A DNA stretch of 64,000 nucleotides from Aquipseudomonas alcaligenes MRY13-0052 (GTDB taxonomy: Bacteria; Pseudomonadota; Gammaproteobacteria; Pseudomonadales; Pseudomonadaceae): NCBI GenBank assembly GCA_000474255.1, contig BATO01000028.1, positions 1 through 64,000 on the forward strand, read 5' to 3'. A model generated the notes under the pieces. It worked only from the letters and a program-made list of their open reading frames with translations. It was not told the DNA's origin and searched no databases. Positions 1 through 64,000 of the stretch are shown in pieces. The position numbers were made by a program, and so were the translations under genes. Numbering within the stretch: the stretch's first letter is position 1; each line of letters begins with the position of its first letter.

Positions 1-573
1 CTCGGCAGCCAGGCGGCGCAGGGTGACGAACAGCTCGTCGGCCTCCTGCGGGGTGAGCACCGAGGTGGGCTCGTCGAGAATCAACAGGCGGATGTCCTGC
101 ATCAGGCAGCGGACGATCTCCACCCGCTGGCGCTCGCCGATGGACAGCGCGTGCACCAGGCGCCCGGGCTCCAAAGCCATGCCGTAGCGCTGGGACACCT
201 CGCGGATGCGCGGCTCCAGTTGTTTGGGTGTGCCGGCCTCGCGGCCCAGGGCCAGGGCGATGTTCTCGGCCACGGTCAGGGTTTCGAACAGGGAGAAGTG
301 CTGGAACACCATGCCGATGCCCAGGGCGCGGGCCTGGGCCGGGTCGCGCACGCGCAACGCCTCGCCCTGCCAGCGGATCTCGCCGGCATCCGGCTGTACC
401 ACGCCGTAGATGATCTTCATCAGCGTGCTCTTGCCGGCGCCGTTCTCGCCTAGCAGGGCGTGGATCTCGCCGGGCTCGATGCGCAGATCGACGCGGTCGT
501 TGGCCAGGCAGCCGGGGTAGCGCTTGGTGATGCCGAGCATCTCCAGGCGCGGTGGGGGAGTGGGGCTGTTCAT
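1..573 (-). CDS. ABC transporter ATP-binding protein, BmpA/nucleoside-type importer (3' part beyond the window)
   Basis: ATPase of an ABC importer; the C-terminal part lies beyond the left edge, leaving 191 codons from the ATG at 573. Visible in order are Walker A (GENGAGKST), a Q-loop (VFQHFSLF), an ABC signature of the form LSIGERQRVEI and Walker B (LLILDEPTS). The LS-x-GE-x-QRVEI signature, rather than LSGGQ, is typical of the double-ATPase subunits of the sugar/basic-membrane-protein (BmpA/YufO) class, which import nucleosides and similar ligands. The following Tsx-like porin and nucleobase genes fit a nucleoside or purine substrate, but the substrate is inferred. Permease and binding-protein genes would be expected to the left, outside the window. 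Confidence 0.85.
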   Translation of the reverse strand, partial: MNSPTPPPRLEMLGITKRYPGCLANDRVDLRIEPGEIHALLGENGAGKSTLMKIIYGVVQPDAGEIRWQGEALRVRDPAQARALGIGMVFQHFSLFETLTVAENIALALGREAGTPKQLEPRIREVSQRYGMALEPGRLVHALSIGERQRVEIVRCLMQDIRLLILDEPTSVLTPQEADELFVTLRRLAAE

Positions 574-822
574 CGTGGTCTTTCCCGGAAAGAGAGCTGG
601 CCAGACAAAGCAAAAAGCTGGCCACCGGGTCAGGAAGGCCCGCACGCGCTCGCGTGGCTGGGCGATGCGGGGGAAATGCAGCCGTCGATGGGCATTGCCG
701 GGGCATTTTCCTGCACGCTTTCGGGGCGCCGTGGCTCCCGATGGCGCAGCGGCTATTGGACGAATTTCGACCACCGCCCCGCAGCGCCCGTGGCCACTGG
801 CGCGGAGAAGTTGTTCCCAAGG

Positions 823-831
823 TTATCCACA
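823..831 (+). other. DnaA-box nonamer TTATCCACA
   Basis: Exact match to the consensus DnaA box (TTATNCACA) inside the longer word GGTTATCCACAGG. The same word recurs at 1027-1039 and 4758-4770, always between genes. No dnaA, dnaN or AT-rich unwinding element is nearby, so this is not evidence of an origin. Confidence 0.5.
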
Positions 832-1028
832 GGAATGTCCACGGCCCGTGTGGACAATGGCGGTGCACCGCGCCGGTATCCCGGCGCCCGGGTTTCTGGC
901 AGGTGAAAATAAAGTTAGCCCCTTCAGGTGCTTACGCGGTAGACACGGGGCCCCGCGCGCACTGGTCACGAAACGAGCAGCCCCGGCGAAGCGGCGGCCG
1001 GCGGCGCCCCGGGCGATTGCTCAAAAGG

Positions 1029-1037
1029 TTATCCACA
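1029..1037 (+). other. DnaA-box nonamer TTATCCACA (second)
   Basis: Second exact TTATCCACA, about 200 bases from the first and again followed shortly by TTGTCCAC. The shared surroundings suggest a repeated intergenic unit rather than two independent sites. Confidence 0.5.
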
Positions 1038-1194
1038 GGCTTGTCCACGCTTTATGTGGGTGGTTCCAAGGCGCATTCCGGACGCTCCCGTAGGTTGGCG
1101 CCAAGCGCAGCGCGGCCCAACGATGCAGGGTCCAAAGTGGGCAATGAGGGAATGGGGTTCGGAGGGAATTCCGAGGGCACTTGCAGCACCGCAC

Positions 1195-1228
1195 GGTGGA
1201 CCGGTGAAGCGGGGTCCACCCTACGAAG
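1195..1228 (-). repeat. 34-bp intergenic repeat, copy 1
   Basis: Matches 6560-6593 in the opposite orientation with about two mismatches. The core is an imperfect palindrome (GGTGGACC ... GGTCCACC) next to CTACGAAG. It is the REP-like type commonly scattered between Pseudomonas genes. Confidence 0.6.
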
Positions 1229-1301
1229 TCCCGTGCCTCAGGGAAGCCGGTAGCCCGGGCTTCAGTCCGGGAGCAGGGGGCAATCGTGTCGCGGGGGAGG
1301 G

Positions 1302-1323
1302 CCCGGCACCGGGTGGTGCCGGG
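1302..1323 (-). terminator. Hairpin downstream of the Tsx-like porin gene
   Basis: Perfect 9-bp arms (CCCGGCACC / GGTGCCGGG) with a 4-base loop, starting 8 bases past the porin stop codon. There is no T-run, so this is a probable transcript-end hairpin rather than a textbook intrinsic terminator. Confidence 0.45.
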
Positions 1324-1330
1324 CGGAAGG

Positions 1331-2164
1331 TCAGAAGCTGAATTCCATGTTCAGGGTCGGGGTGGAGGTGCGGCTGCCACGGCCGCCGTCGACGCCGAAC
1401 TTGTTGTGCCAGTACTCGTAGCCAACGCCGAACCAGAGGTTGGGCTTGATGTTCTTGCCCGGGCGCGCGGCGACCATCAGCGAGGTGCGCATCAGCGTCT
1501 CGGCGGCGGTGTCCTTGTTGTTGTAGTCCTCGCCCTTCTCGCCCACGTGGTTGATGTAGCCCTGGAACTTGGCGGCGTGGTCGCCGACCTGGAAGGGGCG
1601 CAGCCAGGTGAGGTTGAGGTTGTAGGTGCCGTCGAAGGTCATCTCCTCGTGGCGCGCGCCGGGGATGCCGGTCTGGTTGCGCTCGCGGTAGTAGAGCAGG
1701 CTCAGGTCGAGTACGCCGACGGTGTTGAACTTGAGGGTCGGGCCGAACACGATGGCGCGCTTGTTGGAGGAGGCGCGGTTGTTGTTGCGGTTGACGTCGA
1801 AGCCGGCGGTGAAGGCGTAGTCCTTGATCAGGCCGTCGCCCTGTTTCTGGTCGAACACCCGCGAGGCGAACAACTGGTGGCGGTATACCGCGTAGACCTC
1901 GCTGCCACCGTGGTCGGTGCCCTTGCGCGGGTCGCGGTTGTCGGAGAGGAAGACGTCGAGGTTGAAGAAGTTGCTGCCGTATTGGTAGCCACTGGCGTGG
2001 GTGAAGCTGTAGATGCGCTTGGCGAACTTGTTCGGGTTGTTCGGGTTGGTGAACTGCTGGCCGTAGCGGAAGCCGACGCTGTTGTTCATCCATTCCAGTG
2101 CGGCCGCTTCGCCGGCCGAGAAGAGGGCGAGAGCGACCGTGGCTCCCTGCAGTGCTTTTTTCAT
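1331..2164 (-). CDS. Tsx-like outer membrane nucleoside channel (OmpK/Tsx family porin)
   Basis: Predicted 277-residue outer-membrane beta-barrel. It opens with a signal peptide (MKKALQ, hydrophobic core, cleavage near AAA-LEW) and ends in a C-terminal phenylalanine (MEFSF), the usual BAM recognition signature. The body has alternating strands such as SVGFRYGQQF and PNLWFGVGYEYW, as in the Tsx/OmpK nucleoside-channel family. The start was set at 2164 because an AGGAG motif lies just upstream and the signal peptide begins there; a longer frame to 2350 has no such features. Placement between an importer ATPase and nucleobase genes supports a role in nucleoside passage across the outer membrane. 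The exact substrate is inferred. Confidence 0.8.
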   Translation of the reverse strand: MKKALQGATVALALFSAGEAAALEWMNNSVGFRYGQQFTNPNNPNKFAKRIYSFTHASGYQYGSNFFNLDVFLSDNRDPRKGTDHGGSEVYAVYRHQLFASRVFDQKQGDGLIKDYAFTAGFDVNRNNNRASSNKRAIVFGPTLKFNTVGVLDLSLLYYRERNQTGIPGARHEEMTFDGTYNLNLTWLRPFQVGDHAAKFQGYINHVGEKGEDYNNKDTAAETLMRTSLMVAARPGKNIKPNLWFGVGYEYWHNKFGVDGGRGSRTSTPTLNMEFSF

Positions 2165-2442
2165 TGTTATGGGCTCCTGTTCCTGGGGGCTCGATGCCTT
2201 GGCTCGGGCACCGAGGGGCGCAGTATCAGCACATCCGGATTGATCACCAAAGAACAGAATGTAGAGCATCCCGATGCCGATTCGGCATCGCGCGGCTGAC
2301 TCAAAAGTCAGTATTTTCAGGGCTTTAACGGGATTGTGTACAAACCGCAAAAGCCGATGGCTCTAGCGCGCGGGCTGCAGCAGGGCGCCCCATCGAGAGC
2401 CTCGACAGGGACAGTCATGAAAAAGATAGACGGGAATGCGGC

Positions 2443-3402
2443 CTACGGCCGGTTGCCGGGGGCACTGCGGGGTGGTGGCCGCTCTTCGCGCTCACGCAGG
2501 GTGATTTCCTCGGTCAGCTGGCGTGCCAGCGCATCCACCGCCACGGGCAGGTAGCGGCCGCCGCGCACGTAGAGCCCGAGGTCGTTGAAGATGCCGCCGT
2601 TGTCGGTCAGCGGCAGGTGCACCAGGTCGCCGGCCTCGAGGTCGGCCTCGATGCCGATGCGGGTCTGGAAGGCCACGCCCATGCCGCGTTTCACCAGTTG
2701 CCGGGCCAGCTCCACCGAGCTGCTTTCCAGCGCCGGCTTGCCGGGCAGGTTGAGGCGTTTCTGCAGCGGGCCGAGCAGGTGGTGGATGGACAGTTCCTGC
2801 TTGGCCAGGATCAGCCCGTGCTCGGCGCAGGTGGCGAAGCTCACCTCGTGCAGCGAGGCCAGCGCATGCCCGCGCGGCACGATGGCACCGAGGCGGAAGT
2901 GGCCGACGCTGAGCTGTTGCAACTCGGCGCTGCGGGGCAGGAAGAAGGCCAGGCCGAGGTCGGCGGCGCCACTCAGCACCGCCTCGGGGATGGCCTGGGA
3001 GCCCATGGCGGTGACGCCGATGGTGACCCGTGGGTAGCGCTCATGCATGGTCTTGAGCACCCGGGGCAGCAGGTCGATGGTCACCCCTTCGACGGTGGCG
3101 ATCTCCACGTGGCCGGTGCGCAGGCCCTGCATGGCATCCAGCTCCGAGCGCACCCGCTCGACGTCCTGCAGCACCACGGTGATGTGGCGGGTGAGGATCT
3201 CACCGGCCGGGGTCAGGCGCAGGCCGGCGGGCAGGCGGTCGAACAGCGGCGCGCCGATCTCGTCCTCCAGCCTGAGGATCTGCCGGTTCACCGCCGAGGA
3301 GGCGACGTTGAGCCGGCGCGCCGCCTCGCGGATGGAGTTGCAGCGGCGCACCATGTCGAAATAGTGGATGGCCGGCGAGTGGATGCGCAGCTTGCCGGTC
3401 AT
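2443..3402 (-). CDS. LysR-family transcriptional regulator
   Basis: 319-residue LysR-type regulator. The N-terminal winged helix-turn-helix (about residues 10-65) contains SIREAARRLNVASSAVNRQI and the following LEDEIGAPLF segment. The co-inducer domain occupies about residues 90-300. The start overlaps the stop of the preceding yigZ-like gene as ATGA, so the gene is translationally coupled to yigZ and the rutR-like gene. Its target is unknown; the nearest candidates are the Tsx-like porin next downstream and the nucleobase genes. The C-terminal tail is short and Pro/Arg-rich. Confidence 0.85.
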   Translation of the reverse strand: MTGKLRIHSPAIHYFDMVRRCNSIREAARRLNVASSAVNRQILRLEDEIGAPLFDRLPAGLRLTPAGEILTRHITVVLQDVERVRSELDAMQGLRTGHVEIATVEGVTIDLLPRVLKTMHERYPRVTIGVTAMGSQAIPEAVLSGAADLGLAFFLPRSAELQQLSVGHFRLGAIVPRGHALASLHEVSFATCAEHGLILAKQELSIHHLLGPLQKRLNLPGKPALESSSVELARQLVKRGMGVAFQTRIGIEADLEAGDLVHLPLTDNGGIFNDLGLYVRGGRYLPVAVDALARQLTEEITLREREERPPPRSAPGNRP

Positions 3403-3998
3403 GGCGTGTCGTCCTCGATGGCGGCGAGCTGGCTGCGCCCACGGCTGATGTCGCCGAGCAGGCGTTGCAGCGGTTCCCGCTGGGCCTCCGGCAGGGCCAG
3501 GTGCAGCCAGGCGCCTTCGGCGTCGTAGTCCTCGCCTTCGAGCTGCGCCTGCAGGTCGGCCAGGCGTGCCTTGAACAGCGCCAGTTCGGCGAAGGCCAGG
3601 TGGCAGCGGAAGCGCGACAGGCGCAGCAATGGCAGGCGCTCGCCGCCTTGCAGGCACTTGGCGGCGCTGCCGCCGTAGGCGCGGGCGAGGCCGCCGGTGC
3701 CGAGCTGGATGCCGCCGTACCAGCGAATCACCACTACCGCGACCTGGTCCATGTCCTGGCCCTCGATGGCTGCCAGCATGGGGCGCCCGGCGGTGCCGCC
3801 GGGTTCACCGTCGTCGCTGAAACGGTATTGGTTACCCACCTTCCAGGCCCAGCAGTTGTGCGAGGCGGCGGGGTCGCTGGCGCCGGCGATGAAGGCCTGC
3901 GCCTCGGCCGCGCTGGTGACCGGCGCGGCGAGGGCGATGAAGCGGCTCTTGCGGATTTCCTCGCGGTATTCGCAGGGCGCGGCAAGGGTGAAGGGCAT
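3399..3998 (-). CDS. yigZ: IMPACT/YigZ family protein
   Basis: 199-residue protein of the YigZ/IMPACT (UPF0029) family, close to the usual length of about 200. The conserved N-terminal core carries KSRFIALAAPV, then ASHNCWAW, FSDDGEPGGTAG and the VVVIRWYGGIQLGTGGL signature. The C-terminal half is a small alpha/beta domain. The biochemical role of the bacterial family is not well settled; the eukaryotic homologue regulates translation through GCN1. The start ATG overlaps the rutR-like stop (TGATG) and the stop overlaps the LysR start (ATGA), giving a tightly coupled three-gene unit. Confidence 0.88.
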   Translation of the reverse strand: MPFTLAAPCEYREEIRKSRFIALAAPVTSAAEAQAFIAGASDPAASHNCWAWKVGNQYRFSDDGEPGGTAGRPMLAAIEGQDMDQVAVVVIRWYGGIQLGTGGLARAYGGSAAKCLQGGERLPLLRLSRFRCHLAFAELALFKARLADLQAQLEGEDYDAEGAWLHLALPEAQREPLQRLLGDISRGRSQLAAIEDDTP

Positions 3999-4669
3999 CA
4001 GCTGGCGGGTGTCGGCGGGGTCAGGCCGCAGCCCTTGAGGATGATGTGGGTGAGGCTCTGCGCGGCCACTTCGAAGTCGTCCTTGGTCAGGCGCTTGCGG
4101 CCGCTGACGCGGCAGATCTGCGAGCCGAAGTCGGCGTAGTGCTGGGTGCTGCCCCAGAGCAGGAAGATCAGGTGCGTCGGGTCGATCGGGTCCAGCTTGC
4201 CGGCGGCGATCCAGGCTTCGAACACCCCCGCGCGGCCCTTGAACCAGTCGCGGTAGTCCTGATCGAAATACTTCTCCAGGCAGGCGCCGCCGCTGATCAC
4301 TTCCATGGCGAAGATCTTCGAGGCCAGGGGGAAGCGCCGCGAGAACTCCAGCTTGGCACGGATGTAGCGGGCCAGCGCCTCGGCGGGGTCGTCGTCCACG
4401 GTCAGGGTGTTGAAGGTGCTGTCCCACAGTTCGAGGATGTTGCTCAGCACCGCCACGTACAGCCCCAGCTTGTTGCTGAAGTAGTAGTGCAGGTTGGCCT
4501 TGGGCAGCCCGGCACGCACGGCGATGGTGTTCATGCTGGTGCCTTTGAAACCGTGCTTGGCGAACTCCTCCTCGGCAGCGGCGAGGATGGTTTCTTCGTT
4601 CTTCTGGCGGATGCGGCCGGCAGGCTTGCCGGTGGAGCTGGGGCTGTGGGCGGGGACCAGGACAGTCAT
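3998..4669 (-). CDS. rutR: TetR-family regulator, RutR-like (pyrimidine-responsive)
   Basis: 223-residue TetR-family repressor/activator. The N-terminal HTH (about residues 25-70) includes GFKGTSMNTIAVRAGLPKAN and LHYYFSNK. The C-terminal half carries the block KLDPIDPTHLIF followed by WGSTQHYADF, which closely matches Escherichia coli RutR, the uracil/thymine-sensing regulator. RutR controls pyrimidine breakdown and purine use in E. coli; here the gene follows a xanthine-type permease, and a RutR-like half-site lies upstream of that permease (6303-6318). It heads a coupled unit with yigZ and the LysR gene. Family placement is strong; the ligand is inferred. Confidence 0.82.
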   Translation of the reverse strand: MTVLVPAHSPSSTGKPAGRIRQKNEETILAAAEEEFAKHGFKGTSMNTIAVRAGLPKANLHYYFSNKLGLYVAVLSNILELWDSTFNTLTVDDDPAEALARYIRAKLEFSRRFPLASKIFAMEVISGGACLEKYFDQDYRDWFKGRAGVFEAWIAAGKLDPIDPTHLIFLLWGSTQHYADFGSQICRVSGRKRLTKDDFEVAAQSLTHIILKGCGLTPPTPAS

Positions 4670-4759
4670 AGGTCATCCAGAGGGGTCAGGAAGCGGGCGA
4701 ATGCACTGATAACCCAAGCGCGGGGCGGTCGACAAGCCAAAACTGTTGCGGCGGTCAGG

Positions 4760-4768
4760 TTATCCACA
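4760..4768 (+). other. DnaA-box nonamer TTATCCACA (third)
   Basis: Third exact copy, in the gap between the rutR-like gene and the permease. Like the others it sits in GGTTATCCACAGG and is followed by TTTTGTC. Confidence 0.5.
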
Positions 4769-4817
4769 GGTTTTGTCGGGCCTGCACCATGATGGGTCGG
4801 TTTTTTCGTGCCGTGCA

Positions 4818-4849
4818 CCGCGCCAGGCACCGCCCTGGGCCTGGCGCGG
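4818..4849 (-). terminator. Hairpin just downstream of the permease gene
   Basis: Perfect 11-bp arms (CCGCGCCAGGC / GCCTGGCGCGG) separated by 10 bases, starting 7 bases past the permease stop. There is no T-run on the minus strand, so it may be a weak or Rho-assisted transcript end, or an RNA-stabilising hairpin between the permease and rutR. Confidence 0.4.
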
Positions 4850-4855
4850 CGTGGT

Positions 4856-6231
4856 TCAGGCGCGCTCGGCGGCACCGTCCGTCAGAGCGGCGCGTTTCTC
4901 TTCCGGCAGCACCAGGCTCAGGACGATGGCGGTGATGCCGCCGCAGGTGATGGCCGAGTCGAACAGGTTCTGCACCAGCTGCGGCATCTGGTGCAGCAGG
5001 GTCGGTTGCGCGGCGATGCCCAGGCCGACGCCGAAGGAACCGGCGATCACCAGCAGGCTGCGGCGGTCCAGCGGCGCCTGGGCGAGGATGCGGATGCCCG
5101 CCGCCGCCACGCTGCCGAACATCACCAGGGTGGCGCCGCCCAGCACCGGCTTGGGAATCTGCTGCAGCACCGCGCCGATCAGCGGGAACAGGCCGAGCAC
5201 GAACAGCACGGCGCCGATGTACAGGCCGACATGGCGGCTGGCGACGCCGGTGAGCTGAATCACCCCGTTGTTCTGGGCGAAGGTGGTGTTGGGGAAGGCG
5301 CTGAAGGTGGCCGCCAGCATGCAGCTGACGCCATCGCCGAGCACGCCGCCCTTGAGCCGCGCCTCGTATTCCGGGCCCTTGAACGGCTTGCGCGAGATCA
5401 TGCAGTTGGCGGTCAGGTCGCCCACGGTCTCGATGGTGCTGATGAGGTAGATCAGCGCCACCGGAATGAAGGCCGTCCAGTCGAAGCTGAAGCCGAACCT
5501 GAAGGGCAGCGGCACGCTCACCAGGGGCAGGTCGGGCAGCGCCTGGGGCACCAGCTTGCCGCTGAAGAAGGCGGCCACGCTGCCCACGGCCAGGCCGATG
5601 AGGATGGACGACAGGCGCACCCAGGGGTTGCTCGAGCGGTTCAGCAGGATGATGGTCGCCAGCACCAGGCCGCCCAGGGCCAGGTTGCCCGGCGCGCCGA
5701 AGTCCGGGGCCTTGAAGCCGCCGCCGATATCGGTGATGCCGACCTTGATCAGGCTGACGCCGATCAGGGTGATGACGATGCCGGTGACCAGCGGGGTGAT
5801 GATCCGGCGCAGGTGACCGATGAAGCGGCTGAGCACGATCTGCACGAAGGCGCCGAAGAAGCACACGCCGAAGATCATCGCCAGGATGTCCTCCGGGCTG
5901 CCGCCGCGGCTCTTCACCAGGAAGCCGGCCGACAGTACCGCACCGAGGAAGGCGAAGCTGGTGCCTTGCAGGCAGATCATCCCCGCGCCGATGCCGAATG
6001 GGCGCCGCGCCTGGAGGAAGGTGCCGACGCCGGACACCATCAGCGCCATGCTGATCAGGTAGGGCAGGTGCGCCCCAACCCCAGCGCGCCACCGATCACC
6101 AGCGGCGGGGTGATGATGCCGACGAAGCTGGCCAGCACATGCTGCAGCGCGGCGCAGAACGCCAGCAGCGGTTTCGGCTTGTCGTCCAGGCCGTAGATGA
6201 GTTCGGAGTTGCGTTCTTCTTCAGCGTGCAT
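4856..6231 (-). pseudogene. NCS2 xanthine/uracil-type permease, broken by a one-base frameshift
   Basis: Inner-membrane nucleobase permease of the NCS2 (NAT) family. Two frames together give a near full-length protein of about 458 residues. Residues 1-53 start at 6231 (MHAEEERNSELIYGL), and the rest runs in another frame to 4856. The join is at the base run 6073-6076: adding one base there restores a continuous GGALGLG-AHLPYLISMAL reading. The NAT motif QNNGVIQLTG is present and the glycine after T resembles bacterial xanthine permeases (XanQ/XanP). As written, translation from the normal start stops after about 60 codons. It may be a true inactivating mutation or a sequencing error in the homopolymer. 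Confidence 0.8.
6073..6076 (-). other. Site of the permease frameshift (four-base homopolymer)
   Basis: CCCC on the plus strand (GGGG in the gene), with a second CCCC run at 6079-6082. A run of five here would join the two frames of the permease. Confidence 0.6.
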
Positions 6232-6302
6232 GCTGGCCTCGGCAGGTTGGCGCGGCGAACCGGAGCGGCTCGCCGGGGCAGATGCCGGGCTATTGCAAAA
6301 AA

Positions 6303-6318
6303 TTGACCAGGTGCGCAG
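6303..6318 (-). promoter_or_regulatory. RutR-like operator upstream of the permease
   Basis: TTGACCA-GG-TGCGCAG. The left half matches the E. coli RutR consensus TTGACCAnnTGGTCAA exactly, and the right half keeps 4 of 7 positions. It lies about 70 bases before the permease start, a plausible promoter position, and a RutR-like gene is in the same transcription direction downstream. Consensus recalled from published RutR work; binding here is inference. Confidence 0.4.
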
Positions 6319-6470
6319 GTTTTTTCGCTTTCCACCCTGCAAGGCCCAGGGTTGGCGGGCGCTATGGGATAGGCGTATGGGCTGCGCTAGGTATGACCGA
6401 AGGGTTTCTCCTGCACCAAATCGGGGTCGCCCGCTTCATTGCTGGGCGTTCGGTGGCGCTCATTCTCTCC

Positions 6471-6540
6471 GTAGGATGGGTAGAGCCCCGCGAAACCCAT
6501 CGCTCCGATGATGGGTTTCGCTCCGCTCTACCCATCCTAC
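6471..6540. repeat. 70-bp intergenic palindrome (two nested stems)
   Basis: Outer arms GTAGGATGGGTAGAGC (6471-6486) and its exact complement at 6525-6540. An inner pair CGAAACCCATC / GATGGGTTTCG forms a second stem, so nearly the whole unit pairs with itself. The same modules recur around 11.0-12.0 kb in partly rearranged form. Confidence 0.75.
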
Positions 6541-6559
6541 GATTCAGTTCAGAGCGCGG

Positions 6560-6593
6560 CTTCGTAGGTTGGACCACGCTTCACCGGTCCACC
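6560..6593 (+). repeat. 34-bp intergenic repeat, copy 2
   Basis: Inverted relative to 1195-1228, about 32 of 34 bases the same by eye. Confidence 0.6.
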
Positions 6594-6653
6594 AGGCGGA
6601 GTGGAAGGGGAACTCAAGCGCTCCGCCAGCCCGCTATCCCCCGCGAACACACC

Positions 6654-7574
6654 TCAGCCCGTCGCTGCCAATGCCTCCAGGAAACTCTCCAGCACCAGGT
6701 GCGGGCGGCGGCCCTTGCGGGTCACGGTGGCGAGGCTGAGGTCGTAGAAGCGCTTGCTCGGCTTGAGGGCGCGCAGGCGGCCTTGCTGCACCCAGAAGGT
6801 GGCGTAGTGGTCCGGCAAATAGCCGATGTAGCGCCCGGTGAGAATAAGGAAGGCCATGCCCTCGCGGTCGGAGGCGCTCGCGGTGCAATGCAGCGCCTGG
6901 TAGTGGGCCTGGATATCGGCCGGCAGGCGGAAGGTGGGGGCGATGGCCTCCTGCTCGTTCAGGCGGGCATCGCTGAGCTGGGCATCGTCGGCGTAGAACA
7001 GCGGGTGGCCCACGGCGCAGTACAGCAGCGAGCGCTCGTCGTACAGCGGCTGGTACTCCAGGCCCGACAGCGCCACCGTCTGTGGCACCACGCCCACGTG
7101 CACGCGGCCGTCGAGCACGCCCTGTTCCACCTCGCTGGGCGGGGTCATGCGGATGTTGATCACCACGTCCGGCCCGCGCTCCTTCAGGCGCGACAGGGCA
7201 TGGGTGATGCGCATGTGCGGCAGGGTCACCAGGTTGTCGGTGAGGCCGATGTTCAACTCGCCGCGCAGGTGCAGGTGCAGGCCGTTGACCTCGGTACGGA
7301 AGCTCTCCAGGGCGCTGAGCAGTTGCAGCGACGACTGGTACACCTCGCGCCCCTCCTCGGTCAGGGCGAAGCCGGCGCGGCCGCGCTGGCACAGGCGCAG
7401 GCCGAGGCGCTGCTCCAGGTCGCTCATCTGCTGGCTGATGGCCGAGCGACCGATGCCCAGCACGCTCTCGGCGGCGGAGAAACCACCGCACTCGACGACG
7501 CTGCGGAAGATGCGCAGCAGGCGGATATCGAAGTCGCTGACCTGGGCCAGGGCTTCCGGGCGACGGGTGCTCAT
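6654..7574 (-). CDS. bauR: LysR-family activator of beta-alanine catabolism
   Basis: 306-residue LysR-type regulator divergent from bauABC, the same arrangement as bauR in P. aeruginosa. The N-terminal HTH (about residues 18-75) reads GGFSAAESVLGIGRSAISQQ then LEQRLGLRLCQR. The ligand-binding domain follows to about residue 300. In P. aeruginosa BauR activates bauABCD in response to beta-alanine; the same role is inferred here from position and domain type. A 20-base palindrome of LysR-box form (7602-7621) lies 28 bases upstream of its start and could serve both promoters. Confidence 0.85.
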   Translation of the reverse strand: MSTRRPEALAQVSDFDIRLLRIFRSVVECGGFSAAESVLGIGRSAISQQMSDLEQRLGLRLCQRGRAGFALTEEGREVYQSSLQLLSALESFRTEVNGLHLHLRGELNIGLTDNLVTLPHMRITHALSRLKERGPDVVINIRMTPPSEVEQGVLDGRVHVGVVPQTVALSGLEYQPLYDERSLLYCAVGHPLFYADDAQLSDARLNEQEAIAPTFRLPADIQAHYQALHCTASASDREGMAFLILTGRYIGYLPDHYATFWVQQGRLRALKPSKRFYDLSLATVTRKGRRPHLVLESFLEALAATG

Positions 7575-7601
7575 CAGTTTAGTAGTCCGTGATCTGAAGA
7601 T

Positions 7602-7621
7602 ATGAAAAGTTGAATTTTCAT
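7602..7621. promoter_or_regulatory. Palindrome in the bauR-bauA intergenic region, likely BauR box
   Basis: ATGAAAA-N6-TTTTCAT, a perfect 7-bp-arm inverted repeat in the divergent promoter region. It has the T-N11-A form typical of LysR-type binding sites and is the only AT-rich palindrome in the 130-base gap. Confidence 0.5.
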
Positions 7622-7704
7622 GACTTTATGCCCGTGGCAATGTCGACTGCAAGAACCACCGGGTTCTCCCCCACAACCCACGCCCCATCGCGAGGCAGAC
7701 AAGA

Positions 7705-9051
7705 ATGAACATGCCGCAGACCGCCACCCCCTCCCTGGCCAGCCAACTGAAGCTGGACGCCCACTGGATGCCGTTCTCCGCCAACCGCAACTTCCAGCGT
7801 GACCCGCGTCTGATCGTGGCCGCCGAAGGCAGCTGGCTGATCGACGACCAGGGCCGTCGCATCTACGACAGCCTGTCGGGCCTGTGGACCTGCGGCGCCG
7901 GTCACTCGCGCAAGGAAATCCAGGAGGCCGTGGCCAAGCAGCTCGGCACCCTCGACTACTCCCCGGGCTTCCAGTACGGCCACCCGCTGTCGTTCAAGCT
8001 GGCCGAGAAGATCGCCGACATGACCCCGGGCGAGCTGAACCACGTGTTCTTCACCGGCTCGGGCTCCGAGTGCGCCGACACCGCGGTGAAGATGGCCCGC
8101 GCCTACTGGCGCCTGAAAGGCCAGGCCACCAAGACCAAGCTGATCGGTCGCGCCCGTGGCTACCACGGCGTGAACATCGCCGGCACCAGCCTTGGCGGCA
8201 TCAACGGCAACCGCAAGATGTACGGCCAGCTGATGGACGTCGACCACCTTCCGCACACCCTGCAACCGGGCCTGGCCTTCACCAAGGGCATGGCCGAGAC
8301 CGGCGGCGTGGAGCTGGCCAACGAACTGCTGAAGCTGATCGAACTGCATGACGCGTCGAACATCGCCGCCGTGATCGTCGAGCCCATGGCCGGCTCCGCT
8401 GGCGCCCTGGTGCCGCCGGTGGGCTACCTGCAGCGCCTGCGCGAAATCTGCGACGCCAACAACATCCTGCTGATCTTCGACGAAGTCATCACCGCCTTCG
8501 GCCGCATGGGCAAGAACACCGGCGCCGAGTTCTTCGGCGTGACCCCGGACATCATGAACGTGGCCAAGCAGATCACCAACGGCGCCATCCCCATGGGTGC
8601 GGTGATCGCCAGCCGCGAGATCTACCAGACCTTCATGAACCAGGCGACGCCCGAATACGCCGTCGAGTTCACCCACGGCTACACCTACTCCGCCCACCCG
8701 GTCGCCTGCGCCGCCGGCCTCGCCGCCCTGGAGCTGCTGGAGAAGGAAAACCTCATCCAGCAGGCCGCCGACCTGGCCCCGCACTTCGAGAAGGCCATCC
8801 ACGGCCTGAAGGGTGCCAAGCACGTGGTCGACATCCGCAACTGCGGCCTCGCCGGTGCCCTGCAACTGGCCCCCCGTGACGGCGACGCCATCGTTCGCCC
8901 GTTCGAGGCCGGCATGGCCCTGTGGAAGGCTGGCTTCTACGTTCGCTTCGGTGGCGACACCCTGCAGTTCGGGCCGACCTTCAACGCCAAGCCGGAAGAG
9001 CTCGACCGCGTGTTCGACGCCGTCGGCCAGGCCCTGCAAGGCATCAACTGA
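7705..9051 (+). CDS. bauA: Beta-alanine:pyruvate aminotransferase (omega-transaminase)
   Basis: 448-residue class III PLP-dependent aminotransferase, the usual length. It moves the amino group of beta-alanine to pyruvate, giving malonate semialdehyde and L-alanine. Visible features are GSGSECADTAVKMAR in the PLP phosphate region, LIFDEVITAFGR with the cofactor Asp at about D259, and the Schiff-base lysine at about K288 in NVAKQITNGAIPMG. It starts the bau operon, divergent from bauR, and its TGA overlaps the bauB ATG (TGATG). Downstream bauC consumes the semialdehyde product. The match to the bau locus in gene order is clear. Confidence 0.93.
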   Translation: MNMPQTATPSLASQLKLDAHWMPFSANRNFQRDPRLIVAAEGSWLIDDQGRRIYDSLSGLWTCGAGHSRKEIQEAVAKQLGTLDYSPGFQYGHPLSFKLAEKIADMTPGELNHVFFTGSGSECADTAVKMARAYWRLKGQATKTKLIGRARGYHGVNIAGTSLGGINGNRKMYGQLMDVDHLPHTLQPGLAFTKGMAETGGVELANELLKLIELHDASNIAAVIVEPMAGSAGALVPPVGYLQRLREICDANNILLIFDEVITAFGRMGKNTGAEFFGVTPDIMNVAKQITNGAIPMGAVIASREIYQTFMNQATPEYAVEFTHGYTYSAHPVACAAGLAALELLEKENLIQQAADLAPHFEKAIHGLKGAKHVVDIRNCGLAGALQLAPRDGDAIVRPFEAGMALWKAGFYVRFGGDTLQFGPTFNAKPEELDRVFDAVGQALQGIN

Positions 9052-9338
9052 TGAGTGCACGCCCCCAGGCCGTGCCCACCGTGCAGGTGGACAACGCCGA
9101 AGTCATCGTCACCGAGTGGCGCTTCGCCCCCGGTGCCGAGACCGGTCGGCACCTGCACGGCCACGATTACGTGGTAGTGCCCATGACCGGCGGCACCCTG
9201 CTGCTGGAAACCCCGGAGGGCGAGAAACGCGCGCCCCTGGTGGCCGGGCAGAGCTACTTCCGCAAGGCCGGCGTCGAGCACAATGTGATCAACGCCAGCG
9301 ACCACGAAATCGTCTTCATCGAAACCGAAATCAAATGA
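9051..9338 (+). CDS. bauB: Small cupin protein of the beta-alanine operon
   Basis: 95-residue single-domain cupin. Cupin motif 1 is seen in RHLHGHDYVVVP and motif 2 in AGVEHNVINAS. The start overlaps the bauA stop by one base, so the two are co-translated. In P. aeruginosa the matching gene, bauB, is a small cupin of undefined reaction. A role in handling malonate semialdehyde or related intermediates is possible but unproven. It ends 86 bases before bauC. Confidence 0.85.
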   Translation: MSARPQAVPTVQVDNAEVIVTEWRFAPGAETGRHLHGHDYVVVPMTGGTLLLETPEGEKRAPLVAGQSYFRKAGVEHNVINASDHEIVFIETEIK

Positions 9339-9344
9339 CGTCCA

Positions 9345-9366
9345 CCCTCTCCCCGTAAGGAGAGGG
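9345..9366 (+). other. Intercistronic hairpin between bauB and bauC
   Basis: CCCTCTCC - 6-base loop - GGAGAGGG, perfect 8-bp arms, without a T-run. It may set the ratio of bauC to bauAB message by attenuation or end protection. Confidence 0.45.
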
Positions 9367-9424
9367 CGGGTGCGCAGCCGCTGCCCGCGCCCCAGGACCA
9401 CCCCGACAAAGCCCTACAAGAGAG

Positions 9425-10930
9425 ATGACCATGAGCACCATCCAGCACCTGATCCACGGTGAGCTCGTTACCGGCGAAGGCCGCACGGCCGACGTGTTCA
9501 ACCCGGCCACCGGCGAATCCACCCGCAAGGTCGCCCTGGCCAGCCGCGCCACCGTGCAACAGGCCATCGACTCGGCCAAGGCCGCTTTCCCGGCCTGGCG
9601 CAACACCCCGCCGGCCAAGCGCGCCCAGGTGATGTTCCGCTTCAAGCAGCTGCTGGAGCAGAACGAAGCGGAAATCTCCCGCCTGATCAGCGAAGAACAC
9701 GGCAAGACCCTCGAAGACGCCGCCGGTGAGCTGAAGCGCGGCATCGAGAACGTCGAGTACGCCAGCGCCGCCCCGGAAATCCTCAAGGGCGAATACACCC
9801 GCAACGTCGGCCCGAACATCGACGCCTGGAGCGACTTCCAGCCGCTGGGCGTGGTCGCCGGCATCACCCCGTTCAACTTCCCCGCCATGGTGCCGCTGTG
9901 GATGTACCCGCTGGCCATTGCCTGCGGCAACTGCTTCATCCTCAAGCCCTCCGAGCGCGACCCGAGCTCCACCCTGCTCATCGCCGAACTGCTGCACCAG
10001 GCCGGCCTGCCCAAGGGCGTGCTCAACGTGGTGCACGGCGACAAGGAAGCCGTGGACGCCCTGATCGAAGCGCCGGAAGTGAAGGCCATCAGCTTCGTCG
10101 GTTCGACCCCCATCGCCGAATACATCTACGCCGAAGGCACCAAGCGCGGCAAACGCGTCCAGGCCCTGGGCGGCGCCAAGAACCACGCCGTGCTGATGCC
10201 CGACGCCGACCTCGACAACGCCGTCAGCGCGCTGATGGGCGCTGCCTATGGCTCCTGCGGCGAGCGCTGCATGGCCATCTCCGTGGCCGTGTGCGTGGGC
10301 GACCAGATCGCCGACGCGCTGGTGCAGAAGATCGTCCCGCAGATCAAGGGCCTGAAGATCGGCGCCGGCACCAACTGCGGCCTCGACATGGGCCCGCTGG
10401 TCACCGCCGCCGCCCGCGACAAGGTGGTCGGCTACATCGACGACGGCGTCGCCGCCGGTGCTGAGCTGGTAGTAGACGGCCGCGGCTACCGCGTTGCTGG
10501 TCATGAAGACGGCTACTTCGTCGGTGGCACCCTGTTCGACCGCGTGACCGCCGACATGCGCATCTACCAGGAAGAAATCTTCGGCCCGGTGCTGTGCATC
10601 GTCCGCGTCGGCAGCCTGGAAGAAGCCATGCAGCTGATCAACGACCACGAATACGGCAACGGCACCTGCATCTTCACCCGTGACGGCGAAGCCGCCCGCC
10701 TGTTCTGCGACGAAATCGAAGTGGGCATGGTCGGCGTCAACGTGCCGCTGCCGGTGCCGGTCAGCTACCACAGCTTCGGCGGCTGGAAGCGCTCCCTGTT
10801 CGGCGACCTGCACGCCTACGGCCCGGACGGCGTGCGCTTCTACACCCGCCGCAAGGCCATCACCCAGCGCTGGCCGCAACGCGCCAGCCACGAGGCCGCG
10901 CAGTTCGCGTTCCCGAGCAACAACTCCTGA
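9425..10930 (+). CDS. bauC: Malonate-/methylmalonate-semialdehyde dehydrogenase (CoA-acylating)
   Basis: 501-residue aldehyde dehydrogenase of the MmsA branch. It converts 3-oxopropanoate (malonate semialdehyde), the BauA product, to acetyl-CoA with release of CO2 and reduction of NAD. The N-terminal Rossmann part has GITPFNFPAMVPLW and ILKPSERDPSS; the catalytic cysteine is at about C282 in GSCGERCMAIS, the MmsA-type motif. Late features include EEIFGPVLCIVR and FGGWKRSLFGD. Either the ATG at 9425 or the one at 9431 could be used; AAGAGAG lies a few bases before the first. A terminator follows at 10951. Confidence 0.9.
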   Translation: MTMSTIQHLIHGELVTGEGRTADVFNPATGESTRKVALASRATVQQAIDSAKAAFPAWRNTPPAKRAQVMFRFKQLLEQNEAEISRLISEEHGKTLEDAAGELKRGIENVEYASAAPEILKGEYTRNVGPNIDAWSDFQPLGVVAGITPFNFPAMVPLWMYPLAIACGNCFILKPSERDPSSTLLIAELLHQAGLPKGVLNVVHGDKEAVDALIEAPEVKAISFVGSTPIAEYIYAEGTKRGKRVQALGGAKNHAVLMPDADLDNAVSALMGAAYGSCGERCMAISVAVCVGDQIADALVQKIVPQIKGLKIGAGTNCGLDMGPLVTAAARDKVVGYIDDGVAAGAELVVDGRGYRVAGHEDGYFVGGTLFDRVTADMRIYQEEIFGPVLCIVRVGSLEEAMQLINDHEYGNGTCIFTRDGEAARLFCDEIEVGMVGVNVPLPVPVSYHSFGGWKRSLFGDLHAYGPDGVRFYTRRKAITQRWPQRASHEAAQFAFPSNNS

Positions 10931-10950
10931 GTGATCGGGTGAGATAAGAG

Positions 10951-10979
10951 AAAGGCCAGTCGAGAGACTGGCCTTTTTT
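10951..10979 (+). terminator. Rho-independent terminator of the bau operon
   Basis: AAAGGCCAGTC - GAGA - GACTGGCC followed by six T, 21 bases after the bauC stop. A strong textbook hairpin with a U tract. Confidence 0.9.
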
Positions 10980-11016
10980 GTTTCCCATTCGCTGCATTGG
11001 CTATGACTGAACAACC

Positions 11017-11055
11017 ATGGGTTTCGCTTCGCTCTACGCCATCCTACGGAGGTGC
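11017..11055 (+). repeat. Partial copy (right half) of the 111-bp intergenic repeat
   Basis: Matches the last part of the repeats at 11076 and 11853, from ATGGGTTTCGCTTCGC to GGTGC, with minor changes. Confidence 0.65.
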
Positions 11056-11075
11056 CTAGGTGCTTCGGTGTCTTT

Positions 11076-11186
11076 GTAGGATGGGTAGAGCCCCGCGAAA
11101 CCCATGCTGCCGGCCCGGCACCGGGGCTAGATCTGTGCCCGGAATTGATGGGTTTGGCTTCGCTCTACGCCATCCTACGAAGGTGC
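11076..11186 (+). repeat. 111-bp direct repeat, left copy, flanking the BRO-N gene
   Basis: Begins GTAGGATGGGTAGAGC and ends CCTACGAAGGTGC. It aligns without gaps to 11853-11963 with about nine mismatches by eye. Each copy is itself an imperfect palindrome (GTAGGATGG ... CCATCCTAC). The pair sits in the same orientation on either side of a single gene. Confidence 0.8.
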
Positions 11187-11218
11187 CTCAACGCTGCCGA
11201 GGAATAGCCTGGTACTCG

Positions 11219-11686
11219 CTAGAGCCCCAGGTAACGCGGCACCTTCTCCCACTGCATCCACAACTCGCCCTGCCATTCCAGCAACAGCAGCCGTTCGCTC
11301 TGCCAGCCGATCCATACGCGGCGGGGGGCGTGGGTGTCGGCGTCTTGCTGGTCGCGCAGGGTAGGGATCACCTCGCGGGTGAGCCATTCATCCAGCTGCT
11401 GGCATTCGGGGTGGCCGAAGCGGATGAGCGCCTTGTAGAGGCCGGCTTCGTTCATCACGTCGATCGTCTCTTCGCTACCGCTGCGGCGGTGCAGGCGGAT
11501 GCGGCGGGTTTCGTGGGGCTTGAGGCGGCGATGCAGGGCCTGTGGATGGTGCAGGCCCAGCAGGCGAGCGAAGTCGTAGGTGGAGAACCAGGGCTGGTTG
11601 TCGATCATCACACCGCGCAGGGGGCGGTCGTGGCGGAGGAAGGTGGTGGGGATGTAGGCGTCATGCATTTCTTTACCCATAACCAT
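11219..11686 (-). CDS. Lone BRO-N domain protein (phage antirepressor-like)
   Basis: About 155 residues if started at 11686; the frame continues open to 11803. The sequence resembles the BRO-N/antirepressor fold of phages and prophages: WFSTYDFARLLGLHHPQALHRRL, then IDVMNEAGLYKALIRFGHPE and WLTREVIPTLRDQ. It lacks the C-terminal KilA-C/ANT domain of full antirepressors. The start is uncertain, with in-frame ATGs at 11686, 11680 and 11668 and no strong Shine-Dalgarno sequence. No other phage gene is nearby; it is bracketed by 111-bp direct repeats. It may be a DNA-binding regulator or a domesticated phage remnant. Confidence 0.75.
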   Translation of the reverse strand: MVMGKEMHDAYIPTTFLRHDRPLRGVMIDNQPWFSTYDFARLLGLHHPQALHRRLKPHETRRIRLHRRSGSEETIDVMNEAGLYKALIRFGHPECQQLDEWLTREVIPTLRDQQDADTHAPRRVWIGWQSERLLLLEWQGELWMQWEKVPRYLGL

Positions 11687-11852
11687 TGGCAAATGTCCGC
11701 CGCGCGCATTGCACGGCGAGTACTTGTGGTCACAGGTCGCCAAACCCGGTCGCGATATTGACCGCGACCGGGCGAACTTAGGGCGATGGTTGGGAGCGAA
11801 CAAGGGGTTGCGGTGGGTTTGGGAAATTTCCGCGTGATGCTTGGACAGCCCC

Positions 11853-11963
11853 GTAGGATGGGTAGAGCACCGCGAAACCCATGCTGCCGGACCGGCATCG
11901 GAACCAGGTCTGTGCTCGGAATTGATGGGTTTCGCTTCGCTCTACGCCATCCTACGAAGGTGC
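11853..11963 (+). repeat. 111-bp direct repeat, right copy
   Basis: Same length and orientation as 11076-11186. Together they flank the BRO-N gene with about 670 bases between them. Confidence 0.8.
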
Positions 11964-11974
11964 ATTGGCGCCTT

Positions 11975-12023
11975 GGAGGATGGGCGGGCTACGTTCCGCG
12001 AGCTCCGCGAAACCCATCCTACC
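11975..12023 (+). repeat. Degenerate further unit of the same repeat family
   Basis: GGAGGATGGGCGGGCTAC ... CGCGAAACCCATCCTACC, a shorter palindromic relative lying just outside the right 111-bp copy. Confidence 0.5.
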
Positions 12024-12050
12024 GGGGCTACGGAACGGTGAAACAACCGC

Positions 12051-15000
12051 TCACCAGGTATCCACGAACGGGCGCTTGCGGCCTTCCCGTGGGGTGGGTT
12101 TCGGCGCGGTGTTGAGGCCGCGCAGGAGCCAGGCGCGGGTTTCTTCCGGGGCGATGACGGCGTCGATCTCGAGGAAGCTGGCCATGTTGATCGCCTTGCC
12201 GTTCTGGTAGGCCTTGGCGACCATCTTGTCGAACAGCTTCTGCCGCTCTTCGAGGTTTTCCACCGCTGCGAGCTCCTTGGCGAAGCCCAGGCGTACGGCG
12301 CCTTCCAGGCCCATGGCGCCGAACTCGCCGCTGGGCCAGGCGATGGTGAACATCGAGGAGTGGAAGCTGCCGGCGGCCATGGCCTGGGCGCCCAGGCCGT
12401 AACCCTTGCGCAGCACCACGGTGAAGAAGGGCACCGAGAGGCTGGCGGCGGCGACGAACATGCGCGAGACGTGGCGCACCGTGGCGTGCTTCTCCGATTC
12501 CGGGCCGACCATGAAGCCGGGGGTGTCGCAGAGCGAGACCATGGGGATGTCGAAGGCGTCGCACAGCTGCATGAAGCGCGCGGCCTTGTCGCCGGCCTGG
12601 GCGTCGATGGCGCCGCCCAGGTGCATGGGGTTGTTGGCCAGGAGGCCGAAGGGCTTGCCTTCGATGCGGATGAAGGCGGTGATCATCCCCGGGGCGAACT
12701 GGCGGCGCAGCTCCAGCACCGAGCCTTCGTCGGCCAACTGGCCGATCACCGCGCGGATGTCGTAGACGCGCAGGCGGTTCTCGGGGATCGCATGGCGCAG
12801 CTCGCGCTGGTCGGCGCACCGCCAATCGCTGACCGTGCCCTGGAAGTAGGAGAGGTAGCGCTTGGCGACGTCCACCGCTTCGGCTTCGTCCTCCACCAGC
12901 ACGTCGATCACACCGTTGGGGCCCTGCACCGAGGTGGGGCCGACCTCTTCGGCCTTGAAGCTGCCCAGGCCGCCGCCTTCGATCATCGCCGGGCCGGCCA
13001 TGCCGATGCTGGCGTTGCGGGTGGCGATGATCACGTCGCAGCAGCCGAGCAGCGCGGCGTTGCCGGCGAAGCAGCGGCCGGAGACGACGCCCACCACCGG
13101 CACCAGGCCGGAGAGCCGCGCCATGGCAACGAAGGTGTGGCAATCCAGCCCGGCCACGCCGACGAAGTCGGTGTCCCCCGGCCGGCCGCCACCGCCTTCG
13201 GCGAACAGCACCAGCGGCACGCGCCACTGTTCGGCGAGGCCGAGCATGCGGTCGGTCTTCTTGTGGTTCATCACGCCCTGGGTGCCGGCGAACACGGTGT
13301 AGTCGTAGGAGATGGCCATGCAGCGCGCGGCCTCGTTGCCGAACTGCGCGGCGTTGACCGTACCGAGCCCGGCCACCAGGCCGTCGGCCGGGCTTTGCTG
13401 GATCAGCTCTTCCAGCGAACGGCGGCGGCGCTGGGCAGCCAGGGCCAGGGCGCCGTATTCGATGAAGCTGCCGGCGTCGAGCAGGTCGTCGAGGTTCTCG
13501 CGGGTGGTGCGCTGGCCGGTCTTGCGGCGGCGCGCCACGGCGTCGGGGCGGCGCTCGTCGCGGGTGATGGCGTGGCGTTCGAGCACCTCGGCGAGGTCGG
13601 CGCGGATGTGCGCCAGGTCGATGCTTTCTTCGCTGGCCACGGCATCGCCGCTCACCTCTGCCGGTTCCAGGTAGAGCAGCGCGGCGCCTTCGAACAGGGC
13701 GTCGCCGGGGGCCACCGGCAGGGCGCGGACGATGCCGCTGTGGCTGGCCTTGACCACGAACTCCATCTTCATCGCTTCCAGCACCGCCACGGCCTGGCCG
13801 ACGGCGATGGCGTCGCCCTCGGCCACGTCCAGGCTCACCAGCACGCCCTGGCTGGGGGCGTTCAGGGCGATGCAGTCGGCCGGTACGTCGGCCACGGCGT
13901 TGTGCGCGGCCTGGCCGCTGGTGCCACTGACGAACAGGTGCGGGTGGGCGGCCTGTTGCGGGGCCAGCAACTCGGCAATGTGCTGCTCGATGAAGCGGGT
14001 GCTGACGCGGTTGTCCGCCAGCTCCGGGCGGCGCAGCAGGTTCTGCAGGAAATGGATGTTGCTCGCCACGCCCTCCAGGCGGAATTCGCAGAGGGCGCGG
14101 TAGGCGCGGCGCAGGGCGCTGGGGAAGTCCTCGCCCTGGACGATGACCTTGGCCAGCAGCGAGTCGTAGCTGGGGCTGGTGGCGTAGCCGGCGTACCCGT
14201 AGCCGTCGACGCGGATGCCGGCGCCGCTGGGCGGTTCGTAGGCGCTGATGACGCCGCCGGCCGGGCGCGCACTGCCGTCGGCCTGCATGGTTTCCAGGTT
14301 GACCCGCAGCTGCACGGCAAAACCCCGTGGCGCGGCGGGCTGTGCCAGGCCCAGCTCGGCGAGGCGGGCGCCGGCGGCGATGCGCAGCTGCGCCTGCACC
14401 AGGTCGACGCCGGTGACGGCCTCGGTGATGCAGTGTTCCACCTGGATGCGCGGGTTGGCTTCCATGAACACGAAGTCGCCGCGCGCGTCGTCGACGAGGA
14501 ATTCGAAGGTGCCGATGCCACGGTAGGAAACCGCGCCGGCCAGGGTCAGGGCGGCGTCGAGGATGCGCTGGCGCAGCGCCGGGTCGAGCCCCGGTGCGGG
14601 GGCGATTTCGATGACCTTCTGGTTGCGTCGCTGCAGGCTGCAGTCGCGCTCCCATAGGTGGCTGACCGCTTCACCGTCGCCGACCACCTGCACCTCGATG
14701 TGCCGGGCCTGTTCGATCAGCCGCTCGACGTAGAGGGCGTCGCTGCCGAAGGCGCCGCGTGCTTCCGATTGGCAGCGGACGTAGGCCTCTTCCAGCTCGG
14801 CTGCCTCGCGCACCGGGCGCATGCCGCGGCCACCGCCGCCGGCCAGGGCCTTGAGCATGATGGGGCCGCTGTCGAGGAAGGCGCGGGCCTCTTCCAGGCT
14901 GGTGGCGCGGTTGCTGCCGGCGGCCAGGGGTACGCCGCAGCGCTGTGCCAGTTCGCGGGCACGGGCCTTGTCGCCGAAGGTGTCGAGGGCGTCGGCTGCC

Positions 15001-15320
15001 GGCCCGATGAAGCGCACGCCGGCCCCTTCGCAGAGGCGGGCGAAGGCGGCGTTCTCGCTGAGGAAGCCGTAGCCCGGGTGCACGGCGTCGCAGCCGTTGG
15101 CCAGGGCGGCGTCGAGCAACTGCTGCATGTCGAGGTAGGCGGTCGCGCCACGGCCCTTGAGCGCCACGGCCTGGTCGGCCTTGCGCAGGTGCAGGGAGGC
15201 GGCGTCGTCCTCGGCGAACACCGCGACGCTGGGGATGCCCAGCTCGGCGGCGGCACGGGCGATGCGGATGGCGATCTCGCCACGGTTGGCGATCAGCAGG
15301 CGGGTGATGGCTCGGTTCAC
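12051..15320 (-). CDS. Single-chain acyl-CoA carboxylase (biotin carboxylase-BCCP-carboxyltransferase fusion)
   Basis: 1089-residue fusion carrying all functions of a biotin-dependent carboxylase. Residues 1-450 are biotin carboxylase (LLIANRGEIAIRI, glycine-rich GGGGRGM at 161-167, FMEANPRIQVEH near 285-296). About 485-552 is the biotinyl domain with the biotin lysine at K518 in EAMKME. From about 570 to the end is a carboxyltransferase with both crotonase-like halves (GGGGRPGDTD; GAQAMAAGSFHSS). A GTG start at 15320 overlaps the ligase stop as GTGA; a much longer open frame upstream is antisense noise across the ligase. The architecture matches the single-chain long-chain acyl-CoA carboxylases described in mycobacteria and Rhodopseudomonas. 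Substrate unknown; the coupled ligase probably supplies it. Confidence 0.85.
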   Translation of the reverse strand: MNRAITRLLIANRGEIAIRIARAAAELGIPSVAVFAEDDAASLHLRKADQAVALKGRGATAYLDMQQLLDAALANGCDAVHPGYGFLSENAAFARLCEGAGVRFIGPAADALDTFGDKARARELAQRCGVPLAAGSNRATSLEEARAFLDSGPIMLKALAGGGGRGMRPVREAAELEEAYVRCQSEARGAFGSDALYVERLIEQARHIEVQVVGDGEAVSHLWERDCSLQRRNQKVIEIAPAPGLDPALRQRILDAALTLAGAVSYRGIGTFEFLVDDARGDFVFMEANPRIQVEHCITEAVTGVDLVQAQLRIAAGARLAELGLAQPAAPRGFAVQLRVNLETMQADGSARPAGGVISAYEPPSGAGIRVDGYGYAGYATSPSYDSLLAKVIVQGEDFPSALRRAYRALCEFRLEGVASNIHFLQNLLRRPELADNRVSTRFIEQHIAELLAPQQAAHPHLFVSGTSGQAAHNAVADVPADCIALNAPSQGVLVSLDVAEGDAIAVGQAVAVLEAMKMEFVVKASHSGIVRALPVAPGDALFEGAALLYLEPAEVSGDAVASEESIDLAHIRADLAEVLERHAITRDERRPDAVARRRKTGQRTTRENLDDLLDAGSFIEYGALALAAQRRRRSLEELIQQSPADGLVAGLGTVNAAQFGNEAARCMAISYDYTVFAGTQGVMNHKKTDRMLGLAEQWRVPLVLFAEGGGGRPGDTDFVGVAGLDCHTFVAMARLSGLVPVVGVVSGRCFAGNAALLGCCDVIIATRNASIGMAGPAMIEGGGLGSFKAEEVGPTSVQGPNGVIDVLVEDEAEAVDVAKRYLSYFQGTVSDWRCADQRELRHAIPENRLRVYDIRAVIGQLADEGSVLELRRQFAPGMITAFIRIEGKPFGLLANNPMHLGGAIDAQAGDKAARFMQLCDAFDIPMVSLCDTPGFMVGPESEKHATVRHVSRMFVAAASLSVPFFTVVLRKGYGLGAQAMAAGSFHSSMFTIAWPSGEFGAMGLEGAVRLGFAKELAAVENLEERQKLFDKMVAKAYQNGKAINMASFLEIDAVIAPEETRAWLLRGLNTAPKPTPREGRKRPFVDTW

Positions 15321-17008
15321 AGCAATGCTTCCAGTTCGTTCTTCTTGACCTTGCCGGTGGCGGTCATCGGCATGGAGTCGACCAGACGGATGTCCGGCAC
15401 CTTGTAGATGGCCATGGAGGCCTTGCACCACTCCAGCAGGCTGGCGCCGGTTTCGTCGCTGCCCGGCTTGAGCACGACGAAGGCGACGGGTTGCTGGCCG
15501 CGCTCCGCGTGCGGGCGGCCGAGCACGGCGCTGGCAAGGATGGCCGGGTGCTGGCCGAGCAGGGCTTCCAGCTCGCTGGGGAACACGCTCATGCCGTTGA
15601 CCTTGAGCATCTCCTTGCGCCGGCCGAGGTAGCGGATGAAACCCTGCTCGCTGATCACGCCGAGATCGCCGGTGTGCAGCCAGCCATCGCGCAAGGCTTC
15701 GGCGCTGGCCTCGGGGCGCTGCCAGTAGCCCTTGAGCAGGGAGGGCGAGCGCAGGCACAGCTCGCCTTCGCTGCCCAGGGGCAGCAGCTCGCCGGTGTCG
15801 AAATCGCAGACCTTGAACTCGGTGCCCGGCACCGGCAGGCCGACGAAGGTGGGCTGGGCGCGCAGGTCGAAGTCGTTGTCTTGCAGGCCGGCGGTGAAGG
15901 TGTCGCAGGTGTGGGTTTCGGTCATGCCGAAGCTGAATTCGAACAGGGTGCAGCCGGTGAGCTCGCGCCAGCGGCGGCGGTAGTCGAGGGTGAGCTTCTT
16001 GACGAAGGAGATGGCACCGACCTGGCGCAGGGAGGCGAAGTCGAATTCGCCTACGCGGGGGTGGTCCAGCACCTCGGCGGCGCTGTCCACCAGCAGGCCG
16101 CAGTGGCTGACGCGGTAGTGCTGCACGGCGGCCATGAAGGCCTGGGCGTCCCAGCGCGCCAGCAGCACCAGGGTGCAGCCGGCGAACACCGGGAACAGCA
16201 GGCCGGCGTTCTCCCCGGCGATCCAGAACTCGGGGAGGAAGTTGAGGGTGACGCTGTGTTCGTCCATGCCCAGCGCGGTGGGCACGAAGCTGGCGCAGGT
16301 GTAGAGCATGTCGCGGTGGCTGTGGATGCAACCCTTGGGCAGGCCGGTGGTGCCGCCGGTGTAGTTCAGTGCGGCGATGTCATCCAGCTGCGGGCAGTGC
16401 GCAGGCGTGGGCGCGGTGCAGGCGGCGAGGGCGGGGTAGAAGTCGATGACGTCGTCGCCCGTGACCTTGGGGGCGAACAGCAGGTCCGGCGCCGGAATCG
16501 TCGGCCTGGCCGGGCGCAGCTCGCTGAGGCTGGTGGCGATCACCTGGCGCAGGGCGGTTTCGCCAGGCACCTGGCGCACCACCGGCAGCAACTGGTCGAA
16601 GCACAGCAGCACCTCGGCACCGCTGTCGTTGAGCTGATAGCTCAGCTCCAGTCCCTTGGACAGCGGGCTGACCGGGGCATGCACGGCGCCGCACTTGAGG
16701 ATGCCCCAGAAGGCGATGTGCAACTGCGGGCAGTTGGGCATGAACACCGCGACGCGGTCCCCCGGGCGTACGCCGAGTTCCACCAGCAGCGCGGCGCAGC
16801 GGTCGCTGAGGCGGTCCAGTTCCGCGTAGTCGAGGGTGTGGCCGTAGAAGTGCAGGGCGGTCTTGCCTGGCTGGCGTCGCGCCCATTCGCGCAGGTATTC
16901 GGTCAGCGGCCGTTCGCCGAGGGGGTACTGCGGCTCGCGCGGGGTGCCTGTGGGCCAGGCGTCGTGCTGGAGCTGGCGCAGGGTGGCCAGGTACTGGTCT
17001 TGGTTCAT
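15317..17008 (-). CDS. AMP-forming acyl-CoA ligase
   Basis: 563-residue acyl-adenylate-forming ligase (ANL superfamily). The P-loop-like motif ALNYTGGTTGLPKGC lies near residues 213-227. Later motifs are FGMTETHTC, GWLHTGDLG and GRRKEMLKVNG, and the catalytic lysine near the C-terminus lies in TATGKVKKNELEALL. It should turn a carboxylic acid, ATP and CoA into acyl-CoA. The stop overlaps the GTG of the carboxylase gene, so the acyl-CoA produced is the likely carboxylase substrate. The residues lining the acid pocket do not identify the acid. Confidence 0.88.
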   Translation of the reverse strand: MNQDQYLATLRQLQHDAWPTGTPREPQYPLGERPLTEYLREWARRQPGKTALHFYGHTLDYAELDRLSDRCAALLVELGVRPGDRVAVFMPNCPQLHIAFWGILKCGAVHAPVSPLSKGLELSYQLNDSGAEVLLCFDQLLPVVRQVPGETALRQVIATSLSELRPARPTIPAPDLLFAPKVTGDDVIDFYPALAACTAPTPAHCPQLDDIAALNYTGGTTGLPKGCIHSHRDMLYTCASFVPTALGMDEHSVTLNFLPEFWIAGENAGLLFPVFAGCTLVLLARWDAQAFMAAVQHYRVSHCGLLVDSAAEVLDHPRVGEFDFASLRQVGAISFVKKLTLDYRRRWRELTGCTLFEFSFGMTETHTCDTFTAGLQDNDFDLRAQPTFVGLPVPGTEFKVCDFDTGELLPLGSEGELCLRSPSLLKGYWQRPEASAEALRDGWLHTGDLGVISEQGFIRYLGRRKEMLKVNGMSVFPSELEALLGQHPAILASAVLGRPHAERGQQPVAFVVLKPGSDETGASLLEWCKASMAIYKVPDIRLVDSMPMTATGKVKKNELEALL

Positions 17009-17227
17009 CGGGGCCTCGCGCTGGTCTTGTCGTTGTGTCGCGGGATGGCCTTCATCCTAGACAGTCGCGCCCGTTGCAGGACCGATGTTCGCCCTGACGA
17101 ATACCCCTCTCTCAGGGTGGCTGATGGAGCTTGCGCGTGTCGTGAGGGCTTTTGTCCTGATCGGACCTTGCCGCCAGGCGCGGGCTGCAGTATCTGTGGC
17201 GACCTTCCCCTGCCCTCAAGGACGACC

Positions 17228-18124
17228 ATGAACGAATTGCTGCACAGCCTGGACTGGGTGCTGCCCTTGCGCAGCGACGCGCTGACGCCGCTGATGCGCT
17301 TCTTCACCCTGCTGGGGTACGAGAAGTTCATCCTCTTCTTCCTGCCCCTGGGCTACTGGGCCTGGCACCGCACGGTGTTCTTCCGCCTGCTGGTGCTGGT
17401 GGCCATCACCGCGCTGCTCAATGCCTGGCTCAAGGATTACTGGCAGGACCCGCGCCCGGACATCGCCCTGCGCATGGACCACGAGGTGGGCGAGAGCTTC
17501 GGCCTGCCCAGCGGGCACGCGCAGATCTCGGTGGTGATCTGGTTCTGGCTGGCCCTGGAGGTGCGTCGCCTGTGGTTCTGGCTGCTGGCCTGCACCCTGG
17601 TGACGGGCATCCTCTTCAGCCGCCTGTACCTGGGGGCCCACGATATCGAGGACCTGATCGGCGGCTCGCTGCTGGGGGCCGCGACCCTGGGCTGCTTCGC
17701 CCTGGCGCAGCGCTGGCAGGGTTGGCGCGAGATTCCGGCGCTGGTGCTGCTGATGCTGATCATCGCGGCCACCGCCCTGGCCTACTTCACCTGGCATGGC
17801 CAGTCGCCGAGCTACGTGCCGCTGCTGGCGGGGCTGATGATCGCGGTGCTGTACGGCTATCGCCACCTGGACTTCTCCATGGAGGTGGCGACCTGGCGGC
17901 GGGTGCTGGCGGCGACCATCGGCGCGCTGTCGTTCATTGGCCTGCAGTGGGGGCTCAAGCACATCGGCTTTGCCTTCTCCCTCGATGGCCAGGCCTGGCA
18001 GGCGTTCCGTGGCTTGGTGATGGGCGGCTTCGTCGCCGCACTGATGCCCTGGCTGCTGATTCGCCTTGGGCTGCTCAAGGCGCGCCGCGACGAGCCGGCC
18101 CTGGCGCTGGCCCAGCCCGTCTGA
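17228..18124 (+). CDS. PAP2-family membrane phosphatase
   Basis: 298-residue integral membrane protein with the three-part lipid-phosphatase signature: KDYWQDPRP, then LPSGH, then SRLYLGAHDIED with the catalytic His. Hydrophobic segments flank these, with further membrane spans in the C-terminal half (about 175-290), longer than minimal PAP2 proteins. Likely acts at the periplasmic face on a lipid phosphate or pyrophosphate (phosphatidate or undecaprenyl pyrophosphate type). The start at 17228 is preceded by AAGGAC; a long open frame upstream is not coding. Divergent from the ligase gene. Confidence 0.85.
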   Translation: MNELLHSLDWVLPLRSDALTPLMRFFTLLGYEKFILFFLPLGYWAWHRTVFFRLLVLVAITALLNAWLKDYWQDPRPDIALRMDHEVGESFGLPSGHAQISVVIWFWLALEVRRLWFWLLACTLVTGILFSRLYLGAHDIEDLIGGSLLGAATLGCFALAQRWQGWREIPALVLLMLIIAATALAYFTWHGQSPSYVPLLAGLMIAVLYGYRHLDFSMEVATWRRVLAATIGALSFIGLQWGLKHIGFAFSLDGQAWQAFRGLVMGGFVAALMPWLLIRLGLLKARRDEPALALAQPV

Positions 18125-18146
18125 GGGGCGGGCCGGCAGCCCGGGG

Positions 18147-18536
18147 TCAGGCCGACTGGTTGGCCGGGGCGGGGTAGTGGGTGCTGCGCTCGGTGTGCTG
18201 CGGCACCACCGCCAGCACGGCGGCGTCGCGCCCCTGCAGGCGGTGCCAGAGGCCCCGGGGCACGACCAGGATGGAGCCGGCGCGGATCGTTTCCTGTAAC
18301 AGGCCGATGGCGGCGAGCAGGGTGATGTCCAGCTCGCCTTCCAGCACCTGCAGCAGCTTGTCGCCGTCGGGGTGGCGCTCCCAGGGCATCTCGCCGCCGA
18401 GGCGGCCCAGGTGGATGGCGCCCGCGCCAGGGTGGAAGGGCGTCAACTGGGTGAGCGGCTGGAGCTGCGGCTCCAGGGCCATGATCCGGCCGTTGCGGAT
18501 GCCGTCGAGTGCGCTGTGGATATCGATCGCCTTCAT
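18147..18536 (-). CDS. Cupin-domain protein
   Basis: 129-residue small beta-barrel protein of the cupin superfamily. Motif 1 resembles WERHPDGDKLLQVLEGEL and motif 2 PRGLWHRLQGRD. Such single-domain cupins often bind a metal and act as small isomerases, dioxygenases or sensors; no substrate can be read from the sequence. It stands alone, convergent with the PAP2 gene 22 bases away. Confidence 0.75.
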   Translation of the reverse strand: MKAIDIHSALDGIRNGRIMALEPQLQPLTQLTPFHPGAGAIHLGRLGGEMPWERHPDGDKLLQVLEGELDITLLAAIGLLQETIRAGSILVVPRGLWHRLQGRDAAVLAVVPQHTERSTHYPAPANQSA

Positions 18537-18638
18537 GGGTGCCTCCAGGCTGGTTGACCAAGGTCGGGCAGGGCCTGGACGACGTTAACAGCGGGGCGGG
18601 TAGGGCGTGGCTGAAGCTCGGGTAGGACCGCAGCGAAC

Positions 18639-18664
18639 GGCCCCGGCGCGTGCGCACCGGGGCC
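18639..18664 (-). terminator. Hairpin downstream of the OprD-family gene
   Basis: GGCCCCGG / CCGGGGCC with a 10-base loop, 16 bases past the porin stop. Stable but without a T tract. Confidence 0.45.
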
Positions 18665-18680
18665 CTGTTGCGCATGCGCC

Positions 18681-20048
18681 CTAGAACAACGCCAGGCTGT
18701 AGCTGAGGAAGACCCGGTTCTGGTCGACGTCGGTGCTCGCCTGGCTGCGCAGGCTGGCGTTGCGCCAGGTGATGCCCAGGCCCTTGGCCGGCCCGGCCTG
18801 CACCACGTAGGCCAGGGTGAAGTCCCGTTCCCACTCCTGCAAATGCCCGCGTTCGGAGCGGATGCCGCTGCCCTTGAGGTAGGCGAGGTTGCTGGTCAGC
18901 CCCGGCAGTCCCCAGGTGCCGAAGTCCACCCCGTACTGGGCCAGCCAGGTGCGTTCGCCGGCGCGGGCGAAGCTGTTCAGCTGGCGGTCGGTGATGAGGT
19001 AGACGTCGCTGCCGTTGCCCTGGTTGGGCTGGATGAAGTGGCTGTCGCCGGTCAGGCGCTGGTAGCCGGCGCCGAGGGTGTGGGCGCCGAGGCTCCAACT
19101 GAACAGGGCGCTCCAGGCGCGATTGTCCACCCGGCCGCGATGGGCGCCGCTCTCGCCGTTGCCGGGGCCGTAGTAGCCGGCGGCGGTGTAGCCCTCGGCG
19201 CGGCCGCTGCGGCTGGCGTTGCGGCCGGTGGCGCGGGTGTCGAAGTGGCGCAGGTCGGTCTTCAGCGTGCCCAGGGGCAGCGCCTGCTCGTGGTTGAGGC
19301 CGACGAAGTGCTGGCGATAGAAGTCCTCCAGCTGGCCCAGGTAGTACTGCACCTGCAGCTGCTGGCTGACCTGGTAGTCCAGGCCGAGGAAGTCGAAGGC
19401 GTCGCTGTAGCGGGCCGGTGCCGCGCTGACGGCGTTGCCGGGCTTGCGCGGGCTGTTGGCGCCGTTGATGGAAAGGTCGTCGCGGTGGCTCTGGGCGCGC
19501 CCCTTGGCCTGGCGCAGGCGGCCGGCCAGCAGGGTGAGGTCGTCGAAGTCGCGCACCGTCAGCTGGGCGCCTTCGAAGGTCTGCGGCAGCAGGCGCCCGT
19601 CGTTGGCCTTGATCACCGGCAGGCGCGGGATCAGGGTGCCGACCCGTGCCTCGCTGGCGCCGACCCGCAGCTTGGCGGTGAGCCCGAGGCTGCTGAATTC
19701 GTCGCGGGCGCGGCCGTTGTGCTCCAGGGGGAACAGCGCGCTGGGGGTGCGGGCCTGGTCGGCCTTGCCGGCGCGGCCACCGCCGTCCAGGCGAAGGCCG
19801 AGCAGGCCGATGGCGTCGAGGCCGACGCCGACCGTGCCCTCGGTGTAGCCGGATTGGTAGTCCAGGCGCAGGCCCTGGCCCCATTCCTCGGTCTGGCCGG
19901 CGTGGCCGTCGCGGTTGTCCTGGTTGAAGTAGAAGTTGCGCAGCGACAGGGTGGCGTGGCTGTCGTCGATGAAGCCGTCCGCCTCGGCCAGGCCCATGGC
20001 GAGGGCCAGTGACAGGGCGAGGGGGATGCGGGGATGGATGGCGATCAT
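18681..20048 (-). CDS. OprD-family outer membrane porin
   Basis: 455-residue outer-membrane porin. The signal peptide begins MIAIHPRIPLALSLALAMG with cleavage near LAEA-DGF. The mature start FIDDSHATLSLRNFYFNQD is the hallmark opening of OprD/OpdX channels, and the protein ends in Phe. It is the last gene of the ABC transporter operon, 28 bases after the phosphatase gene, so it probably admits the same substrate across the outer membrane. OprD-family members are usually specific for amino acids or small carboxylates. Start chosen at the signal peptide; the frame is open upstream without features. Confidence 0.88.
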   Translation of the reverse strand: MIAIHPRIPLALSLALAMGLAEADGFIDDSHATLSLRNFYFNQDNRDGHAGQTEEWGQGLRLDYQSGYTEGTVGVGLDAIGLLGLRLDGGGRAGKADQARTPSALFPLEHNGRARDEFSSLGLTAKLRVGASEARVGTLIPRLPVIKANDGRLLPQTFEGAQLTVRDFDDLTLLAGRLRQAKGRAQSHRDDLSINGANSPRKPGNAVSAAPARYSDAFDFLGLDYQVSQQLQVQYYLGQLEDFYRQHFVGLNHEQALPLGTLKTDLRHFDTRATGRNASRSGRAEGYTAAGYYGPGNGESGAHRGRVDNRAWSALFSWSLGAHTLGAGYQRLTGDSHFIQPNQGNGSDVYLITDRQLNSFARAGERTWLAQYGVDFGTWGLPGLTSNLAYLKGSGIRSERGHLQEWERDFTLAYVVQAGPAKGLGITWRNASLRSQASTDVDQNRVFLSYSLALF

Positions 20049-20076
20049 GGCGTGTCCTCCTTGTGATCGTGGCGGT

Positions 20077-20865
20077 TCAGGCCTGGTGCAGGCGCTCCAG
20101 GGCCTGGCGGTGCAACTGGGGATCGCCGGCGGCCAGCACGCTGCTGCCGGAGCCAAGGCCGAGCGGGCGGCCCTGCCAGTCGCTGATCACCCCGCCGGCG
20201 CCTTCGATGACCGGCACCAGGGCGCAGTAGTCCACCGGCGCCATGCCGCCGCCGTCGGCCACCAGGTCGATGCGCCCCCGGGCGAGGTTGGCGTAGGCGC
20301 TGCAGGCGGCGCCGTAGAGGCGCCAGCGTGTGGCGTCGCGCAGCCGGGCGAAGGCCGCCAGGTGCTCGGCCGGCAGGCTTTCCGGGTTGCTGCTGGCCAG
20401 CAGCGCGCGGGCCAGCTCGGTGCAGGGGCGGGTGCGCACTGGCTGGCCGTTGAGCCGGGTGGGCTGGCCTTCCGCGCCGACCCAGCGCAGGCCGGCGATG
20501 GGCAGGTCGACCACCCCCAGCACCGGGCGCCCGTCGCGGCACAGGGCGATCAACGTGCCGTACACCGGCACCCCGGCGATGAAAGCCTTGGTGCCGTCGA
20601 TGGGGTCGAGCACCCAGCTGTATTCGGCGTTGCGCTGGTGGTCGGGGTACTCCTCGCCCACCACGCCGAACTCGGGCGTGTGGTGGGCGATGGCCTCTCG
20701 CAGTTCCTGCTCGATGGCGCGGTCGATGGCAGTGACGGGGCTGGCGTCGTCCTTGTCCTCGAAGGGCTGGCCGTCCTGCAGGGCGGTCTGCCAATGGGCC
20801 TGCAGGCGGGCGCGGGCGAGATCGGCGAGGTGTTCGGCGGTGGCGCGGTGGTGGCTGGCGGTCAT
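20077..20865 (-). CDS. Inositol-monophosphatase-family phosphatase (HisN-like)
   Basis: 262-residue Mg-dependent phosphatase of the IMPase family. Metal-binding motifs are GEEYPD near residues 70-75, WVLDPIDGTKAF near 84-95, and APVDYCALVPVIEGAGG near the C-terminus. The family includes inositol phosphatase, histidinol-phosphatase HisN, SuhB and CysQ; the sequence shows HisN-like features but specificity cannot be fixed by eye. No signal peptide, so it acts in the cytoplasm. It is 14 bases downstream of the binding-protein gene, which suggests it removes phosphate from the imported compound. Confidence 0.83.
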   Translation of the reverse strand: MTASHHRATAEHLADLARARLQAHWQTALQDGQPFEDKDDASPVTAIDRAIEQELREAIAHHTPEFGVVGEEYPDHQRNAEYSWVLDPIDGTKAFIAGVPVYGTLIALCRDGRPVLGVVDLPIAGLRWVGAEGQPTRLNGQPVRTRPCTELARALLASSNPESLPAEHLAAFARLRDATRWRLYGAACSAYANLARGRIDLVADGGGMAPVDYCALVPVIEGAGGVISDWQGRPLGLGSGSSVLAAGDPQLHRQALERLHQA

Positions 20866-20879
20866 GTCCGGCTCCGGTG

Positions 20880-21872
20880 TCAGAGGGCTTTGTCGAGGCC
20901 TTTCCAGGCGCTGAGGAAGGCGTCGCGGCCGGCGATGGCGGCCTGCTCGTCGGTGGGGAAGACGGCGATGTCCTTCAGCTCCGGCAGCTCGACGTGGGCG
21001 CTGACCTCGATGTCGCTGCGGCTCGGCCGGCGGTAGGCCTGCTCCAGCAGAGCGATCTGGGTTTCGCGGCTCAGCAGCAGGTCGTAGAGGCGTTTGCCGG
21101 CCTCGGAGTTGGGGCCATTCTTCACCAGCACCAGAGCCTCTTCGGTGACGAAGGTGCCGTCTGCCGGGTAGACCAGGCGGATCTCCCGCTGGCCCCCGGC
21201 GACATAGGCGTAGGCGTTGCCCTCGAAGGTCAGGCCGACGGTGTATTCGCCCTGGGCCACCTGGTTGAGCACGGCGCTGGAGTTGCGCGAGACCACCAGA
21301 TTGGCGGCCAGGCGGCGGAAGTCGTCCTCGCCCAGCAGCTGGCGCAGGCCCCAGAGCGCGGTATAGGCAGTGGAGGTGGCGGTGGGGTCGCCGACGATGA
21401 TCCGCCCCTTCCAGGCCGGGTCCAGCAGGTCGCGCCACTGGGTGGGCTCCTTGAGCCCGCCGAGCTGCTTGCGGTTCACCATCATCACCACCACCTGGAT
21501 GTTGGCGGTGCTCCACAGCTGCTGCGGGTGCTGCTGTGCCTCGGGGATGGCCTGGGCCTGGGGCGAGCGGTAGGGCGCGTAGAGCGCGGTGAAGGCGCCC
21601 AGGGTGTTGGGCTGGGAACTCCAGAACACGTCGGCCCGAGCCGCCTGGCCCTCGGCCTCGATGCGCTTGAGCAGGGCGGCGCTGGAGCCGTTGACCACGC
21701 CGATCTTCAGGCCCGGGTCGAGGCGCTGGCCGCTGTCCAGCAGGGCCTGCACCGCCGAGTCGTTGTTGGTGGTGTAGAGCACCGCCTGCTCGCGGGCGAG
21801 GGCGGGTTGCAGCAGGTTGAGGGCGAGGGCGGCCAGCAGGGCGGGCAGCCGGTGCTTCCAGGTGGCGTTCAT
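20880..21872 (-). CDS. ABC transporter periplasmic binding protein (Fe3+/phospho-compound class)
   Basis: 330-residue type II periplasmic binding protein with a signal peptide (MNATWKHRLPALLAALALN, cleavage after PALA). The core reads AVLYTTNNDSAVQALL, FWSSQPNTLGA, GDPTATSTAYTALWG and LTFEGNAYAYV, as in the cluster containing iron-, phosphonate-, phosphoglycerate- and hexose-phosphate-binding proteins (FbpA, PhnS, PgtC, AfuA). The iron-binding Tyr-Tyr pair of FbpA is not evident. A phosphatase follows directly, so a phosphorylated organic ligand is favoured over iron. Confidence 0.82.
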   Translation of the reverse strand: MNATWKHRLPALLAALALNLLQPALAREQAVLYTTNNDSAVQALLDSGQRLDPGLKIGVVNGSSAALLKRIEAEGQAARADVFWSSQPNTLGAFTALYAPYRSPQAQAIPEAQQHPQQLWSTANIQVVVMMVNRKQLGGLKEPTQWRDLLDPAWKGRIIVGDPTATSTAYTALWGLRQLLGEDDFRRLAANLVVSRNSSAVLNQVAQGEYTVGLTFEGNAYAYVAGGQREIRLVYPADGTFVTEEALVLVKNGPNSEAGKRLYDLLLSRETQIALLEQAYRRPSRSDIEVSAHVELPELKDIAVFPTDEQAAIAGRDAFLSAWKGLDKAL

Positions 21873-21891
21873 GGCGACTCCTTGGTGCGGT

Positions 21892-23523
21892 TCAGAAGAC
21901 CTTGATGCGGAATACCCGGGTGGCGATGACCACCGGGACCAGGGTGAGCAGGACCAGCACCAGCCCGTAGGCCGCCGCCTGGCCCTGGAGGCCGGTTTCC
22001 ACCAGGCGGAAGACCTGGATGGTGATGGTCTCGCGGCCGGCCGAGTACACCACCAGCGAGGCGCTCAGCTCGGCGACGATGGTGGTCCAGGTGAGCACCG
22101 CCGCGGCGGCGACGGCGGGCGCCATCAGCGGCAGCACCACCTTGAAGAAGGAGCGCAGCGGCGGCACGCCGAGGCTGATGGAGGCCTCCTCGATGGAGTC
22201 GGGGATGTTGTAGAGGGTGGCCGAGGCGCTGCGCACGCCGAAGGGGAAACGGCGGATGACGAAGGCCACGACTATGATCGCCGCCGTGCCGCTGAGGGCC
22301 AGCGGGCCGCTGTTGAAGGTCATCACCAGGCCGATGCCGAGCACCGTGCCGGACATGGCCAGGGGCAGCATGGCGAGGTAGTCGATGGCTGGGGTGAGCA
22401 GGTTCTTCTTCTTGATCACCAGGTAGCTGATGACCACGCTGAGCAGGATGCCCACCAGGGTTGCCAGGGCGCCGTAGGCCAGGGTGTTGAGGATGGGTTC
22501 CGGGCTGCGCAGCAGGACCCGCTCCAGGTTCTCCAGGGAGAACTGGCCCCAGTGCATCACCGGCCCCCGCGAGCGGGTGAAGGCGCTGGCCAGCACCGTC
22601 AGCAGCGGCAGCGAGGAAAGCAGGATGAACAGCGCCGTGGCCGCGCCCAGCAGCGCCCCGCGTACCCCACGCAGGCGCTGGGCCGGGGCGCTGCGGCCCT
22701 GGACGATCTCGTAGCGCTTGCGCCCCACCAGCCAGCGCTGGAGGAACAGCACCCCGGCGACGATGGCGATGGACAGGGTGGCCAGGGCGCTCTGCAGGCC
22801 GGCGTTGGTGCCCATCTCGGAGACGAAGCTCAGGTAGGTGAGCACCGAGAGCAGCTGCACCTTGCCGCCCAGCAGGGTGGCGATGGCGAAGTTGCCCACC
22901 ACCAGGGTGTACACCAGCAGCCCGGAGGCCAGCACGGCGGGCAGCACCACCGGCAGCATCACCTGCAGGCGCGCCTTGGCCGGCGGCACGCCGAGGCTCT
23001 GGGCGGCCTCTTCCAGCTGGGCGTCGAAGCCGCGGATGGCAGCCAGGGTGCCGAGGTAGATGTAGGTGTAGTAGACCAGGCTCATCACCAGCACCAGGCC
23101 GGGCCAGCCGTAGAAGCTGGGCAGGGCGAGGCCGAGGTGGTCCTCCAGGGCGCGGGTGAGCAGGCCGTTGTTGCCGAGGATCATCAGCCAGGTCTGGCTG
23201 ACGATCACCTCCGGGACCACCAGGGTGCACACCGGCAGCACCGCCACCAGGGCCTTGCCGGGGAAGTCGAAGCGCGCGGTGACGTAGGCCAGGGAGACCC
23301 CGAGCACGCTGGCGCAGCCGGTCACCAGGGCGCCCAGCAGCAGGGTGTTGCCGAGGGCGCGCAGGTAGCGCGGGTCGTCCAGCAGCTGGGCCCAGCCGCT
23401 GCCGTCGGCACCGGCCACGCTGCCGTGCAGCAGGTTGGCCAGGGGCCAGAGCAGGAACACCAGCAGCAGCCCCAGGGCGAACAGGGCGAGGAGCAGCCAG
23501 GGGGAAGGCAGGCGCCGGTTCAT
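21892..23523 (-). CDS. ABC transporter fused permease (two BPD_transp_1 domains)
   Basis: 543-residue inner-membrane protein with two tandem permease domains of about six helices each, the FbpB/SfuB layout. Each half has its EAA cytoplasmic loop: EEAAQSLGVPPAKA near residue 170 and EEASISLGVPPLRS near residue 440. One chain therefore supplies both transmembrane halves. The gene overlaps the ATPase stop by four bases (ATGA) and lies 19 bases before the binding-protein gene, so the order is ATPase, permease, binding protein. Confidence 0.87.
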   Translation of the reverse strand: MNRRLPSPWLLLALFALGLLLVFLLWPLANLLHGSVAGADGSGWAQLLDDPRYLRALGNTLLLGALVTGCASVLGVSLAYVTARFDFPGKALVAVLPVCTLVVPEVIVSQTWLMILGNNGLLTRALEDHLGLALPSFYGWPGLVLVMSLVYYTYIYLGTLAAIRGFDAQLEEAAQSLGVPPAKARLQVMLPVVLPAVLASGLLVYTLVVGNFAIATLLGGKVQLLSVLTYLSFVSEMGTNAGLQSALATLSIAIVAGVLFLQRWLVGRKRYEIVQGRSAPAQRLRGVRGALLGAATALFILLSSLPLLTVLASAFTRSRGPVMHWGQFSLENLERVLLRSPEPILNTLAYGALATLVGILLSVVISYLVIKKKNLLTPAIDYLAMLPLAMSGTVLGIGLVMTFNSGPLALSGTAAIIVVAFVIRRFPFGVRSASATLYNIPDSIEEASISLGVPPLRSFFKVVLPLMAPAVAAAAVLTWTTIVAELSASLVVYSAGRETITIQVFRLVETGLQGQAAAYGLVLVLLTLVPVVIATRVFRIKVF

Positions 23524-24590
23524 CGGGCCACCACCCGGAGCTGTGCGGGGTCGAACTCCAGGCTCACCGGCTGGCCTTCGTGGAAGCCGTCGCCGTCGGT
23601 GCCGAAGCGGTCGACGTTGAGCTGCTGGGCGTCGGCCAGTTCGATGCGGTAGCTGGTGCGGTTGCCCAGGTACTGCTTGCGCCGCACCTGGCCGGCCAGG
23701 CAGTTGCCGGCGCCCTGGCCGATGGGGTGCAGGCGGATGCTCTCCGGCCGCGCCACCAGGTGCACGTCTGGCAGTGGCAGCGCGGCCTCGGCACGGGCCT
23801 GCAGGGGCTGGCCGGCCACCAGCACGCGGATGCCGGCGTCGCCGGCCTGCTCCAGCACCCGCGCGGCCAGCAGGTTGGCCGAGCCGATGAAGTCGGCGGC
23901 GTAGGTGCTGGCGGGGGACTGGTAGATGGCCTGGGGGCTGCCCAGTTGCTCGATGCGACCCTTGCGCATCAGGGCGATGCAGTCGGAGAGGGCCAGGGCC
24001 TCTTCCTGGTCGTGGGTGACGAAGACGGTGGTGATGCCGATCTCCCGCTGCAGGTCGGCGATGGCGGCGCGGATCTGTAAGCGCAACTGGGCGTCGAGGT
24101 TGGACAGCGGCTCGTCCATCAGCAGCACCTCGGGCTCGATGGCCAGGGCGCGGGCCAGGGCCACCCGCTGCCGCTGGCCGCCGGAGAGGGCGGCGGGGTG
24201 GCGCTCGGCGAAGCCGCTCATGCCGACCCGCTCCAGGTATTCGCCCACCTTGCGGCGCAGGGTCGCCGCGTCGGTCCGGCGGGCGCGCAGGCCGTAGGCG
24301 ACGTTGTCGAACACGGTCTTGTCGGGGAACAGGGCGTAGTCCTGGAAGACCATGCCGATGCCGCGGCGGTGGGCGGGGACCTGGGTCATGTCGACATCGC
24401 CGAAGGCCAGGCGCCCGCCGCTGGGGCGGATGAAGCCGGCGATCACCCGCAGCAGGGTGGTCTTGCCGCAGCCGCTGGGGCCGAGCAGGGTGAAGAAGCT
24501 GCCGTCGGGGATGTGCAGGTCGAGGCCGTCGATGACCCTGATCCCGCTGCCGTAGCTGACTTCCAGCTGGCTGATGCTGATGGATGACAT
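23520..24590 (-). CDS. ABC transporter ATP-binding protein (Fe3+/PotA-type, TOBE domain)
   Basis: 356-residue ATPase. Walker A GPSGCGKTT near residue 40, Q-loop VFQDYALFPDKT, signature LSGGQRQRVALARA, Walker B LLMDEPLSNLDAQ and H-loop VTHDQEEAL. A C-terminal regulatory TOBE region (about 240-356) follows, as in CysA/PotA/FbpC-type importers. Start at 24590 is favoured by the MSSISISQLEVSYG opening; the frame extends further upstream without support. First gene of the operon, 174 bases after the PAS-AraC gene on the same strand. Confidence 0.88.
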   Translation of the reverse strand: MSSISISQLEVSYGSGIRVIDGLDLHIPDGSFFTLLGPSGCGKTTLLRVIAGFIRPSGGRLAFGDVDMTQVPAHRRGIGMVFQDYALFPDKTVFDNVAYGLRARRTDAATLRRKVGEYLERVGMSGFAERHPAALSGGQRQRVALARALAIEPEVLLMDEPLSNLDAQLRLQIRAAIADLQREIGITTVFVTHDQEEALALSDCIALMRKGRIEQLGSPQAIYQSPASTYAADFIGSANLLAARVLEQAGDAGIRVLVAGQPLQARAEAALPLPDVHLVARPESIRLHPIGQGAGNCLAGQVRRKQYLGNRTSYRIELADAQQLNVDRFGTDGDGFHEGQPVSLEFDPAQLRVVAR

Positions 24591-24764
24591 CGCATTCTCC
24601 GTTCGCGTGTTTGTTCTTGTTGGCGCGGGGGCGGTGCCTGGGCGGGCCGCCCCGGGGCGTCGTTGCACCCCGTGGATGGGCCTACTGTGAACGGGGCGCG
24701 GGCCGGTGGCTTGATCGATTCGCCCGGTTGCGGTGCGCGGTTCGGCACAGCCGGCCGCCCGCCC

Positions 24765-25511
24765 TCAGGCGCGGCAGCGGTCGCGGTACTGGCTCGGGGA
24801 AAGCCCGGTAAGGGCCTTGAACTGGCGGCTGAAGGCGCTGTGGTCGGCATAGCCGCAGCGGTAGGCGATCTCGGTGATGGGCAACTCGCCGGCCAGTAGC
24901 TGGGTGGCGGCGCCCAGGCGCGCCTTGTGGATCATTTGCCGGGGGCTGAGCTGGAAGATGCGCTTGCACAGCCGGCCGAGCTGGGAGGCGGAGAGCCCGG
25001 CGATGGCGGTGAGTTCATCGAGGCTGATGGGCTCGGCGAAGTGCTCGCGGATGTGGGCGTCCACCGCTGCCAGGCGTTGGAAGGCGGGGTGGCTGGACTG
25101 TGGCGCCTGCAGGTCGTAGGAGATACCGGCCACGCCGATGACCCGCTGCGCCGGGTCGCGCAGGGCCAGCTTGTGGGTCAGGCACCAGCCGGGCTTGCGG
25201 CCGGGGTAGAGGTGCAGCTCCAGCTGGTCGCTGAGCTGGTCGCCGGCCTCCAGCACCTGGCGGTCCTGCTCGGTGTAGAGGTGGCCGAAGCGGCGAGGGA
25301 ACACGTCTTCGGCGGTGCGCCCCAGCAGCGGTGCCTTGTCCTTGAAGCCGCAACGCTGGGCGAGGGTCTGGTTGACCAGCACGTAGCGGGCGTCCAGGTC
25401 CTTGACGAAGAACACCACGTCCGGCATCGCGTCCAGCAGCGGTGCGACCTGTTCCAGGCTGCGCAGCAGGGCGGGGAGATCCGGGGTGATGGGGAGCTGA
25501 TCGAGCTGCAT
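24765..25511 (-). CDS. AraC-family regulator with an N-terminal PAS domain
   Basis: 248-residue regulator. Residues about 15-135 form a PAS sensor (LLDAMPDVVFFVKDLDARYVLVN, then GRTAEDVFP and GVAGISYDL). Residues about 148-245 form the AraC double HTH (LSASQLGRLCKRIFQLSPRQMI; ITEIAYRCGYADHSAFSRQF). It lies immediately upstream of the ABC operon on the same strand and is the natural candidate regulator. The PAS ligand is unknown; it may sense the transported compound or a cytoplasmic derivative. Confidence 0.87.
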   Translation of the reverse strand: MQLDQLPITPDLPALLRSLEQVAPLLDAMPDVVFFVKDLDARYVLVNQTLAQRCGFKDKAPLLGRTAEDVFPRRFGHLYTEQDRQVLEAGDQLSDQLELHLYPGRKPGWCLTHKLALRDPAQRVIGVAGISYDLQAPQSSHPAFQRLAAVDAHIREHFAEPISLDELTAIAGLSASQLGRLCKRIFQLSPRQMIHKARLGAATQLLAGELPITEIAYRCGYADHSAFSRQFKALTGLSPSQYRDRCRA

Positions 25512-25682
25512 CGTTCACGCCGAAGAGTCGTTGGCCATGGGCTTCGGACGCTGAACCTAGCCTGGGCCCTTCTGCGGGCACCAGATGAGGAGCGCCCCCG
25601 GAAGGGCGCGCTTTTGCGTATTCGATGGACGGAAGGTGACGGGTTGGCGTGGCGGTATTTCCCGCCGGGCGTGGAACGCGGG

Positions 25683-26570
25683 TCAGCTGCGCCGTTCGAC
25701 GATGTAGCGGGCCAGGTCGCGCAGCGGTTCGGCGGCCTCGCTGAAGGGGCGCAGGGTGTGCAGGGCCATGTCGCGCAGTTCCAGGGCGTAGGCCTTGGCG
25801 TCGTCGAGGCCGAGCAGGGCGGGGTAGGTGGGCTTGTCGCTGGCCTGGTCCTTGCCCTGGGTCTTGCCGAGGGTGACGGTGTCGCTCTCGACGTCGAGGA
25901 TGTCGTCCTGCACCTGGAAGGCCAGGCCGATGGCCTGGGCATAGGCCTGCAAGGACTTCATCGATGAATCGTCGGCATTGCCACTGGCCAGGGCGCCAAG
26001 GCGCACACTGGCTTCGATCAGGGCGCCGGTCTTGTGCCGGTGCATCACTTCCAGGGCCTTCTGGTCGAGCCGCAGGCCCACCGAGCCGAGGTCGATGGCC
26101 TGGCCGCCGACCATGCCGGCGGGGCCGGCGGCACGGGCCAGGGTGCCGACCATGGCCAGGCGCGCATCGCTGTTCTGCGGGTTGAGGCGACGGTCCGCCA
26201 GCACTTCGAAGGCCAGGGTCTGCAGGCCGTCGCCGGCGAGGATGGCGCAGGCTTCGTCGAAGGCCTTGTGGGTGGTGGGCTTGCCCCGGCGCAGGTCGTC
26301 GTCGTCCATGGCCGGCAGGTCGTCGTGGACCAGGGAATAGGCGTGGATCAGCTCCACCGCACAGGCGGCGCCGTCGGCACGGTCGAGATCGCCACCCAGG
26401 GCTTCGCAGGCCGCATACACCAGCAGCGGGCGCACGCGCTTGCCGCCATTGGTGACGCTGTAGCGCATGGCCTCGTACAGGCGTTGCAGTTCAGGGCGGG
26501 GGGCGTCGAACAGGGTTTCCAGGGCGGCGTCGACGCGCGCCTGGCAGCGGGACTGGTAGGCCGCGATCAT
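25683..26570 (-). CDS. ispA: Farnesyl diphosphate synthase (geranyltranstransferase)
   Basis: 295-residue trans-prenyltransferase. It condenses isopentenyl diphosphate with DMAPP and GPP to give farnesyl diphosphate for quinone, undecaprenyl and heme-side-chain synthesis. The first Asp-rich motif is [18 protein letters not shown] near residue 85 and the second is [12 protein letters not shown]. The start ATG overlaps the xseB stop (ATGA). In P. aeruginosa and relatives dxs follows at once; here the next gene on the strand is the PAS-AraC regulator and dxs is absent. Confidence 0.94.
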
Positions 26571-26818
26571 GCCTGCTCGTCCGCGTCGAAGGGGGCCTCT
26601 TCCAGCTCGCCGTCGCGCTCCAGGAGGATCTGCACCTTCTGCTCGGCCTGGCTCAGCGCACCCTGGCATTCGCGGGTCAGGCGGATGCCCTGTTCGAAGG
26701 CGCCGAGCGAGTCTTCCAGCGACAGCTCGCCGCTTTCCAGGCGCTCGACCAACGCTTGCAGGTCGGCGAGGGACTGTTCGAAATCGGGGGTGGCTTTCTT
26801 GCGGGCCATGGCGGGCAT
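26567..26818 (-). CDS. xseB: Exodeoxyribonuclease VII small subunit
   Basis: 83-residue coiled-coil subunit of exonuclease VII (80 residues if started at the ATG at 26809, which gives the common MARKK opening). The core [27 protein letters not shown] is split by family-typical helices, and the end is acidic. It partners XseA, encoded elsewhere, in degrading single-stranded DNA. Coupled to ispA by an ATGA overlap, the usual arrangement. Confidence 0.92.
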
Positions 26819-26966
26819 CTCAGGGCAGTTCGGAACGGGCGGACACTAGCAGAGCCGCGCCCTTGCGGGCAAATGAACGGGAGGGTTTTCAGGGCTTTTC
26901 CGTCGCTCCGGCAGGAGGCGGAACCCTCTTCGTTGAGCGTGGAAAACACGCCTGTGAGGATGAACC

Positions 26967-27725
26967 CTACGCCGTAATGAAGTAGTAAGCCGTCATTCCC
27001 GCCCCCACGGCGATCACCAGCCAGCGCAACCAGCGACTCGGCAGGCGCCTGGCCAGCGCGCCGCCGGCGTAGCCGCCGCAGCTGGCGGCGCCGAGCAGCA
27101 CCGCCAGCTCCGCCCAGCTGACTCGCCCCGCTGCCACGAAGGTGACCACGGCGACGCTGTAGATGGTGCTGGAGAGCAGGTTCTTCAGCGCATTGGCGCG
27201 CAGCAGCGGGTGCCCTTCGATGGAGAAGGCCGCCAACTGCAGGATGCCCATGCCCGCGCCGAAGTAGCCGCCATAGACCGCCACCAGCGCATGGGCGATG
27301 CCGCCCGCGACGCCGTGGCGGGGCAGGGCGCCGGCTTCGCGCTGGCGGTTGACCAGCCGGCTCAGCCAGGGGCTGGCGGCGAACAGCAGGGTGGCGGCCA
27401 GCAGCAGCCAGGGAATCAGCCGGCGGAACACCTCGTCGCCCCCGGCCAGCAGCAACAGGCCGCCGCCCAGGCCACCCAGCAGGGAGATCGCCACCAGCGG
27501 CAGCAGCCAGCGGCCCAGCGGGCGCAGCTGGTCACGTGCCGCCCAACTCGCGGCGAGGCTGGCGGGCCACAGGGCCACGGCATTGGTGGCGTTGGCGGTC
27601 ACCGGCGGCAGGCCGGCAGCCAGCAGGGCAGGGAAGGAAAAGAAGGTGCCACCGCCCGCGAGGGCGTTCATGCCGCCGGCAGCGAAGCCGGCGAGCAGCA
27701 GCAAGAGGATATCGGCGAGGGTCAT
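26967..27725 (-). CDS. TauE/SafE family anion permease
   Basis: 252-residue inner-membrane protein of about seven to eight helices. The repeated half-motif AGFAAGGMNALAGGGTFFSFPAL at the N-terminus and HALVAVYGGYFGAGMGIL in the second half are the TauE/SafE (DUF81) signature. Family members export sulfite, sulfoacetate or related organosulfonates; the substrate here is not indicated. It stands alone between xseB and the DUF2790 gene. Confidence 0.86.
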   Translation of the reverse strand: MTLADILLLLLAGFAAGGMNALAGGGTFFSFPALLAAGLPPVTANATNAVALWPASLAASWAARDQLRPLGRWLLPLVAISLLGGLGGGLLLLAGGDEVFRRLIPWLLLAATLLFAASPWLSRLVNRQREAGALPRHGVAGGIAHALVAVYGGYFGAGMGILQLAAFSIEGHPLLRANALKNLLSSTIYSVAVVTFVAAGRVSWAELAVLLGAASCGGYAGGALARRLPSRWLRWLVIAVGAGMTAYYFITA

Positions 27726-27846
27726 GGCAACGGCGCAAAAGGGCGGAGCTTACGCAGCGGGCGCCGTCGAGGCAAAGGCGGGGGCCGTCATGCGCCGGCC
27801 GGCCCCGGGCCGCTCGCCCTTGGGGCGAGGCGTATCGCGCGTGGGC

Positions 27847-28101
27847 TCAGCTGTTGAAGCAGGCGTCGGATTGCTTGGTGTAGCTCACGGCATGGGTCGT
27901 GCCCTGGGAGTCGACGTAGGTCATCGTCGCCTCCACCAGTTCGCAGGTGAGCGGGTGGGGCTCGTCGATGGACACGACCCTGGCCACGTCCAGGTGCATG
28001 CCATAGACGAAGGGTTCGACCTGGGTCGACTCGCTGGCGTGGGCGCCGCTGGCGATGGTCACGAACAGCAGCGCCGTGGCGCCGCAGGCAAGGGCTTTCA
28101 T
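27847..28101 (-). CDS. DUF2790 small periplasmic protein
   Basis: 84-residue exported protein: signal peptide MKALACGATALLFVTIASG, cleavage near AHA-SES. The mature part has VYGMHLDVARVVSI and a Cys pair (TCELVEA, DACFNS) as in the Pseudomonas DUF2790 family, whose function is unknown. The start at 28101 follows AGGAAAAC; the longer frame has no signal peptide. Divergent from the ketosynthase operon. Confidence 0.8.
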   Translation of the reverse strand: MKALACGATALLFVTIASGAHASESTQVEPFVYGMHLDVARVVSIDEPHPLTCELVEATMTYVDSQGTTHAVSYTKQSDACFNS

Positions 28102-28249
28102 GGTGTTTTCCTCTTCGGGCGGTTCATGGCCACCATGAGAAACCATGGCACGCCGGGGAAAAAGCGAGGTGCCGAAGAAGGGCTTTTTCGGATGGCGTAA
28201 CAATCCGCTCCGATCCTTCGCCGCAGGCCGGGAATTGAGACCGGTGAAA

Positions 28250-28279
28250 TTGTTTCGGCCGGGGGCGTTGCCGTATGCT
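28250..28279 (+). promoter_or_regulatory. Candidate sigma70 promoter of the ketosynthase operon
   Basis: TTGTTT - 18 bases - TATGCT, about 110 bases upstream of the ketosynthase start and the most promoter-like pair seen in the divergent gap. The -35 match is weak. Confidence 0.3.
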
Positions 28280-28386
28280 CGGCCGATTCTCTCCAGGGCT
28301 CATCTGCCCTTGCCAGTGGCCCCTGTGTGGGCACTGCGGCGGCGCCATGCCGCCGGGACGGCTCAACTTATCCAAACGGAACTTGA

Positions 28387-29406
28387 ATGCAGACTTCACC
28401 CCCCGCGCACCTGCCCGCCAGGCCCGTATCCATCCTCGGTTCCGGGCACGCCTTGCCCGAACGCATCGTTACCAGCACCGAGCTGGATGTCCGCCTCAAC
28501 CTGCGCGCTGGCAGCGTGGCGCGTATCAGCGGGGTCATCCAGCGGCATGTCGCGAGCCCCCGGGAGACCGCTGCCAGCCTCGGTGCCCTGGCGGCCCGCC
28601 GCGCCCTCGCCGCCGCCGGCCTGGAGCCGCAGCAGGTGGACCTGGTCGCCTGCGCCAGCGGCACTATGGACCAGGGCATGCCCAGCAACGCCGCGCTGCT
28701 GCACCTCGAACTGGGGCTGGGGCAGTCGGGCATCCCGGCGCTGGATGTCAACGCCAGCTGCCTGGGCTTTCTCGCCGCCGTCGATACCCTGTCGTGGCCG
28801 CTGAGTGCCGGGCGTTATCGACGCATCCTGCTGGTGTGCTCGGACATCGCCTCCTGCGGGTTGGACTGGCAGCAGGTGGAGGTCTGCGGGATCTTCGGCG
28901 ACGGTGCCGCTGCGGTGGTGCTGGGCCTTGGCGATGGCGGGCCGAAGATCATCGCCTCCAGCCTGCGCACCTATTCCGAAGGCGCACACCTGTGCGAAAT
29001 ACCCGGTGGCGGCTCGCGCTATCACCCGCGGCGCATCGATGTGCCCTTCGAGCCGCTGACCAGCTTCGCCATGCACGGCAAGGGCGTGTTCCGCCTGGCG
29101 GCCAAGCACCTGCCCGCCATGAAGGACGAGCTGCTGAGCCAGGCCGGGCTGACCCAGGCGCAGATCGATTGGGTCATCCCCCACCAGGCCAGCCACCGCG
29201 CCATGCAGCACGCGACGCGGCGCCTGGGCTTCAAACGCGACAAGGTCATCGACATCTTCGCCATGCACGGCAACCAGGTCGCCGCCTCGCTGCCCACGGC
29301 GCTGGATATCGCCATCCGCGACGGCCGCATCCAGCGCGGGCAACGCTTGCTGCTGATCGGCACCGGCGCGGGCCTGTCCCTCGGCGGCATGATCCTGGAG
29401 TACTGA
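28387..29406 (+). CDS. Beta-ketoacyl-ACP synthase III family protein (first gene of the seven-gene operon)
   Basis: 339-residue thiolase-fold condensing enzyme. The catalytic triad is visible: Cys125 in NASCLGF, His266 in PHQAS and Asn296 in MHGNQVAAS. Oxyanion-region glycines follow at IGTGAGLSLGG. Such enzymes join an acyl-CoA or acyl-ACP with malonyl-ACP or a second acyl-CoA (FabH, OleA, CerJ types). It differs from housekeeping FabH in the TMDQGMPSNAALLHLELG region and sits at the head of a coupled pathway operon rather than among fatty-acid genes. The ATG at 28387 follows GGAAC. The stop overlaps the next start (TGATG). Confidence 0.85.
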   Translation: MQTSPPAHLPARPVSILGSGHALPERIVTSTELDVRLNLRAGSVARISGVIQRHVASPRETAASLGALAARRALAAAGLEPQQVDLVACASGTMDQGMPSNAALLHLELGLGQSGIPALDVNASCLGFLAAVDTLSWPLSAGRYRRILLVCSDIASCGLDWQQVEVCGIFGDGAAAVVLGLGDGGPKIIASSLRTYSEGAHLCEIPGGGSRYHPRRIDVPFEPLTSFAMHGKGVFRLAAKHLPAMKDELLSQAGLTQAQIDWVIPHQASHRAMQHATRRLGFKRDKVIDIFAMHGNQVAASLPTALDIAIRDGRIQRGQRLLLIGTGAGLSLGGMILEY

Positions 29407-30413
29407 TGAAGATTCTGGTTACCGGTGGCAGCGGCTTCGTCGGCCGCCATATCGCCTGGCGCCTGGTGGCCGAAGGCTGCGAGGTGGTCTTCACGGGGCG
29501 CAACGCCACGGCGGCGGCCGAGGTGATCCAGCACAGCCCCGGCCCCCTGCGCTGGGTGCCGGTGGAGCACGGCTCCCCGACGGCGGCCGCGACCTTGCGG
29601 GAGGCCAGCCAGGGCTGCGCGGCCATCGTCCATTGCGCGGCGCTGTCCTCGCCCTGGGGCTCGGTCCAGGCGTTCGCGGATGCCAACGTGGCGTCCACCG
29701 AGGAGGTGCTCCAGGCCTGCGAGGCCAATGGCGTGAAGCGCCTGGTGCATATCTCCACGCCGAGCCTGTACTTCGCCTTCCGCGATCGCCTCGGCGTGCG
29801 CGAGGACGAGCCCTTGCCGCCACCGGTCAACGAATATGCCCGCAGCAAGGGCCTGGCCGAGGAGCGGGTGCGCGCGGCCGGCCTGCCCGAGGCGGTGCTG
29901 CTGCGCCCGCGCGCGGTGTTCGGCCCCTGGGACGGCACCCTGATGCCGCGCCTGCTGCGGGTCATGCAGCGTGGGCCGATTCCGCTGATGCGCGGCGGGC
30001 GCGCGCAACTGGACCTGACCTGCGTCGACAACCTGGTCCAGGCGATCTGGCTGGGCCTCAACCAGCCGTTGCCCAGGGCCCTGTGCACCTACAACGTCAG
30101 CAACGGTACGCCGCTGGCCTTCGAAGACCTGCTGCACAAGGTCGCCGCCGCCTTCCAGCTGGAGCTGCGCACCCGCCGGTTGCCCTGGCGGTTGGTGGAC
30201 CTCATTGCCCGTGGCCTGGAAGCCAGTGCGCGCCTGCGCGACAGTGGCGAGCCGCTGATCACCCGCTATGGCGCCGGTGTGCTCGCCTTCAGCCAGACCC
30301 TGGACCTCCAGGCCCTCCACGACGAGCTGGGCTACCGCCCGGTGATCACCCAGGACGAAGGCATCCGCCAGCACGCGCAGTGGTGGCTGGCCCAACCAGG
30401 AGTACGCCCATGA
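29406..30413 (+). CDS. NAD(P)-dependent epimerase/3beta-HSD-type reductase
   Basis: 335-residue extended short-chain dehydrogenase. The Rossmann motif GGSGFVGRHIAWRL is at residues 7-20. The catalytic Tyr-Lys pair is in EYARSKG, with a Ser/Thr in HISTPSLYF before it, and the substrate domain lies C-terminal. By similarity to the 3beta-hydroxysteroid-dehydrogenase/OleD group it probably reduces the beta-keto product of the preceding synthase, or oxidises the reverse. The TGATG and ATGA overlaps on either side couple it to its neighbours. Confidence 0.83.
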   Translation: MKILVTGGSGFVGRHIAWRLVAEGCEVVFTGRNATAAAEVIQHSPGPLRWVPVEHGSPTAAATLREASQGCAAIVHCAALSSPWGSVQAFADANVASTEEVLQACEANGVKRLVHISTPSLYFAFRDRLGVREDEPLPPPVNEYARSKGLAEERVRAAGLPEAVLLRPRAVFGPWDGTLMPRLLRVMQRGPIPLMRGGRAQLDLTCVDNLVQAIWLGLNQPLPRALCTYNVSNGTPLAFEDLLHKVAAAFQLELRTRRLPWRLVDLIARGLEASARLRDSGEPLITRYGAGVLAFSQTLDLQALHDELGYRPVITQDEGIRQHAQWWLAQPGVRP

Positions 30414-31264
30414 GCCGCACCGTCAGTCTCAACATCCTGCGCGCCGGCTGGTGCCGGCACCTGGAGTGCATGGCGGACCGCGGCGGGCGCTGGGCGAAAA
30501 CCGAGTTCCCGGCGCTCTGCGGGTTGATCCGCCACCCCGAGGAGGGCTGGCTGCTGTACGACACCGGTTACTCCGAGCACTTCTTCCAGGCCACCCAGGC
30601 CCTGCCCGAGCGCCTGTTCCGCCAGGCGGTTCCCGTGGAGCTGCCGGTGCAGGAGCGGCTGCACGCGCAATTGCAGGCCTTGGGCATCACCCCGGACGAC
30701 ATCCGCACGGTGATCATTTCGCACTTCCACAGCGACCATATCGCCGGGCTGCGGGACTTCCACAAGGCCTCGTTCATCGCGCTCGACGCTGACCGCCGGC
30801 ATATCGAAAGCCTGCGTGGCCGGCGCTGGCGCGCGACCCTGGGCGGCCACCTGCCGACGCTGCTGCCCGATGATTTCGGTGCCCGCGTGCGCCTGGCCGA
30901 TGCGTGCCGCCGCTGTGATCTGCCGGTGTGGATGCAGCCCTTCGACCAGGGCTTCGACCTGCTGGGCGATGGCAGCCTGGTGGGCGTGCCGCTGCCGGGG
31001 CATAGCGAGGGCCAGCTCGGGTTGTTCATCCCCGATGCCCAGGGGCGCCCGGTGTTCCTGGTGGCGGATGCCTGCTGGTCGGTGCCCGCCTGCCGCGCGG
31101 GTCGGCTACCGGCGCCACCGGCCCTGTGGTTCGCCGGCCACGACGCCGGGCAGTACCGCCAGACCTATGCCGGCCTGGGGGCGTTGATCCGCAACGAGCC
31201 CGCCGTTGCCGTGCTGCCTTCCCACTGCACCCAGGCCTGGGAGGCGTTTGAGAATGAGCGCTGA
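30410..31264 (+). CDS. Metallo-beta-lactamase-fold hydrolase
   Basis: 284-residue MBL-fold protein. The dinuclear-metal motif HFHSDH (about 105-110) is followed by GHSEGQ near 197-202 and VADACW near 218-223, giving the HxHxDH, H, D set. The order resembles lactonases of the AHL-lactonase class as well as thioesterases and glyoxalase-II-like enzymes. Within the operon it could release or trim a thioester or lactone intermediate, or detoxify the product. Start overlaps the previous stop (ATGA) and it ends 11 bases into the next gene. Confidence 0.8.
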   Translation: MSRTVSLNILRAGWCRHLECMADRGGRWAKTEFPALCGLIRHPEEGWLLYDTGYSEHFFQATQALPERLFRQAVPVELPVQERLHAQLQALGITPDDIRTVIISHFHSDHIAGLRDFHKASFIALDADRRHIESLRGRRWRATLGGHLPTLLPDDFGARVRLADACRRCDLPVWMQPFDQGFDLLGDGSLVGVPLPGHSEGQLGLFIPDAQGRPVFLVADACWSVPACRAGRLPAPPALWFAGHDAGQYRQTYAGLGALIRNEPAVAVLPSHCTQAWEAFENER

Positions 31265-32612
31265 GCGGGCCCTCGGCGCCCTGCGCAGCATCGCGAGTTT
31301 CATCCACAGCCGTTACCGCCTGCGCTTCACCCGACGCGAGCAGCTGGAGGCCTGGCAGGCCAGGCAGCTGCGGCACTTCCTGCAGGATGTGCTGCCCCGT
31401 GCCGGGCGCTTCCAGGGGCGGGCCATCACCGACCTGGCCAGCCTGCCGCTGATGGACAAGGCCACGTTGATGGGGGATTTCGCCGGCTTCAACAGCCGTG
31501 GCTTGAGCCTGGAGGAGGTGTTGCCGATCGCCCGACAGGCGGAGGCGTCGCGGGATTTCAGCCCGACCCTGGGCGATATCACCGTCGGCCTGTCGAGCGG
31601 CACCTCGGGCAACCAGGGCGTGTTCCTGGTCAGCAGCGAGGAGCGCCAGCGTTGGGCCGGCATCCTGCTGGCGAAGACCCTGCCCCGGCACCTGTTGCCA
31701 CGCCTGCTGGCGCCCTGGCGCCCGGCCTTGCGCATCGCCTTCTACTTGCGGGCCAACAGCCGCCTGTACACCACGCTGTCCAGCCGGCGGATCGACTTCG
31801 GCTTCTATGACCTGACCCTGGGGCTGGAGCCGTCGCTGGCGCGCCTCGCGGCCCATGCCCCCGATGTGCTGGTGGCCCCGGCCACCGTGCTGCGCGGGCT
31901 GGCCGAGGCGGCGCTCGCCGGGCGCCTGAGCATCCGCCCGAGCCATATCCTCTCGGTCGCCGAGGTGCTCGAAGCGGAGGATGCAGAAGCCGTGCGCAAC
32001 GCATTCGGCGTGGCCCCGCAGCAGATCTACCAGGCCAGCGAAGGCTTCCTCGGCTACACCTGCGAGCGCGGCACCCTGCACCTGAACGAGTGCCACCTGC
32101 ATATCGAGCCGGAGTGGCTGGATGCCGGGCGCACGCGCTTTCAACCGATCATCACCGACTTCTCCCGGCGCACGCAGATGATCGTGCGCTACCGCCTCAA
32201 CGATGTGTTGCGGGTGGCCGAGGCGCCGTGCGCCTGCGGGCGTGTCGAGCGGGCCATCGCCGCCATCGAGGGGCGCGCCGACGACATCCTCTGGCTGCCC
32301 GACCTGCCGGGCCGGCAGTTGCTCGCGCTCTACCCCGATGTGCTGCGCCGCACCCTGCTGATGCACGGGGCGGCCTTGCAGGAGTACGAGATCCATCAGC
32401 GCGGGCTGGCGTGGCAGGTCAACCTGCGCGCCGCCGGCGACCACGACGACGCCTGCCTGGCGCTCGGCGACAGCCTCCGCGCGCTGTGCGCCCAGTTGGG
32501 CGTGCGCCCACCGGCGCTAAGGTTCGGGCACTGGCAACCTGCGCCACCCGAGGCCAAGCGCCGCCGATTGAAACTCCTGGAACTGCCCGAGGGCCTGCCA
32601 TGCACGTACTGA
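31254..32612 (+). CDS. F390-synthetase-related adenylate-forming enzyme (PaaK-like)
   Basis: 452-residue relative of coenzyme F390 synthetase and phenylacetate-CoA ligase. The adenylation motif SSGTSGNQG lies near residues 114-122. Later features are YQASEGFLGYTC, a short cysteine motif APCACGR, the segment RADDILWLPD and a basic C-terminus. These enzymes activate a carboxylate as an acyl-AMP; the second partner (CoA, amine, hydroxyl) varies. This clade is a known hypothetical adenylate-forming group. The start at 31254 overlaps the MBL gene by 11 bases; the upstream extension is antisense to nothing recognisable and was discarded. Confidence 0.8.
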   Translation: MSAERALGALRSIASFIHSRYRLRFTRREQLEAWQARQLRHFLQDVLPRAGRFQGRAITDLASLPLMDKATLMGDFAGFNSRGLSLEEVLPIARQAEASRDFSPTLGDITVGLSSGTSGNQGVFLVSSEERQRWAGILLAKTLPRHLLPRLLAPWRPALRIAFYLRANSRLYTTLSSRRIDFGFYDLTLGLEPSLARLAAHAPDVLVAPATVLRGLAEAALAGRLSIRPSHILSVAEVLEAEDAEAVRNAFGVAPQQIYQASEGFLGYTCERGTLHLNECHLHIEPEWLDAGRTRFQPIITDFSRRTQMIVRYRLNDVLRVAEAPCACGRVERAIAAIEGRADDILWLPDLPGRQLLALYPDVLRRTLLMHGAALQEYEIHQRGLAWQVNLRAAGDHDDACLALGDSLRALCAQLGVRPPALRFGHWQPAPPEAKRRRLKLLELPEGLPCTY

Positions 32613-33754
32613 TTCTCGGCGCCCGTGCGCCGGCCTGCCTGGAGTGGGCGCGTGCCTTCGACGAGGCTGGCTGGACGGTCAGCGTCGGCGATTCGCTGAG
32701 CCTGCCGCTCAGCCGCTTCAGCCGTTCGGCGCAGCATTTCGTGCGCCTGCCGGAGCCCCGGCAAAACCCGGCGGCCTGGGTCGAAGCGCTGGCGGCGGTG
32801 ATCCAGGCGCAGGGCATCGACCTGCTGCTGCCGACCTGCGAGGAGGTGTTCTACCTCTCCCACGGCCTGGCAAGGCTGGCACCGCTGTGCCGAGTGCTGA
32901 CCAGTGACTTCACCCTGCTGCACCGCCTGCACCACAAGGGGCGCTTCGCCGCCATGACCGAGGGCTGGGCGCTGAGTGCGCCCGAAACCCATCTGCTGGC
33001 CGACAGCCAGGCCCTGCAGCGCTTCGCCGACGAGGCCGCGCAGTGGGTGTTCAAGCCGGCCTACTCGCGTTTCGCCTCGCAGACCCTGATCCGCCCCAGC
33101 GCAGTACAACTAGGCAAGGTCCAGCCGACGGCTGCGGCGCCCTGGGTGGCGCAGCGCTTCATCGAGGGGCGCGAGCTCTGCAGCTTCAGCCTGCTGGTGG
33201 ACGGCGAGTTGCGCGCCCACAGCTGCTATCACCCGCGCTACCGGGTGGGCCGGGGCTCGGGTATCTACTTCCAGCCCGAGCTGCCGCAACCGATCCGCGA
33301 GTTTCTCGAGCGCTTCGGTCGGGAGACCGGCTACACCGGCCAGGTGGGCTTCGACTTCATCGAAGACCGCGCCGGGCGCTTCCATGTACTGGAATGCAAC
33401 CCCCGGGCAACCAGCGGCGTGCACCTGTTCGACGACCAGCGCCGGCAGCTGGTGGCCAGCCTGGGGGCTGCCTCCGGACAACTGCTGGAAGCCACGCCCG
33501 CACCGCGCATGGTCGCCCTGGCGGTGCTGTTGCTGGCGGCGCCGCAACGGGCCTTCAGCGCACCCTTCTGGCAGGACTACGCCGCCGCCCGCGATGTGGT
33601 GGTCCAGCAGGGGGACTACTGGCCCCTGACCACGCAATTGCTGGGGCTGTCGGAAATCATCGCCCGCGCCCTGACCCGGCGTTGCGGCCTGCTGGCCGCC
33701 TCCACGGCGGACATCGAATGGAACGGCCAGCCCCTGGGCGAGGCACTGCGATGA
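32600..33754 (+). CDS. ATP-grasp ligase
   Basis: 384-residue ATP-grasp protein. The N-terminal preATP-grasp domain starts HVLILGARAPACLEWARAF. The ATP-grasp core has WVFKPAYSRFAS, the hinge VAQRFIEGRELCSF and the metal/carboxylate site GFDFIEDRAGRFHVLECNPRATSG split by family-typical spacing. Such enzymes join a carboxylate to an amine or thiol through an acyl phosphate. In this operon it may form an amide or ester bond on the acyl chain. Overlaps the previous gene by 13 bases and the next by ATGA. Confidence 0.83.
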   Translation: MHVLILGARAPACLEWARAFDEAGWTVSVGDSLSLPLSRFSRSAQHFVRLPEPRQNPAAWVEALAAVIQAQGIDLLLPTCEEVFYLSHGLARLAPLCRVLTSDFTLLHRLHHKGRFAAMTEGWALSAPETHLLADSQALQRFADEAAQWVFKPAYSRFASQTLIRPSAVQLGKVQPTAAAPWVAQRFIEGRELCSFSLLVDGELRAHSCYHPRYRVGRGSGIYFQPELPQPIREFLERFGRETGYTGQVGFDFIEDRAGRFHVLECNPRATSGVHLFDDQRRQLVASLGAASGQLLEATPAPRMVALAVLLLAAPQRAFSAPFWQDYAAARDVVVQQGDYWPLTTQLLGLSEIIARALTRRCGLLAASTADIEWNGQPLGEALR

Positions 33755-34890
33755 GGCTGCTGCCTGCCGAACGGCTCCTGGCCGAGCCCTCAGGCGACGG
33801 TGACAGCCTGGCGCGCACCTATGTAAAGGCCTGCGCCAGTGCGCGCCTGGTCGGCAATGTGACCACGCGCCTGGCGTTGCTCGATACCGGCACCCAGCAG
33901 TTCCCCGTCAGCATCACCGACGGTGGCGAGCTGGAAGGCAATTGCTACGTGGTGTCACCGCGCACCGCCTACAGCGGCTACGCCCGTGAAGAGATCAAGC
34001 GCCTCGGCAAGCCCTGGCTGACCTGGCCGCTCACCCTGCTGACCCTGGGGGTCGACCGCCTGCTGCGCCTGGCCAAGGTGGACAGGCTGGCGCAGGTGAA
34101 CAACTGGCTGCTGTCCACCAACCTCTACCCGGCGGGCTGGGACCTCGATGAGTTGCCGGCGATCACGGCATTGTTGAAGGCGGAGTTTCCCGACAGCGGC
34201 TTCGGTTTCCGCTCGCTCAACGACGCCAGCAACCGCGCGCTGCGCGAGCGGCTGGAGGGCCTCGGCTACCTGAGCATTCCCAGCCGCCAGGTCTACCTGT
34301 TCGATGGCCGTGCCGGAGGCGAAGCCGCGTTCCTCAAGCATCACAACACCCGCCTGGACGCCACCTTGCTGCGCCGCAGCCCCTATGACGTGGTGGATGG
34401 CGCGGCGCTGAGCGAAGCCGATTTCCAGCGCATCGAGCACCTCTACAACCTGCTGTACCTGGATAAGTACTGCCGGCTCAACCCCCATTACAGCGCCGCC
34501 TGGCTGCAACGTGGCCAGGAGCAGGGCTGGCTCGACATACGCGCCCTGCGCGGCCCCGACGGGCGGATCGACGGGGCGTTGGGCTGGTTCGCCAACGCGA
34601 CGCTGATCAGCGCCCCGATCGTCGGCTACGACACCGCGCTGCCCCAGCGGGCCGGGCTCTATCGGCAACTGACGCGCCTGTGCCTGCAAGAGGCCGTGGA
34701 GCGCCGGGTGGTGCTGAACTTCAGTTCCGGTGCCGCCGGGTTCAAGCGCCTGCGCGGCGGACAGGCGGAGATCGAGTACAGCCTGATCCACGTTGCCCAC
34801 CTGCCCTGGCACCGGCGCCTGGTGTGGACCCTGCTCAGCCGCCTGCTGCATGGCATCGCCGTGCCGATGATGAAGAAGCTCAAGCTATGA
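33751..34890 (+). CDS. GNAT/FemAB-like acyltransferase
   Basis: 379-residue protein that I cannot place in a named subfamily. The C-terminal half (about 210-360) resembles the GNAT/FemAB acyltransferase fold: a [20 protein letters not shown] stretch, [11 protein letters not shown] and [24 protein letters not shown] basic, hydrophobic C-terminal helix ends PMMKKLKL and may touch the membrane. It may transfer an acyl or aminoacyl group in the pathway. Tight ATGA overlaps on both sides put it inside the operon. No catalytic residues can be assigned. Confidence 0.55.
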
Positions 34891-35888
34891 CTGCATCCGC
34901 CCGATGGTGGCCGGTGGCGCTCAGCCACGAACTCGGCAAGCAGCCCCTGGCCTGCCAGTTGCACGACCTGCCACTGGTGCTGTTCCGCGCGGAGGACGGC
35001 ACGCCCGCCGCCTTGCCGGACCGCTGCCCGCACCGCTTCGCGCCACTGAGCGCGGGCAAGGTCCGTGACGGCCAGATCGAATGCCCGTATCACGGCTGGC
35101 GCTTCGCCGCCGACGGGCGCTGCACCCGCGTGCCCGGCACCGAACTGGAGCGCTGCGACAAGCCGTTGCTCGACAGCCTGCCCAGTTGCGAGGCCCATGG
35201 GCTGGTGTGGGTCAGCCCCGCAGGTGACCGGCCGGCCATCCTGCCGGTGGCGCCGGCCGAGCAGCGGCAGGCGCTCGATACCTTCTGGATCACCGACGAG
35301 GTGGAGTGCTCGCTGCTGGAGGCGGCGGAGAACTTCCTCGACGGCTTCCACACCCACTTCGTCCATGCCGGCTGGATTCGCCACGACCGGCAGCGGCAGG
35401 CGATCAGCGCCCGGGTCCGCCCGCTGGCCGACGGCGTCGAGGCGCTCTACAGCGAGGAGGGCACACAATCCGGGTTGATCTCGCGGCTGTTTGAAGGCGA
35501 GCGCGGCATCAGCATGGGACGCTTCCGCCTGCCCGGGCTGGCGGAAATCGAATACCGCGACCGCAAGGGCGGCCTCAACCTCCTGGTCAGCGCCTGGCTC
35601 GTGCCTGTCGGCAACGGCCGGCTGCGCCTGTTCGCCCGCATCGCCACCGCGCGCGGCTGGCTGCCCGCCGCGCTCAAGCGCCTGGTGCTGCGCCGGCTGT
35701 TCGGGGTGATCCTGCGCCAGGACCGGCAAATACTCGAACAGGTCAGCGCCAACCAGCGGCGTTTCGAGCACCTGCCAGTGAAGCCGCTGGATGGCAGGCA
35801 GGACCTGCTTGGGCCGAGCATTCGGCTGCTGATCGAGGGCGATGAGCGGCTCGATTTCGAGGAAAGGCGGGTGGAGATACAGCTCTAG
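34887..35888 (+). CDS. Rieske non-heme iron oxygenase
   Basis: 333-residue oxygenase alpha-type subunit. The Rieske [2Fe-2S] ligands are C47-P-H49 and C66-x2-H69 in ECPYHGW. The mononuclear iron site is the [12 protein letters not shown] motif with N149, D152, H155 and H160. It is somewhat short for the family and no reductase or ferredoxin gene is adjacent, so electrons must come from elsewhere. Family members hydroxylate, demethylate or desaturate; here it is the last gene of the operon, so oxidative tailoring is inferred. Confidence 0.87.
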
Positions 35889-35965
35889 GCGATAGAGAAT
35901 TTCTCCATCAGGCGGGCTTTCCCTACTGCCGGCGGGACACCGCGTCGCGTCGGCCGGAGGCGCGT

Positions 35966-36337
35966 CTAGAGTTGAATGGCAGAGGAAAAGCCGGGCTGGA
36001 CGACATGGGAGCGGTCAGGGCGCTCCGGGTCGTAGGCGATCTCGAGTTTCGTACCCACGGGGTAGCGACGGGCTGCGTCTTCTGCGGAGCTTTCTCGCGA
36101 AAACGGAGTGTTCAGGTTGACGGCGGAATGGTGCGTTCCGTTCGCCTCATAGCTGTAGAGCAGCGTGGCCGTGTACTCGCGCCGATCTCTTCGGTCCTTC
36201 GAGCTGGTCACCTTCATGCCGGTGACTATCGCCTGCGTCCTAGGCCAGTCCTGCTCGATCTCCGTGTGCACCCTGGCGTAGTAGATGGAGGCAGCTGCAA
36301 CGAGCAGAAATCCAATGATCTTCCATGCGTCCGACAT
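35966..36337 (-). CDS. DUF3592 membrane-anchored protein
   Basis: 123-residue protein: N-terminal anchor (WKIIGFLLVAAASIYYA, about residues 5-21), then a soluble DUF3592-like domain with the motif EYTATLLYSYEANGTHH and KLEIAYDPERPDRS. Function unknown; such proteins are often in envelope or nucleotide-signalling neighbourhoods. GGAAGGAAG lies upstream of the ATG at 36337. It is convergent with the Rieske gene, 77 bases away. Confidence 0.72.
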   Translation of the reverse strand: MSDAWKIIGFLLVAAASIYYARVHTEIEQDWPRTQAIVTGMKVTSSKDRRDRREYTATLLYSYEANGTHHSAVNLNTPFSRESSAEDAARRYPVGTKLEIAYDPERPDRSHVVQPGFSSAIQL

Positions 36338-36373
36338 GATTCTTCCTTCCTTGGAATATTGAGCAGGCAATAA

Positions 36374-36398
36374 AAAAGCCGGCTTGTGGCCGGCTTTT
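36374..36398. terminator. Symmetrical hairpin upstream of the DUF3592 gene
   Basis: AAAAGCCGGC - 5-base loop - GCCGGCTTTT, perfect 10-bp arms with A/T tails on both sides, so it could terminate in either direction. It lies 37 bases before the DUF3592 start, and would end any transcript arriving from the zeta region. Confidence 0.6.
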
Positions 36399-36420
36399 AG
36401 GGGGGGGTCAGGGCCCATTT

Positions 36421-36445
36421 TTGGTAAGCCGCGACCGCCTTTGAA
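36421..36445 (-). repeat. Decayed copy of the ppa 3' end
   Basis: TTGGTAAGCCGCGACCGCCT here against TGGTAAGCCGCAACCGCT at the ppa C-terminus (about 37996-38015): a run of 11 identical bases, then similar with a substitution and a one-base insertion. It would restate the codons near the ppa stop. It may mark an insertion boundary of the toxin patch, or be chance. Confidence 0.4.
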
Positions 36446-36738
36446 TTCATATGCGCATCAAGAGGTTAGCCCTTGAGCGGGCGCGAACTTTAGCAAATCT
36501 GCGCCGACACTGCCAGTTCCCGGGTTGCTCTGATGCTGGGGATGTGTGGTGGTGTTGATCTTTAGGCACAGCGCGTTGGTTATGCCCTGCTGCTTGTACG
36601 GGGCCGCTGAACTATGGGGTGTTGCGAGGTTGTCAGACGCTATCCGTAGAAGGTGTTATCGAGCCAGTACCTTGCAATGGGTTTGGGTGCTGGTCCGTGG
36701 GTCTAAGTGAGACGAGCAGCGGTTGTTGTCAGCCCATA

Positions 36739-36766
36739 TAAAAAAGCCCCGCACAGGGCAGGGCTT
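36739..36766 (-). terminator. Intrinsic terminator after the zeta-toxin unit
   Basis: On the minus strand AAGCCC ... GGGGCTT is followed by TTTTT, about 17 bases past the stop of the small gene at 36783. Confidence 0.7.
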
Positions 36767-36782
36767 ATTGCATGCAGGGCTG

Positions 36783-36956
36783 TCAGGAAAGCTTGGCCTT
36801 GGCAGCTGCAATAACTTCATTCTGTTGTTTGGAGGCTTCCGAAAGCACCGTCGCATAGACGCGTTTCTTTTCGTCCGACTTGGCATTTCGGATGAAGTCC
36901 GAGAATGCGTTTGTCGATTTTTTAGCCTTGTCCGTTACCGCCTTCGTCTCGCCCAT
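36783..36956 (-). CDS. Small protein downstream of the zeta toxin, possible antitoxin
   Basis: 57 residues, lysine/alanine-rich, predicted helical (opening MGETKAVTDKAKKSTNAFSDF, ending AAAKAKLS). The start at 36956 is supported by GGAG six bases upstream; an alternative ATG at 36968 has a poorer site. Its 5' end overlaps the toxin 3' end by 35 bases in another frame. No match to a known antitoxin can be claimed. Classic epsilon/PezA antitoxins lie upstream of zeta, so this order would be unusual. Confidence 0.55.
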   Translation of the reverse strand: MGETKAVTDKAKKSTNAFSDFIRNAKSDEKKRVYATVLSEASKQQNEVIAAAKAKLS

Positions 36957-37698
36957 TACGTGCTCCATGGTTGATCCCAAGCAATTCTTCGAGCATCGCT
37001 TTCGTGTGCCGCTGCGGGACGTGGTAATCGATCTTCTCAACCCCCGCTTTGTACAACCGGTTTGAGTTATCGTTATTTTTCAGCAGCAGGTCGACGCGCA
37101 CTTCTTTGCCAAACTTTAGCTTAACGGCGTTTACCACGTCACGCGCTGCGAAAAACTGATTGATGAAATGCTCTGGCCGTATTCTTCGCCCCTCCGTTGC
37201 TTCCCTGGCCTGGACGAACTGCCAGGCAAGCATGGGTTCTTGGTAAACGTAGAGAATCTGAACAAAGCGTTTTCTCTTCAGCGCCCGGCTGATGTTCTTG
37301 ATCGCTAGCTCCTCGTTCGCCAGCGTTCCGTCGAGCAGCATCGACTGCTTCTGCTCCAGTGCGGCATCCAGAATTCTATCGACCAGGATCGAGACGGCCC
37401 CCTGAAACAACCAGGCATTGCCTCCGACATAGTCCTGGAACTCACTTCGAAGTTCATCGGGGTCGATGCGAAGGATGGGGGTGTCGGCGAATAGGTTGAC
37501 CAGTGCGATCGAGGCTTCCGTCTTCCCGGCGCCAGGTGAGCCCGCCATGAACACTGAAACGGGATCGTCCTCTGGAGGATAGATTTCAGGGTTGGTCAGG
37601 CGCCGGCTGATCTGTTTCTTGTTCGCCTTGGCGAAGGCGATGGCGTTATCCCGGATCGCTTTCTCTTCAATGCAGGAGTCCACATCAAGCCACCTCAT
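36922..37698 (-). CDS. Zeta-toxin family kinase
   Basis: 258-residue protein of the zeta/PezT family. Walker A is GSPGAGKT at residues 53-60, the catalytic RIDPDELR follows at 78-85, and MLLDGTLAN is the next conserved strand. Zeta toxins phosphorylate UDP-N-acetylglucosamine-type sugars and block cell-wall synthesis; other family members have other targets. The ATG at 37698 has no good ribosome site; a GTG at 37683 has GAGGTGG six bases upstream and may be the true start. The codon use and GC are lower than neighbours, suggesting transfer. Confidence 0.8.
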   Translation of the reverse strand: MRWLDVDSCIEEKAIRDNAIAFAKANKKQISRRLTNPEIYPPEDDPVSVFMAGSPGAGKTEASIALVNLFADTPILRIDPDELRSEFQDYVGGNAWLFQGAVSILVDRILDAALEQKQSMLLDGTLANEELAIKNISRALKRKRFVQILYVYQEPMLAWQFVQAREATEGRRIRPEHFINQFFAARDVVNAVKLKFGKEVRVDLLLKNNDNSNRLYKAGVEKIDYHVPQRHTKAMLEELLGINHGARNGRDEGGNGQG

Positions 37699-37869
37699 GC
37701 AGCCGCACGAATGTCCGTGACACTCGTGAGTCTACTAGGCGTCGCCGCAGGCGATGGATGCGTGCTCCAGGCCGTTTTCCGATGGCCGTGCCAGTCAACA
37801 CCCGGGAGGACGGTACGTGACAGCCAGCTTGAAAGGCGGCTCATGGGACAGATGAACGACCAGAAATGA

Positions 37870-37896
37870 AAAAGCCCGGAGTTTATCCGGGCTTTT
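37870..37896. terminator. Terminator downstream of ppa
   Basis: AAAAGCCCGGA - GTTTA - TCCGGGCTTTT: 11-bp arms, with T-runs on both strands, 94 bases past the ppa stop. Confidence 0.8.
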
Positions 37897-37989
37897 CGTA
37901 TTGCCTACTGCACCACGGATGGTCTCCGTGGAAGGGATTGGCGAGAAGTTAAGCCCGAAACCGGCTCTAGCTCCGCGATCCCGGACGAG

Positions 37990-38517
37990 TCACTTCTGGT
38001 AAGCCGCAACCGCTTTGACGATTTCGGCGCGGGCAGCGTCAGCATTGCCCCAGCCTTCGACCTTGACCCATTTGCCTTTCTCGAGATCCTTGTAGTTCTC
38101 GAAGAAGTGCTTGATCTGTTCCAGCAGCAGGGCCGGCAGGTCGGTGTATTCCTTGATGTCCACGTACAGCTGGGACAGCTTGTCGTGGGGGACGGCGATC
38201 AGCTTGGCGTCGCCGCCGGCTTCGTCGGTCATGTGCAGGACGCCGACCGGACGGGCACGGATCACGGCGCCGGGGGCGACGGGATACGGGGTCACGACCA
38301 GCACGTCCAGCGGGTCGCCGTCGTCAGCCAGGGTGTTGGGGATGTAGCCGTAGTTGGCCGGGTAGAACATCGGGGTGGCCATGAAACGGTCGACGAACAG
38401 GCAATCGCTGTCCTTGTCGATTTCGTATTTGATCGGCGCGTGGTTGGCCGGGATTTCGATAGCGACGTAGATGTCGTTCGGCAGGTCTTTGCCAGCCGGG
38501 ATCTTGCTGTAGCTCAT
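37990..38517 (-). CDS. ppa: Inorganic pyrophosphatase
   Basis: 175-residue soluble family I pyrophosphatase. It splits pyrophosphate from biosynthetic reactions. The active-site signature DGDPLDVLV is present, with [20 protein letters not shown] before it and DIKEYTDLP later. Length matches E. coli and Pseudomonas Ppa. Single gene with its own terminator about 90 bases downstream. Confidence 0.96.
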
Positions 38518-38595
38518 GGTCGACTCCCTGGGAATGGGCCAAAAAAAGTGGGCGGATTATATGCACATTCATTGGGCGGCGCCACGCCGTCGTGC

Positions 38596-39414
38596 TCATC
38601 CGTTGGTCGTGTTCCGATAGTCCGGGTGCTCGTCGATCAGGCGTGCCAGGCGCGTGGCCGGGTCCTGCCGGTAGAAGGCCGCGAGCTGCGTGTAGACGGC
38701 GGGGTAGGCGGCCTGCAGCAGGTCGGGGGCGCTGAAGAAGTACTCGCTGGTGACTGCGAAGAATTCCGCCGGGTCTTCCGCCGCGTAGGGGTCGATGGGC
38801 AGCTCGGCGTCTTCGTTTTCATCGAGGCGGGCGTTCATTTCGTCGTAGGCGGCCTGCATGGCCTCGGCCCAGTCGGATTGGCGCATGTCGCGGTGCAGCG
38901 GTGGCAGGCCGTTGGCGTCGCCGTTGAGCATGTCCAGCTTGTGTGCCAGTTCGTGGATCACCAGGTTGTAGCCCTCCCAGCCGCCGCTGGCCTGCACGCC
39001 GGGCCAGGCGAGCACCACCGGGCCGCGGAGCCAGGCTTCGCCGCTGTGCTCGGCGTCCCATTCATGGACGACGCCGGCGCTGTCGCGGTGGCGCTGGGGG
39101 CTGACGAAATCGTCGGGGTAGATCACCAGTTCGTGGAAGCCCTGGTACCAGCCCAGTTCTCCCAGGTGCAGCAGCGGCAGCTGGGCCTGGGCCGCGAGGA
39201 TCAGGCGGTCACGCGGGGCGAGCTGGACGTCGCCCAGGAGGCTCAGGTGCTTGTCGTGGAGGAACAGCACGCTGCGTTCGCGCAGGCGCTGGTCTTCTTC
39301 GGCGCTGATGCCGTCGAGTATCGGCAACGCCTGGCGCACCTCGGCCCAGAGCGTGTCAGCGACCGGGTTGCGCGCCAGCGTGCGGCGCCGGCGCCAGTTG
39401 CGCAGGGACCACAT
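38596..39414 (-). CDS. mtfA: MtfA-like zinc peptidase (DgsA anti-repressor family)
   Basis: 272-residue protein of the MtfA family. The zinc motif HELAHKLD lies near residue 154 and a later glutamate (EFFAVTSEYFF) completes the gluzincin-type site. In E. coli MtfA binds Mlc (DgsA) and regulates glucose uptake genes; in Pseudomonas, which lacks PtsG/Mlc control, it is best called a zinc-dependent peptidase of unclear target. It is four bases downstream of dedA, so the two are co-transcribed. Confidence 0.85.
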   Translation of the reverse strand: MWSLRNWRRRRTLARNPVADTLWAEVRQALPILDGISAEEDQRLRERSVLFLHDKHLSLLGDVQLAPRDRLILAAQAQLPLLHLGELGWYQGFHELVIYPDDFVSPQRHRDSAGVVHEWDAEHSGEAWLRGPVVLAWPGVQASGGWEGYNLVIHELAHKLDMLNGDANGLPPLHRDMRQSDWAEAMQAAYDEMNARLDENEDAELPIDPYAAEDPAEFFAVTSEYFFSAPDLLQAAYPAVYTQLAAFYRQDPATRLARLIDEHPDYRNTTNG

Positions 39415-39418
39415 GGGC

Positions 39419-40084
39419 TCAGCCCGGGCGCTCGGTGCTGTCGCTGGCGTCGGCCGGGCGCAGGTGGCGATGCACCACGCCGATGAACATGGGCACCAGG
39501 GACAGCAGGATGATGACGACCACGCCCACGGACAGGTTCTGCTTGATGAAGGGCACGTTGCCGAAGAAGTAGCCGAGGGTCACCAGGCCGCCGACCCAGA
39601 GGATGGTGCCGACGACGCTGAAGGCCAGGAAGCGCCCATAGGGCATGCGGCCGACGCCGGCGACGAAGGGGGCGAAGGTGCGCACGATGGGCAGGAAGCG
39701 CGCCAGAGTCACGGTCTTGCCGCCGTGGCGGTCGTAGAACTCGTGGGTGCGCTGCAGGTAGTCGCGGCGGAAGATCTTCGAGTTGGGCTTGTTGAACAGC
39801 CGCTCGCCGGTCGTTCGCCCGATCATGTAGTTGGTGCTGTCGCCCATGATCGCCGCGAGCATCAGCAGGGCGCCGAGCACGATGGGGTCCATGGCGCCGT
39901 TGGCGCAGATGGCGCCGGCGATGAACAGCAGGGAATCACCGGGCAGGAAGGGCATCACCACCAGGCCCGTCTCGCAGAAGATGACCAGGAAAAGGATGGC
40001 GTAGATCCAGGTGCCGTAGTTGCTGACCAACAGGTTCAGGTATTCGTCGAGATGGAGGATCAGGTCGAGCAGGTTGAAATCCAT
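39419..40084 (-). CDS. DedA family membrane protein
   Basis: 221-residue inner-membrane protein with several helices. Conserved features are FCETGLVVMPFLPGDSLL (acidic residues of the family) and RFLPIVRTFAPFVAG (essential Arg). DedA/VTT proteins act in lipid flipping, including polyprenyl phosphate recycling, and affect pH and antibiotic tolerance. Closely followed by mtfA. Confidence 0.9.
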   Translation of the reverse strand: MDFNLLDLILHLDEYLNLLVSNYGTWIYAILFLVIFCETGLVVMPFLPGDSLLFIAGAICANGAMDPIVLGALLMLAAIMGDSTNYMIGRTTGERLFNKPNSKIFRRDYLQRTHEFYDRHGGKTVTLARFLPIVRTFAPFVAGVGRMPYGRFLAFSVVGTILWVGGLVTLGYFFGNVPFIKQNLSVGVVVIILLSLVPMFIGVVHRHLRPADASDSTERPG

Positions 40085-40327
40085 GGGGCGCCTTGTCGAT
40101 TCTGCGGCGGCGGCTCTGCTGCCGGGCGAGCGGCATTATAGGGGCAAGCGATGTGGCAACGGCGAGCATCCGTCGCCACCTGTTCCAGCATGAAGGTTGC
40201 AACTGTTTCCATTGTTTTCCGCTGGATAGGCCCACAGGGCCGCTGCACCGGGTGGTGCGGGTTACGGTGCCGCTGGTGATCGGCTGGTGGCGGAGCCTGG
40301 GCGCCTGAGGGGCGCCCGGCGGGTGGA

Positions 40328-40786
40328 TCAGTCTTCGTGGATCGGCAGGATGTAGTTGACGAACTCGCTGTCCTCGCGGAAGCCGATGGACTCGTAGACC
40401 TTCTTCGCCACCTCGTTGCCGGCGCTGGTGGAGACGCGCATGCGCACGGCGTTGGTTTCCTTGGCCATCTTCTTCGCGGTCTGCAGCAGGCGGTCGGCCA
40501 CCAGCTGGCGACGGGCGTCTTCGGCGACATAGATGTCGTTGAGAATCCACACGCGCTTCAGCGACAGGGACGAGAAGCTCGGGTAGAGCTGGCAGAAACC
40601 GAGGATCTTGGTGTCGTCGTCATCGGCCAGGGCCAGGTAGATCACCGACTCCTTGCGGCGCAGGCGCTTCTCGAGGAATTTGCGTGAGGAATCGGGGAAG
40701 GGCAGTTCGCCGTAGAACTCGCGGTATTTGACGAACAGCGGGTTCAGCAGGTCCAGGTGCTCCAGGGTGGCTTGGACGATGCGCAT
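40328..40786 (-). CDS. GNAT-family N-acetyltransferase
   Basis: 152-residue acetyltransferase, a single GNAT domain. The acetyl-CoA-binding region is around YVAEDARRQLVADRLLQTAKK, with NDIYV before it and KVYESIGFREDSEFVNYIL at the end. The substrate is not indicated. It was started at the ATG at 40786 (MRIVQATLEHLDLLN); the long upstream extension is the antisense of the next gene. Confidence 0.85.
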   Translation of the reverse strand: MRIVQATLEHLDLLNPLFVKYREFYGELPFPDSSRKFLEKRLRRKESVIYLALADDDDTKILGFCQLYPSFSSLSLKRVWILNDIYVAEDARRQLVADRLLQTAKKMAKETNAVRMRVSTSAGNEVAKKVYESIGFREDSEFVNYILPIHED

Positions 40787-40916
40787 GAGTAGGCCTCGGC
40801 GTAGGTGGTTGGGGCTGGTAAGAATGCAGGTGCTATGCCAGCACCCGGTCGATGCTGCCTGAAAATTCCTGGAAAGCGCAATCCAAGCGAGCGTTTGAAT
40901 CGCAGCCCGTCGCACG

Positions 40917-43112
40917 TTGAGCAAAAACGCAGCCGTGCCGGTCCAACCCTGCATCGTCGATCTGCAAGGGAGAGGACAGGTGCCCAACTGCTCGCTGGAA
41001 CAGGCCGTGGATGAAGTGCTGCGCCGGATCGAGGGGCCCATCCGCCTCGGCATCCCCCTGGGGCTGGGCAAGCCCAACCGCTTCGTCAACGCGCTGTACC
41101 AGCGGGTCAAGGCGCTGCCCGAACGCCAGCTGACCCTCTACACAGCGCTGTCCCTGGCCAAGCCGCAACCGGCCAGCGAGCTGGAACAGCGTTTCTCCGG
41201 CCCCTTCCTGCGCCGCCTGTATGGCGATTACCTCGAACTCGACTACCTCAGCGACCTGCGCTGTGGCGAGCTGCCGGCGCATATCCGCGTGGAGGAGTTC
41301 TACCTGCAGCCGGCCAGCCAGCTGGACAACCCCCAGGCCCAACAGAGCTACGTCAGCCTCAACTACAGCCAGGTGGCCCGGGACCTCGACCGCAAGGGCC
41401 TGAACCTGGTGGCGCAGATGGTCGCCGTGCGGCCGCAAAGCCCCGGGTGCTTCAGCCTCAGCTGCAATCCCGATATCACCCTCGACCTGCTGCCGCGCCT
41501 GCGCCGTCGTCGCGCGGCGGGGGAGACCATCCTCACCGTCGCCCAGGTGCACGAGGCCTTGCCCTATATGCCGGGCGATGCGGAGATCGACGCCGACGAA
41601 TTCGACCTGGTGCTGGACGCCCCCGAGCGCAGCACCCTGTTCTCCACCCCCAACATGCCGGTGAGCCTGCAGGACCATGCCATCGGCCTGCACGCCAGCG
41701 CCCTGGTGCGCGACGGCGGCACGCTGCAGGTGGGCATCGGCGCCATGGCCGACGGCCTGGCCGCCGCGCTGGTGGCGCGCCAGGGGGATAACGCCGGCTA
41801 CCGCGCGGTGCTGGATGGCCTGGAGGTGCCCCAGCGCTGGGGTGCGCTGGTGGAGGCAGAAGGTGGCCTGGCGCCCTTTGCCCAGGGGCTCTACGCCAAC
41901 AGCGAGATGTTCCTGCTCGGCCTGCTGGTGCTGCTGGAGGCAGGCGTGGTGCGCCGCCCGGTGTACCCCGATGTGCGCCTGCAACGCCTGGCCAACGCCG
42001 GCGTGCTGGACCTCCACGGCGCCGTCACCGACCTCGATGGGCTGCTCGACGAACTGCCGCGCGTGCTGGATGGCGACAGCCTCGCCTGGCTGCAGCGCCA
42101 TGGCCTGCTCGGCGAGGCCGTGCGCCTCGATGGTGGCCAGCTGCTGCTGGGTGATGGGCGCCGGCTCAGCCCTGATGTGGAGAACGCCGCCACCCGCGCG
42201 GCCCTGGTCGAGCAGCTCGGCCAGGTGCGCGGCGGGGTGCTGATCCATGGCGGCTTCTTCCTCGGCCCCGAAGCCTTCTACCAGCGCCTGCGCGAGCTGG
42301 GCGACGGACCGTTGTCGCGCATCGCCATGACCGCCATCAGCTACGTCAACCGCCTGCACGGCGACGAAGAGCTCAAGCGCCTGCAGCGCCGCGACGCGCG
42401 CTTCGTCAACAGCTGCTTCACCATCACCCTGCTGGGCGCCAGCGCCGCCGACCAGCTGGAGGACGGCCGCGTGCTCAGCGGCGTTGGCGGGCAGTACGAC
42501 TTCGTTGCCCAGGCCCACGAGCTGGACGGCGCCCGCTCGATCCTGATGCTGCGCAGCTGGCGTGAGTCCGGCGGCGAGGCCAGCTCCAACATCGTCTGGG
42601 AATATGGGCACGCCACCATTCCCCGGCACCTGCGCGACCTGGTGGTGACCGAATACGGCATCGCCGACCTGCGCGGCAAGAACGACGCCGAGGTGATCGA
42701 AGCGCTGCTGCGCATCGCCGACTCGCGCTTCCAGGAGGGCCTGATCGCCGAGGCGCAGAAGGCCGGCAAGCTGCCCGCTGACTTCGCCCTCGACCCGCTC
42801 TACCGGCAGAACACCCCCTGGCGCCTGCTGGCGTTGCAGGCCGAGCATCCCCGGTTGTTCGCCGAATACCCGTTGGGCTGCGACTTCACGCCGGAGGAAC
42901 AGGACCTGTTGCGCGCCCTGCGCTGGTTGAAGAGCAAGCTCAAGCTCAGCGAGATCCTCGAGCTGGGCATGGCCACCCTGTTCGACCTGCCGGAGCCCGC
43001 CGACTACACCCGCCACCTGCAGCGCATGGACCTGCACGCGCCCAGTGGCCTGCGCGAGCAGCTCTACCAGAAGCTGGTGCTGGCCGGGCTCAAGGCCACC
43101 GCGCCGGGCTGA
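40917..43112 (+). CDS. Acetyl-CoA hydrolase/transferase family protein
   Basis: 731-residue protein, larger than single-function hydrolases of about 500. The C-terminal acetyl-CoA hydrolase/transferase domain is clear: SGVGGQYDFVAQAHEL near residue 520, EYGHATIP and VTEYGIADLRGK after. The N-terminal part (about 20-230) has the CoA-transferase-like opening GIPLGLGKPNRFVNALY. It may transfer CoA between acetyl-CoA and another acid or hydrolyse it. A TTG start at 40917 was chosen because no better ATG is near; a GTG at 40935 is possible. No clear ribosome site. Confidence 0.8.
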   Translation: MSKNAAVPVQPCIVDLQGRGQVPNCSLEQAVDEVLRRIEGPIRLGIPLGLGKPNRFVNALYQRVKALPERQLTLYTALSLAKPQPASELEQRFSGPFLRRLYGDYLELDYLSDLRCGELPAHIRVEEFYLQPASQLDNPQAQQSYVSLNYSQVARDLDRKGLNLVAQMVAVRPQSPGCFSLSCNPDITLDLLPRLRRRRAAGETILTVAQVHEALPYMPGDAEIDADEFDLVLDAPERSTLFSTPNMPVSLQDHAIGLHASALVRDGGTLQVGIGAMADGLAAALVARQGDNAGYRAVLDGLEVPQRWGALVEAEGGLAPFAQGLYANSEMFLLGLLVLLEAGVVRRPVYPDVRLQRLANAGVLDLHGAVTDLDGLLDELPRVLDGDSLAWLQRHGLLGEAVRLDGGQLLLGDGRRLSPDVENAATRAALVEQLGQVRGGVLIHGGFFLGPEAFYQRLRELGDGPLSRIAMTAISYVNRLHGDEELKRLQRRDARFVNSCFTITLLGASAADQLEDGRVLSGVGGQYDFVAQAHELDGARSILMLRSWRESGGEASSNIVWEYGHATIPRHLRDLVVTEYGIADLRGKNDAEVIEALLRIADSRFQEGLIAEAQKAGKLPADFALDPLYRQNTPWRLLALQAEHPRLFAEYPLGCDFTPEEQDLLRALRWLKSKLKLSEILELGMATLFDLPEPADYTRHLQRMDLHAPSGLREQLYQKLVLAGLKATAPG

Positions 43113-43115
43113 ACC

Positions 43116-44117
43116 TCAGCCGTCGAGCCGGGTGCCCACGCCGAACAGCCACACGCCCACCAGCGCCTCGCCCTGCTGCTCCAGGCGCAGCGGCGCGGTG
43201 CCGCCGGGCATGCGCACCTGTACCTCGCCGGCCGCCACCAGCCCGGCCTTCCAGGCGGCACTGGCCACGGCGCAGGCGCTGCTGCCGGAGGATTCGGTCG
43301 CCCCTTCGCCGCGTTCGAACACCCGCGCCTCGACGGCACCATCCGCCGCCCGTGCCGCCCACTGCAGGTTGACCCCGGCGGGGCAGGGGTTGCCGGCGCC
43401 GATGGGCGCGGCGTAGGCGATGCGCTCCAGTGCCGCGTGGGCGTCGGCGTTGCGTAGCCAGGGCATGGTCGGTAGCGTGGCGGGGTCGTCCAGCAGGGTC
43501 ACGCAGTGGGGGTTGCCGATGCGCACGAACTGGCTGCGCTGCCATTCGGGGTTCACCTGCGCCAGGGCGTCGACACGGCTCAGCGGGTGGCCGTGGAAGT
43601 CGGCGGCGGCCACATGCTCGCCATCGGCACCCACCGCTTCGGGGCCGAACCCCGGTGCGCCCATCTGCAACCAGAAGCCTGAGTGCCCATCGCGTTCGGC
43701 GGGCTCGATGGGCGTGACCACCGGCGAGCCGCCGCCGGGCTTGTCGTGGTGCACTTGCAGGACGAAGGCCTGGCTGGGCAAGACGTGGCCGTCGTCGAGC
43801 AGGGACTGGGCGAAAAGGGTCATGCCGTTGCCGCTACGTTCGGTCAGGCTGCCGTCGGTGTTGACGATCAGCAGGTCCCAGGGCGAAGCGTCACCGAAGG
43901 GGCCCACCAGCAGCCCGTCCGAGCGATGGCCCTTGGCGCCTTGTGGTCGCTCGCCTTCGGGCCAGGTGCAGAGGGCCTCGATGGCGGCGGCGCTCCACTG
44001 CGCACGCTGCCGCGCCGCGTCGGCGGCTTGCTGCGGCACGGCGATGCCGAGTTGGCGCAGTGCTTCGGGCGTGGTGACGACATAGCGGTTGCCGCGGGCA
44101 TCGTAGAGGCGAGTCAT
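43116..44117 (-). CDS. DapF-fold epimerase-like protein lacking both catalytic cysteines
   Basis: 333-residue protein of the diaminopimelate epimerase fold. The two half-repeats are seen: residues 91-100 LTERSGNGMT correspond to the CGNG site, and residues 272-283 GATESSGSSACA to the ACGTGACA site. Also GNPHCVTLL near 201. Both catalytic Cys positions hold Ser (S95 and S277), so ordinary two-base racemisation is not expected. It may be an isomerase with another mechanism, or a non-catalytic paralogue. Convergent with the CoA hydrolase, 4 bases away. The housekeeping dapF should be elsewhere. Confidence 0.75.
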   Translation of the reverse strand: MTRLYDARGNRYVVTTPEALRQLGIAVPQQAADAARQRAQWSAAAIEALCTWPEGERPQGAKGHRSDGLLVGPFGDASPWDLLIVNTDGSLTERSGNGMTLFAQSLLDDGHVLPSQAFVLQVHHDKPGGGSPVVTPIEPAERDGHSGFWLQMGAPGFGPEAVGADGEHVAAADFHGHPLSRVDALAQVNPEWQRSQFVRIGNPHCVTLLDDPATLPTMPWLRNADAHAALERIAYAAPIGAGNPCPAGVNLQWAARAADGAVEARVFERGEGATESSGSSACAVASAAWKAGLVAAGEVQVRMPGGTAPLRLEQQGEALVGVWLFGVGTRLDG

Positions 44118-44271
44118 CGGGGTTCTCGCTGCGGATTGGAGGTGCGACTGTAGCGGTTGTGACGCCGTTCCGGCCAAGCGGATTGCTGCGATCGATCCGA
44201 CATCGGCTGCGGCAATCCACCACAAGGGCCGGCTTTCTCGCCGTGAAATTTCGGTGCTAGAGTCGCCGCCC

Positions 44272-44655
44272 ATGAAAACCGCCCGCCACGACCGCTCGTT
44301 GATCGCCTGGATGCTCTATGCCTGCGTCCTGTTCAACCTGCTCGCCTGCGGTATTCACCACGGCCAGGCATTGGGCCTGGAACTCAGCGGGCTCGGTGGC
44401 GCCTTCTGCTCGGCCACCGGCAGCGACGGGCCCTCCGTCGACGGTGATTTGTCCGGCTCCATGGCGCAGCTCTCCAACCTCGGTTTCAGCTGCCCGATGG
44501 GCAGCGCCGTCACCCTTGGCATCCTCTTCTTCCTCGGCCTGTTCTGGCTCCAGCGTCGCCGCGAGCTTCCGCGCCCGCCCCGGGACCGCCGCACACGCAC
44601 GCCCCCCCGTTACTGCTGGCCCTCGGCCAATCCCCGCGCCTCTCCCTGCCTCTGA
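44272..44655 (+). CDS. DUF2946 small membrane protein, likely copper-related
   Basis: 127 residues. The N-terminal membrane segment (LIAWMLYACVLFNLLACGIHHGQ) contains Cys and His, a GFSCPMG motif occurs near residue 65-72, and a second hydrophobic segment follows at about 74-92. This is the DUF2946 pattern often found beside copper receptors. It precedes oprC by 91 bases, as in P. aeruginosa, where a DUF2946-type gene lies before oprC. The ATG at 44272 was chosen over 44254 because the family starts there. Role in copper handling is inferred from context. Confidence 0.75.
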   Translation: MKTARHDRSLIAWMLYACVLFNLLACGIHHGQALGLELSGLGGAFCSATGSDGPSVDGDLSGSMAQLSNLGFSCPMGSAVTLGILFFLGLFWLQRRRELPRPPRDRRTRTPPRYCWPSANPRASPCL

Positions 44656-44746
44656 AATCACAACCCCGCGCCTGCGGCCGTCCTGCTGACGCCGCCGACC
44701 CGAGCTGCCCGTCGCCCGAGCGTGACGGCGCCAACGATTTCAGATC

Positions 44747-46909
44747 ATGGAAAGCATCCACATGCATCAGCCCGCCCCCTGCCGTTCCAGCCGTTTCACC
44801 TTCCAGCCCGATGCCGCGCGCCTGCGCTGGCGCCATGCCTTCGCCCTGGCCGCCGGCCTGGCCTTCGCCGCGGGCGCCGTCGCCCATGAACATGACCACG
44901 AGCAGCACGTGGCGCCCGTTGCGCCCGCCGCCGAACCGATCGAGGTCAGCGCCACCGTAATCACCGCCGTGCAGCAGAGCTCGCCGCTGACCATCGTCAC
45001 CGACCCGAAGGAGGCCCGGCAGCCGGTGCCGGCCAGCGATGGCGCCGACTACCTGAAGACTATTCCCGGCTTCTCCGCCATCCGCAACGGCGGCACCAAC
45101 GGCGACCCGGTGCTGCGCGGCATGTTCGGCTCGCGCCTCAACCTGCGCACCAACGGCGGCCTGATGCTCGGTGCCTGCCCGGGGCGCATGGACGCCCCCA
45201 GCTCCTACATCTCGCCGGAGACCTTCGACAAGCTCACCGTGATCAAGGGCCCGCAGACCGTGCTCTGGGGCCCGGGCGCCTCCGCCGGCACCGTGTTGTT
45301 CGAGCGTGAGCCGGAGCGTTTCGGCGAGCTCGGCAGCCGCCTCCATGCCAGCCTGCTGGCCGGTTCCAACGGCCGCTTCGACCGCGTGCTGGATGGCGCC
45401 GTGGGCAACGAACTCGGCTACCTGCGTGCCACCGGCAACCATTCCCAGTCCGACGACTACGAGGATGGCAACGGCGACACCGTGCCCTCGCGCTGGGACA
45501 AGTGGAACGGCGACGTGGCCATCGGCTGGACCCCGGACGCCGACACCCTGGTCGAGCTCTCCGCCGGGCGTGGCAACGGCGAGTCCCGCTACGCCGGGCG
45601 TGGCATGGACGGCAGCCAGTTCCTGCGCGAAAGCCTCGGCCTGCGCTTCGAGCGCAGCAACCTCGGCGGCGTGCTCGACAAGCTGGAGGCGCAGGTCTAC
45701 TACAACTACGCCGACCACGTGATGGACAACTTCCGCCTGCGCAACCCCGACCCGAGCAGCTCGATGCCCATGCCGATGGCCTCCCAGGTGGACCGCCGCA
45801 CCCTCGGCGCGCGCATGGCCGCCACCTTCAAGTGGAGCGAGGTGGAGCTGGTGGCCGGCCTCGACGCCATGCGCAGCGAGCACCGCAAGCGTGCCTCGCG
45901 CTACTCGATGATGAGCGGCACCTTCACCGACGCCGACCAGTTCCCCCGCAGCCGTGATGCGTTGATGCACAGCTACGGCGCCTTCGGCGAGCTGACCTGG
46001 TACGTGGAGGAGGGCGACCGCGTGGTGGCCGGCGCGCGGCTGGACCGCTCCGATGCCAAGGACTACCGCCGCACCCTGGGCATGATGGGCATGGCCAACC
46101 CGACCTTCGGCGACACCCGCGCCGACACCCTGCCCAGCGGCTTCGCGCGCTACGAGCACGATCTGGACAGCGCCACCACCCTCTATGCCGGCCTCGGCCA
46201 TGTGCAGCGCTTCCCCGACTACTGGGAGCTGTACTCGCCCAACCAGGGCCCGGCCGGCTCGCGCAACGCCTTCGATGGGGTCAAGCCGGAGAAGACCACC
46301 CAGCTGGACTTCGGCGTGCAGTACAGCGAGGGCGACCTGGAGGCCTGGGCGTCCGGCTACGTCGGCCAGGTGCGAGACTACATCCTCTTCACCTACACCC
46401 CGGGGATGATGGGCGACACCTCGCGGGCCGATAACATCGACGCGCGCATCATGGGCGGCGAACTGGGCGCGGCCTACCGCCTGGACGAGAACTGGAAGAC
46501 CGACGGCACCCTGGCCTACGCCTGGGGCAAGAACAGCTCCGACGGCCGTGCGCTGCCGCAGATGCCGCCGCTGGAAGCGCGCCTGAGCCTGGCCTACGAG
46601 CAGGGCGCCTGGAGCGCCGGCGCCCTGTGGCGCGTGGTGGCCGCGCAGAACCGCGTGGCCGAAGGGCAGGGCAACGTCGTCGGGCAGGACTTCGGCAGCA
46701 GCGGCGGCTTCGCGGTGTTCTCCCTCAACGGCGCCTACCGCCTGACCCGCGACATCAAGGTCAGCGCCGGGGTCGACAACCTCTTCGACAAGGCCTACGC
46801 CGAGCACCTCAACCTCGCCGGTGATGCCGGCTTCGGCTTCCCTGCCGAGCCCGAGGCGATCAAGGAGCCCGGCCGCACCCTGTGGACCAAGGTGGACTTC
46901 AGCTTCTGA
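44747..46909 (+). CDS. oprC: TonB-dependent copper receptor OprC
   Basis: 720-residue outer-membrane TonB-dependent receptor, very similar along its length to P. aeruginosa OprC, as I recall that sequence. The plug reads PASDGADYLKTIPGF, GDPVLRGMFGSR and VIKGPQTVLWGPGAS. The copper-binding CxxxM is present in GACPGRMD near residue 145. The barrel ends TLWTKVDFSF. Histidines and acidic residues follow the signal peptide (HEHDHEQH). Two starts are possible, 44747 and 44762. Expected to take up copper with TonB. Confidence 0.93.
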   Translation: MESIHMHQPAPCRSSRFTFQPDAARLRWRHAFALAAGLAFAAGAVAHEHDHEQHVAPVAPAAEPIEVSATVITAVQQSSPLTIVTDPKEARQPVPASDGADYLKTIPGFSAIRNGGTNGDPVLRGMFGSRLNLRTNGGLMLGACPGRMDAPSSYISPETFDKLTVIKGPQTVLWGPGASAGTVLFEREPERFGELGSRLHASLLAGSNGRFDRVLDGAVGNELGYLRATGNHSQSDDYEDGNGDTVPSRWDKWNGDVAIGWTPDADTLVELSAGRGNGESRYAGRGMDGSQFLRESLGLRFERSNLGGVLDKLEAQVYYNYADHVMDNFRLRNPDPSSSMPMPMASQVDRRTLGARMAATFKWSEVELVAGLDAMRSEHRKRASRYSMMSGTFTDADQFPRSRDALMHSYGAFGELTWYVEEGDRVVAGARLDRSDAKDYRRTLGMMGMANPTFGDTRADTLPSGFARYEHDLDSATTLYAGLGHVQRFPDYWELYSPNQGPAGSRNAFDGVKPEKTTQLDFGVQYSEGDLEAWASGYVGQVRDYILFTYTPGMMGDTSRADNIDARIMGGELGAAYRLDENWKTDGTLAYAWGKNSSDGRALPQMPPLEARLSLAYEQGAWSAGALWRVVAAQNRVAEGQGNVVGQDFGSSGGFAVFSLNGAYRLTRDIKVSAGVDNLFDKAYAEHLNLAGDAGFGFPAEPEAIKEPGRTLWTKVDFSF

Positions 46910-46922
46910 TAGGCTGAAAACG

Positions 46923-46943
46923 CCCCCGCGCCCAGCGCGGGGG
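46923..46943 (+). terminator. Hairpin after oprC
   Basis: CCCCCGCGC - CCA - GCGCGGGGG, 13 bases after the stop, with no T tract. It may end oprC transcripts or protect them; the next gene is only 53 bases past oprC. Confidence 0.5.
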
Positions 46944-46962
46944 AACACCTTCGGAGCCCTCC

Positions 46963-47730
46963 ATGACGCGCACCCTGCTCGTAACCCTCGCCCTCGTCGC
47001 CGGGCTGTACCTGGCCATCTGCCTCACGCTCTTCCTGTTCCAGCGCAACCTCCTCTACTTTTCCCAGCCCCGCGCGGTGCAGGCGCCGGAGAACACCCTG
47101 GAGTTGGCGGTACCGGAAGGGCGGCTGGTGGTCACGGTGCGGCCACGGCCCGGCGCGCAGGCGCTGCTGTACTTCGGTGGCAATGGCGAGGATGTGTCGT
47201 TGAACCTGGAACAACTGGCCGAGGCCTTCCCCGACCGCGCGCTCTACCTGATGCACTACCCGGGTTATGGCGGCAGCTCCGGCGAGCCGTCGGAGGCCTT
47301 GATCCTGCGGGATGCCGAATTGCTCTACGACCACATCCGCGACCGTCACGAGCAGGTGGCGCTGGTGGGGCGCAGCCTGGGTTCCGGCGTCGCGGTGCAG
47401 CTGGCGGGCAAGCGGCCGGTGAGCCGGCTGGTGCTGATCACCCCCTACGACAGCATCGAGAACGTCGCCGCCGGGCGTTTCCCCTGGGCGCCGGTGCGCG
47501 GGTTGCTACGGGATCGCTACCGCTCGGCGGATGTCGTCGGCGCCTTGCGGGTGCCGACGCTGCTGATGCTGGCCAGCGACGACCAGGTCATCCCCCGTGA
47601 CAGCAGCGAGCGCCTGGCGGCGGCCTTCGCCCCCGGCGTGGCACGGCTGGAGGTGCTGGACGGCACGGGCCACAACGACATCTCCCTGCACCCGCGCTAC
47701 CTGCCGCTGCTGACCGAGGCCCTGCGCTGA
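46963..47730 (+). CDS. Alpha/beta hydrolase with an N-terminal membrane anchor
   Basis: 255 residues. An N-terminal hydrophobic segment (about 3-27) is a membrane anchor or uncleaved signal. The hydrolase core has FGGNGEDVS in the oxyanion region, GRSLGSG with the nucleophile Ser near residue 140, an Asp in ASDDQVIP and a His in GTGHNDIS. This matches the BEM46/YfhR-like serine hydrolases. Substrate unknown. It lies in the same direction as oprC. Confidence 0.85.
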   Translation: MTRTLLVTLALVAGLYLAICLTLFLFQRNLLYFSQPRAVQAPENTLELAVPEGRLVVTVRPRPGAQALLYFGGNGEDVSLNLEQLAEAFPDRALYLMHYPGYGGSSGEPSEALILRDAELLYDHIRDRHEQVALVGRSLGSGVAVQLAGKRPVSRLVLITPYDSIENVAAGRFPWAPVRGLLRDRYRSADVVGALRVPTLLMLASDDQVIPRDSSERLAAAFAPGVARLEVLDGTGHNDISLHPRYLPLLTEALR

Positions 47731-47733
47731 GGC

Positions 47734-48216
47734 TCAGGCGTAGATGCTGATGCCGCCCTTGGCCTGCAGCCAGTCGCGGTAGGTCTCCAGCGAGCTGGTC
47801 TGCTTGTCGCCATTCACGCCGACGAAGGAGAAGGCGCCTTCCAGGCCCTTGTCGAGCAGCTTCTGCACCTGGGTCAGCATCTTGGCGGCGTCGTCGCGGT
47901 CCAGGGTGGAGACGTCCGGCAGCTGCATCTGTGCGCCATTGCCGCCATTTAGCCCGGCCCTGGTCGCGGCGCTGGCGTTGCTCAGCACGTTGCTGGTGTT
48001 GCCGGCCATGGCGTTCATCAGCCCGCCGCGCCCCTGGGCCACCAGGTTGGCGGCGAACTGGCGCAGCTCGGCGATGGGGTCCGCCGGCTTGTGGGTGGCC
48101 TTGCCATCGGTGCCGGTGGTGGTGCCGGAAGTGGAACCGCTGGTGCCGGTGGTGGACGGCTTGGTGGCGCTGGCGAGGTAGGTCGCCAGCGGCGAGCTGT
48201 TGGAGATGATGGTCAT
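47734..48216 (-). CDS. Unrecognised 160-residue protein, Ser/Thr-rich N-terminus
   Basis: Not recognised. Residues 1-45 are Ser/Thr/Gly-rich low complexity (TTGTSGSTSGTTTGTDG). The rest is polar with repeated Asn/Ala/Gln (AMAGNTSNVLSNAS, then LDRDDAAKMLTQVQKLLDKG) and ends GGISIYA. No signal peptide, membrane segment or Cys. Its shape resembles small surface or flagellum-associated proteins but nothing specific supports that. Convergent with the hydrolase gene, 3 bases away. The frame and codon use look like a real gene. Confidence 0.6.
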   Translation of the reverse strand: MTIISNSSPLATYLASATKPSTTGTSGSTSGTTTGTDGKATHKPADPIAELRQFAANLVAQGRGGLMNAMAGNTSNVLSNASAATRAGLNGGNGAQMQLPDVSTLDRDDAAKMLTQVQKLLDKGLEGAFSFVGVNGDKQTSSLETYRDWLQAKGGISIYA

Positions 48217-48446
48217 GGCCTTTCCCTGGATGCAGAGGATGCGCCGCTTTGGTGCAGGGATCGGGCCATATTCGTGAAAGCCCCGCTGCAGAAGGCTTCC
48301 GGCCTTTTGTTCGGGAATGTGCGCGGCGCCGCATTGCCGGCGCGGGGCAAGGCCTTGCCGCCGGTTGGCCAGGGGCCAGCAACTGACGGCGCAGGGGCAA
48401 AGCCCTTATCATCGCGCCCCGTTATTCGCTTTCCCGGACCCTTTGG

Positions 48447-50405
48447 ATGCTGTCTGCCGTCAAGCGCTACAAGTCGCTGCTCTCCGGAGCGCTGGCGCGT
48501 TATTTTCCCCGTACCACCGCCTACCTGCGCGAAGAGCGCGAGGCTGCGCAGGCCATGGCCGCCCAGGCGCAGAAGAAGCCCCGTGGACGCAGCCGCAAGG
48601 GTGCCACCAGCACGCCCAAGGGCCGTTCGAGCGGCAAGAAATCCGCCCCCAAGGAACCGGGCGGGGTCGCTGCGCCGGCGGCTGAGGTCCAGAACGACGG
48701 CATCTACGGCGGCCCCCTGCGGCAAAGCGCCGGTGCCGCCGAGGCCATGCGCGAGAAGGTCGCCGCCGCCGTGGCCGCTGGCGTGGTGGCTGCGCCTTCG
48801 GACGAGCAGTGGGCGATGATCCTCGGCCGCGCGCCGGTCACCCGCATCTTCGCCGGGGCCGGCTCCGGCAAGTCCACCACCCTGGTGCTGCGGGTGGTGT
48901 TCATGCTCTGCCACCTGGGCATCGAGCCCGGCAAGCTCACCGTCATTTCCTTTACCAACGCCTCCTGTGCGCAGCTGCGCGACCAGCTGCAGCGGGTGCT
49001 CGGCTTCTGGGAATTCGCTTTCGACGCCACCCAGGCGCGGCAGTGCGTGCGCACCTTCCATTCGGCCATGGGCGTGCTGGCCAAGGGGGCCCTGGGCAAC
49101 CCCGCCTGGTTCGAGCAGCTGGACGACCGCGACCCCAGCGCGGAGCCGGACAACCCCCTCGCCGCCGGCCGCCTGCGCCCGGCCCAGCAACGCCTGCTGG
49201 AGGAGGCCTACCAGGCCTGCTACGCCGCCGATGCCGGGTTCCGCCAGCGGGTGCACCGCCTGCTGGGGCTGGCTGAACCGGCGGAGGAGGAGGGCGCCAC
49301 CATCGGCCAGGCGCCCCGTGATGCGTTGCGCCTGGCCGGCGAGCTGACCGCGCTGCCGCTGCCCGAGGCCTTCCATGCCCAGGCCGGGTTCATCGAAAGC
49401 ATCGGCCTGCGCATCGATCAGTTGCAGCCGGCCAAGCTCACTTGCCCGCCCCAGGAGCGCTTGTTCATCGAAGCCCTGCAGCCCTTCTGGGCGCGCTTCC
49501 AGGCGCTGTTGCGCGAGCGCGGCGCGATGACCTTCAACGATGCCTTCGCCGAGCTCACTCAGCGCCTGCAGGCCGGCAGCCTCGACGCCGCGCTGCTGGA
49601 GCCGCTGACGCACCTGCTGATCGACGAGTTCCAGGACATCTCCCCGCAGATCGTCCAGTGGCTGCAGGCCGTGCACCGCCAGCTGGCACGCTCGCGCCGG
49701 GCACCGAGCCTGATGGCCATCGGCGACGACTGGCAGTCCATCTACGGCTGGCGCGGCAGCTCGCCCGAGCTGTTCATGGATTTCGACCGCCATTTCCCCG
49801 GCAAGGGCAAGGCGAAGAAGAGCAAGGTGCTGCTGCTGGAAACCAACTACCGCTCCATCGAAACGGTGGTGCGCGACGGCGAGGCGGTACTCGGGGGCGT
49901 CGCCTTCAAACAGGAGAAGAGCAGCCGCGCGGTGAAGGTCGCCCAGCCGGAGGACGGCGTGCGCCTGGTGCAGGGGTTCGACCTGGCCGCCGGGCTGCCG
50001 AACCTGGTCGCCGACATCCAGGCCCAGTGCCGCCATGTCGAGGAGCGTGGCAGCGGCGAGCGCACCGCCGTGCTCCTGCTCGGCCGTCGCAACGAAGCCC
50101 TGCGCAGCATCCAGGCGCAACTGGACCCGGCGCTGCCGGTGAAGGCCTACAGCATCCACCGCGCCAAGGGCCTGCAGGCGGAAGTGGCGGTGATCGTCGA
50201 CGACTGCCTGCCCACGGAGGCGCACCCGCTGCGCAACGCCCTGTATGCCCGCTGCGGATTCTTCCGCAACAGCTACGACCAGGCCATGCGTGACGAGAGC
50301 CTGCGCCTGGCCTATGTCGCCATCACCCGGGGCGTCAGCCGCGTCATCTGGTACTGCCGCAAGGCCCAGGGCGCCACCGCCGTATTGGCCGGGCGCGGTC
50401 GCTGA
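48447..50405 (+). CDS. UvrD/Rep-family helicase with a basic N-terminal linker
   Basis: 652-residue superfamily 1A helicase. Walker A AGAGSGKST lies near residues 136-144, the Q-motif SDEQWAMI just before, DEFQDISPQI is motif II, GDDWQSIYGWRGS is motif III, and later motifs include ETNYRS and SIHRAKGLQAEVAVI. Before the core is a lysine/arginine-rich low-complexity stretch (about 41-70, KKPRGRSRKG and GRSSGKKSAPK). The family unwinds DNA during repair or replication restart; whether this protein has a specific role is unknown. Confidence 0.85.
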   Translation: MLSAVKRYKSLLSGALARYFPRTTAYLREEREAAQAMAAQAQKKPRGRSRKGATSTPKGRSSGKKSAPKEPGGVAAPAAEVQNDGIYGGPLRQSAGAAEAMREKVAAAVAAGVVAAPSDEQWAMILGRAPVTRIFAGAGSGKSTTLVLRVVFMLCHLGIEPGKLTVISFTNASCAQLRDQLQRVLGFWEFAFDATQARQCVRTFHSAMGVLAKGALGNPAWFEQLDDRDPSAEPDNPLAAGRLRPAQQRLLEEAYQACYAADAGFRQRVHRLLGLAEPAEEEGATIGQAPRDALRLAGELTALPLPEAFHAQAGFIESIGLRIDQLQPAKLTCPPQERLFIEALQPFWARFQALLRERGAMTFNDAFAELTQRLQAGSLDAALLEPLTHLLIDEFQDISPQIVQWLQAVHRQLARSRRAPSLMAIGDDWQSIYGWRGSSPELFMDFDRHFPGKGKAKKSKVLLLETNYRSIETVVRDGEAVLGGVAFKQEKSSRAVKVAQPEDGVRLVQGFDLAAGLPNLVADIQAQCRHVEERGSGERTAVLLLGRRNEALRSIQAQLDPALPVKAYSIHRAKGLQAEVAVIVDDCLPTEAHPLRNALYARCGFFRNSYDQAMRDESLRLAYVAITRGVSRVIWYCRKAQGATAVLAGRGR

Positions 50406-50747
50406 ACCGTTGAACCTGTAGGGGCGAGCTCTGCGAAAGCTCCTGCAGGGGCGACGTCAGTCGCCAAGCGGTGCGCAGCGCCGCCGCCCTTGTGGGAGCG
50501 AATTCATTCGCGATCGGAGCCCCGGACTGAAGTCCGGGCTACGGGCTCGCGAAGCGCCTGGCGACGTGGCCCGTCACCGCTCCCTTGGTGGATGAAAAGA
50601 GCGTCATCCACCCTACACGGCGGTCTTGCCCGTGCGGTGGCGAGAGCCTTTGTAGGGGCGACTTTAGTCGCCAAGTGGCGCGCAGCGCCGCCGCCCTTGT
50701 GGAGTTCATTCGCGAAAGGGCGGCCTTGAAACCGCCGCTGCGTCGCC
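50406..50747. repeat. REP-type repeat cluster
   Basis: 342 bases without a gene. Units repeated here are AGTCGCCAAG ... GCGCAGCGCCGCCGCCCTTGTGG (about 50445-50513 and 50652-50718), CCCGGACTGAAGTCCGGG (50521-50538, perfect palindrome), and GGTGGATGA/TCATCCACC (50587-50612). These are Pseudomonas-type REPs and may stabilise or end the flanking messages. Confidence 0.75.
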
Positions 50748-51212
50748 TCAGAACAAGGCTTCGGTGTCGCGGATGAGCACGGCGTGGTGGCCGTCTTCGT
50801 CTTCGAAGATTTCGTAGAGGAAGTACATCTCGATGGCGCCCTCGGGGGTGTTCACGGCCACCTGGTCGCCGGCTTCGGCGGTGAAGTAGGCGCGGCTGGC
50901 GGGGGCGGCGATGCATTCGATCAGGGCACTGAAGAACTGCGCGGGGTCGCTGTCGTCGTAGTACTCCTCGCGCTCGCTGTCGCTCCATTCGGCGGGGGGC
51001 TGGAAGACGCCGGTGATCAGTACGCGGGCATCGCCAAGGTCTTCCTCATCGGCGTCGGCATCGTCGGGGTCGGCGCGATAGAGCGTGGCTTCGAGGGCGT
51101 CGGGGCTGCCCAGCACGGCCTGGCGGGAGGTGAAGCGGCGGTGCGGGTCGAGGGCGACGGCCTGGCAGATCTGGACCCAGGTGGGGTCGCTGGCGAGTTC
51201 TTGGGTGGACAC
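50748..51212 (-). CDS. Acidic conserved-type hypothetical protein
   Basis: 154 residues, strongly acidic (runs such as DADEEDLGDA, then SEREEYYDDSD). Not recognised as a family. Contains a central PPAEWSD and FFSALIECIAAP, ending with the strand-like YEIFEDEDGHHAVLIRD. It has no signal peptide or membrane segment. It lies downstream of the receiver gene on the same strand (83 bases) and may be part of that transcript. A partner or adaptor role is only a guess. Confidence 0.65.
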   Translation of the reverse strand: MSTQELASDPTWVQICQAVALDPHRRFTSRQAVLGSPDALEATLYRADPDDADADEEDLGDARVLITGVFQPPAEWSDSEREEYYDDSDPAQFFSALIECIAAPASRAYFTAEAGDQVAVNTPEGAIEMYFLYEIFEDEDGHHAVLIRDTEALF

Positions 51213-51295
51213 GGCGGTCTCCGCTGGGGCTGAAAGCCGGCAGTTTCCGGGACGCGGGCGACGCTGGCAATGGGCGGCGGACGGAGCGGGGCGGT

Positions 51296-51670
51296 TCAGG
51301 CCTGGCCGTCGCTGGGGCCGATCAGTTGCGCGACCGTGGCGATCACGGCGTTGATGTCGAAGGGCTTGTCGAAGACGGCGGCGAACAGGTCGCTGCGGTC
51401 GCGGCCGACGCTGCCTTGGGCGCCGCTCATGAGGATGATCGGCAGATCGGGGGATTGCGTGCGCGCGCGGATCGCCTGGGCGAACTCCAGGCCGTCCATG
51501 ATCGGCATCATGAAGTCGGTGATGACCAGGGACGGGCGCTCGCGATCGAGAACTTCCAGCCCCCTGCGGCCGTTGCCGGCCTTGACCACCATGTAGCCTT
51601 CGTCCTCCAGCGCAAAGGCCAGGATATCTGCAATCAGATACTCGTCATCGACTACCAGGATCGTTGTCAT
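51296..51670 (-). CDS. Single-domain response regulator (CheY-like)
   Basis: 124-residue receiver domain without an output domain. The acidic pair D8/D9 is in VVDDE, the phosphoacceptor is D52 in ITDFMMPIMDG, and K102 lies in FDKPFD. A serine (S82) takes the Thr/Ser switch position. It is 24 bases downstream of the KaiC-like gene, with a histidine kinase beyond. It should relay phosphate from that kinase or act as a stand-alone receiver. Confidence 0.9.
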   Translation of the reverse strand: MTTILVVDDEYLIADILAFALEDEGYMVVKAGNGRRGLEVLDRERPSLVITDFMMPIMDGLEFAQAIRARTQSPDLPIILMSGAQGSVGRDRSDLFAAVFDKPFDINAVIATVAQLIGPSDGQA

Positions 51671-51694
51671 TAGGCACTGACCGGTTGGCGTGTT

Positions 51695-53218
51695 TCAGTT
51701 GCCGGGATTGGGCGTTGCCGCCCCCGACATGACTGCCGTCGCATGCTTGAAGGCCTTGTCGAGGTTGATTCCATGGTCGTGGATAACGACCTCCAGCAGG
51801 GAGGGGTCGTAACGGCTGTCCCTCATCTTGAGAATGGACAGCAGGCGTTTCAGTTCAGAGTTCATTTCCACGTAGCGCATCAGCACCAGGTTGTCGACGA
51901 TGCTCGACAGCTCCGGCGCCGGGGCATTGATGTCGGCACTGTACAGGTCGCGCATCTCCCAGGTGGCGAGGACGGTGACGCCGAGGGCGCGAAGCTCGTT
52001 CATCAGGGCGCTGAAGAACTCCACCAGGCGCGACTGGTTGCTGGCGACGCGGGCCATGCCGCCGAGGCTGTCGATGTGCACGCGCTTGATGCCTTTCTCG
52101 ACCACGGTCTTGATCAGCCGCGCGCCGAGGCCGTCGAGCAGGCCTTCGGTGGTGGGTTGCCACTTCAGGTGCAGGGCGCCGCTGTCTTCCAGGGGCTGCA
52201 GGTCGATGCCGATGCTGCGTGCCTTGATGCGCAGGCGCTCTGGGGACTCGTAGAAGCCGAAGTGCAGGCCGGGCTCCTCGGGGGTGGACTGGGCGAGGAA
52301 GCTGATGCCGAGGCTGGTCTTGCCGACGCCGGCCGGGCCCATTACCAGGGTGGCCGAGGAGCGCGCCAGGCCACCGTCGATCAGCGCATCGAGGCCGCCG
52401 ATGCCGCTGGAGATGCGCTGCAGGTCGGCGCTGTCGGGGCGCGTGGGGCGGCTGTAGAGGGTTTCCAGGCGCGGGTAGACGACCAGGCCGTCGTCGGTGA
52501 TCTCGCACTCGTGCAGGCCGGACAGCGCACCGCTGCCACGGGTCTTGCGCAGCTGGATGCGGCGCACCGAGCGGGCACCGAACAGCTCTTCGCCCAGTTC
52601 GATGACGCCATCGACCATGGTGTGCTCGGGGCTGCCGTCGTCGAGGCGGGCGCTGGTGAGGAAGAGCACGGTGCAGCCGGCGAAGGCGGCGTGGCCCTGC
52701 AGCTCACCGATGAATTTCTTGGTGTCCAGCGGCGTATCCGCCTTGGAGCGGGCATTGAGCAGGCCGTCGACGATCAGCACCGTAGCCTTCTGCCGGCTGA
52801 TCTCGCGGCGCAGCAGCTTGACCACCTCGTCCAGGCCTTCGTTCTCCAGCGTGTCGAAGGCGCTGACGAACTGGATCTGCGCGCCGATCTGCGAGGCGTC
52901 GAAGAAGCTCAGGGTGGAGAGGAACTGGAACAGTCGCTCATGGGTTTCGGCCAGCAGCGTGGCGACCAGCACGCGCCCGCCGTCGCGCACGTGGTTGAAG
53001 GCGATCTGGTTGGCGAGGATGGTCTTGCCCGATCCGGGACGGCCCTGGACGATGTAGGACGCGCCGGCAACCAAGCCACCCTTCAACAGGGCATCCAGCC
53101 CCTCGATGCCGCTCTGAAGGCGTTTTAGCTGTTCCAAGTTCTGGCCTGCCTCATCTGGATGTTCGCTTGAGAGGGCCGACGTGCCTGCTCGGGAGCCTGG
53201 CTGGCCGGCACTGCGCAT
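51695..53218 (-). CDS. KaiC-like tandem RecA-domain ATPase
   Basis: 507-residue double-domain KaiC homologue, close to the cyanobacterial KaiC length. Domain 1 has Walker A GRPGSGKT (59-66) and ATLLAETHERLFQF; domain 2 has Walker A GPAGVGKT (294-301), GFYESPERLR and VHIDSLGGMARV. No kaiA or kaiB is adjacent; instead it sits between a histidine kinase and a receiver. Non-cyanobacterial KaiC proteins of this kind work in signalling or stress output, not necessarily in timing. Autophosphorylation sites cannot be assigned by eye. Confidence 0.88.
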   Translation of the reverse strand: MRSAGQPGSRAGTSALSSEHPDEAGQNLEQLKRLQSGIEGLDALLKGGLVAGASYIVQGRPGSGKTILANQIAFNHVRDGGRVLVATLLAETHERLFQFLSTLSFFDASQIGAQIQFVSAFDTLENEGLDEVVKLLRREISRQKATVLIVDGLLNARSKADTPLDTKKFIGELQGHAAFAGCTVLFLTSARLDDGSPEHTMVDGVIELGEELFGARSVRRIQLRKTRGSGALSGLHECEITDDGLVVYPRLETLYSRPTRPDSADLQRISSGIGGLDALIDGGLARSSATLVMGPAGVGKTSLGISFLAQSTPEEPGLHFGFYESPERLRIKARSIGIDLQPLEDSGALHLKWQPTTEGLLDGLGARLIKTVVEKGIKRVHIDSLGGMARVASNQSRLVEFFSALMNELRALGVTVLATWEMRDLYSADINAPAPELSSIVDNLVLMRYVEMNSELKRLLSILKMRDSRYDPSLLEVVIHDHGINLDKAFKHATAVMSGAATPNPGN

Positions 53219-53330
53219 TGCGTCCGGTCATGGGCGGGTCGGCCTTGATCCCGGCGATTCTACGCTGCCGGGTCACTATCAGCGATAGAGTCGTGCCTTC
53301 TGAAGTAGTTCCTGTGCGCGGCGGCACCTT

Positions 53331-54476
<1,146 letters not shown>

Positions 54477-54565
54477 TGGCACCTGCTTGGGCGGGGAACC
54501 GGGTAGGGGCTGGCAGTGTACGTCTTCCCGGACGGCGCGCGCACCGTCCGGTAGCGGGGCGCAGA

Positions 54566-55261
54566 TCACCCCGGAATCTTCAGTCCACGGGCCACTGCCG
54601 GGCGGGCGAGGAAGGCCTCCAGCACGCGGGTGACGTTGGCGAAACCGTCGATGCCCACCAGCTCGCCGGCCTCGTAGAAGCCGATCAGGTTGCGCACCCA
54701 GGGGAAGGTGGCGATGTCGGCGATGCCGTAGTCGTCCTGGATCCAGTCACGCCCTTGCAGGCGGCGGTCGAGCACGCCGAGCAAACGCTTGGATTCGGCG
54801 ACGTAGCGGTCGCGCGGGCGCTTGTCCTCGTAGTCCTTGCCGGCAAATTTATTGAAGAAGCCGAGCTGGCCGAACATCGGGCCGATGCCGCCCATCTGGA
54901 ACATCAGCCACTGGATGGCCTCGTAGCGCCCGGCGGCGTCATCGGGGATCAGGCGCCCGCTCTTCTCTGCCAGGTACAGCAGGATGGCGCCGGACTCGAA
55001 CAGCGCCAGGGGCTGCCCACCGGGGCCGTCCGGGTCGAGGATGGCGGGAATCTTGTTGTTGGGGTTGAGGGAGAGGAACTCGGGGGACAGCTGGTCATTG
55101 GTGTCGAAACTGACCTTGTGCGCCTCATAGGGCAGGCCGATTTCCTCGAGCATGATCGACACCTTCACCCCGTTGGGCGTGGGCAGCGAGTAGAGCTGCA
55201 GGCGGTCGGGATGCTGGGCGGGCCACTTGTGGGTGATGGGGAAGGAGGAAAGGTCGGTCAT
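54566..55261 (-). CDS. Glutathione S-transferase, YghU/YfcG-like
   Basis: 231-residue GST. Thioredoxin-fold N-terminus LQLYSLPTPNGVKVSIMLEE and glutathione-site motif PNNKIPAILDPDG with ESGAILLYLAEK. The C-terminal helical domain includes MFQMGGIGPMFGQLGFFNKF, as in the nu-class/YghU disulfide-reductase group. Substrate unknown. The HK gene lies downstream, 89 bases away. The start at 55261 was set by the protein family; a long upstream frame was rejected. Confidence 0.88.
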   Translation of the reverse strand: MTDLSSFPITHKWPAQHPDRLQLYSLPTPNGVKVSIMLEEIGLPYEAHKVSFDTNDQLSPEFLSLNPNNKIPAILDPDGPGGQPLALFESGAILLYLAEKSGRLIPDDAAGRYEAIQWLMFQMGGIGPMFGQLGFFNKFAGKDYEDKRPRDRYVAESKRLLGVLDRRLQGRDWIQDDYGIADIATFPWVRNLIGFYEAGELVGIDGFANVTRVLEAFLARPAVARGLKIPG

Positions 55262-55796
55262 GGGGAGTCCTGTCGAATGGCTGCGGGACGAGCAGACAGC
55301 ATGGCTGGGTCGCGGCGCTTGTCCAGCGATGAACTGCGGGGTGTGTCCAATGTCCGTCTTTCGACCTGCCGGGCGGGAAAAAGATCGGCTTGCCCGATCC
55401 GCGCCTGTGGGATTGGAACTTCGGCGTCGCTTCTGGTCTTTGGAAAATGGCTCCAGTTCTGTAGGCCAAGGTTCGACGGTGGGTGGGAGAATCTGCGCTC
55501 CGTGGCTAGGCAGGAGATGCGCCGAGACATCCCTGACGCGGTATCCGGAGTCGAAGGGGCGACTTACCCCAGGAGGTCGGGAACGACTGTCCAGGCTTCT
55601 GGTTCGGGTCTTTCGACGGTACAAACAGGTATTTCGCAGCCAGGAGCCGACTGCCTGTCACTGCAGGGTTCCACGCGTCGGCAGGCCAGGTGGTCCGGAG
55701 TGGCTGTGCTCGATTGGTTCTCCAGTCGACGGGTTGACGTGGCTGCGTTCGCCTCTCAAGGTATGTAGCAAGCTACAAAGCAGGACACAGATAATC
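55262..55796. other. 535-base gap upstream of the MarR gene, no gene seen
   Basis: No protein in either strand was recognised; the frames are short and without domain character. Lower GC than the flanking core. The stretch carries the promoter-side palindrome at 55764-55777. Confidence 0.5.
55764..55777. promoter_or_regulatory. Palindromic operator TGTAGC-N2-GCTACA upstream of marR
   Basis: TGTAGCAAGCTACA, perfect arms, 19 bases before the MarR-type ATG. The same sequence (with TT in the middle) recurs at 56338 upstream of the MFS gene. Confidence 0.7.
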
Positions 55797-56315
55797 ATGT
55801 TCGAACTCAAGGACCTTCCATCCCGGGACACGCTGGCCCGATTTGCCGACGAGTATGGGAACCCGGATGTAGAAGGGCTTCACACCTGGCTGACCTGGGC
55901 CTCGGCCACCAACCAGATGCTGTCGGCATTCGATGAGAACCTGGCCAGGCACGGCCTGTCACAGACGAACTTCTTCGTGTTGCTGCTGCTCAAGCGCAAC
56001 CCGGAAGGGCTGACGGTCGGCGCGCTCGCGGAAGGCGTCTCCGTTGCCTCGCAGACCATGACCCGCGCTGTCGCGAAGATGGAGGCAAATGGGCTGTGCA
56101 GCAAACACGAAGCCCCCCTGGATGGCCGCTTGTGGATCGTTCGCCTGACGCCCGAGGGTGAGGCTGCCTTGGCGAGGGTCCTCCCCCGACATTACGAGTG
56201 GGTAGCCGAACTGATGAGCGCGTTTACTGAGAAGGAGCGTGCCAGCTTGGCCAAGCTCATGGTGAAGGTAGGTCCTGCTTTGGCGGCAATCGCCTATCGA
56301 AACGGGTCCGGCTGA
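55797..56315 (+). CDS. MarR-family transcriptional regulator
   Basis: 172-residue winged-helix regulator. The HTH is in FFVLLLLKRNPEGLTVGALAEGVSVASQTMTRAVAKME, with the beta-wing residues DGRLWIVRLTPEGE after. The two flanking helices dimerise the protein. It sits upstream of an MFS exporter, and both genes carry the same palindrome in front, so MarR probably represses itself and the exporter until a phenolic or drug-like ligand binds. It ends 23 bases before the second palindrome. Confidence 0.88.
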   Translation: MFELKDLPSRDTLARFADEYGNPDVEGLHTWLTWASATNQMLSAFDENLARHGLSQTNFFVLLLLKRNPEGLTVGALAEGVSVASQTMTRAVAKMEANGLCSKHEAPLDGRLWIVRLTPEGEAALARVLPRHYEWVAELMSAFTEKERASLAKLMVKVGPALAAIAYRNGSG

Positions 56316-56337
56316 CCCAATTTCATTTATCCATTTA

Positions 56338-56351
56338 TGTAGCTTGCTACA
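56338..56351. promoter_or_regulatory. Second TGTAGC-N2-GCTACA operator, upstream of the MFS gene
   Basis: TGTAGCTTGCTACA, the reverse complement of the first. It lies 22 bases past the marR stop and 77 bases before the MFS start. Confidence 0.7.
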
Positions 56352-56428
56352 GAATCCCCGTACCTCGACGAGGTACGGCCAGGGCCCCCCTTGCCTCCCG
56401 AATCAATGCCTCGAAGAGATCTGTAGCA

Positions 56429-57616
56429 ATGCACATGAATTCGAATCCTCACCCTGGCCACGCCACGCTGCTGCTCGTCCAGATGACGCTGTGCGCCGTC
56501 GCGGTGGTATCTCAGCTCTACATTCCCATACCGATCATGGCCCGCCTGGCTGAGGACTATGGATTACCACCGGAACTCCTGGAGCTGTCCCTGATTGCGT
56601 TCAGCCTGTGTTACGCGACCGGCTTTCTGGTGTTCGGGCCGCTCTCCGACAGATTTGGGCGGCGCCTCGTGCTGGCGCTTGGTCTCGTCGCGCTTTCGAT
56701 CGTTTCCATCGCCATGAGCGTCGTCTCGTCTCCTGAGCCGTTCATCGCCATGCGTGCACTTCAGGGGTTCGTCGCGGCTTCCTTCCCCCCGGTCGCGATC
56801 GCCTATCTGTCCGAACGCGGCCACGCCCGGCAGCGGGCATGGGGCGTCGCGTGGCTGAGCACGGGATTCCTCATCGCCGGGTTGCTGGGGCAGTTGTATG
56901 GAGGCGTGGTCGCAGGCGCCTGGGGGTTTGGCAAGGCGATGATTCCGCTGATCGCCATCTACCTGATCACTGCCGCGATGATCCTGGCAGCCCCCAAGGG
57001 CGGCCAGGGTGAGGGGGCGCTCATGCCACTTCTTGCAATCTATCGCCCTGTCTTCCGACTGCTCGCCGATCCTCTTTTGCGCCGCGTCTATGTTCCGGCT
57101 CTCCTGCTGCTCATGACGTTCGTGGCCTTCTATGTCGGCTTGGACAGCCGGCTGCATGAAAGCCAGGGTTCGGCGCTCGATCCGTTGGCTGCACGGGCGA
57201 TTGCCTTGCCCGGACTCTTCGCACCCCTGGCCGTGGCCGCTGTCATCCAGCGATGGGGCGCGCAACGCGTCGCCAGCTCGGGGTTGGCGGTGGCGGCTCT
57301 GGGCCTGTTCCTGGTGGCGATGTCGGGTGACCAGGGATTGCTCTGGCTACTGGCTGCCAGCGTGATTTTCGTCGCTGGCGTCGGCATCAGCGTCCCCGGC
57401 CTGATCGCCTTCACGTCGAAACGGGCCCCTGCATCTGCTCGTGGGCTTGCGGTCGCGCTCTATACCTTCGTCCTCTTCCTGGGGGCGAGCCTCGGGCCCT
57501 GGATTGCCCGCCTGGGTGGGGCTTGGGGTAACACGACCTTGTTTCTCGTGCTGGCGGCGTGCCTGGCCGCTGTGGCGGCCTACAGCGCCACCGGCAAGGG
57601 TCACGCCGCTCGGTAG
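56429..57616 (+). CDS. MFS transporter (drug/metabolite exporter type)
   Basis: 395-residue major facilitator with about 12 membrane helices. The loop 2-3 motif GPLSDRFGRRLVLAL is present, and helix 5 contains GVAWLSTGFLIAGLLGQLYGG (12-spanner exporter-like). Substrate unknown; position downstream of MarR suggests efflux of an aromatic or drug-like compound. Either ATG, at 56429 or 56435, could be the start. Confidence 0.85.
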   Translation: MHMNSNPHPGHATLLLVQMTLCAVAVVSQLYIPIPIMARLAEDYGLPPELLELSLIAFSLCYATGFLVFGPLSDRFGRRLVLALGLVALSIVSIAMSVVSSPEPFIAMRALQGFVAASFPPVAIAYLSERGHARQRAWGVAWLSTGFLIAGLLGQLYGGVVAGAWGFGKAMIPLIAIYLITAAMILAAPKGGQGEGALMPLLAIYRPVFRLLADPLLRRVYVPALLLLMTFVAFYVGLDSRLHESQGSALDPLAARAIALPGLFAPLAVAAVIQRWGAQRVASSGLAVAALGLFLVAMSGDQGLLWLLAASVIFVAGVGISVPGLIAFTSKRAPASARGLAVALYTFVLFLGASLGPWIARLGGAWGNTTLFLVLAACLAAVAAYSATGKGHAAR

Positions 57617-57786
57617 CGTGCGTGCAGTCGTGCAGGCAGTGCACGGCCGCAGCCATCCAGTTCGGCTATGGCCCTGGGTTTCAAACATCCGAACACACAG
57701 GCAGAGGAGGGCCGTTCGTTGTGCTTCATGTCCCCGTCAGGGACACGTTCCAGGAAACCTGAACAGAAAATGAAAGGAGTTCGACC

Positions 57787-58458
57787 ATGAAACGATGGAC
57801 CCGCTGGCCCGGCGCCCTTGCGCTTTCCCTTTGTATGGCAGCCAGCGCTTCTTCCGCTTCCGCTCTTGCACACGAGGAGATGGATATCGTGGCCCCCAAG
57901 GCAGACTCATTCCTCATTCCTTCTTCCCATTCCTACGCCTTCGCCCGCGAGGTCGTTCTGGACGATGAACTGGCGGTGCTGACCCGGTATCAACGCAGCG
58001 ACGGGCGCAATGCCGGGTTGGGAGGCGAGCACTTCAGCACGGTCGTATCGAAGGCCGGCGTGCTGAAGGGGTTTGCAAATATCTCCCTGGATCTCGCTGG
58101 AAAGACCCTGCCCTCTCGCGAGCGCTCGGAGCAGGTGGCGCGCGAATTCCTGCAGCACGCCGCTCCCGACCTCCTTGCCAGGATGAAGATCAGTTGGATC
58201 GATCCTCATGACGAGACCATCAGGGTCGTCCGCGGGGGGCGCGAGGAAAGCATCACTCTCACCGGAATGAAGGTGAAGGCCCGCAATCTGGCAGACGGTC
58301 GCTGGTTCTGGGTCATCGTCGGGAGTGATGAAAAGCCGATGGTTTTCGAGCGTGACATCGTGTGGATCACATTCCCCGGCAAGAGGAAGACTGAAAAATG
58401 GTTGCACGACGACTGGCTGGCCGAGCAGAGGGGCAGTGACGACGGCAGCCGCTTCTGA
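57787..58458 (+). CDS. Exported protein of unknown function
   Basis: 223 residues. N-terminal signal (MKRWTRWPGALALSLCMAASA, cleavage near ALA-HEE). No recognised domain; the mature part has an acidic-basic mix (GADGRWFWVIVG-like strand near 180, DIVWITFPGKRKTEKW near 200). It may be periplasmic. It precedes RidA by 159 bases on the same strand. AAAGGAG lies before the ATG. Confidence 0.65.
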   Translation: MKRWTRWPGALALSLCMAASASSASALAHEEMDIVAPKADSFLIPSSHSYAFAREVVLDDELAVLTRYQRSDGRNAGLGGEHFSTVVSKAGVLKGFANISLDLAGKTLPSRERSEQVAREFLQHAAPDLLARMKISWIDPHDETIRVVRGGREESITLTGMKVKARNLADGRWFWVIVGSDEKPMVFERDIVWITFPGKRKTEKWLHDDWLAEQRGSDDGSRF

Positions 58459-58617
58459 GCGAGGGGGCCTGAGTGCGGTGCACAGGGCGGCGACCCTCGG
58501 GCCGCTGCTCCTGCGCCATGAGCGAATACCCATCGATCTCACGTGCTCGCAGGCAGGGCGACCCCGCCCGTTGCAGGCGATGCGGTTATCGAGCCAATCC
58601 AAACCGAGAGCCTATCG

Positions 58618-58995
58618 ATGCCGACGAGAACCAACTACGCAACCCTGCCACCCCCTGCGGGCCCCTATTCCGTGTCGGTGAGACATGACCGTACGCTTTA
58701 CCTTTCCGGGCTCACCGCATTCGGCACACCGGCTCAGGGACGCCCGCTGGCGGAGCAGGCCGAGGCGATCTTCGACCAGTTGGAGCGAGTGATCCGTGCC
58801 GAAGGGATCGGGATGAGGGGCCTGATCAAGGTAGTGGTCTACGTGACGTCCATGGATGAGATCGCCGCCCTGCGAGATGTGCTGCACCGCCGTTACGGCG
58901 GTTTCAATCCCGCGAGCACCCTGGTGCAAGTGGCGGGCCTGTTCTCGCCTGAAGTTGGAGTAGAAGTGGACGCCATTTTCGCGGTGCCGGAATAG
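58618..58995 (+). CDS. RidA family protein
   Basis: 125 residues, a single RidA/YjgF domain. Typical features: GPYSVSVRHDRTLYLSG, LEQAEAIFDQLERV-like helix, VVVYVTSMDE and FNPASTLVQVAGL with VGVEVDAIF at the end. Family enzymes hydrolyse reactive enamine/imine intermediates; some are only structural. The usual catalytic Arg near the C-terminus is not evident. Convergent with eutC, 36 bases apart. Start at 58618; the extra upstream frame has no support. Confidence 0.85.
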   Translation: MPTRTNYATLPPPAGPYSVSVRHDRTLYLSGLTAFGTPAQGRPLAEQAEAIFDQLERVIRAEGIGMRGLIKVVVYVTSMDEIAALRDVLHRRYGGFNPASTLVQVAGLFSPEVGVEVDAIFAVPE

Positions 58996-59031
58996 CGTAC
59001 GGGTTCGCTCCATGGTGGCTGTGAGTCTGCT

Positions 59032-59847
59032 TCACCCGCCCAGCAAGAAATTCCCCCGCACGGGTTGCTCGGTACCGTCGAGCATCGGCACCTGGGAGTC
59101 GTCCTTGAGGTTGACCCCGGAGAGCTGGCGGCGGCTGGCTTCGCGCATCAGGTAGAGGAGGCGGTGGGCGGCGAGGCCGTAGGAGAGGCCCTCCAGGCGC
59201 ACGTTGGAGATGCAGTTGCGGCTGGCGTCGGTGAGGCCGACGCGGGGCGCCCAGGTGAAGTACAGGCCGAGGCTGTCCGGGGAGCTGAGGCCGGGGCGCT
59301 CGCCGATGAGGATCACCACCATCTTCGCCTTGAGCAGCTCGGCCACTTCGTCCGCCACCGCCACGCGGCCTTGCTCCACCAGGGCGATGGGCGCGGTACT
59401 CCAGCCGTCTTCCGCCGCCTGTTCCTCGAAGCGCTGCAGGAAGGGCAGGGCATGGCGTTGCACGGCGAGGGACGACAAGCCGTCGGCGATCACCAGCGCC
59501 AGGTCATAGCCGTCGGGATTGGCCTCGGCGTGCTGGCGCAGGCGCTGGGCCGAGTCGTCGTCCAGGCGTCGGCCCAGGTCCGGGCGCTGCAGGTAGGTGT
59601 GACGGTCCGCCGCCGCGCTGTGCAGCAGCAGGCTGTCGCGGTTGCGTGTGGCCAGCTCGGCGGCCAGGGCCGCGCGGTCGAAGGGCAGGTGCACGGCGTC
59701 GCGGGCCTGGGCGTGGGCGAACTGGAAGTCCAGCTGGGCTTCGGTGGGCAGGCTGGTGCCGGCGCGGCCGAGGGCGATGCGCGCCGGGGTGAGGTTGCGC
59801 AGTTCACGCCAGGGGTTGTCGAGGGCGGGGCGTTTGTCGTCGCTCAT
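59032..59847 (-). CDS. eutC: Ethanolamine ammonia-lyase small subunit
   Basis: 271 residues. The small subunit of the adenosylcobalamin-dependent lyase that turns ethanolamine into acetaldehyde and ammonia. Conserved parts: [17 protein letters not shown] near the start, [12 protein letters not shown] near residue 123 and [18 protein letters not shown] near 175. It lies 9 bases downstream of eutB. Length is close to E. coli EutC (295). Confidence 0.94.
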
Positions 59848-59856
59848 CGGGCTTCC

Positions 59857-61251
59857 TCAGGTGAGCTGCGCCAGGGCCTGGCGGAAGGCGGGCGGCACCT
59901 GCTCGCCCAGGCGCACGCGGCCACCCTGCTGGCTGGCGATGCCCATGCGCTCGAGCCAGGCCTCGAACTCGGGGGCCGGGCGCAGGCCCAGGCTCTGGCG
60001 GGCGTAGAGGGCGTCGTGGAAGGAGGTGGTCTGGTAGTTGAGCATCACGTCGTCGGAGCCGGGGATGCCCATGATGAAGTTGATGCCGGCGACGCCGAGC
60101 AGGGTCAGCAGCATGTCCATGTCGTCCTGGTCCGCTTCGGCGTGGTTGGTGTAGCAGATGTCGCAACCCATGGGCACGCCGAGGAGCTTGCCGCAGAAGT
60201 GGTCCTCCAGCCCGGCGCGGATGATCTGCTTGCCGTTGTAGAGGTATTCGGGGCCGATGAAGCCGACCACGGTGTTGACCAGGAAGGGGTCGAAGTGGCG
60301 GGCGACGGCATAGGCGCGGGCTTCGCAGGTCTGCTGGTCGACGCCGTGGTGGGCGTTGGCGGAGAGCGCGCTGCCCTGGCCGGTCTCGAAGTACATGAGG
60401 TTGTTGCCCAGGCTGCCGCGTTTCAGCGAGAGGCCGGCTTCGTAGCCCTCGCGGAGGATTTCCAGGCTGATGCCGAAGCTGGCGTTGGCCGCCTCGGTGC
60501 CGGCGATGGACTGGAACACCAGGTCCAGCGGCACGCCGCGGTTGATCGCCTCGATGGAGGTGGTGACGTGGGTGAGCACGCAGGCCTGGGTGGGAATCTC
60601 GTAGCGCTGGATGATGGCGTCGAGCATCTCCAGCATGGCGCAGATGGACGACAGGCTGTCGGTGGCCGGGTTGATGCCGAGCATGGCGTCGCCGTTGCCG
60701 TAGAGCAGGCCGTCGAGGATGCTCGCGGCGATGCCGGCGGGCTCGTCGGTGGGGTGGTTGGGCTGCAGCCGCGTGGACATGCGCCCGCGTAGGCCCATGG
60801 TGTTGCGGAAGCGGGTGACGACGCGGATCTTCTGCGCCACCAGCACCAGGTCCTGCACGCGCATGATCTTCGACACGGCCGCGGCCATTTCCGGCGTCAG
60901 CCCCGGGGCCAGGGCGCGCAATGAATGCTCGTCGGCGACATCGCCGAGCAGCCAGTCGCGCAGGCCGCCGACGGTGAGGTGGCTGACCGGGGCGAAGGCG
61001 GCGCGGTCGTGGCCGTCGATGATCAGGCGGGTGACTTCGTCGTCTTCGTAGGGGATCAGCGCCTCGTCGAGGAAGTGCTTGAGCGGGATGTCGGCCAGGG
61101 CCATCTGCGCGGCCACGCGCTCGCCGTCGCTGCTGGCGGCGACGCCGGCGAGGAAGTCGCCGGAGCGTGCCGGGCTGGCCTTGGCCATGACCTCCTTGAG
61201 GCTGTCGAAACGCCAGGTCTGGCCGCCGACGCTGTGGGAAAAAACTGCCAT
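59857..61251 (-). CDS. eutB: Ethanolamine ammonia-lyase large subunit
   Basis: 464 residues. The catalytic TIM-barrel subunit carrying the ethanolamine site. Conserved parts: FRNTMGLRGRMSTRLQPNHP, EPAGIAASILDGLLYGNGDA and GINPATDSL, and later GPEYLYNGKQIIRAG and PMGCDICYTNHAEADQ. Adenosylcobalamin must be supplied; no cobalamin or Eut microcompartment genes are present, so this is the short operon type. Follows the permease gene by 55 bases with a strong hairpin in the gap. Confidence 0.95.
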   Translation of the reverse strand: MAVFSHSVGGQTWRFDSLKEVMAKASPARSGDFLAGVAASSDGERVAAQMALADIPLKHFLDEALIPYEDDEVTRLIIDGHDRAAFAPVSHLTVGGLRDWLLGDVADEHSLRALAPGLTPEMAAAVSKIMRVQDLVLVAQKIRVVTRFRNTMGLRGRMSTRLQPNHPTDEPAGIAASILDGLLYGNGDAMLGINPATDSLSSICAMLEMLDAIIQRYEIPTQACVLTHVTTSIEAINRGVPLDLVFQSIAGTEAANASFGISLEILREGYEAGLSLKRGSLGNNLMYFETGQGSALSANAHHGVDQQTCEARAYAVARHFDPFLVNTVVGFIGPEYLYNGKQIIRAGLEDHFCGKLLGVPMGCDICYTNHAEADQDDMDMLLTLLGVAGINFIMGIPGSDDVMLNYQTTSFHDALYARQSLGLRPAPEFEAWLERMGIASQQGGRVRLGEQVPPAFRQALAQLT

Positions 61252-61268
61252 GTCGATCGTCCTGTCTG

Positions 61269-61299
61269 GGCCGGCCCCGCCGTCGCGGCGGGGCCGGCC
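61269..61299 (-). other. Strong intercistronic hairpin between the permease and eutB
   Basis: GGCCGGCCCCGCC - 5-base loop - GGCGGGGCCGGCC: perfect 13-bp arms, no T tract. Placed 17 bases before the eutB start; may regulate or protect the eutBC part of the message. Confidence 0.6.
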
Positions 61300-61306
61300 T
61301 GGGGGC

Positions 61307-62677
61307 TCAGATGCGGGTCAGCATCGCGTCGGCGGGGGCGCTGGCGCGGTGGTGGGCGGTGAACTGGAACCAGACGAAACCCACGGCCATGATGCCGAGG
61401 AAGATCAGCCCGATCAGGGTGTTGAACCAGGCCATGGCCACCAGGCAGACGACCGCCAGCAGCAGGGCGATGGCCGGCACCACCGGGTAGCCCGGGGCGC
61501 GGAAGGTGCGCTCCAGGTTGGGTTCGCTGGCGCGCAGCTTGAATAGCGCGAGCATGCTGATGATGTACATGACGATGGCGCCGAACACGCTCATGGTGAT
61601 CATCGCGGCGGTCAGGCTCATGCCCTGCAGGTTGATCAGGCCGTCGCTGTAGATGGCGGCGATGCCGATCACGCCGCCGGCGATGATGGCGCGGTGCGGG
61701 GTCTGGAAGCGCGACAGCTTGGCCAGGCCGCGGGGCAGGTAGCCGGCGCGGGCGAGGGCGAAGAACTGCCGCGAGTAGCCGAGGATGATGCCGTGGAAGC
61801 TGGCCACCAGGCCGAACAGGCCGATCCACACCAGCATGTGCATCCAGCCGGAGTTCTCGCCGACCACGGCCTTCATGGCCTGGGGCAGCGGGTCGTTGAT
61901 GCCCGACAGCTGGCGCCAGTCGCCGACGCCGCCGGCCATGATCATCACGCCGATGGCGAGGAACACCAGAGTGAGGATGCCGGCCACGTAAGCGCGCGGG
62001 ATGGTGCGTTTCGGGTCCTTGGCTTCCTCGGCGGCCATGGCCGCACCCTCGATGGCGAGGAAGAACCAGATGGCGAAGGGGATGGCGGCGAAGATGCCGG
62101 AGATCGAGGCGCTGCTGAAGGTGTCCGAGCCGGCCCAGCCGTTGAGCACGAAGTTGCTGAAGCTGAAGCCCGGCGCCACCACGCCCATGAACACCAGCAG
62201 TTCGGCCACGGCGAGCACGGTGACCACCAGTTCGAAGGTGGCGGCGATGCTGACGCCGAGGATGTTCAGGGTCATGAACACGAAGTAGGCACCCACCGCC
62301 GCGTGCTTGGGATCGAGTTCGGGGAACTGCACGTTGAGGTAGGCGCCGATGGCCATGGCGATGGCCGGTGGGGCGAAGACGAATTCGATCAGCGTGGCGA
62401 TGCCGGCGATCAGGCCGCCGCGCTCACCGAAGGCGCGGCTGCTGTAGGCGAAGGGGCCGCCGGCGTGGGGGATGGCGGTGGTCAGTTCGGTGAAGCTGAA
62501 GATGAAGCAGGTGTACATGGTCGCCACCAGCAGCGTGGTGACCAGGAAGCCGAGGGTGCCGGCGGCGCCCCAGCCGTAGCTCCAGCCGAAATACTCGCCG
62601 GAAATCACCAGGCCGACGGCGATGCCCCAGAGGTGCAGGGTGCCGAGGGTGGGTTTGAGTTGATTAGTGGTTGTCAT
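61307..62677 (-). CDS. eat: Ethanolamine permease
   Basis: 456-residue APC-superfamily permease with about 12 helices. It opens LGTLHLWGIAVGLVISGEYFGWSYGW, followed by HAGGPFAYSSRAFGERGG. Long stretches such as FHGIILGYSRQFFALARAGYLPRGL are typical of ethanolamine permeases of the Eat/EutP type in Pseudomonas. It lies between the aldehyde dehydrogenase and eutB, matching that operon order. The start was set at 62677. Confidence 0.9.
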   Translation of the reverse strand: MTTTNQLKPTLGTLHLWGIAVGLVISGEYFGWSYGWGAAGTLGFLVTTLLVATMYTCFIFSFTELTTAIPHAGGPFAYSSRAFGERGGLIAGIATLIEFVFAPPAIAMAIGAYLNVQFPELDPKHAAVGAYFVFMTLNILGVSIAATFELVVTVLAVAELLVFMGVVAPGFSFSNFVLNGWAGSDTFSSASISGIFAAIPFAIWFFLAIEGAAMAAEEAKDPKRTIPRAYVAGILTLVFLAIGVMIMAGGVGDWRQLSGINDPLPQAMKAVVGENSGWMHMLVWIGLFGLVASFHGIILGYSRQFFALARAGYLPRGLAKLSRFQTPHRAIIAGGVIGIAAIYSDGLINLQGMSLTAAMITMSVFGAIVMYIISMLALFKLRASEPNLERTFRAPGYPVVPAIALLLAVVCLVAMAWFNTLIGLIFLGIMAVGFVWFQFTAHHRASAPADAMLTRI

Positions 62678-62847
62678 GCGCGTCTCCGGAGGTTGCCTTG
62701 AGGGAAGTGGGGCGACGGATCGGAGAGGCGGGAGGCGGCGCGTGGCCCGAGCGGGCACGGACCACCGACTGCGGGCAGCAGCGAGGCGTGATGCACATGG
62801 TGTTCACCGTTTCTTGTTGTTGTAGTCGGATGGAGCCGGGGTGGAGC

Positions 62848-62879
62848 GGACCGGGCGCCGCCTGATCGGTGCCCGGTCC
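62848..62879 (-). other. Intergenic hairpin before the permease gene
   Basis: GGACCGGGC / GCCCGGTCC arms, 9 bp, loop 14, between the aldehyde dehydrogenase and permease genes. No T tract. Function unclear. Confidence 0.4.
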
Positions 62880-62900
62880 TGGTTTTGACTTACAAGGGGC

Positions 62901-62947
62901 CTCTCCTGGCCTGGACCTGCGAGGCTCGCGGCAGGTCAGGAGAGCCT
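62901..62947 (-). terminator. Long imperfect hairpin directly after the aldehyde dehydrogenase gene
   Basis: CTCTCCTG / CAGGAGAG outer pair with an inner ACCTGC / GCAGGT pair, starting 4 bases past the stop codon. No T-run. Partial termination or message protection is plausible. Confidence 0.45.
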
Positions 62948-62950
62948 TTT

Positions 62951-64000
<1,050 letters not shown>

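Follow-up and report, generated by a model that had tools for sequence, protein, structure and literature searches.

A horizontally acquired operon with a four-gene ketosynthase core in Aquipseudomonas alcaligenes and its relatives in other bacteria

What would be made by an operon that combines a ketosynthase, a reductase, a hydrolase, an adenylating enzyme, an ATP-grasp ligase, a GNAT-type protein and a Rieske oxygenase, and do these genes belong together at all? The window (the whole 64-kb stretch of DNA analysed here) contains such an operon as seven plus-strand genes (Table 1). Re-reading of the open reading frames and of the six junctions, all of which overlap, bore out this arrangement as it had been described in an earlier sequence-only reading, and likewise the absence of carrier protein, PKS and NRPS genes from the operon. 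Consensus scans gave neither a promoter nor a terminator, and the PADLOC defence models produced no match worth following (a weak one between the metallo-beta-lactamase (MBL) protein and LmuA had an E value of 2e-4). The genes also retain their catalytic residues. In comparison with P. capsici, pN/pS lies at 0.20-0.30 in all seven genes, i.e. they are under purifying selection.

Table 1. Features of the operon, of its site in the window and of the E. coli form.
Feature	Position	Strand	Residues, basis or content	Class	Overlap with next gene
Seven-gene operon	28387..35888	+	seven ORFs, all intact		
Gene 1: ketosynthase III, 339 aa	28387..29406	+	Cys125-His266-Asn296	core	TGATG, 29404-29408
Gene 2: extended SDR / 3beta-HSD-type reductase, 335 aa	29406..30413	+	Tyr144-Lys148	core	ATGA, 30410-30413
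Gene 3: MBL-fold hydrolase, 284 aa	30410..31264	+	HxHxDH, His198, Asp220, His272	core	11 bp, 31254-31264
Gene 4: TIGR02304 'F390 synthetase-related' adenylate-forming enzyme, 452 aa	31254..32612	+	SSGTSGNQG loop, Lys435	core	13 bp, 32600-32612
Gene 5: ATP-grasp ligase, PRK06849 type, 384 aa	32600..33754	+	ECNPR motif 265-269	accessory	ATGA, 33751-33754
Gene 6: GNAT-type protein, probably tandem GNAT / FemABX-like, 379 aa	33751..34890	+	structure comparison, low-confidence model	accessory	ATGA, 34887-34890
Gene 7: Rieske non-haem iron oxygenase, 333 aa	34887..35888	+	C47-H49/C66-H69, N149-D152-H155-H160, D279	accessory	
Interval missing in nearest congener	28206..37991	.	operon, DUF3592 gene, zeta-toxin gene		
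E. coli TIGR02304 operon	narI-tyrT, NRG857_RS06425-06455		core, PAP2, FA_hydroxylase, FA_desaturase		

The operon was acquired horizontally. As had been noted before, it lies between conserved core genes, flanked by ispA and by ppa. In the nearest congener the interval is absent: the counterparts of window positions 28205 and 37992 are separated there by about 115 bp, which leaves an empty site. Gene 4 is present in two of 18 genomes of the genus, both from the same species, and a near-identical copy of the operon was not found in the plasmid collection.

The seven genes were initially taken as one operon unit, and they are indeed a real and recurring set, but what is inherited as a unit is a core of four genes, those for ketosynthase III (KS), OleD-like reductase (SDR), MBL-fold hydrolase and TIGR02304 adenylating enzyme, to which genes 5-7 are exchangeable additions. 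Wherever a strong relative of gene 4 occurred in the sampled genomes, which were drawn from genus, family, class and phylum searches, genes for KS, SDR and MBL were adjacent (17 of 17). The distribution of the family is patchy and covers at least four phyla (Pseudomonadota, Bacillota, Fusobacteriota, Acidobacteriota); megaplasmid copies of the locus lie scattered among unrelated genes, and some loci adjoin sulfotransferase and TetR or MerR/glutaredoxin genes. The gene order recurs in several Pseudomonas, in a gammaproteobacterial MAG and in Paraburkholderia, and also, with the ATP-grasp gene inverted, in Rhizobiaceae. The genes are also co-inherited: the divergence of the four core proteins agrees over 30 loci (r 0.86-0.91), as do accessory and core distances (r 0.85-0.97; 0 of 2000 shuffles). 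Conserved order and matched divergence answer a check proposed with the sequence-only reading, namely whether the genes stay together in further Pseudomonas and outside that group. That unrelated genes met here by chance, for which nothing speaks beyond the patchy distribution, is refuted by the recurring order and the matched divergence; the purifying selection likewise argues against it.

The ATP-grasp, GNAT and Rieske genes of the window form one accessory set. In E. coli the operon between narI and tyrT has the same core in the same order, followed by genes for PAP2, fatty-acid hydroxylase and fatty-acid desaturase where the window has the first set, and this form is found on the chromosome in 672 of 5,426 complete genomes (about 12%, or approximately one in eight). 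One gammaproteobacterial MAG carries both sets in a row behind the core (KS-SDR-MBL-AMP-GRASP-GNAT-Rieske-PAP2-FA_hydroxylase-FA_desaturase) and therefore indicates a fatty-acid-derived product, which is probably also what the seven-gene operon makes. The fatty-acid desaturase, fatty-acid hydroxylase, PAP2 phosphatase and sulfotransferase neighbours in related loci point to a lipid. Several loci consist of the four core genes without either set, so that what the core makes by itself is possibly no membrane lipid.

Searches of NCBIfam and Pfam matched the families assigned earlier to all proteins except that of gene 6. The ketosynthase reaches 388 bits against PRK07204 of NCBIfam, below the cut-off of 402 that is passed by the core KSs of Paenibacillus (425) and Pontibacillus (445). 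Its nearest solved relatives are MxnB (4v2p), Neisseria FabH (4ryb) and CorB, with equal scores for MxnB and FabH (215 bits each), against which PqsD entries attain at most 115; given this equality, a malonyl-ACP extension of the ordinary kind is possible for this enzyme. In the KS tree, which has few characterised references, the operon KSs form one clade of 30 rows with MxnB and CorB (support 95/97) against 26 other KSIII sequences, and OleA is far from gene 1. The FabH-type Cys-His-Asn triad is intact, as had been read from the sequence, and is kept in the aligned relatives. At the column of the catalytic Glu117 of OleA, gene 1 has Met98 and the core KSs have Met, Leu, Ile or Val-like residues, whereas the OleA proteins of two other loci (L130, L131) keep the Glu. 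MxnB and CorB, the ketosynthases of myxopyronin and corallopyronin, join PKS-bound beta-keto chains into alpha-pyrones (PMC4578411, PMC5724707). They share with gene 1 a GGGSR motif, a QxxP stretch and the lack of the OleA/PpyS glutamate, but differ in setting, since the operon has no PKS or NRPS gene and a reductase follows its KS. This kinship suggests that gene 1 may join chains as well.

Among the other core genes, gene 2 (Pfam Epimerase and 3Beta_HSD, catalytic Y/K conserved in relatives) has OleD, a 2-alkyl-3-oxoalkanoate reductase, as its best NCBIfam family, at 184 bits and short of the cut-off of 580. The gene 3 product belongs to Lactamase_B of Pfam; in NCBIfam it comes closest to AHL and pyridoxolactone lactonases, in each case with a score far under cut-off. 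Gene 4 exceeds the TIGR02304 cut-off (393.4 against 251.9 bits) and has no match in Pfam; its closest solved relative is PaaK, Lys435 is conserved, the predicted structure (pLDDT 60) was of too low quality to be interpreted, and no relatives were found in phages.

Of the accessory proteins, the ATP-grasp ligase passes the PRK06849 cut-off (415.8 bits against 406), and its relatives in the plasmid collection are located mostly in loci of the operon's kind. The gene 6 protein had been called GNAT/FemAB-like; structure comparison supports GNAT for its C-terminal half, but it has no family in Pfam or NCBIfam, and an alignment profile found no relative among solved chains. Its low-confidence model (pLDDT 61) resembles FemX, aminoacyl-phosphatidylglycerol synthases (including L-PGS) and aminoacyl-tRNA-dependent peptide synthases, with Z 11-13 and rmsd of about 5 to FemX and Sba18 (best Z 12.8 to Sba18, rmsd 5.5, 209 aligned), and would share their tandem-GNAT arrangement, although it differs from FemABX-type folds in having no sequence match to solved chains. 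Gene 7 (Pfam Rieske and VanA_C; nearest solved relative DdmC) is identified as a Rieske non-haem iron oxygenase by its CxH..CxxH and 2-His-1-carboxylate ligands (C47, H49, C66, H69, D152, H155, H160, D279), all conserved in relatives.

Our preferred reading, to which we give about even credence, is that this horizontally acquired member of a widespread operon family makes a small molecule or polar lipid derived from fatty acids. The KS would join two acyl thioesters from host fatty-acid synthesis into a beta-keto acyl chain, which the OleD-like SDR would reduce to a beta-hydroxy compound; the TIGR02304 enzyme would adenylate a carboxylate, acting perhaps on the starter at the outset or else after reduction, and the MBL hydrolase would cut a thioester or lactone. 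For the accessory proteins of the seven-gene form, the fold families suggest that ATP-grasp ligase and tandem-GNAT protein could add a head group, be it an amine, an amino acid or an aminoacyl residue, and the Rieske enzyme could hydroxylate the product with a host ferredoxin. The sequence-only reading had proposed the steps in the order condensation, reduction, activation, ligation and oxidation, which may differ in the place of the adenylation. A more specific version, which we put forward tentatively and regard as less likely, is that the core is a mobile chain-joining pathway, an analogue of Ole with unrelated activating and hydrolysing enzymes, making a new class of two-chain hydroxy lipids; amino-acylation and hydroxylation would modify these in the Pseudomonas form, desaturation and hydroxylation in the E. 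coli form.

OleABCD/OleACD, the pathway to head-to-head hydrocarbons and beta-lactones (PMC7064751), likewise has a single operon for a thiolase-fold condensing enzyme, a 3beta-HSD-type reductase, an adenylating enzyme and a hydrolase. The operon of the window could follow its beta-lactone logic by means of substitute enzymes, with the KS forming a 2-alkyl-3-keto acid, the SDR reducing it, the TIGR02304 enzyme closing a beta-lactone via an acyl-AMP in the role of OleC, and the MBL enzyme opening or processing the lactone in the slot of OleB. The four functional slots correspond in kind to OleA-D, OleD is the best match of the SDR, the families nearest to the MBL protein are lactonases and the KS falls among chain-joining enzymes. 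We nevertheless consider this rather unlikely: Met98 replaces the catalytic Glu of OleA, the KS is distant from OleA in the tree, gene 4 is without a Pfam match, and OleB or OleC homologues are absent from the operon, whereas a true ole locus (L130) contains both the OleB-type alpha/beta hydrolase and the OleC-type PF00501 enzyme. The window operon further differs in its PaaK/TIGR02304-like adenylating enzyme, in the MBL instead of alpha/beta fold of its hydrolase, in gene order and in the additional ATP-grasp, GNAT and Rieske genes.

Another precedent is the PQS operon. In pqsA-E, an adenylating ligase, a FabH-type KSIII and an MBL-fold thioesterase occur together, kinds of enzyme that the window operon shares, with a ligase of TIGR02304 type; we know of no SDR, ATP-grasp, GNAT or Rieske gene in the pqs operon. 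By analogy to PqsA/PqsD/PqsE, the TIGR02304 enzyme might activate a starter acid and the KS extend it once with malonyl-ACP, after which the SDR would reduce the product, the MBL thioesterase free a beta-hydroxy acid, and the ATP-grasp and GNAT proteins conjugate it. Such a scheme would suit the intact FabH-type triad, has in pqsADE a precedent for an MBL-fold thioesterase beside KSIII and ligase, and gives a closed minimal pathway for core-only loci. It seems improbable to a similar degree, since the KS groups with MxnB/CorB and not with the FabH sequences tested, and the neighbouring genes for fatty-acid desaturase and hydroxylase are more in keeping with long chains than with an aromatic starter. 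A conjugate of another kind (for instance a siderophore, signal or antibiotic) built on a non-lipid scaffold, for which the KS would prime an unusual starter, merits considerably less credence: it could draw on the sulfotransferase and regulator-type neighbours and on the dispersed megaplasmid copies, but in the related loci the core was not seen with any recurrent gene for a transporter, a receptor, a carrier protein or self-resistance.

The initial impression that no described pathway has this gene set held in the searched library, where we found no paper describing the operon family, TIGR02304 or the gene set; mentions of F390 synthetase there concern methanogens, ladderanes, transposon lists and strain inventories. 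The Pbo cluster of P. syringae, close by text search, was rejected as NRPS/PKS based. If the chain-joining version of the preferred reading is true, the operon would represent a so far unrecognised bacterial chain-joining pathway and a new lipid class. With a conserved enzyme core that occurs in four or more phyla and in about 12% of the complete E. coli genomes, the family marks a gap in bacterial lipid chemistry that can be tested directly; to identify the product in a single tractable host would at once account for the function of TIGR02304, PRK06849 and the orphan families that go with them.

The seven genes lie on the plus strand of contig C210 of a 6.88 Mb host genome, and their ORF coordinates bear out the sequence-only reading that neighbouring genes overlap at all junctions. 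The GC content of the operon (~0.70 throughout) resembles that of its flanks, GC3 of its genes is 0.88-0.91, and pN/pS against Pseudomonas capsici is 0.20-0.30 for each of them, which means that all seven are maintained.

Coordinates of the operon genes and of the low-GC stretch that follows
Feature	Position	Strand	Remark
Gene 1, ketosynthase (KS) III	28387-29406	+	intact ORF
Gene 2, extended SDR	29406-30413	+	intact ORF
Gene 3, MBL-fold hydrolase	30410-31264	+	intact ORF
Gene 4, TIGR02304 enzyme	31254-32612	+	intact ORF
Gene 5, ATP-grasp	32600-33754	+	intact ORF
Gene 6, GNAT-type protein	33751-34890	+	intact ORF
Gene 7, Rieske oxygenase	34887-35888	+	intact ORF
DUF3592 gene, small ORF and zeta-toxin-like gene	35966-37698	-	low-GC stretch between operon and ppa

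Active-site residues are present in the ketosynthase (Cys125, His266, Asn296) and in the SDR (Tyr144, Lys148), as are all metal ligands of the hydrolase and all iron and cluster ligands of the Rieske oxygenase. The families closest to gene 3 are lactonases, with scores under every cut-off, while genes 4 and 5 exceed those of TIGR02304 (F390 synthetase-related) and PRK06849, respectively. The top NCBIfam match of gene 2 is OleD (184 bits, far under the cut-off of 580); a second OleD-like SDR of the source genome (238 bits; contig C233, locus L129, 7850-8839) adjoins two proteins without Pfam match. Pfam and NCBIfam profile searches gave no family match for gene 6. In a low-confidence model its C-terminal half is of GNAT type, and the model is similar to aminoacyl transferases with tandem GNAT domains (Z 11-13), namely FemX, aminoacyl-PG synthases and Sba18, an aminoacyl-tRNA-dependent peptide synthase; because a sequence-profile search of solved structures returned no relative, this likeness is a lead only.

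That the genes belong together, as had been proposed, is confirmed by their recurrence elsewhere, as seven and as four genes. The order of all seven is identical in P. capsici, P. caspiana, P. viridiflava, three genomes from a further genus of the Pseudomonadaceae, a MAG of the Gammaproteobacteria (L040) and a Paraburkholderia plasmid. In the latter record the Rieske gene is split into two overlapping frames (L042, 12606-13626), either by a frameshift or by a sequencing error. Pseudomonas sp. JUb42 has genes 1-6 before its contig ends, and Rhizobiaceae relatives possess the same set with the ATP-grasp gene on the opposite strand.

The deeper unit is formed by genes 1-4. Ketosynthase, SDR and hydrolase adjoin the gene 4 relative in all 17 genomes with a strong relative (genus, family, class and phylum samples), and did not adjoin the weaker relatives (E > 1e-30) that were examined. 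This core occurs in Pseudomonadota (alpha, beta, gamma), Bacillota (L046, L047), Fusobacteriota (L050) and Acidobacteriota (L041), with rearranged order in the last four loci. Sets on three Pseudomonas megaplasmids (pMPPla107, pBASL58 and FeN3W; L048, L049, L069) are full, interrupted or partial; the gene copies are diverged and partly split by unrelated genes. In a Mantel-type test, in which common ancestry of hosts is still contained, the distance matrices of the proteins encoded by genes 1-4 (30 loci) correlate at 0.86-0.91 and those of accessory versus core proteins at 0.85-0.97, values reached in 0 of 2000 shuffles. Strong gene 4 matches are patchy (7 of 298 Pseudomonadaceae) and classes are intermixed in the ketosynthase tree; for the most part, the genes thus pass from one lineage to another as a group.

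Within the genus, the operon was found solely in the window's own species (2 of 18 genomes). In the nearest congener (L151), 28205 is joined to 37992 with ~115 bp between, i.e. an empty site, and horizontal gain of the operon is regarded as shown. The DUF3592/zeta-toxin part (~35.9-38.0 kb) is largely missing from the species' other genome, so the interval between 28205 and 37992 arose in more than one step.

Three accessory sets accompany the core: set A, as in the window (ATP-grasp, GNAT, Rieske); set B, between narI and tyrT of E. coli (PAP2 phosphatase, fatty-acid hydroxylase, fatty-acid desaturase); and set C, in two alphaproteobacteria (sulfotransferase, TetR regulator). Of 5,426 complete genomes of E. 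coli, 672 have core and set B, almost always on the chromosome; several carriers are, judged by name, urinary-tract isolates, and in strain NRG 857C they form an uncharacterised seven-gene lipid-type operon (L063, 3001-9882). The MAG locus L040 carries core, set A and set B as ten consecutive genes; this links both sets to a single family of pathways and suggests that the product derives from fatty acids. In a plasmid collection, ATP-grasp relatives lie mostly in such loci, or adjoin a GNAT gene alone in Deinococcus; the latter pair, free of the core in a plasmid of Deinococcus QL22 (L148, 7844-10101), suggests that the two proteins work together as a module.

The core ketosynthases form one clade (95/97) with MxnB and CorB, separate from FabH, OleA and other KSIIIs, and lack the glutamate used by OleA and PpyS. 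MxnB and CorB likewise lack it, as reported in PMC4578411, and enzymes of this type join two acyl chains (PMC5724707). Together with the adjoining OleD-like reductase, the simplest reading is a putative condensation of two acyl chains by the ketosynthase, followed by beta-reduction by gene 2. With its conserved Lys435 and P-loop-like SSGTSG, gene 4 is predicted to form an acyl-adenylate, and gene 3 would act as hydrolase on a thioester or lactone. The accessory genes of the window form would attach an amine or an aminoacyl group (genes 5 and 6) and hydroxylate (gene 7). This chemistry is inferred, whereas gene content, co-inheritance, integrity and horizontal gain are shown directly. Two other step orders are possible alternatives, namely PQS-like starter activation, resembling PqsA/PqsD/PqsE, and Ole-like closure of a beta-lactone by the adenylating enzyme. 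The OleD match recalls the Ole pathway; identity with an ole operon was rejected, as none of three defining features tested was found. The sequence-only reading knew of no described pathway with this gene set, and this stands for the open-access papers searched, among which no paper on TIGR02304 or the seven genes was found. We rate the locus as a biosynthetic operon, probably for a compound derived from fatty acids, that is built on an undescribed core.
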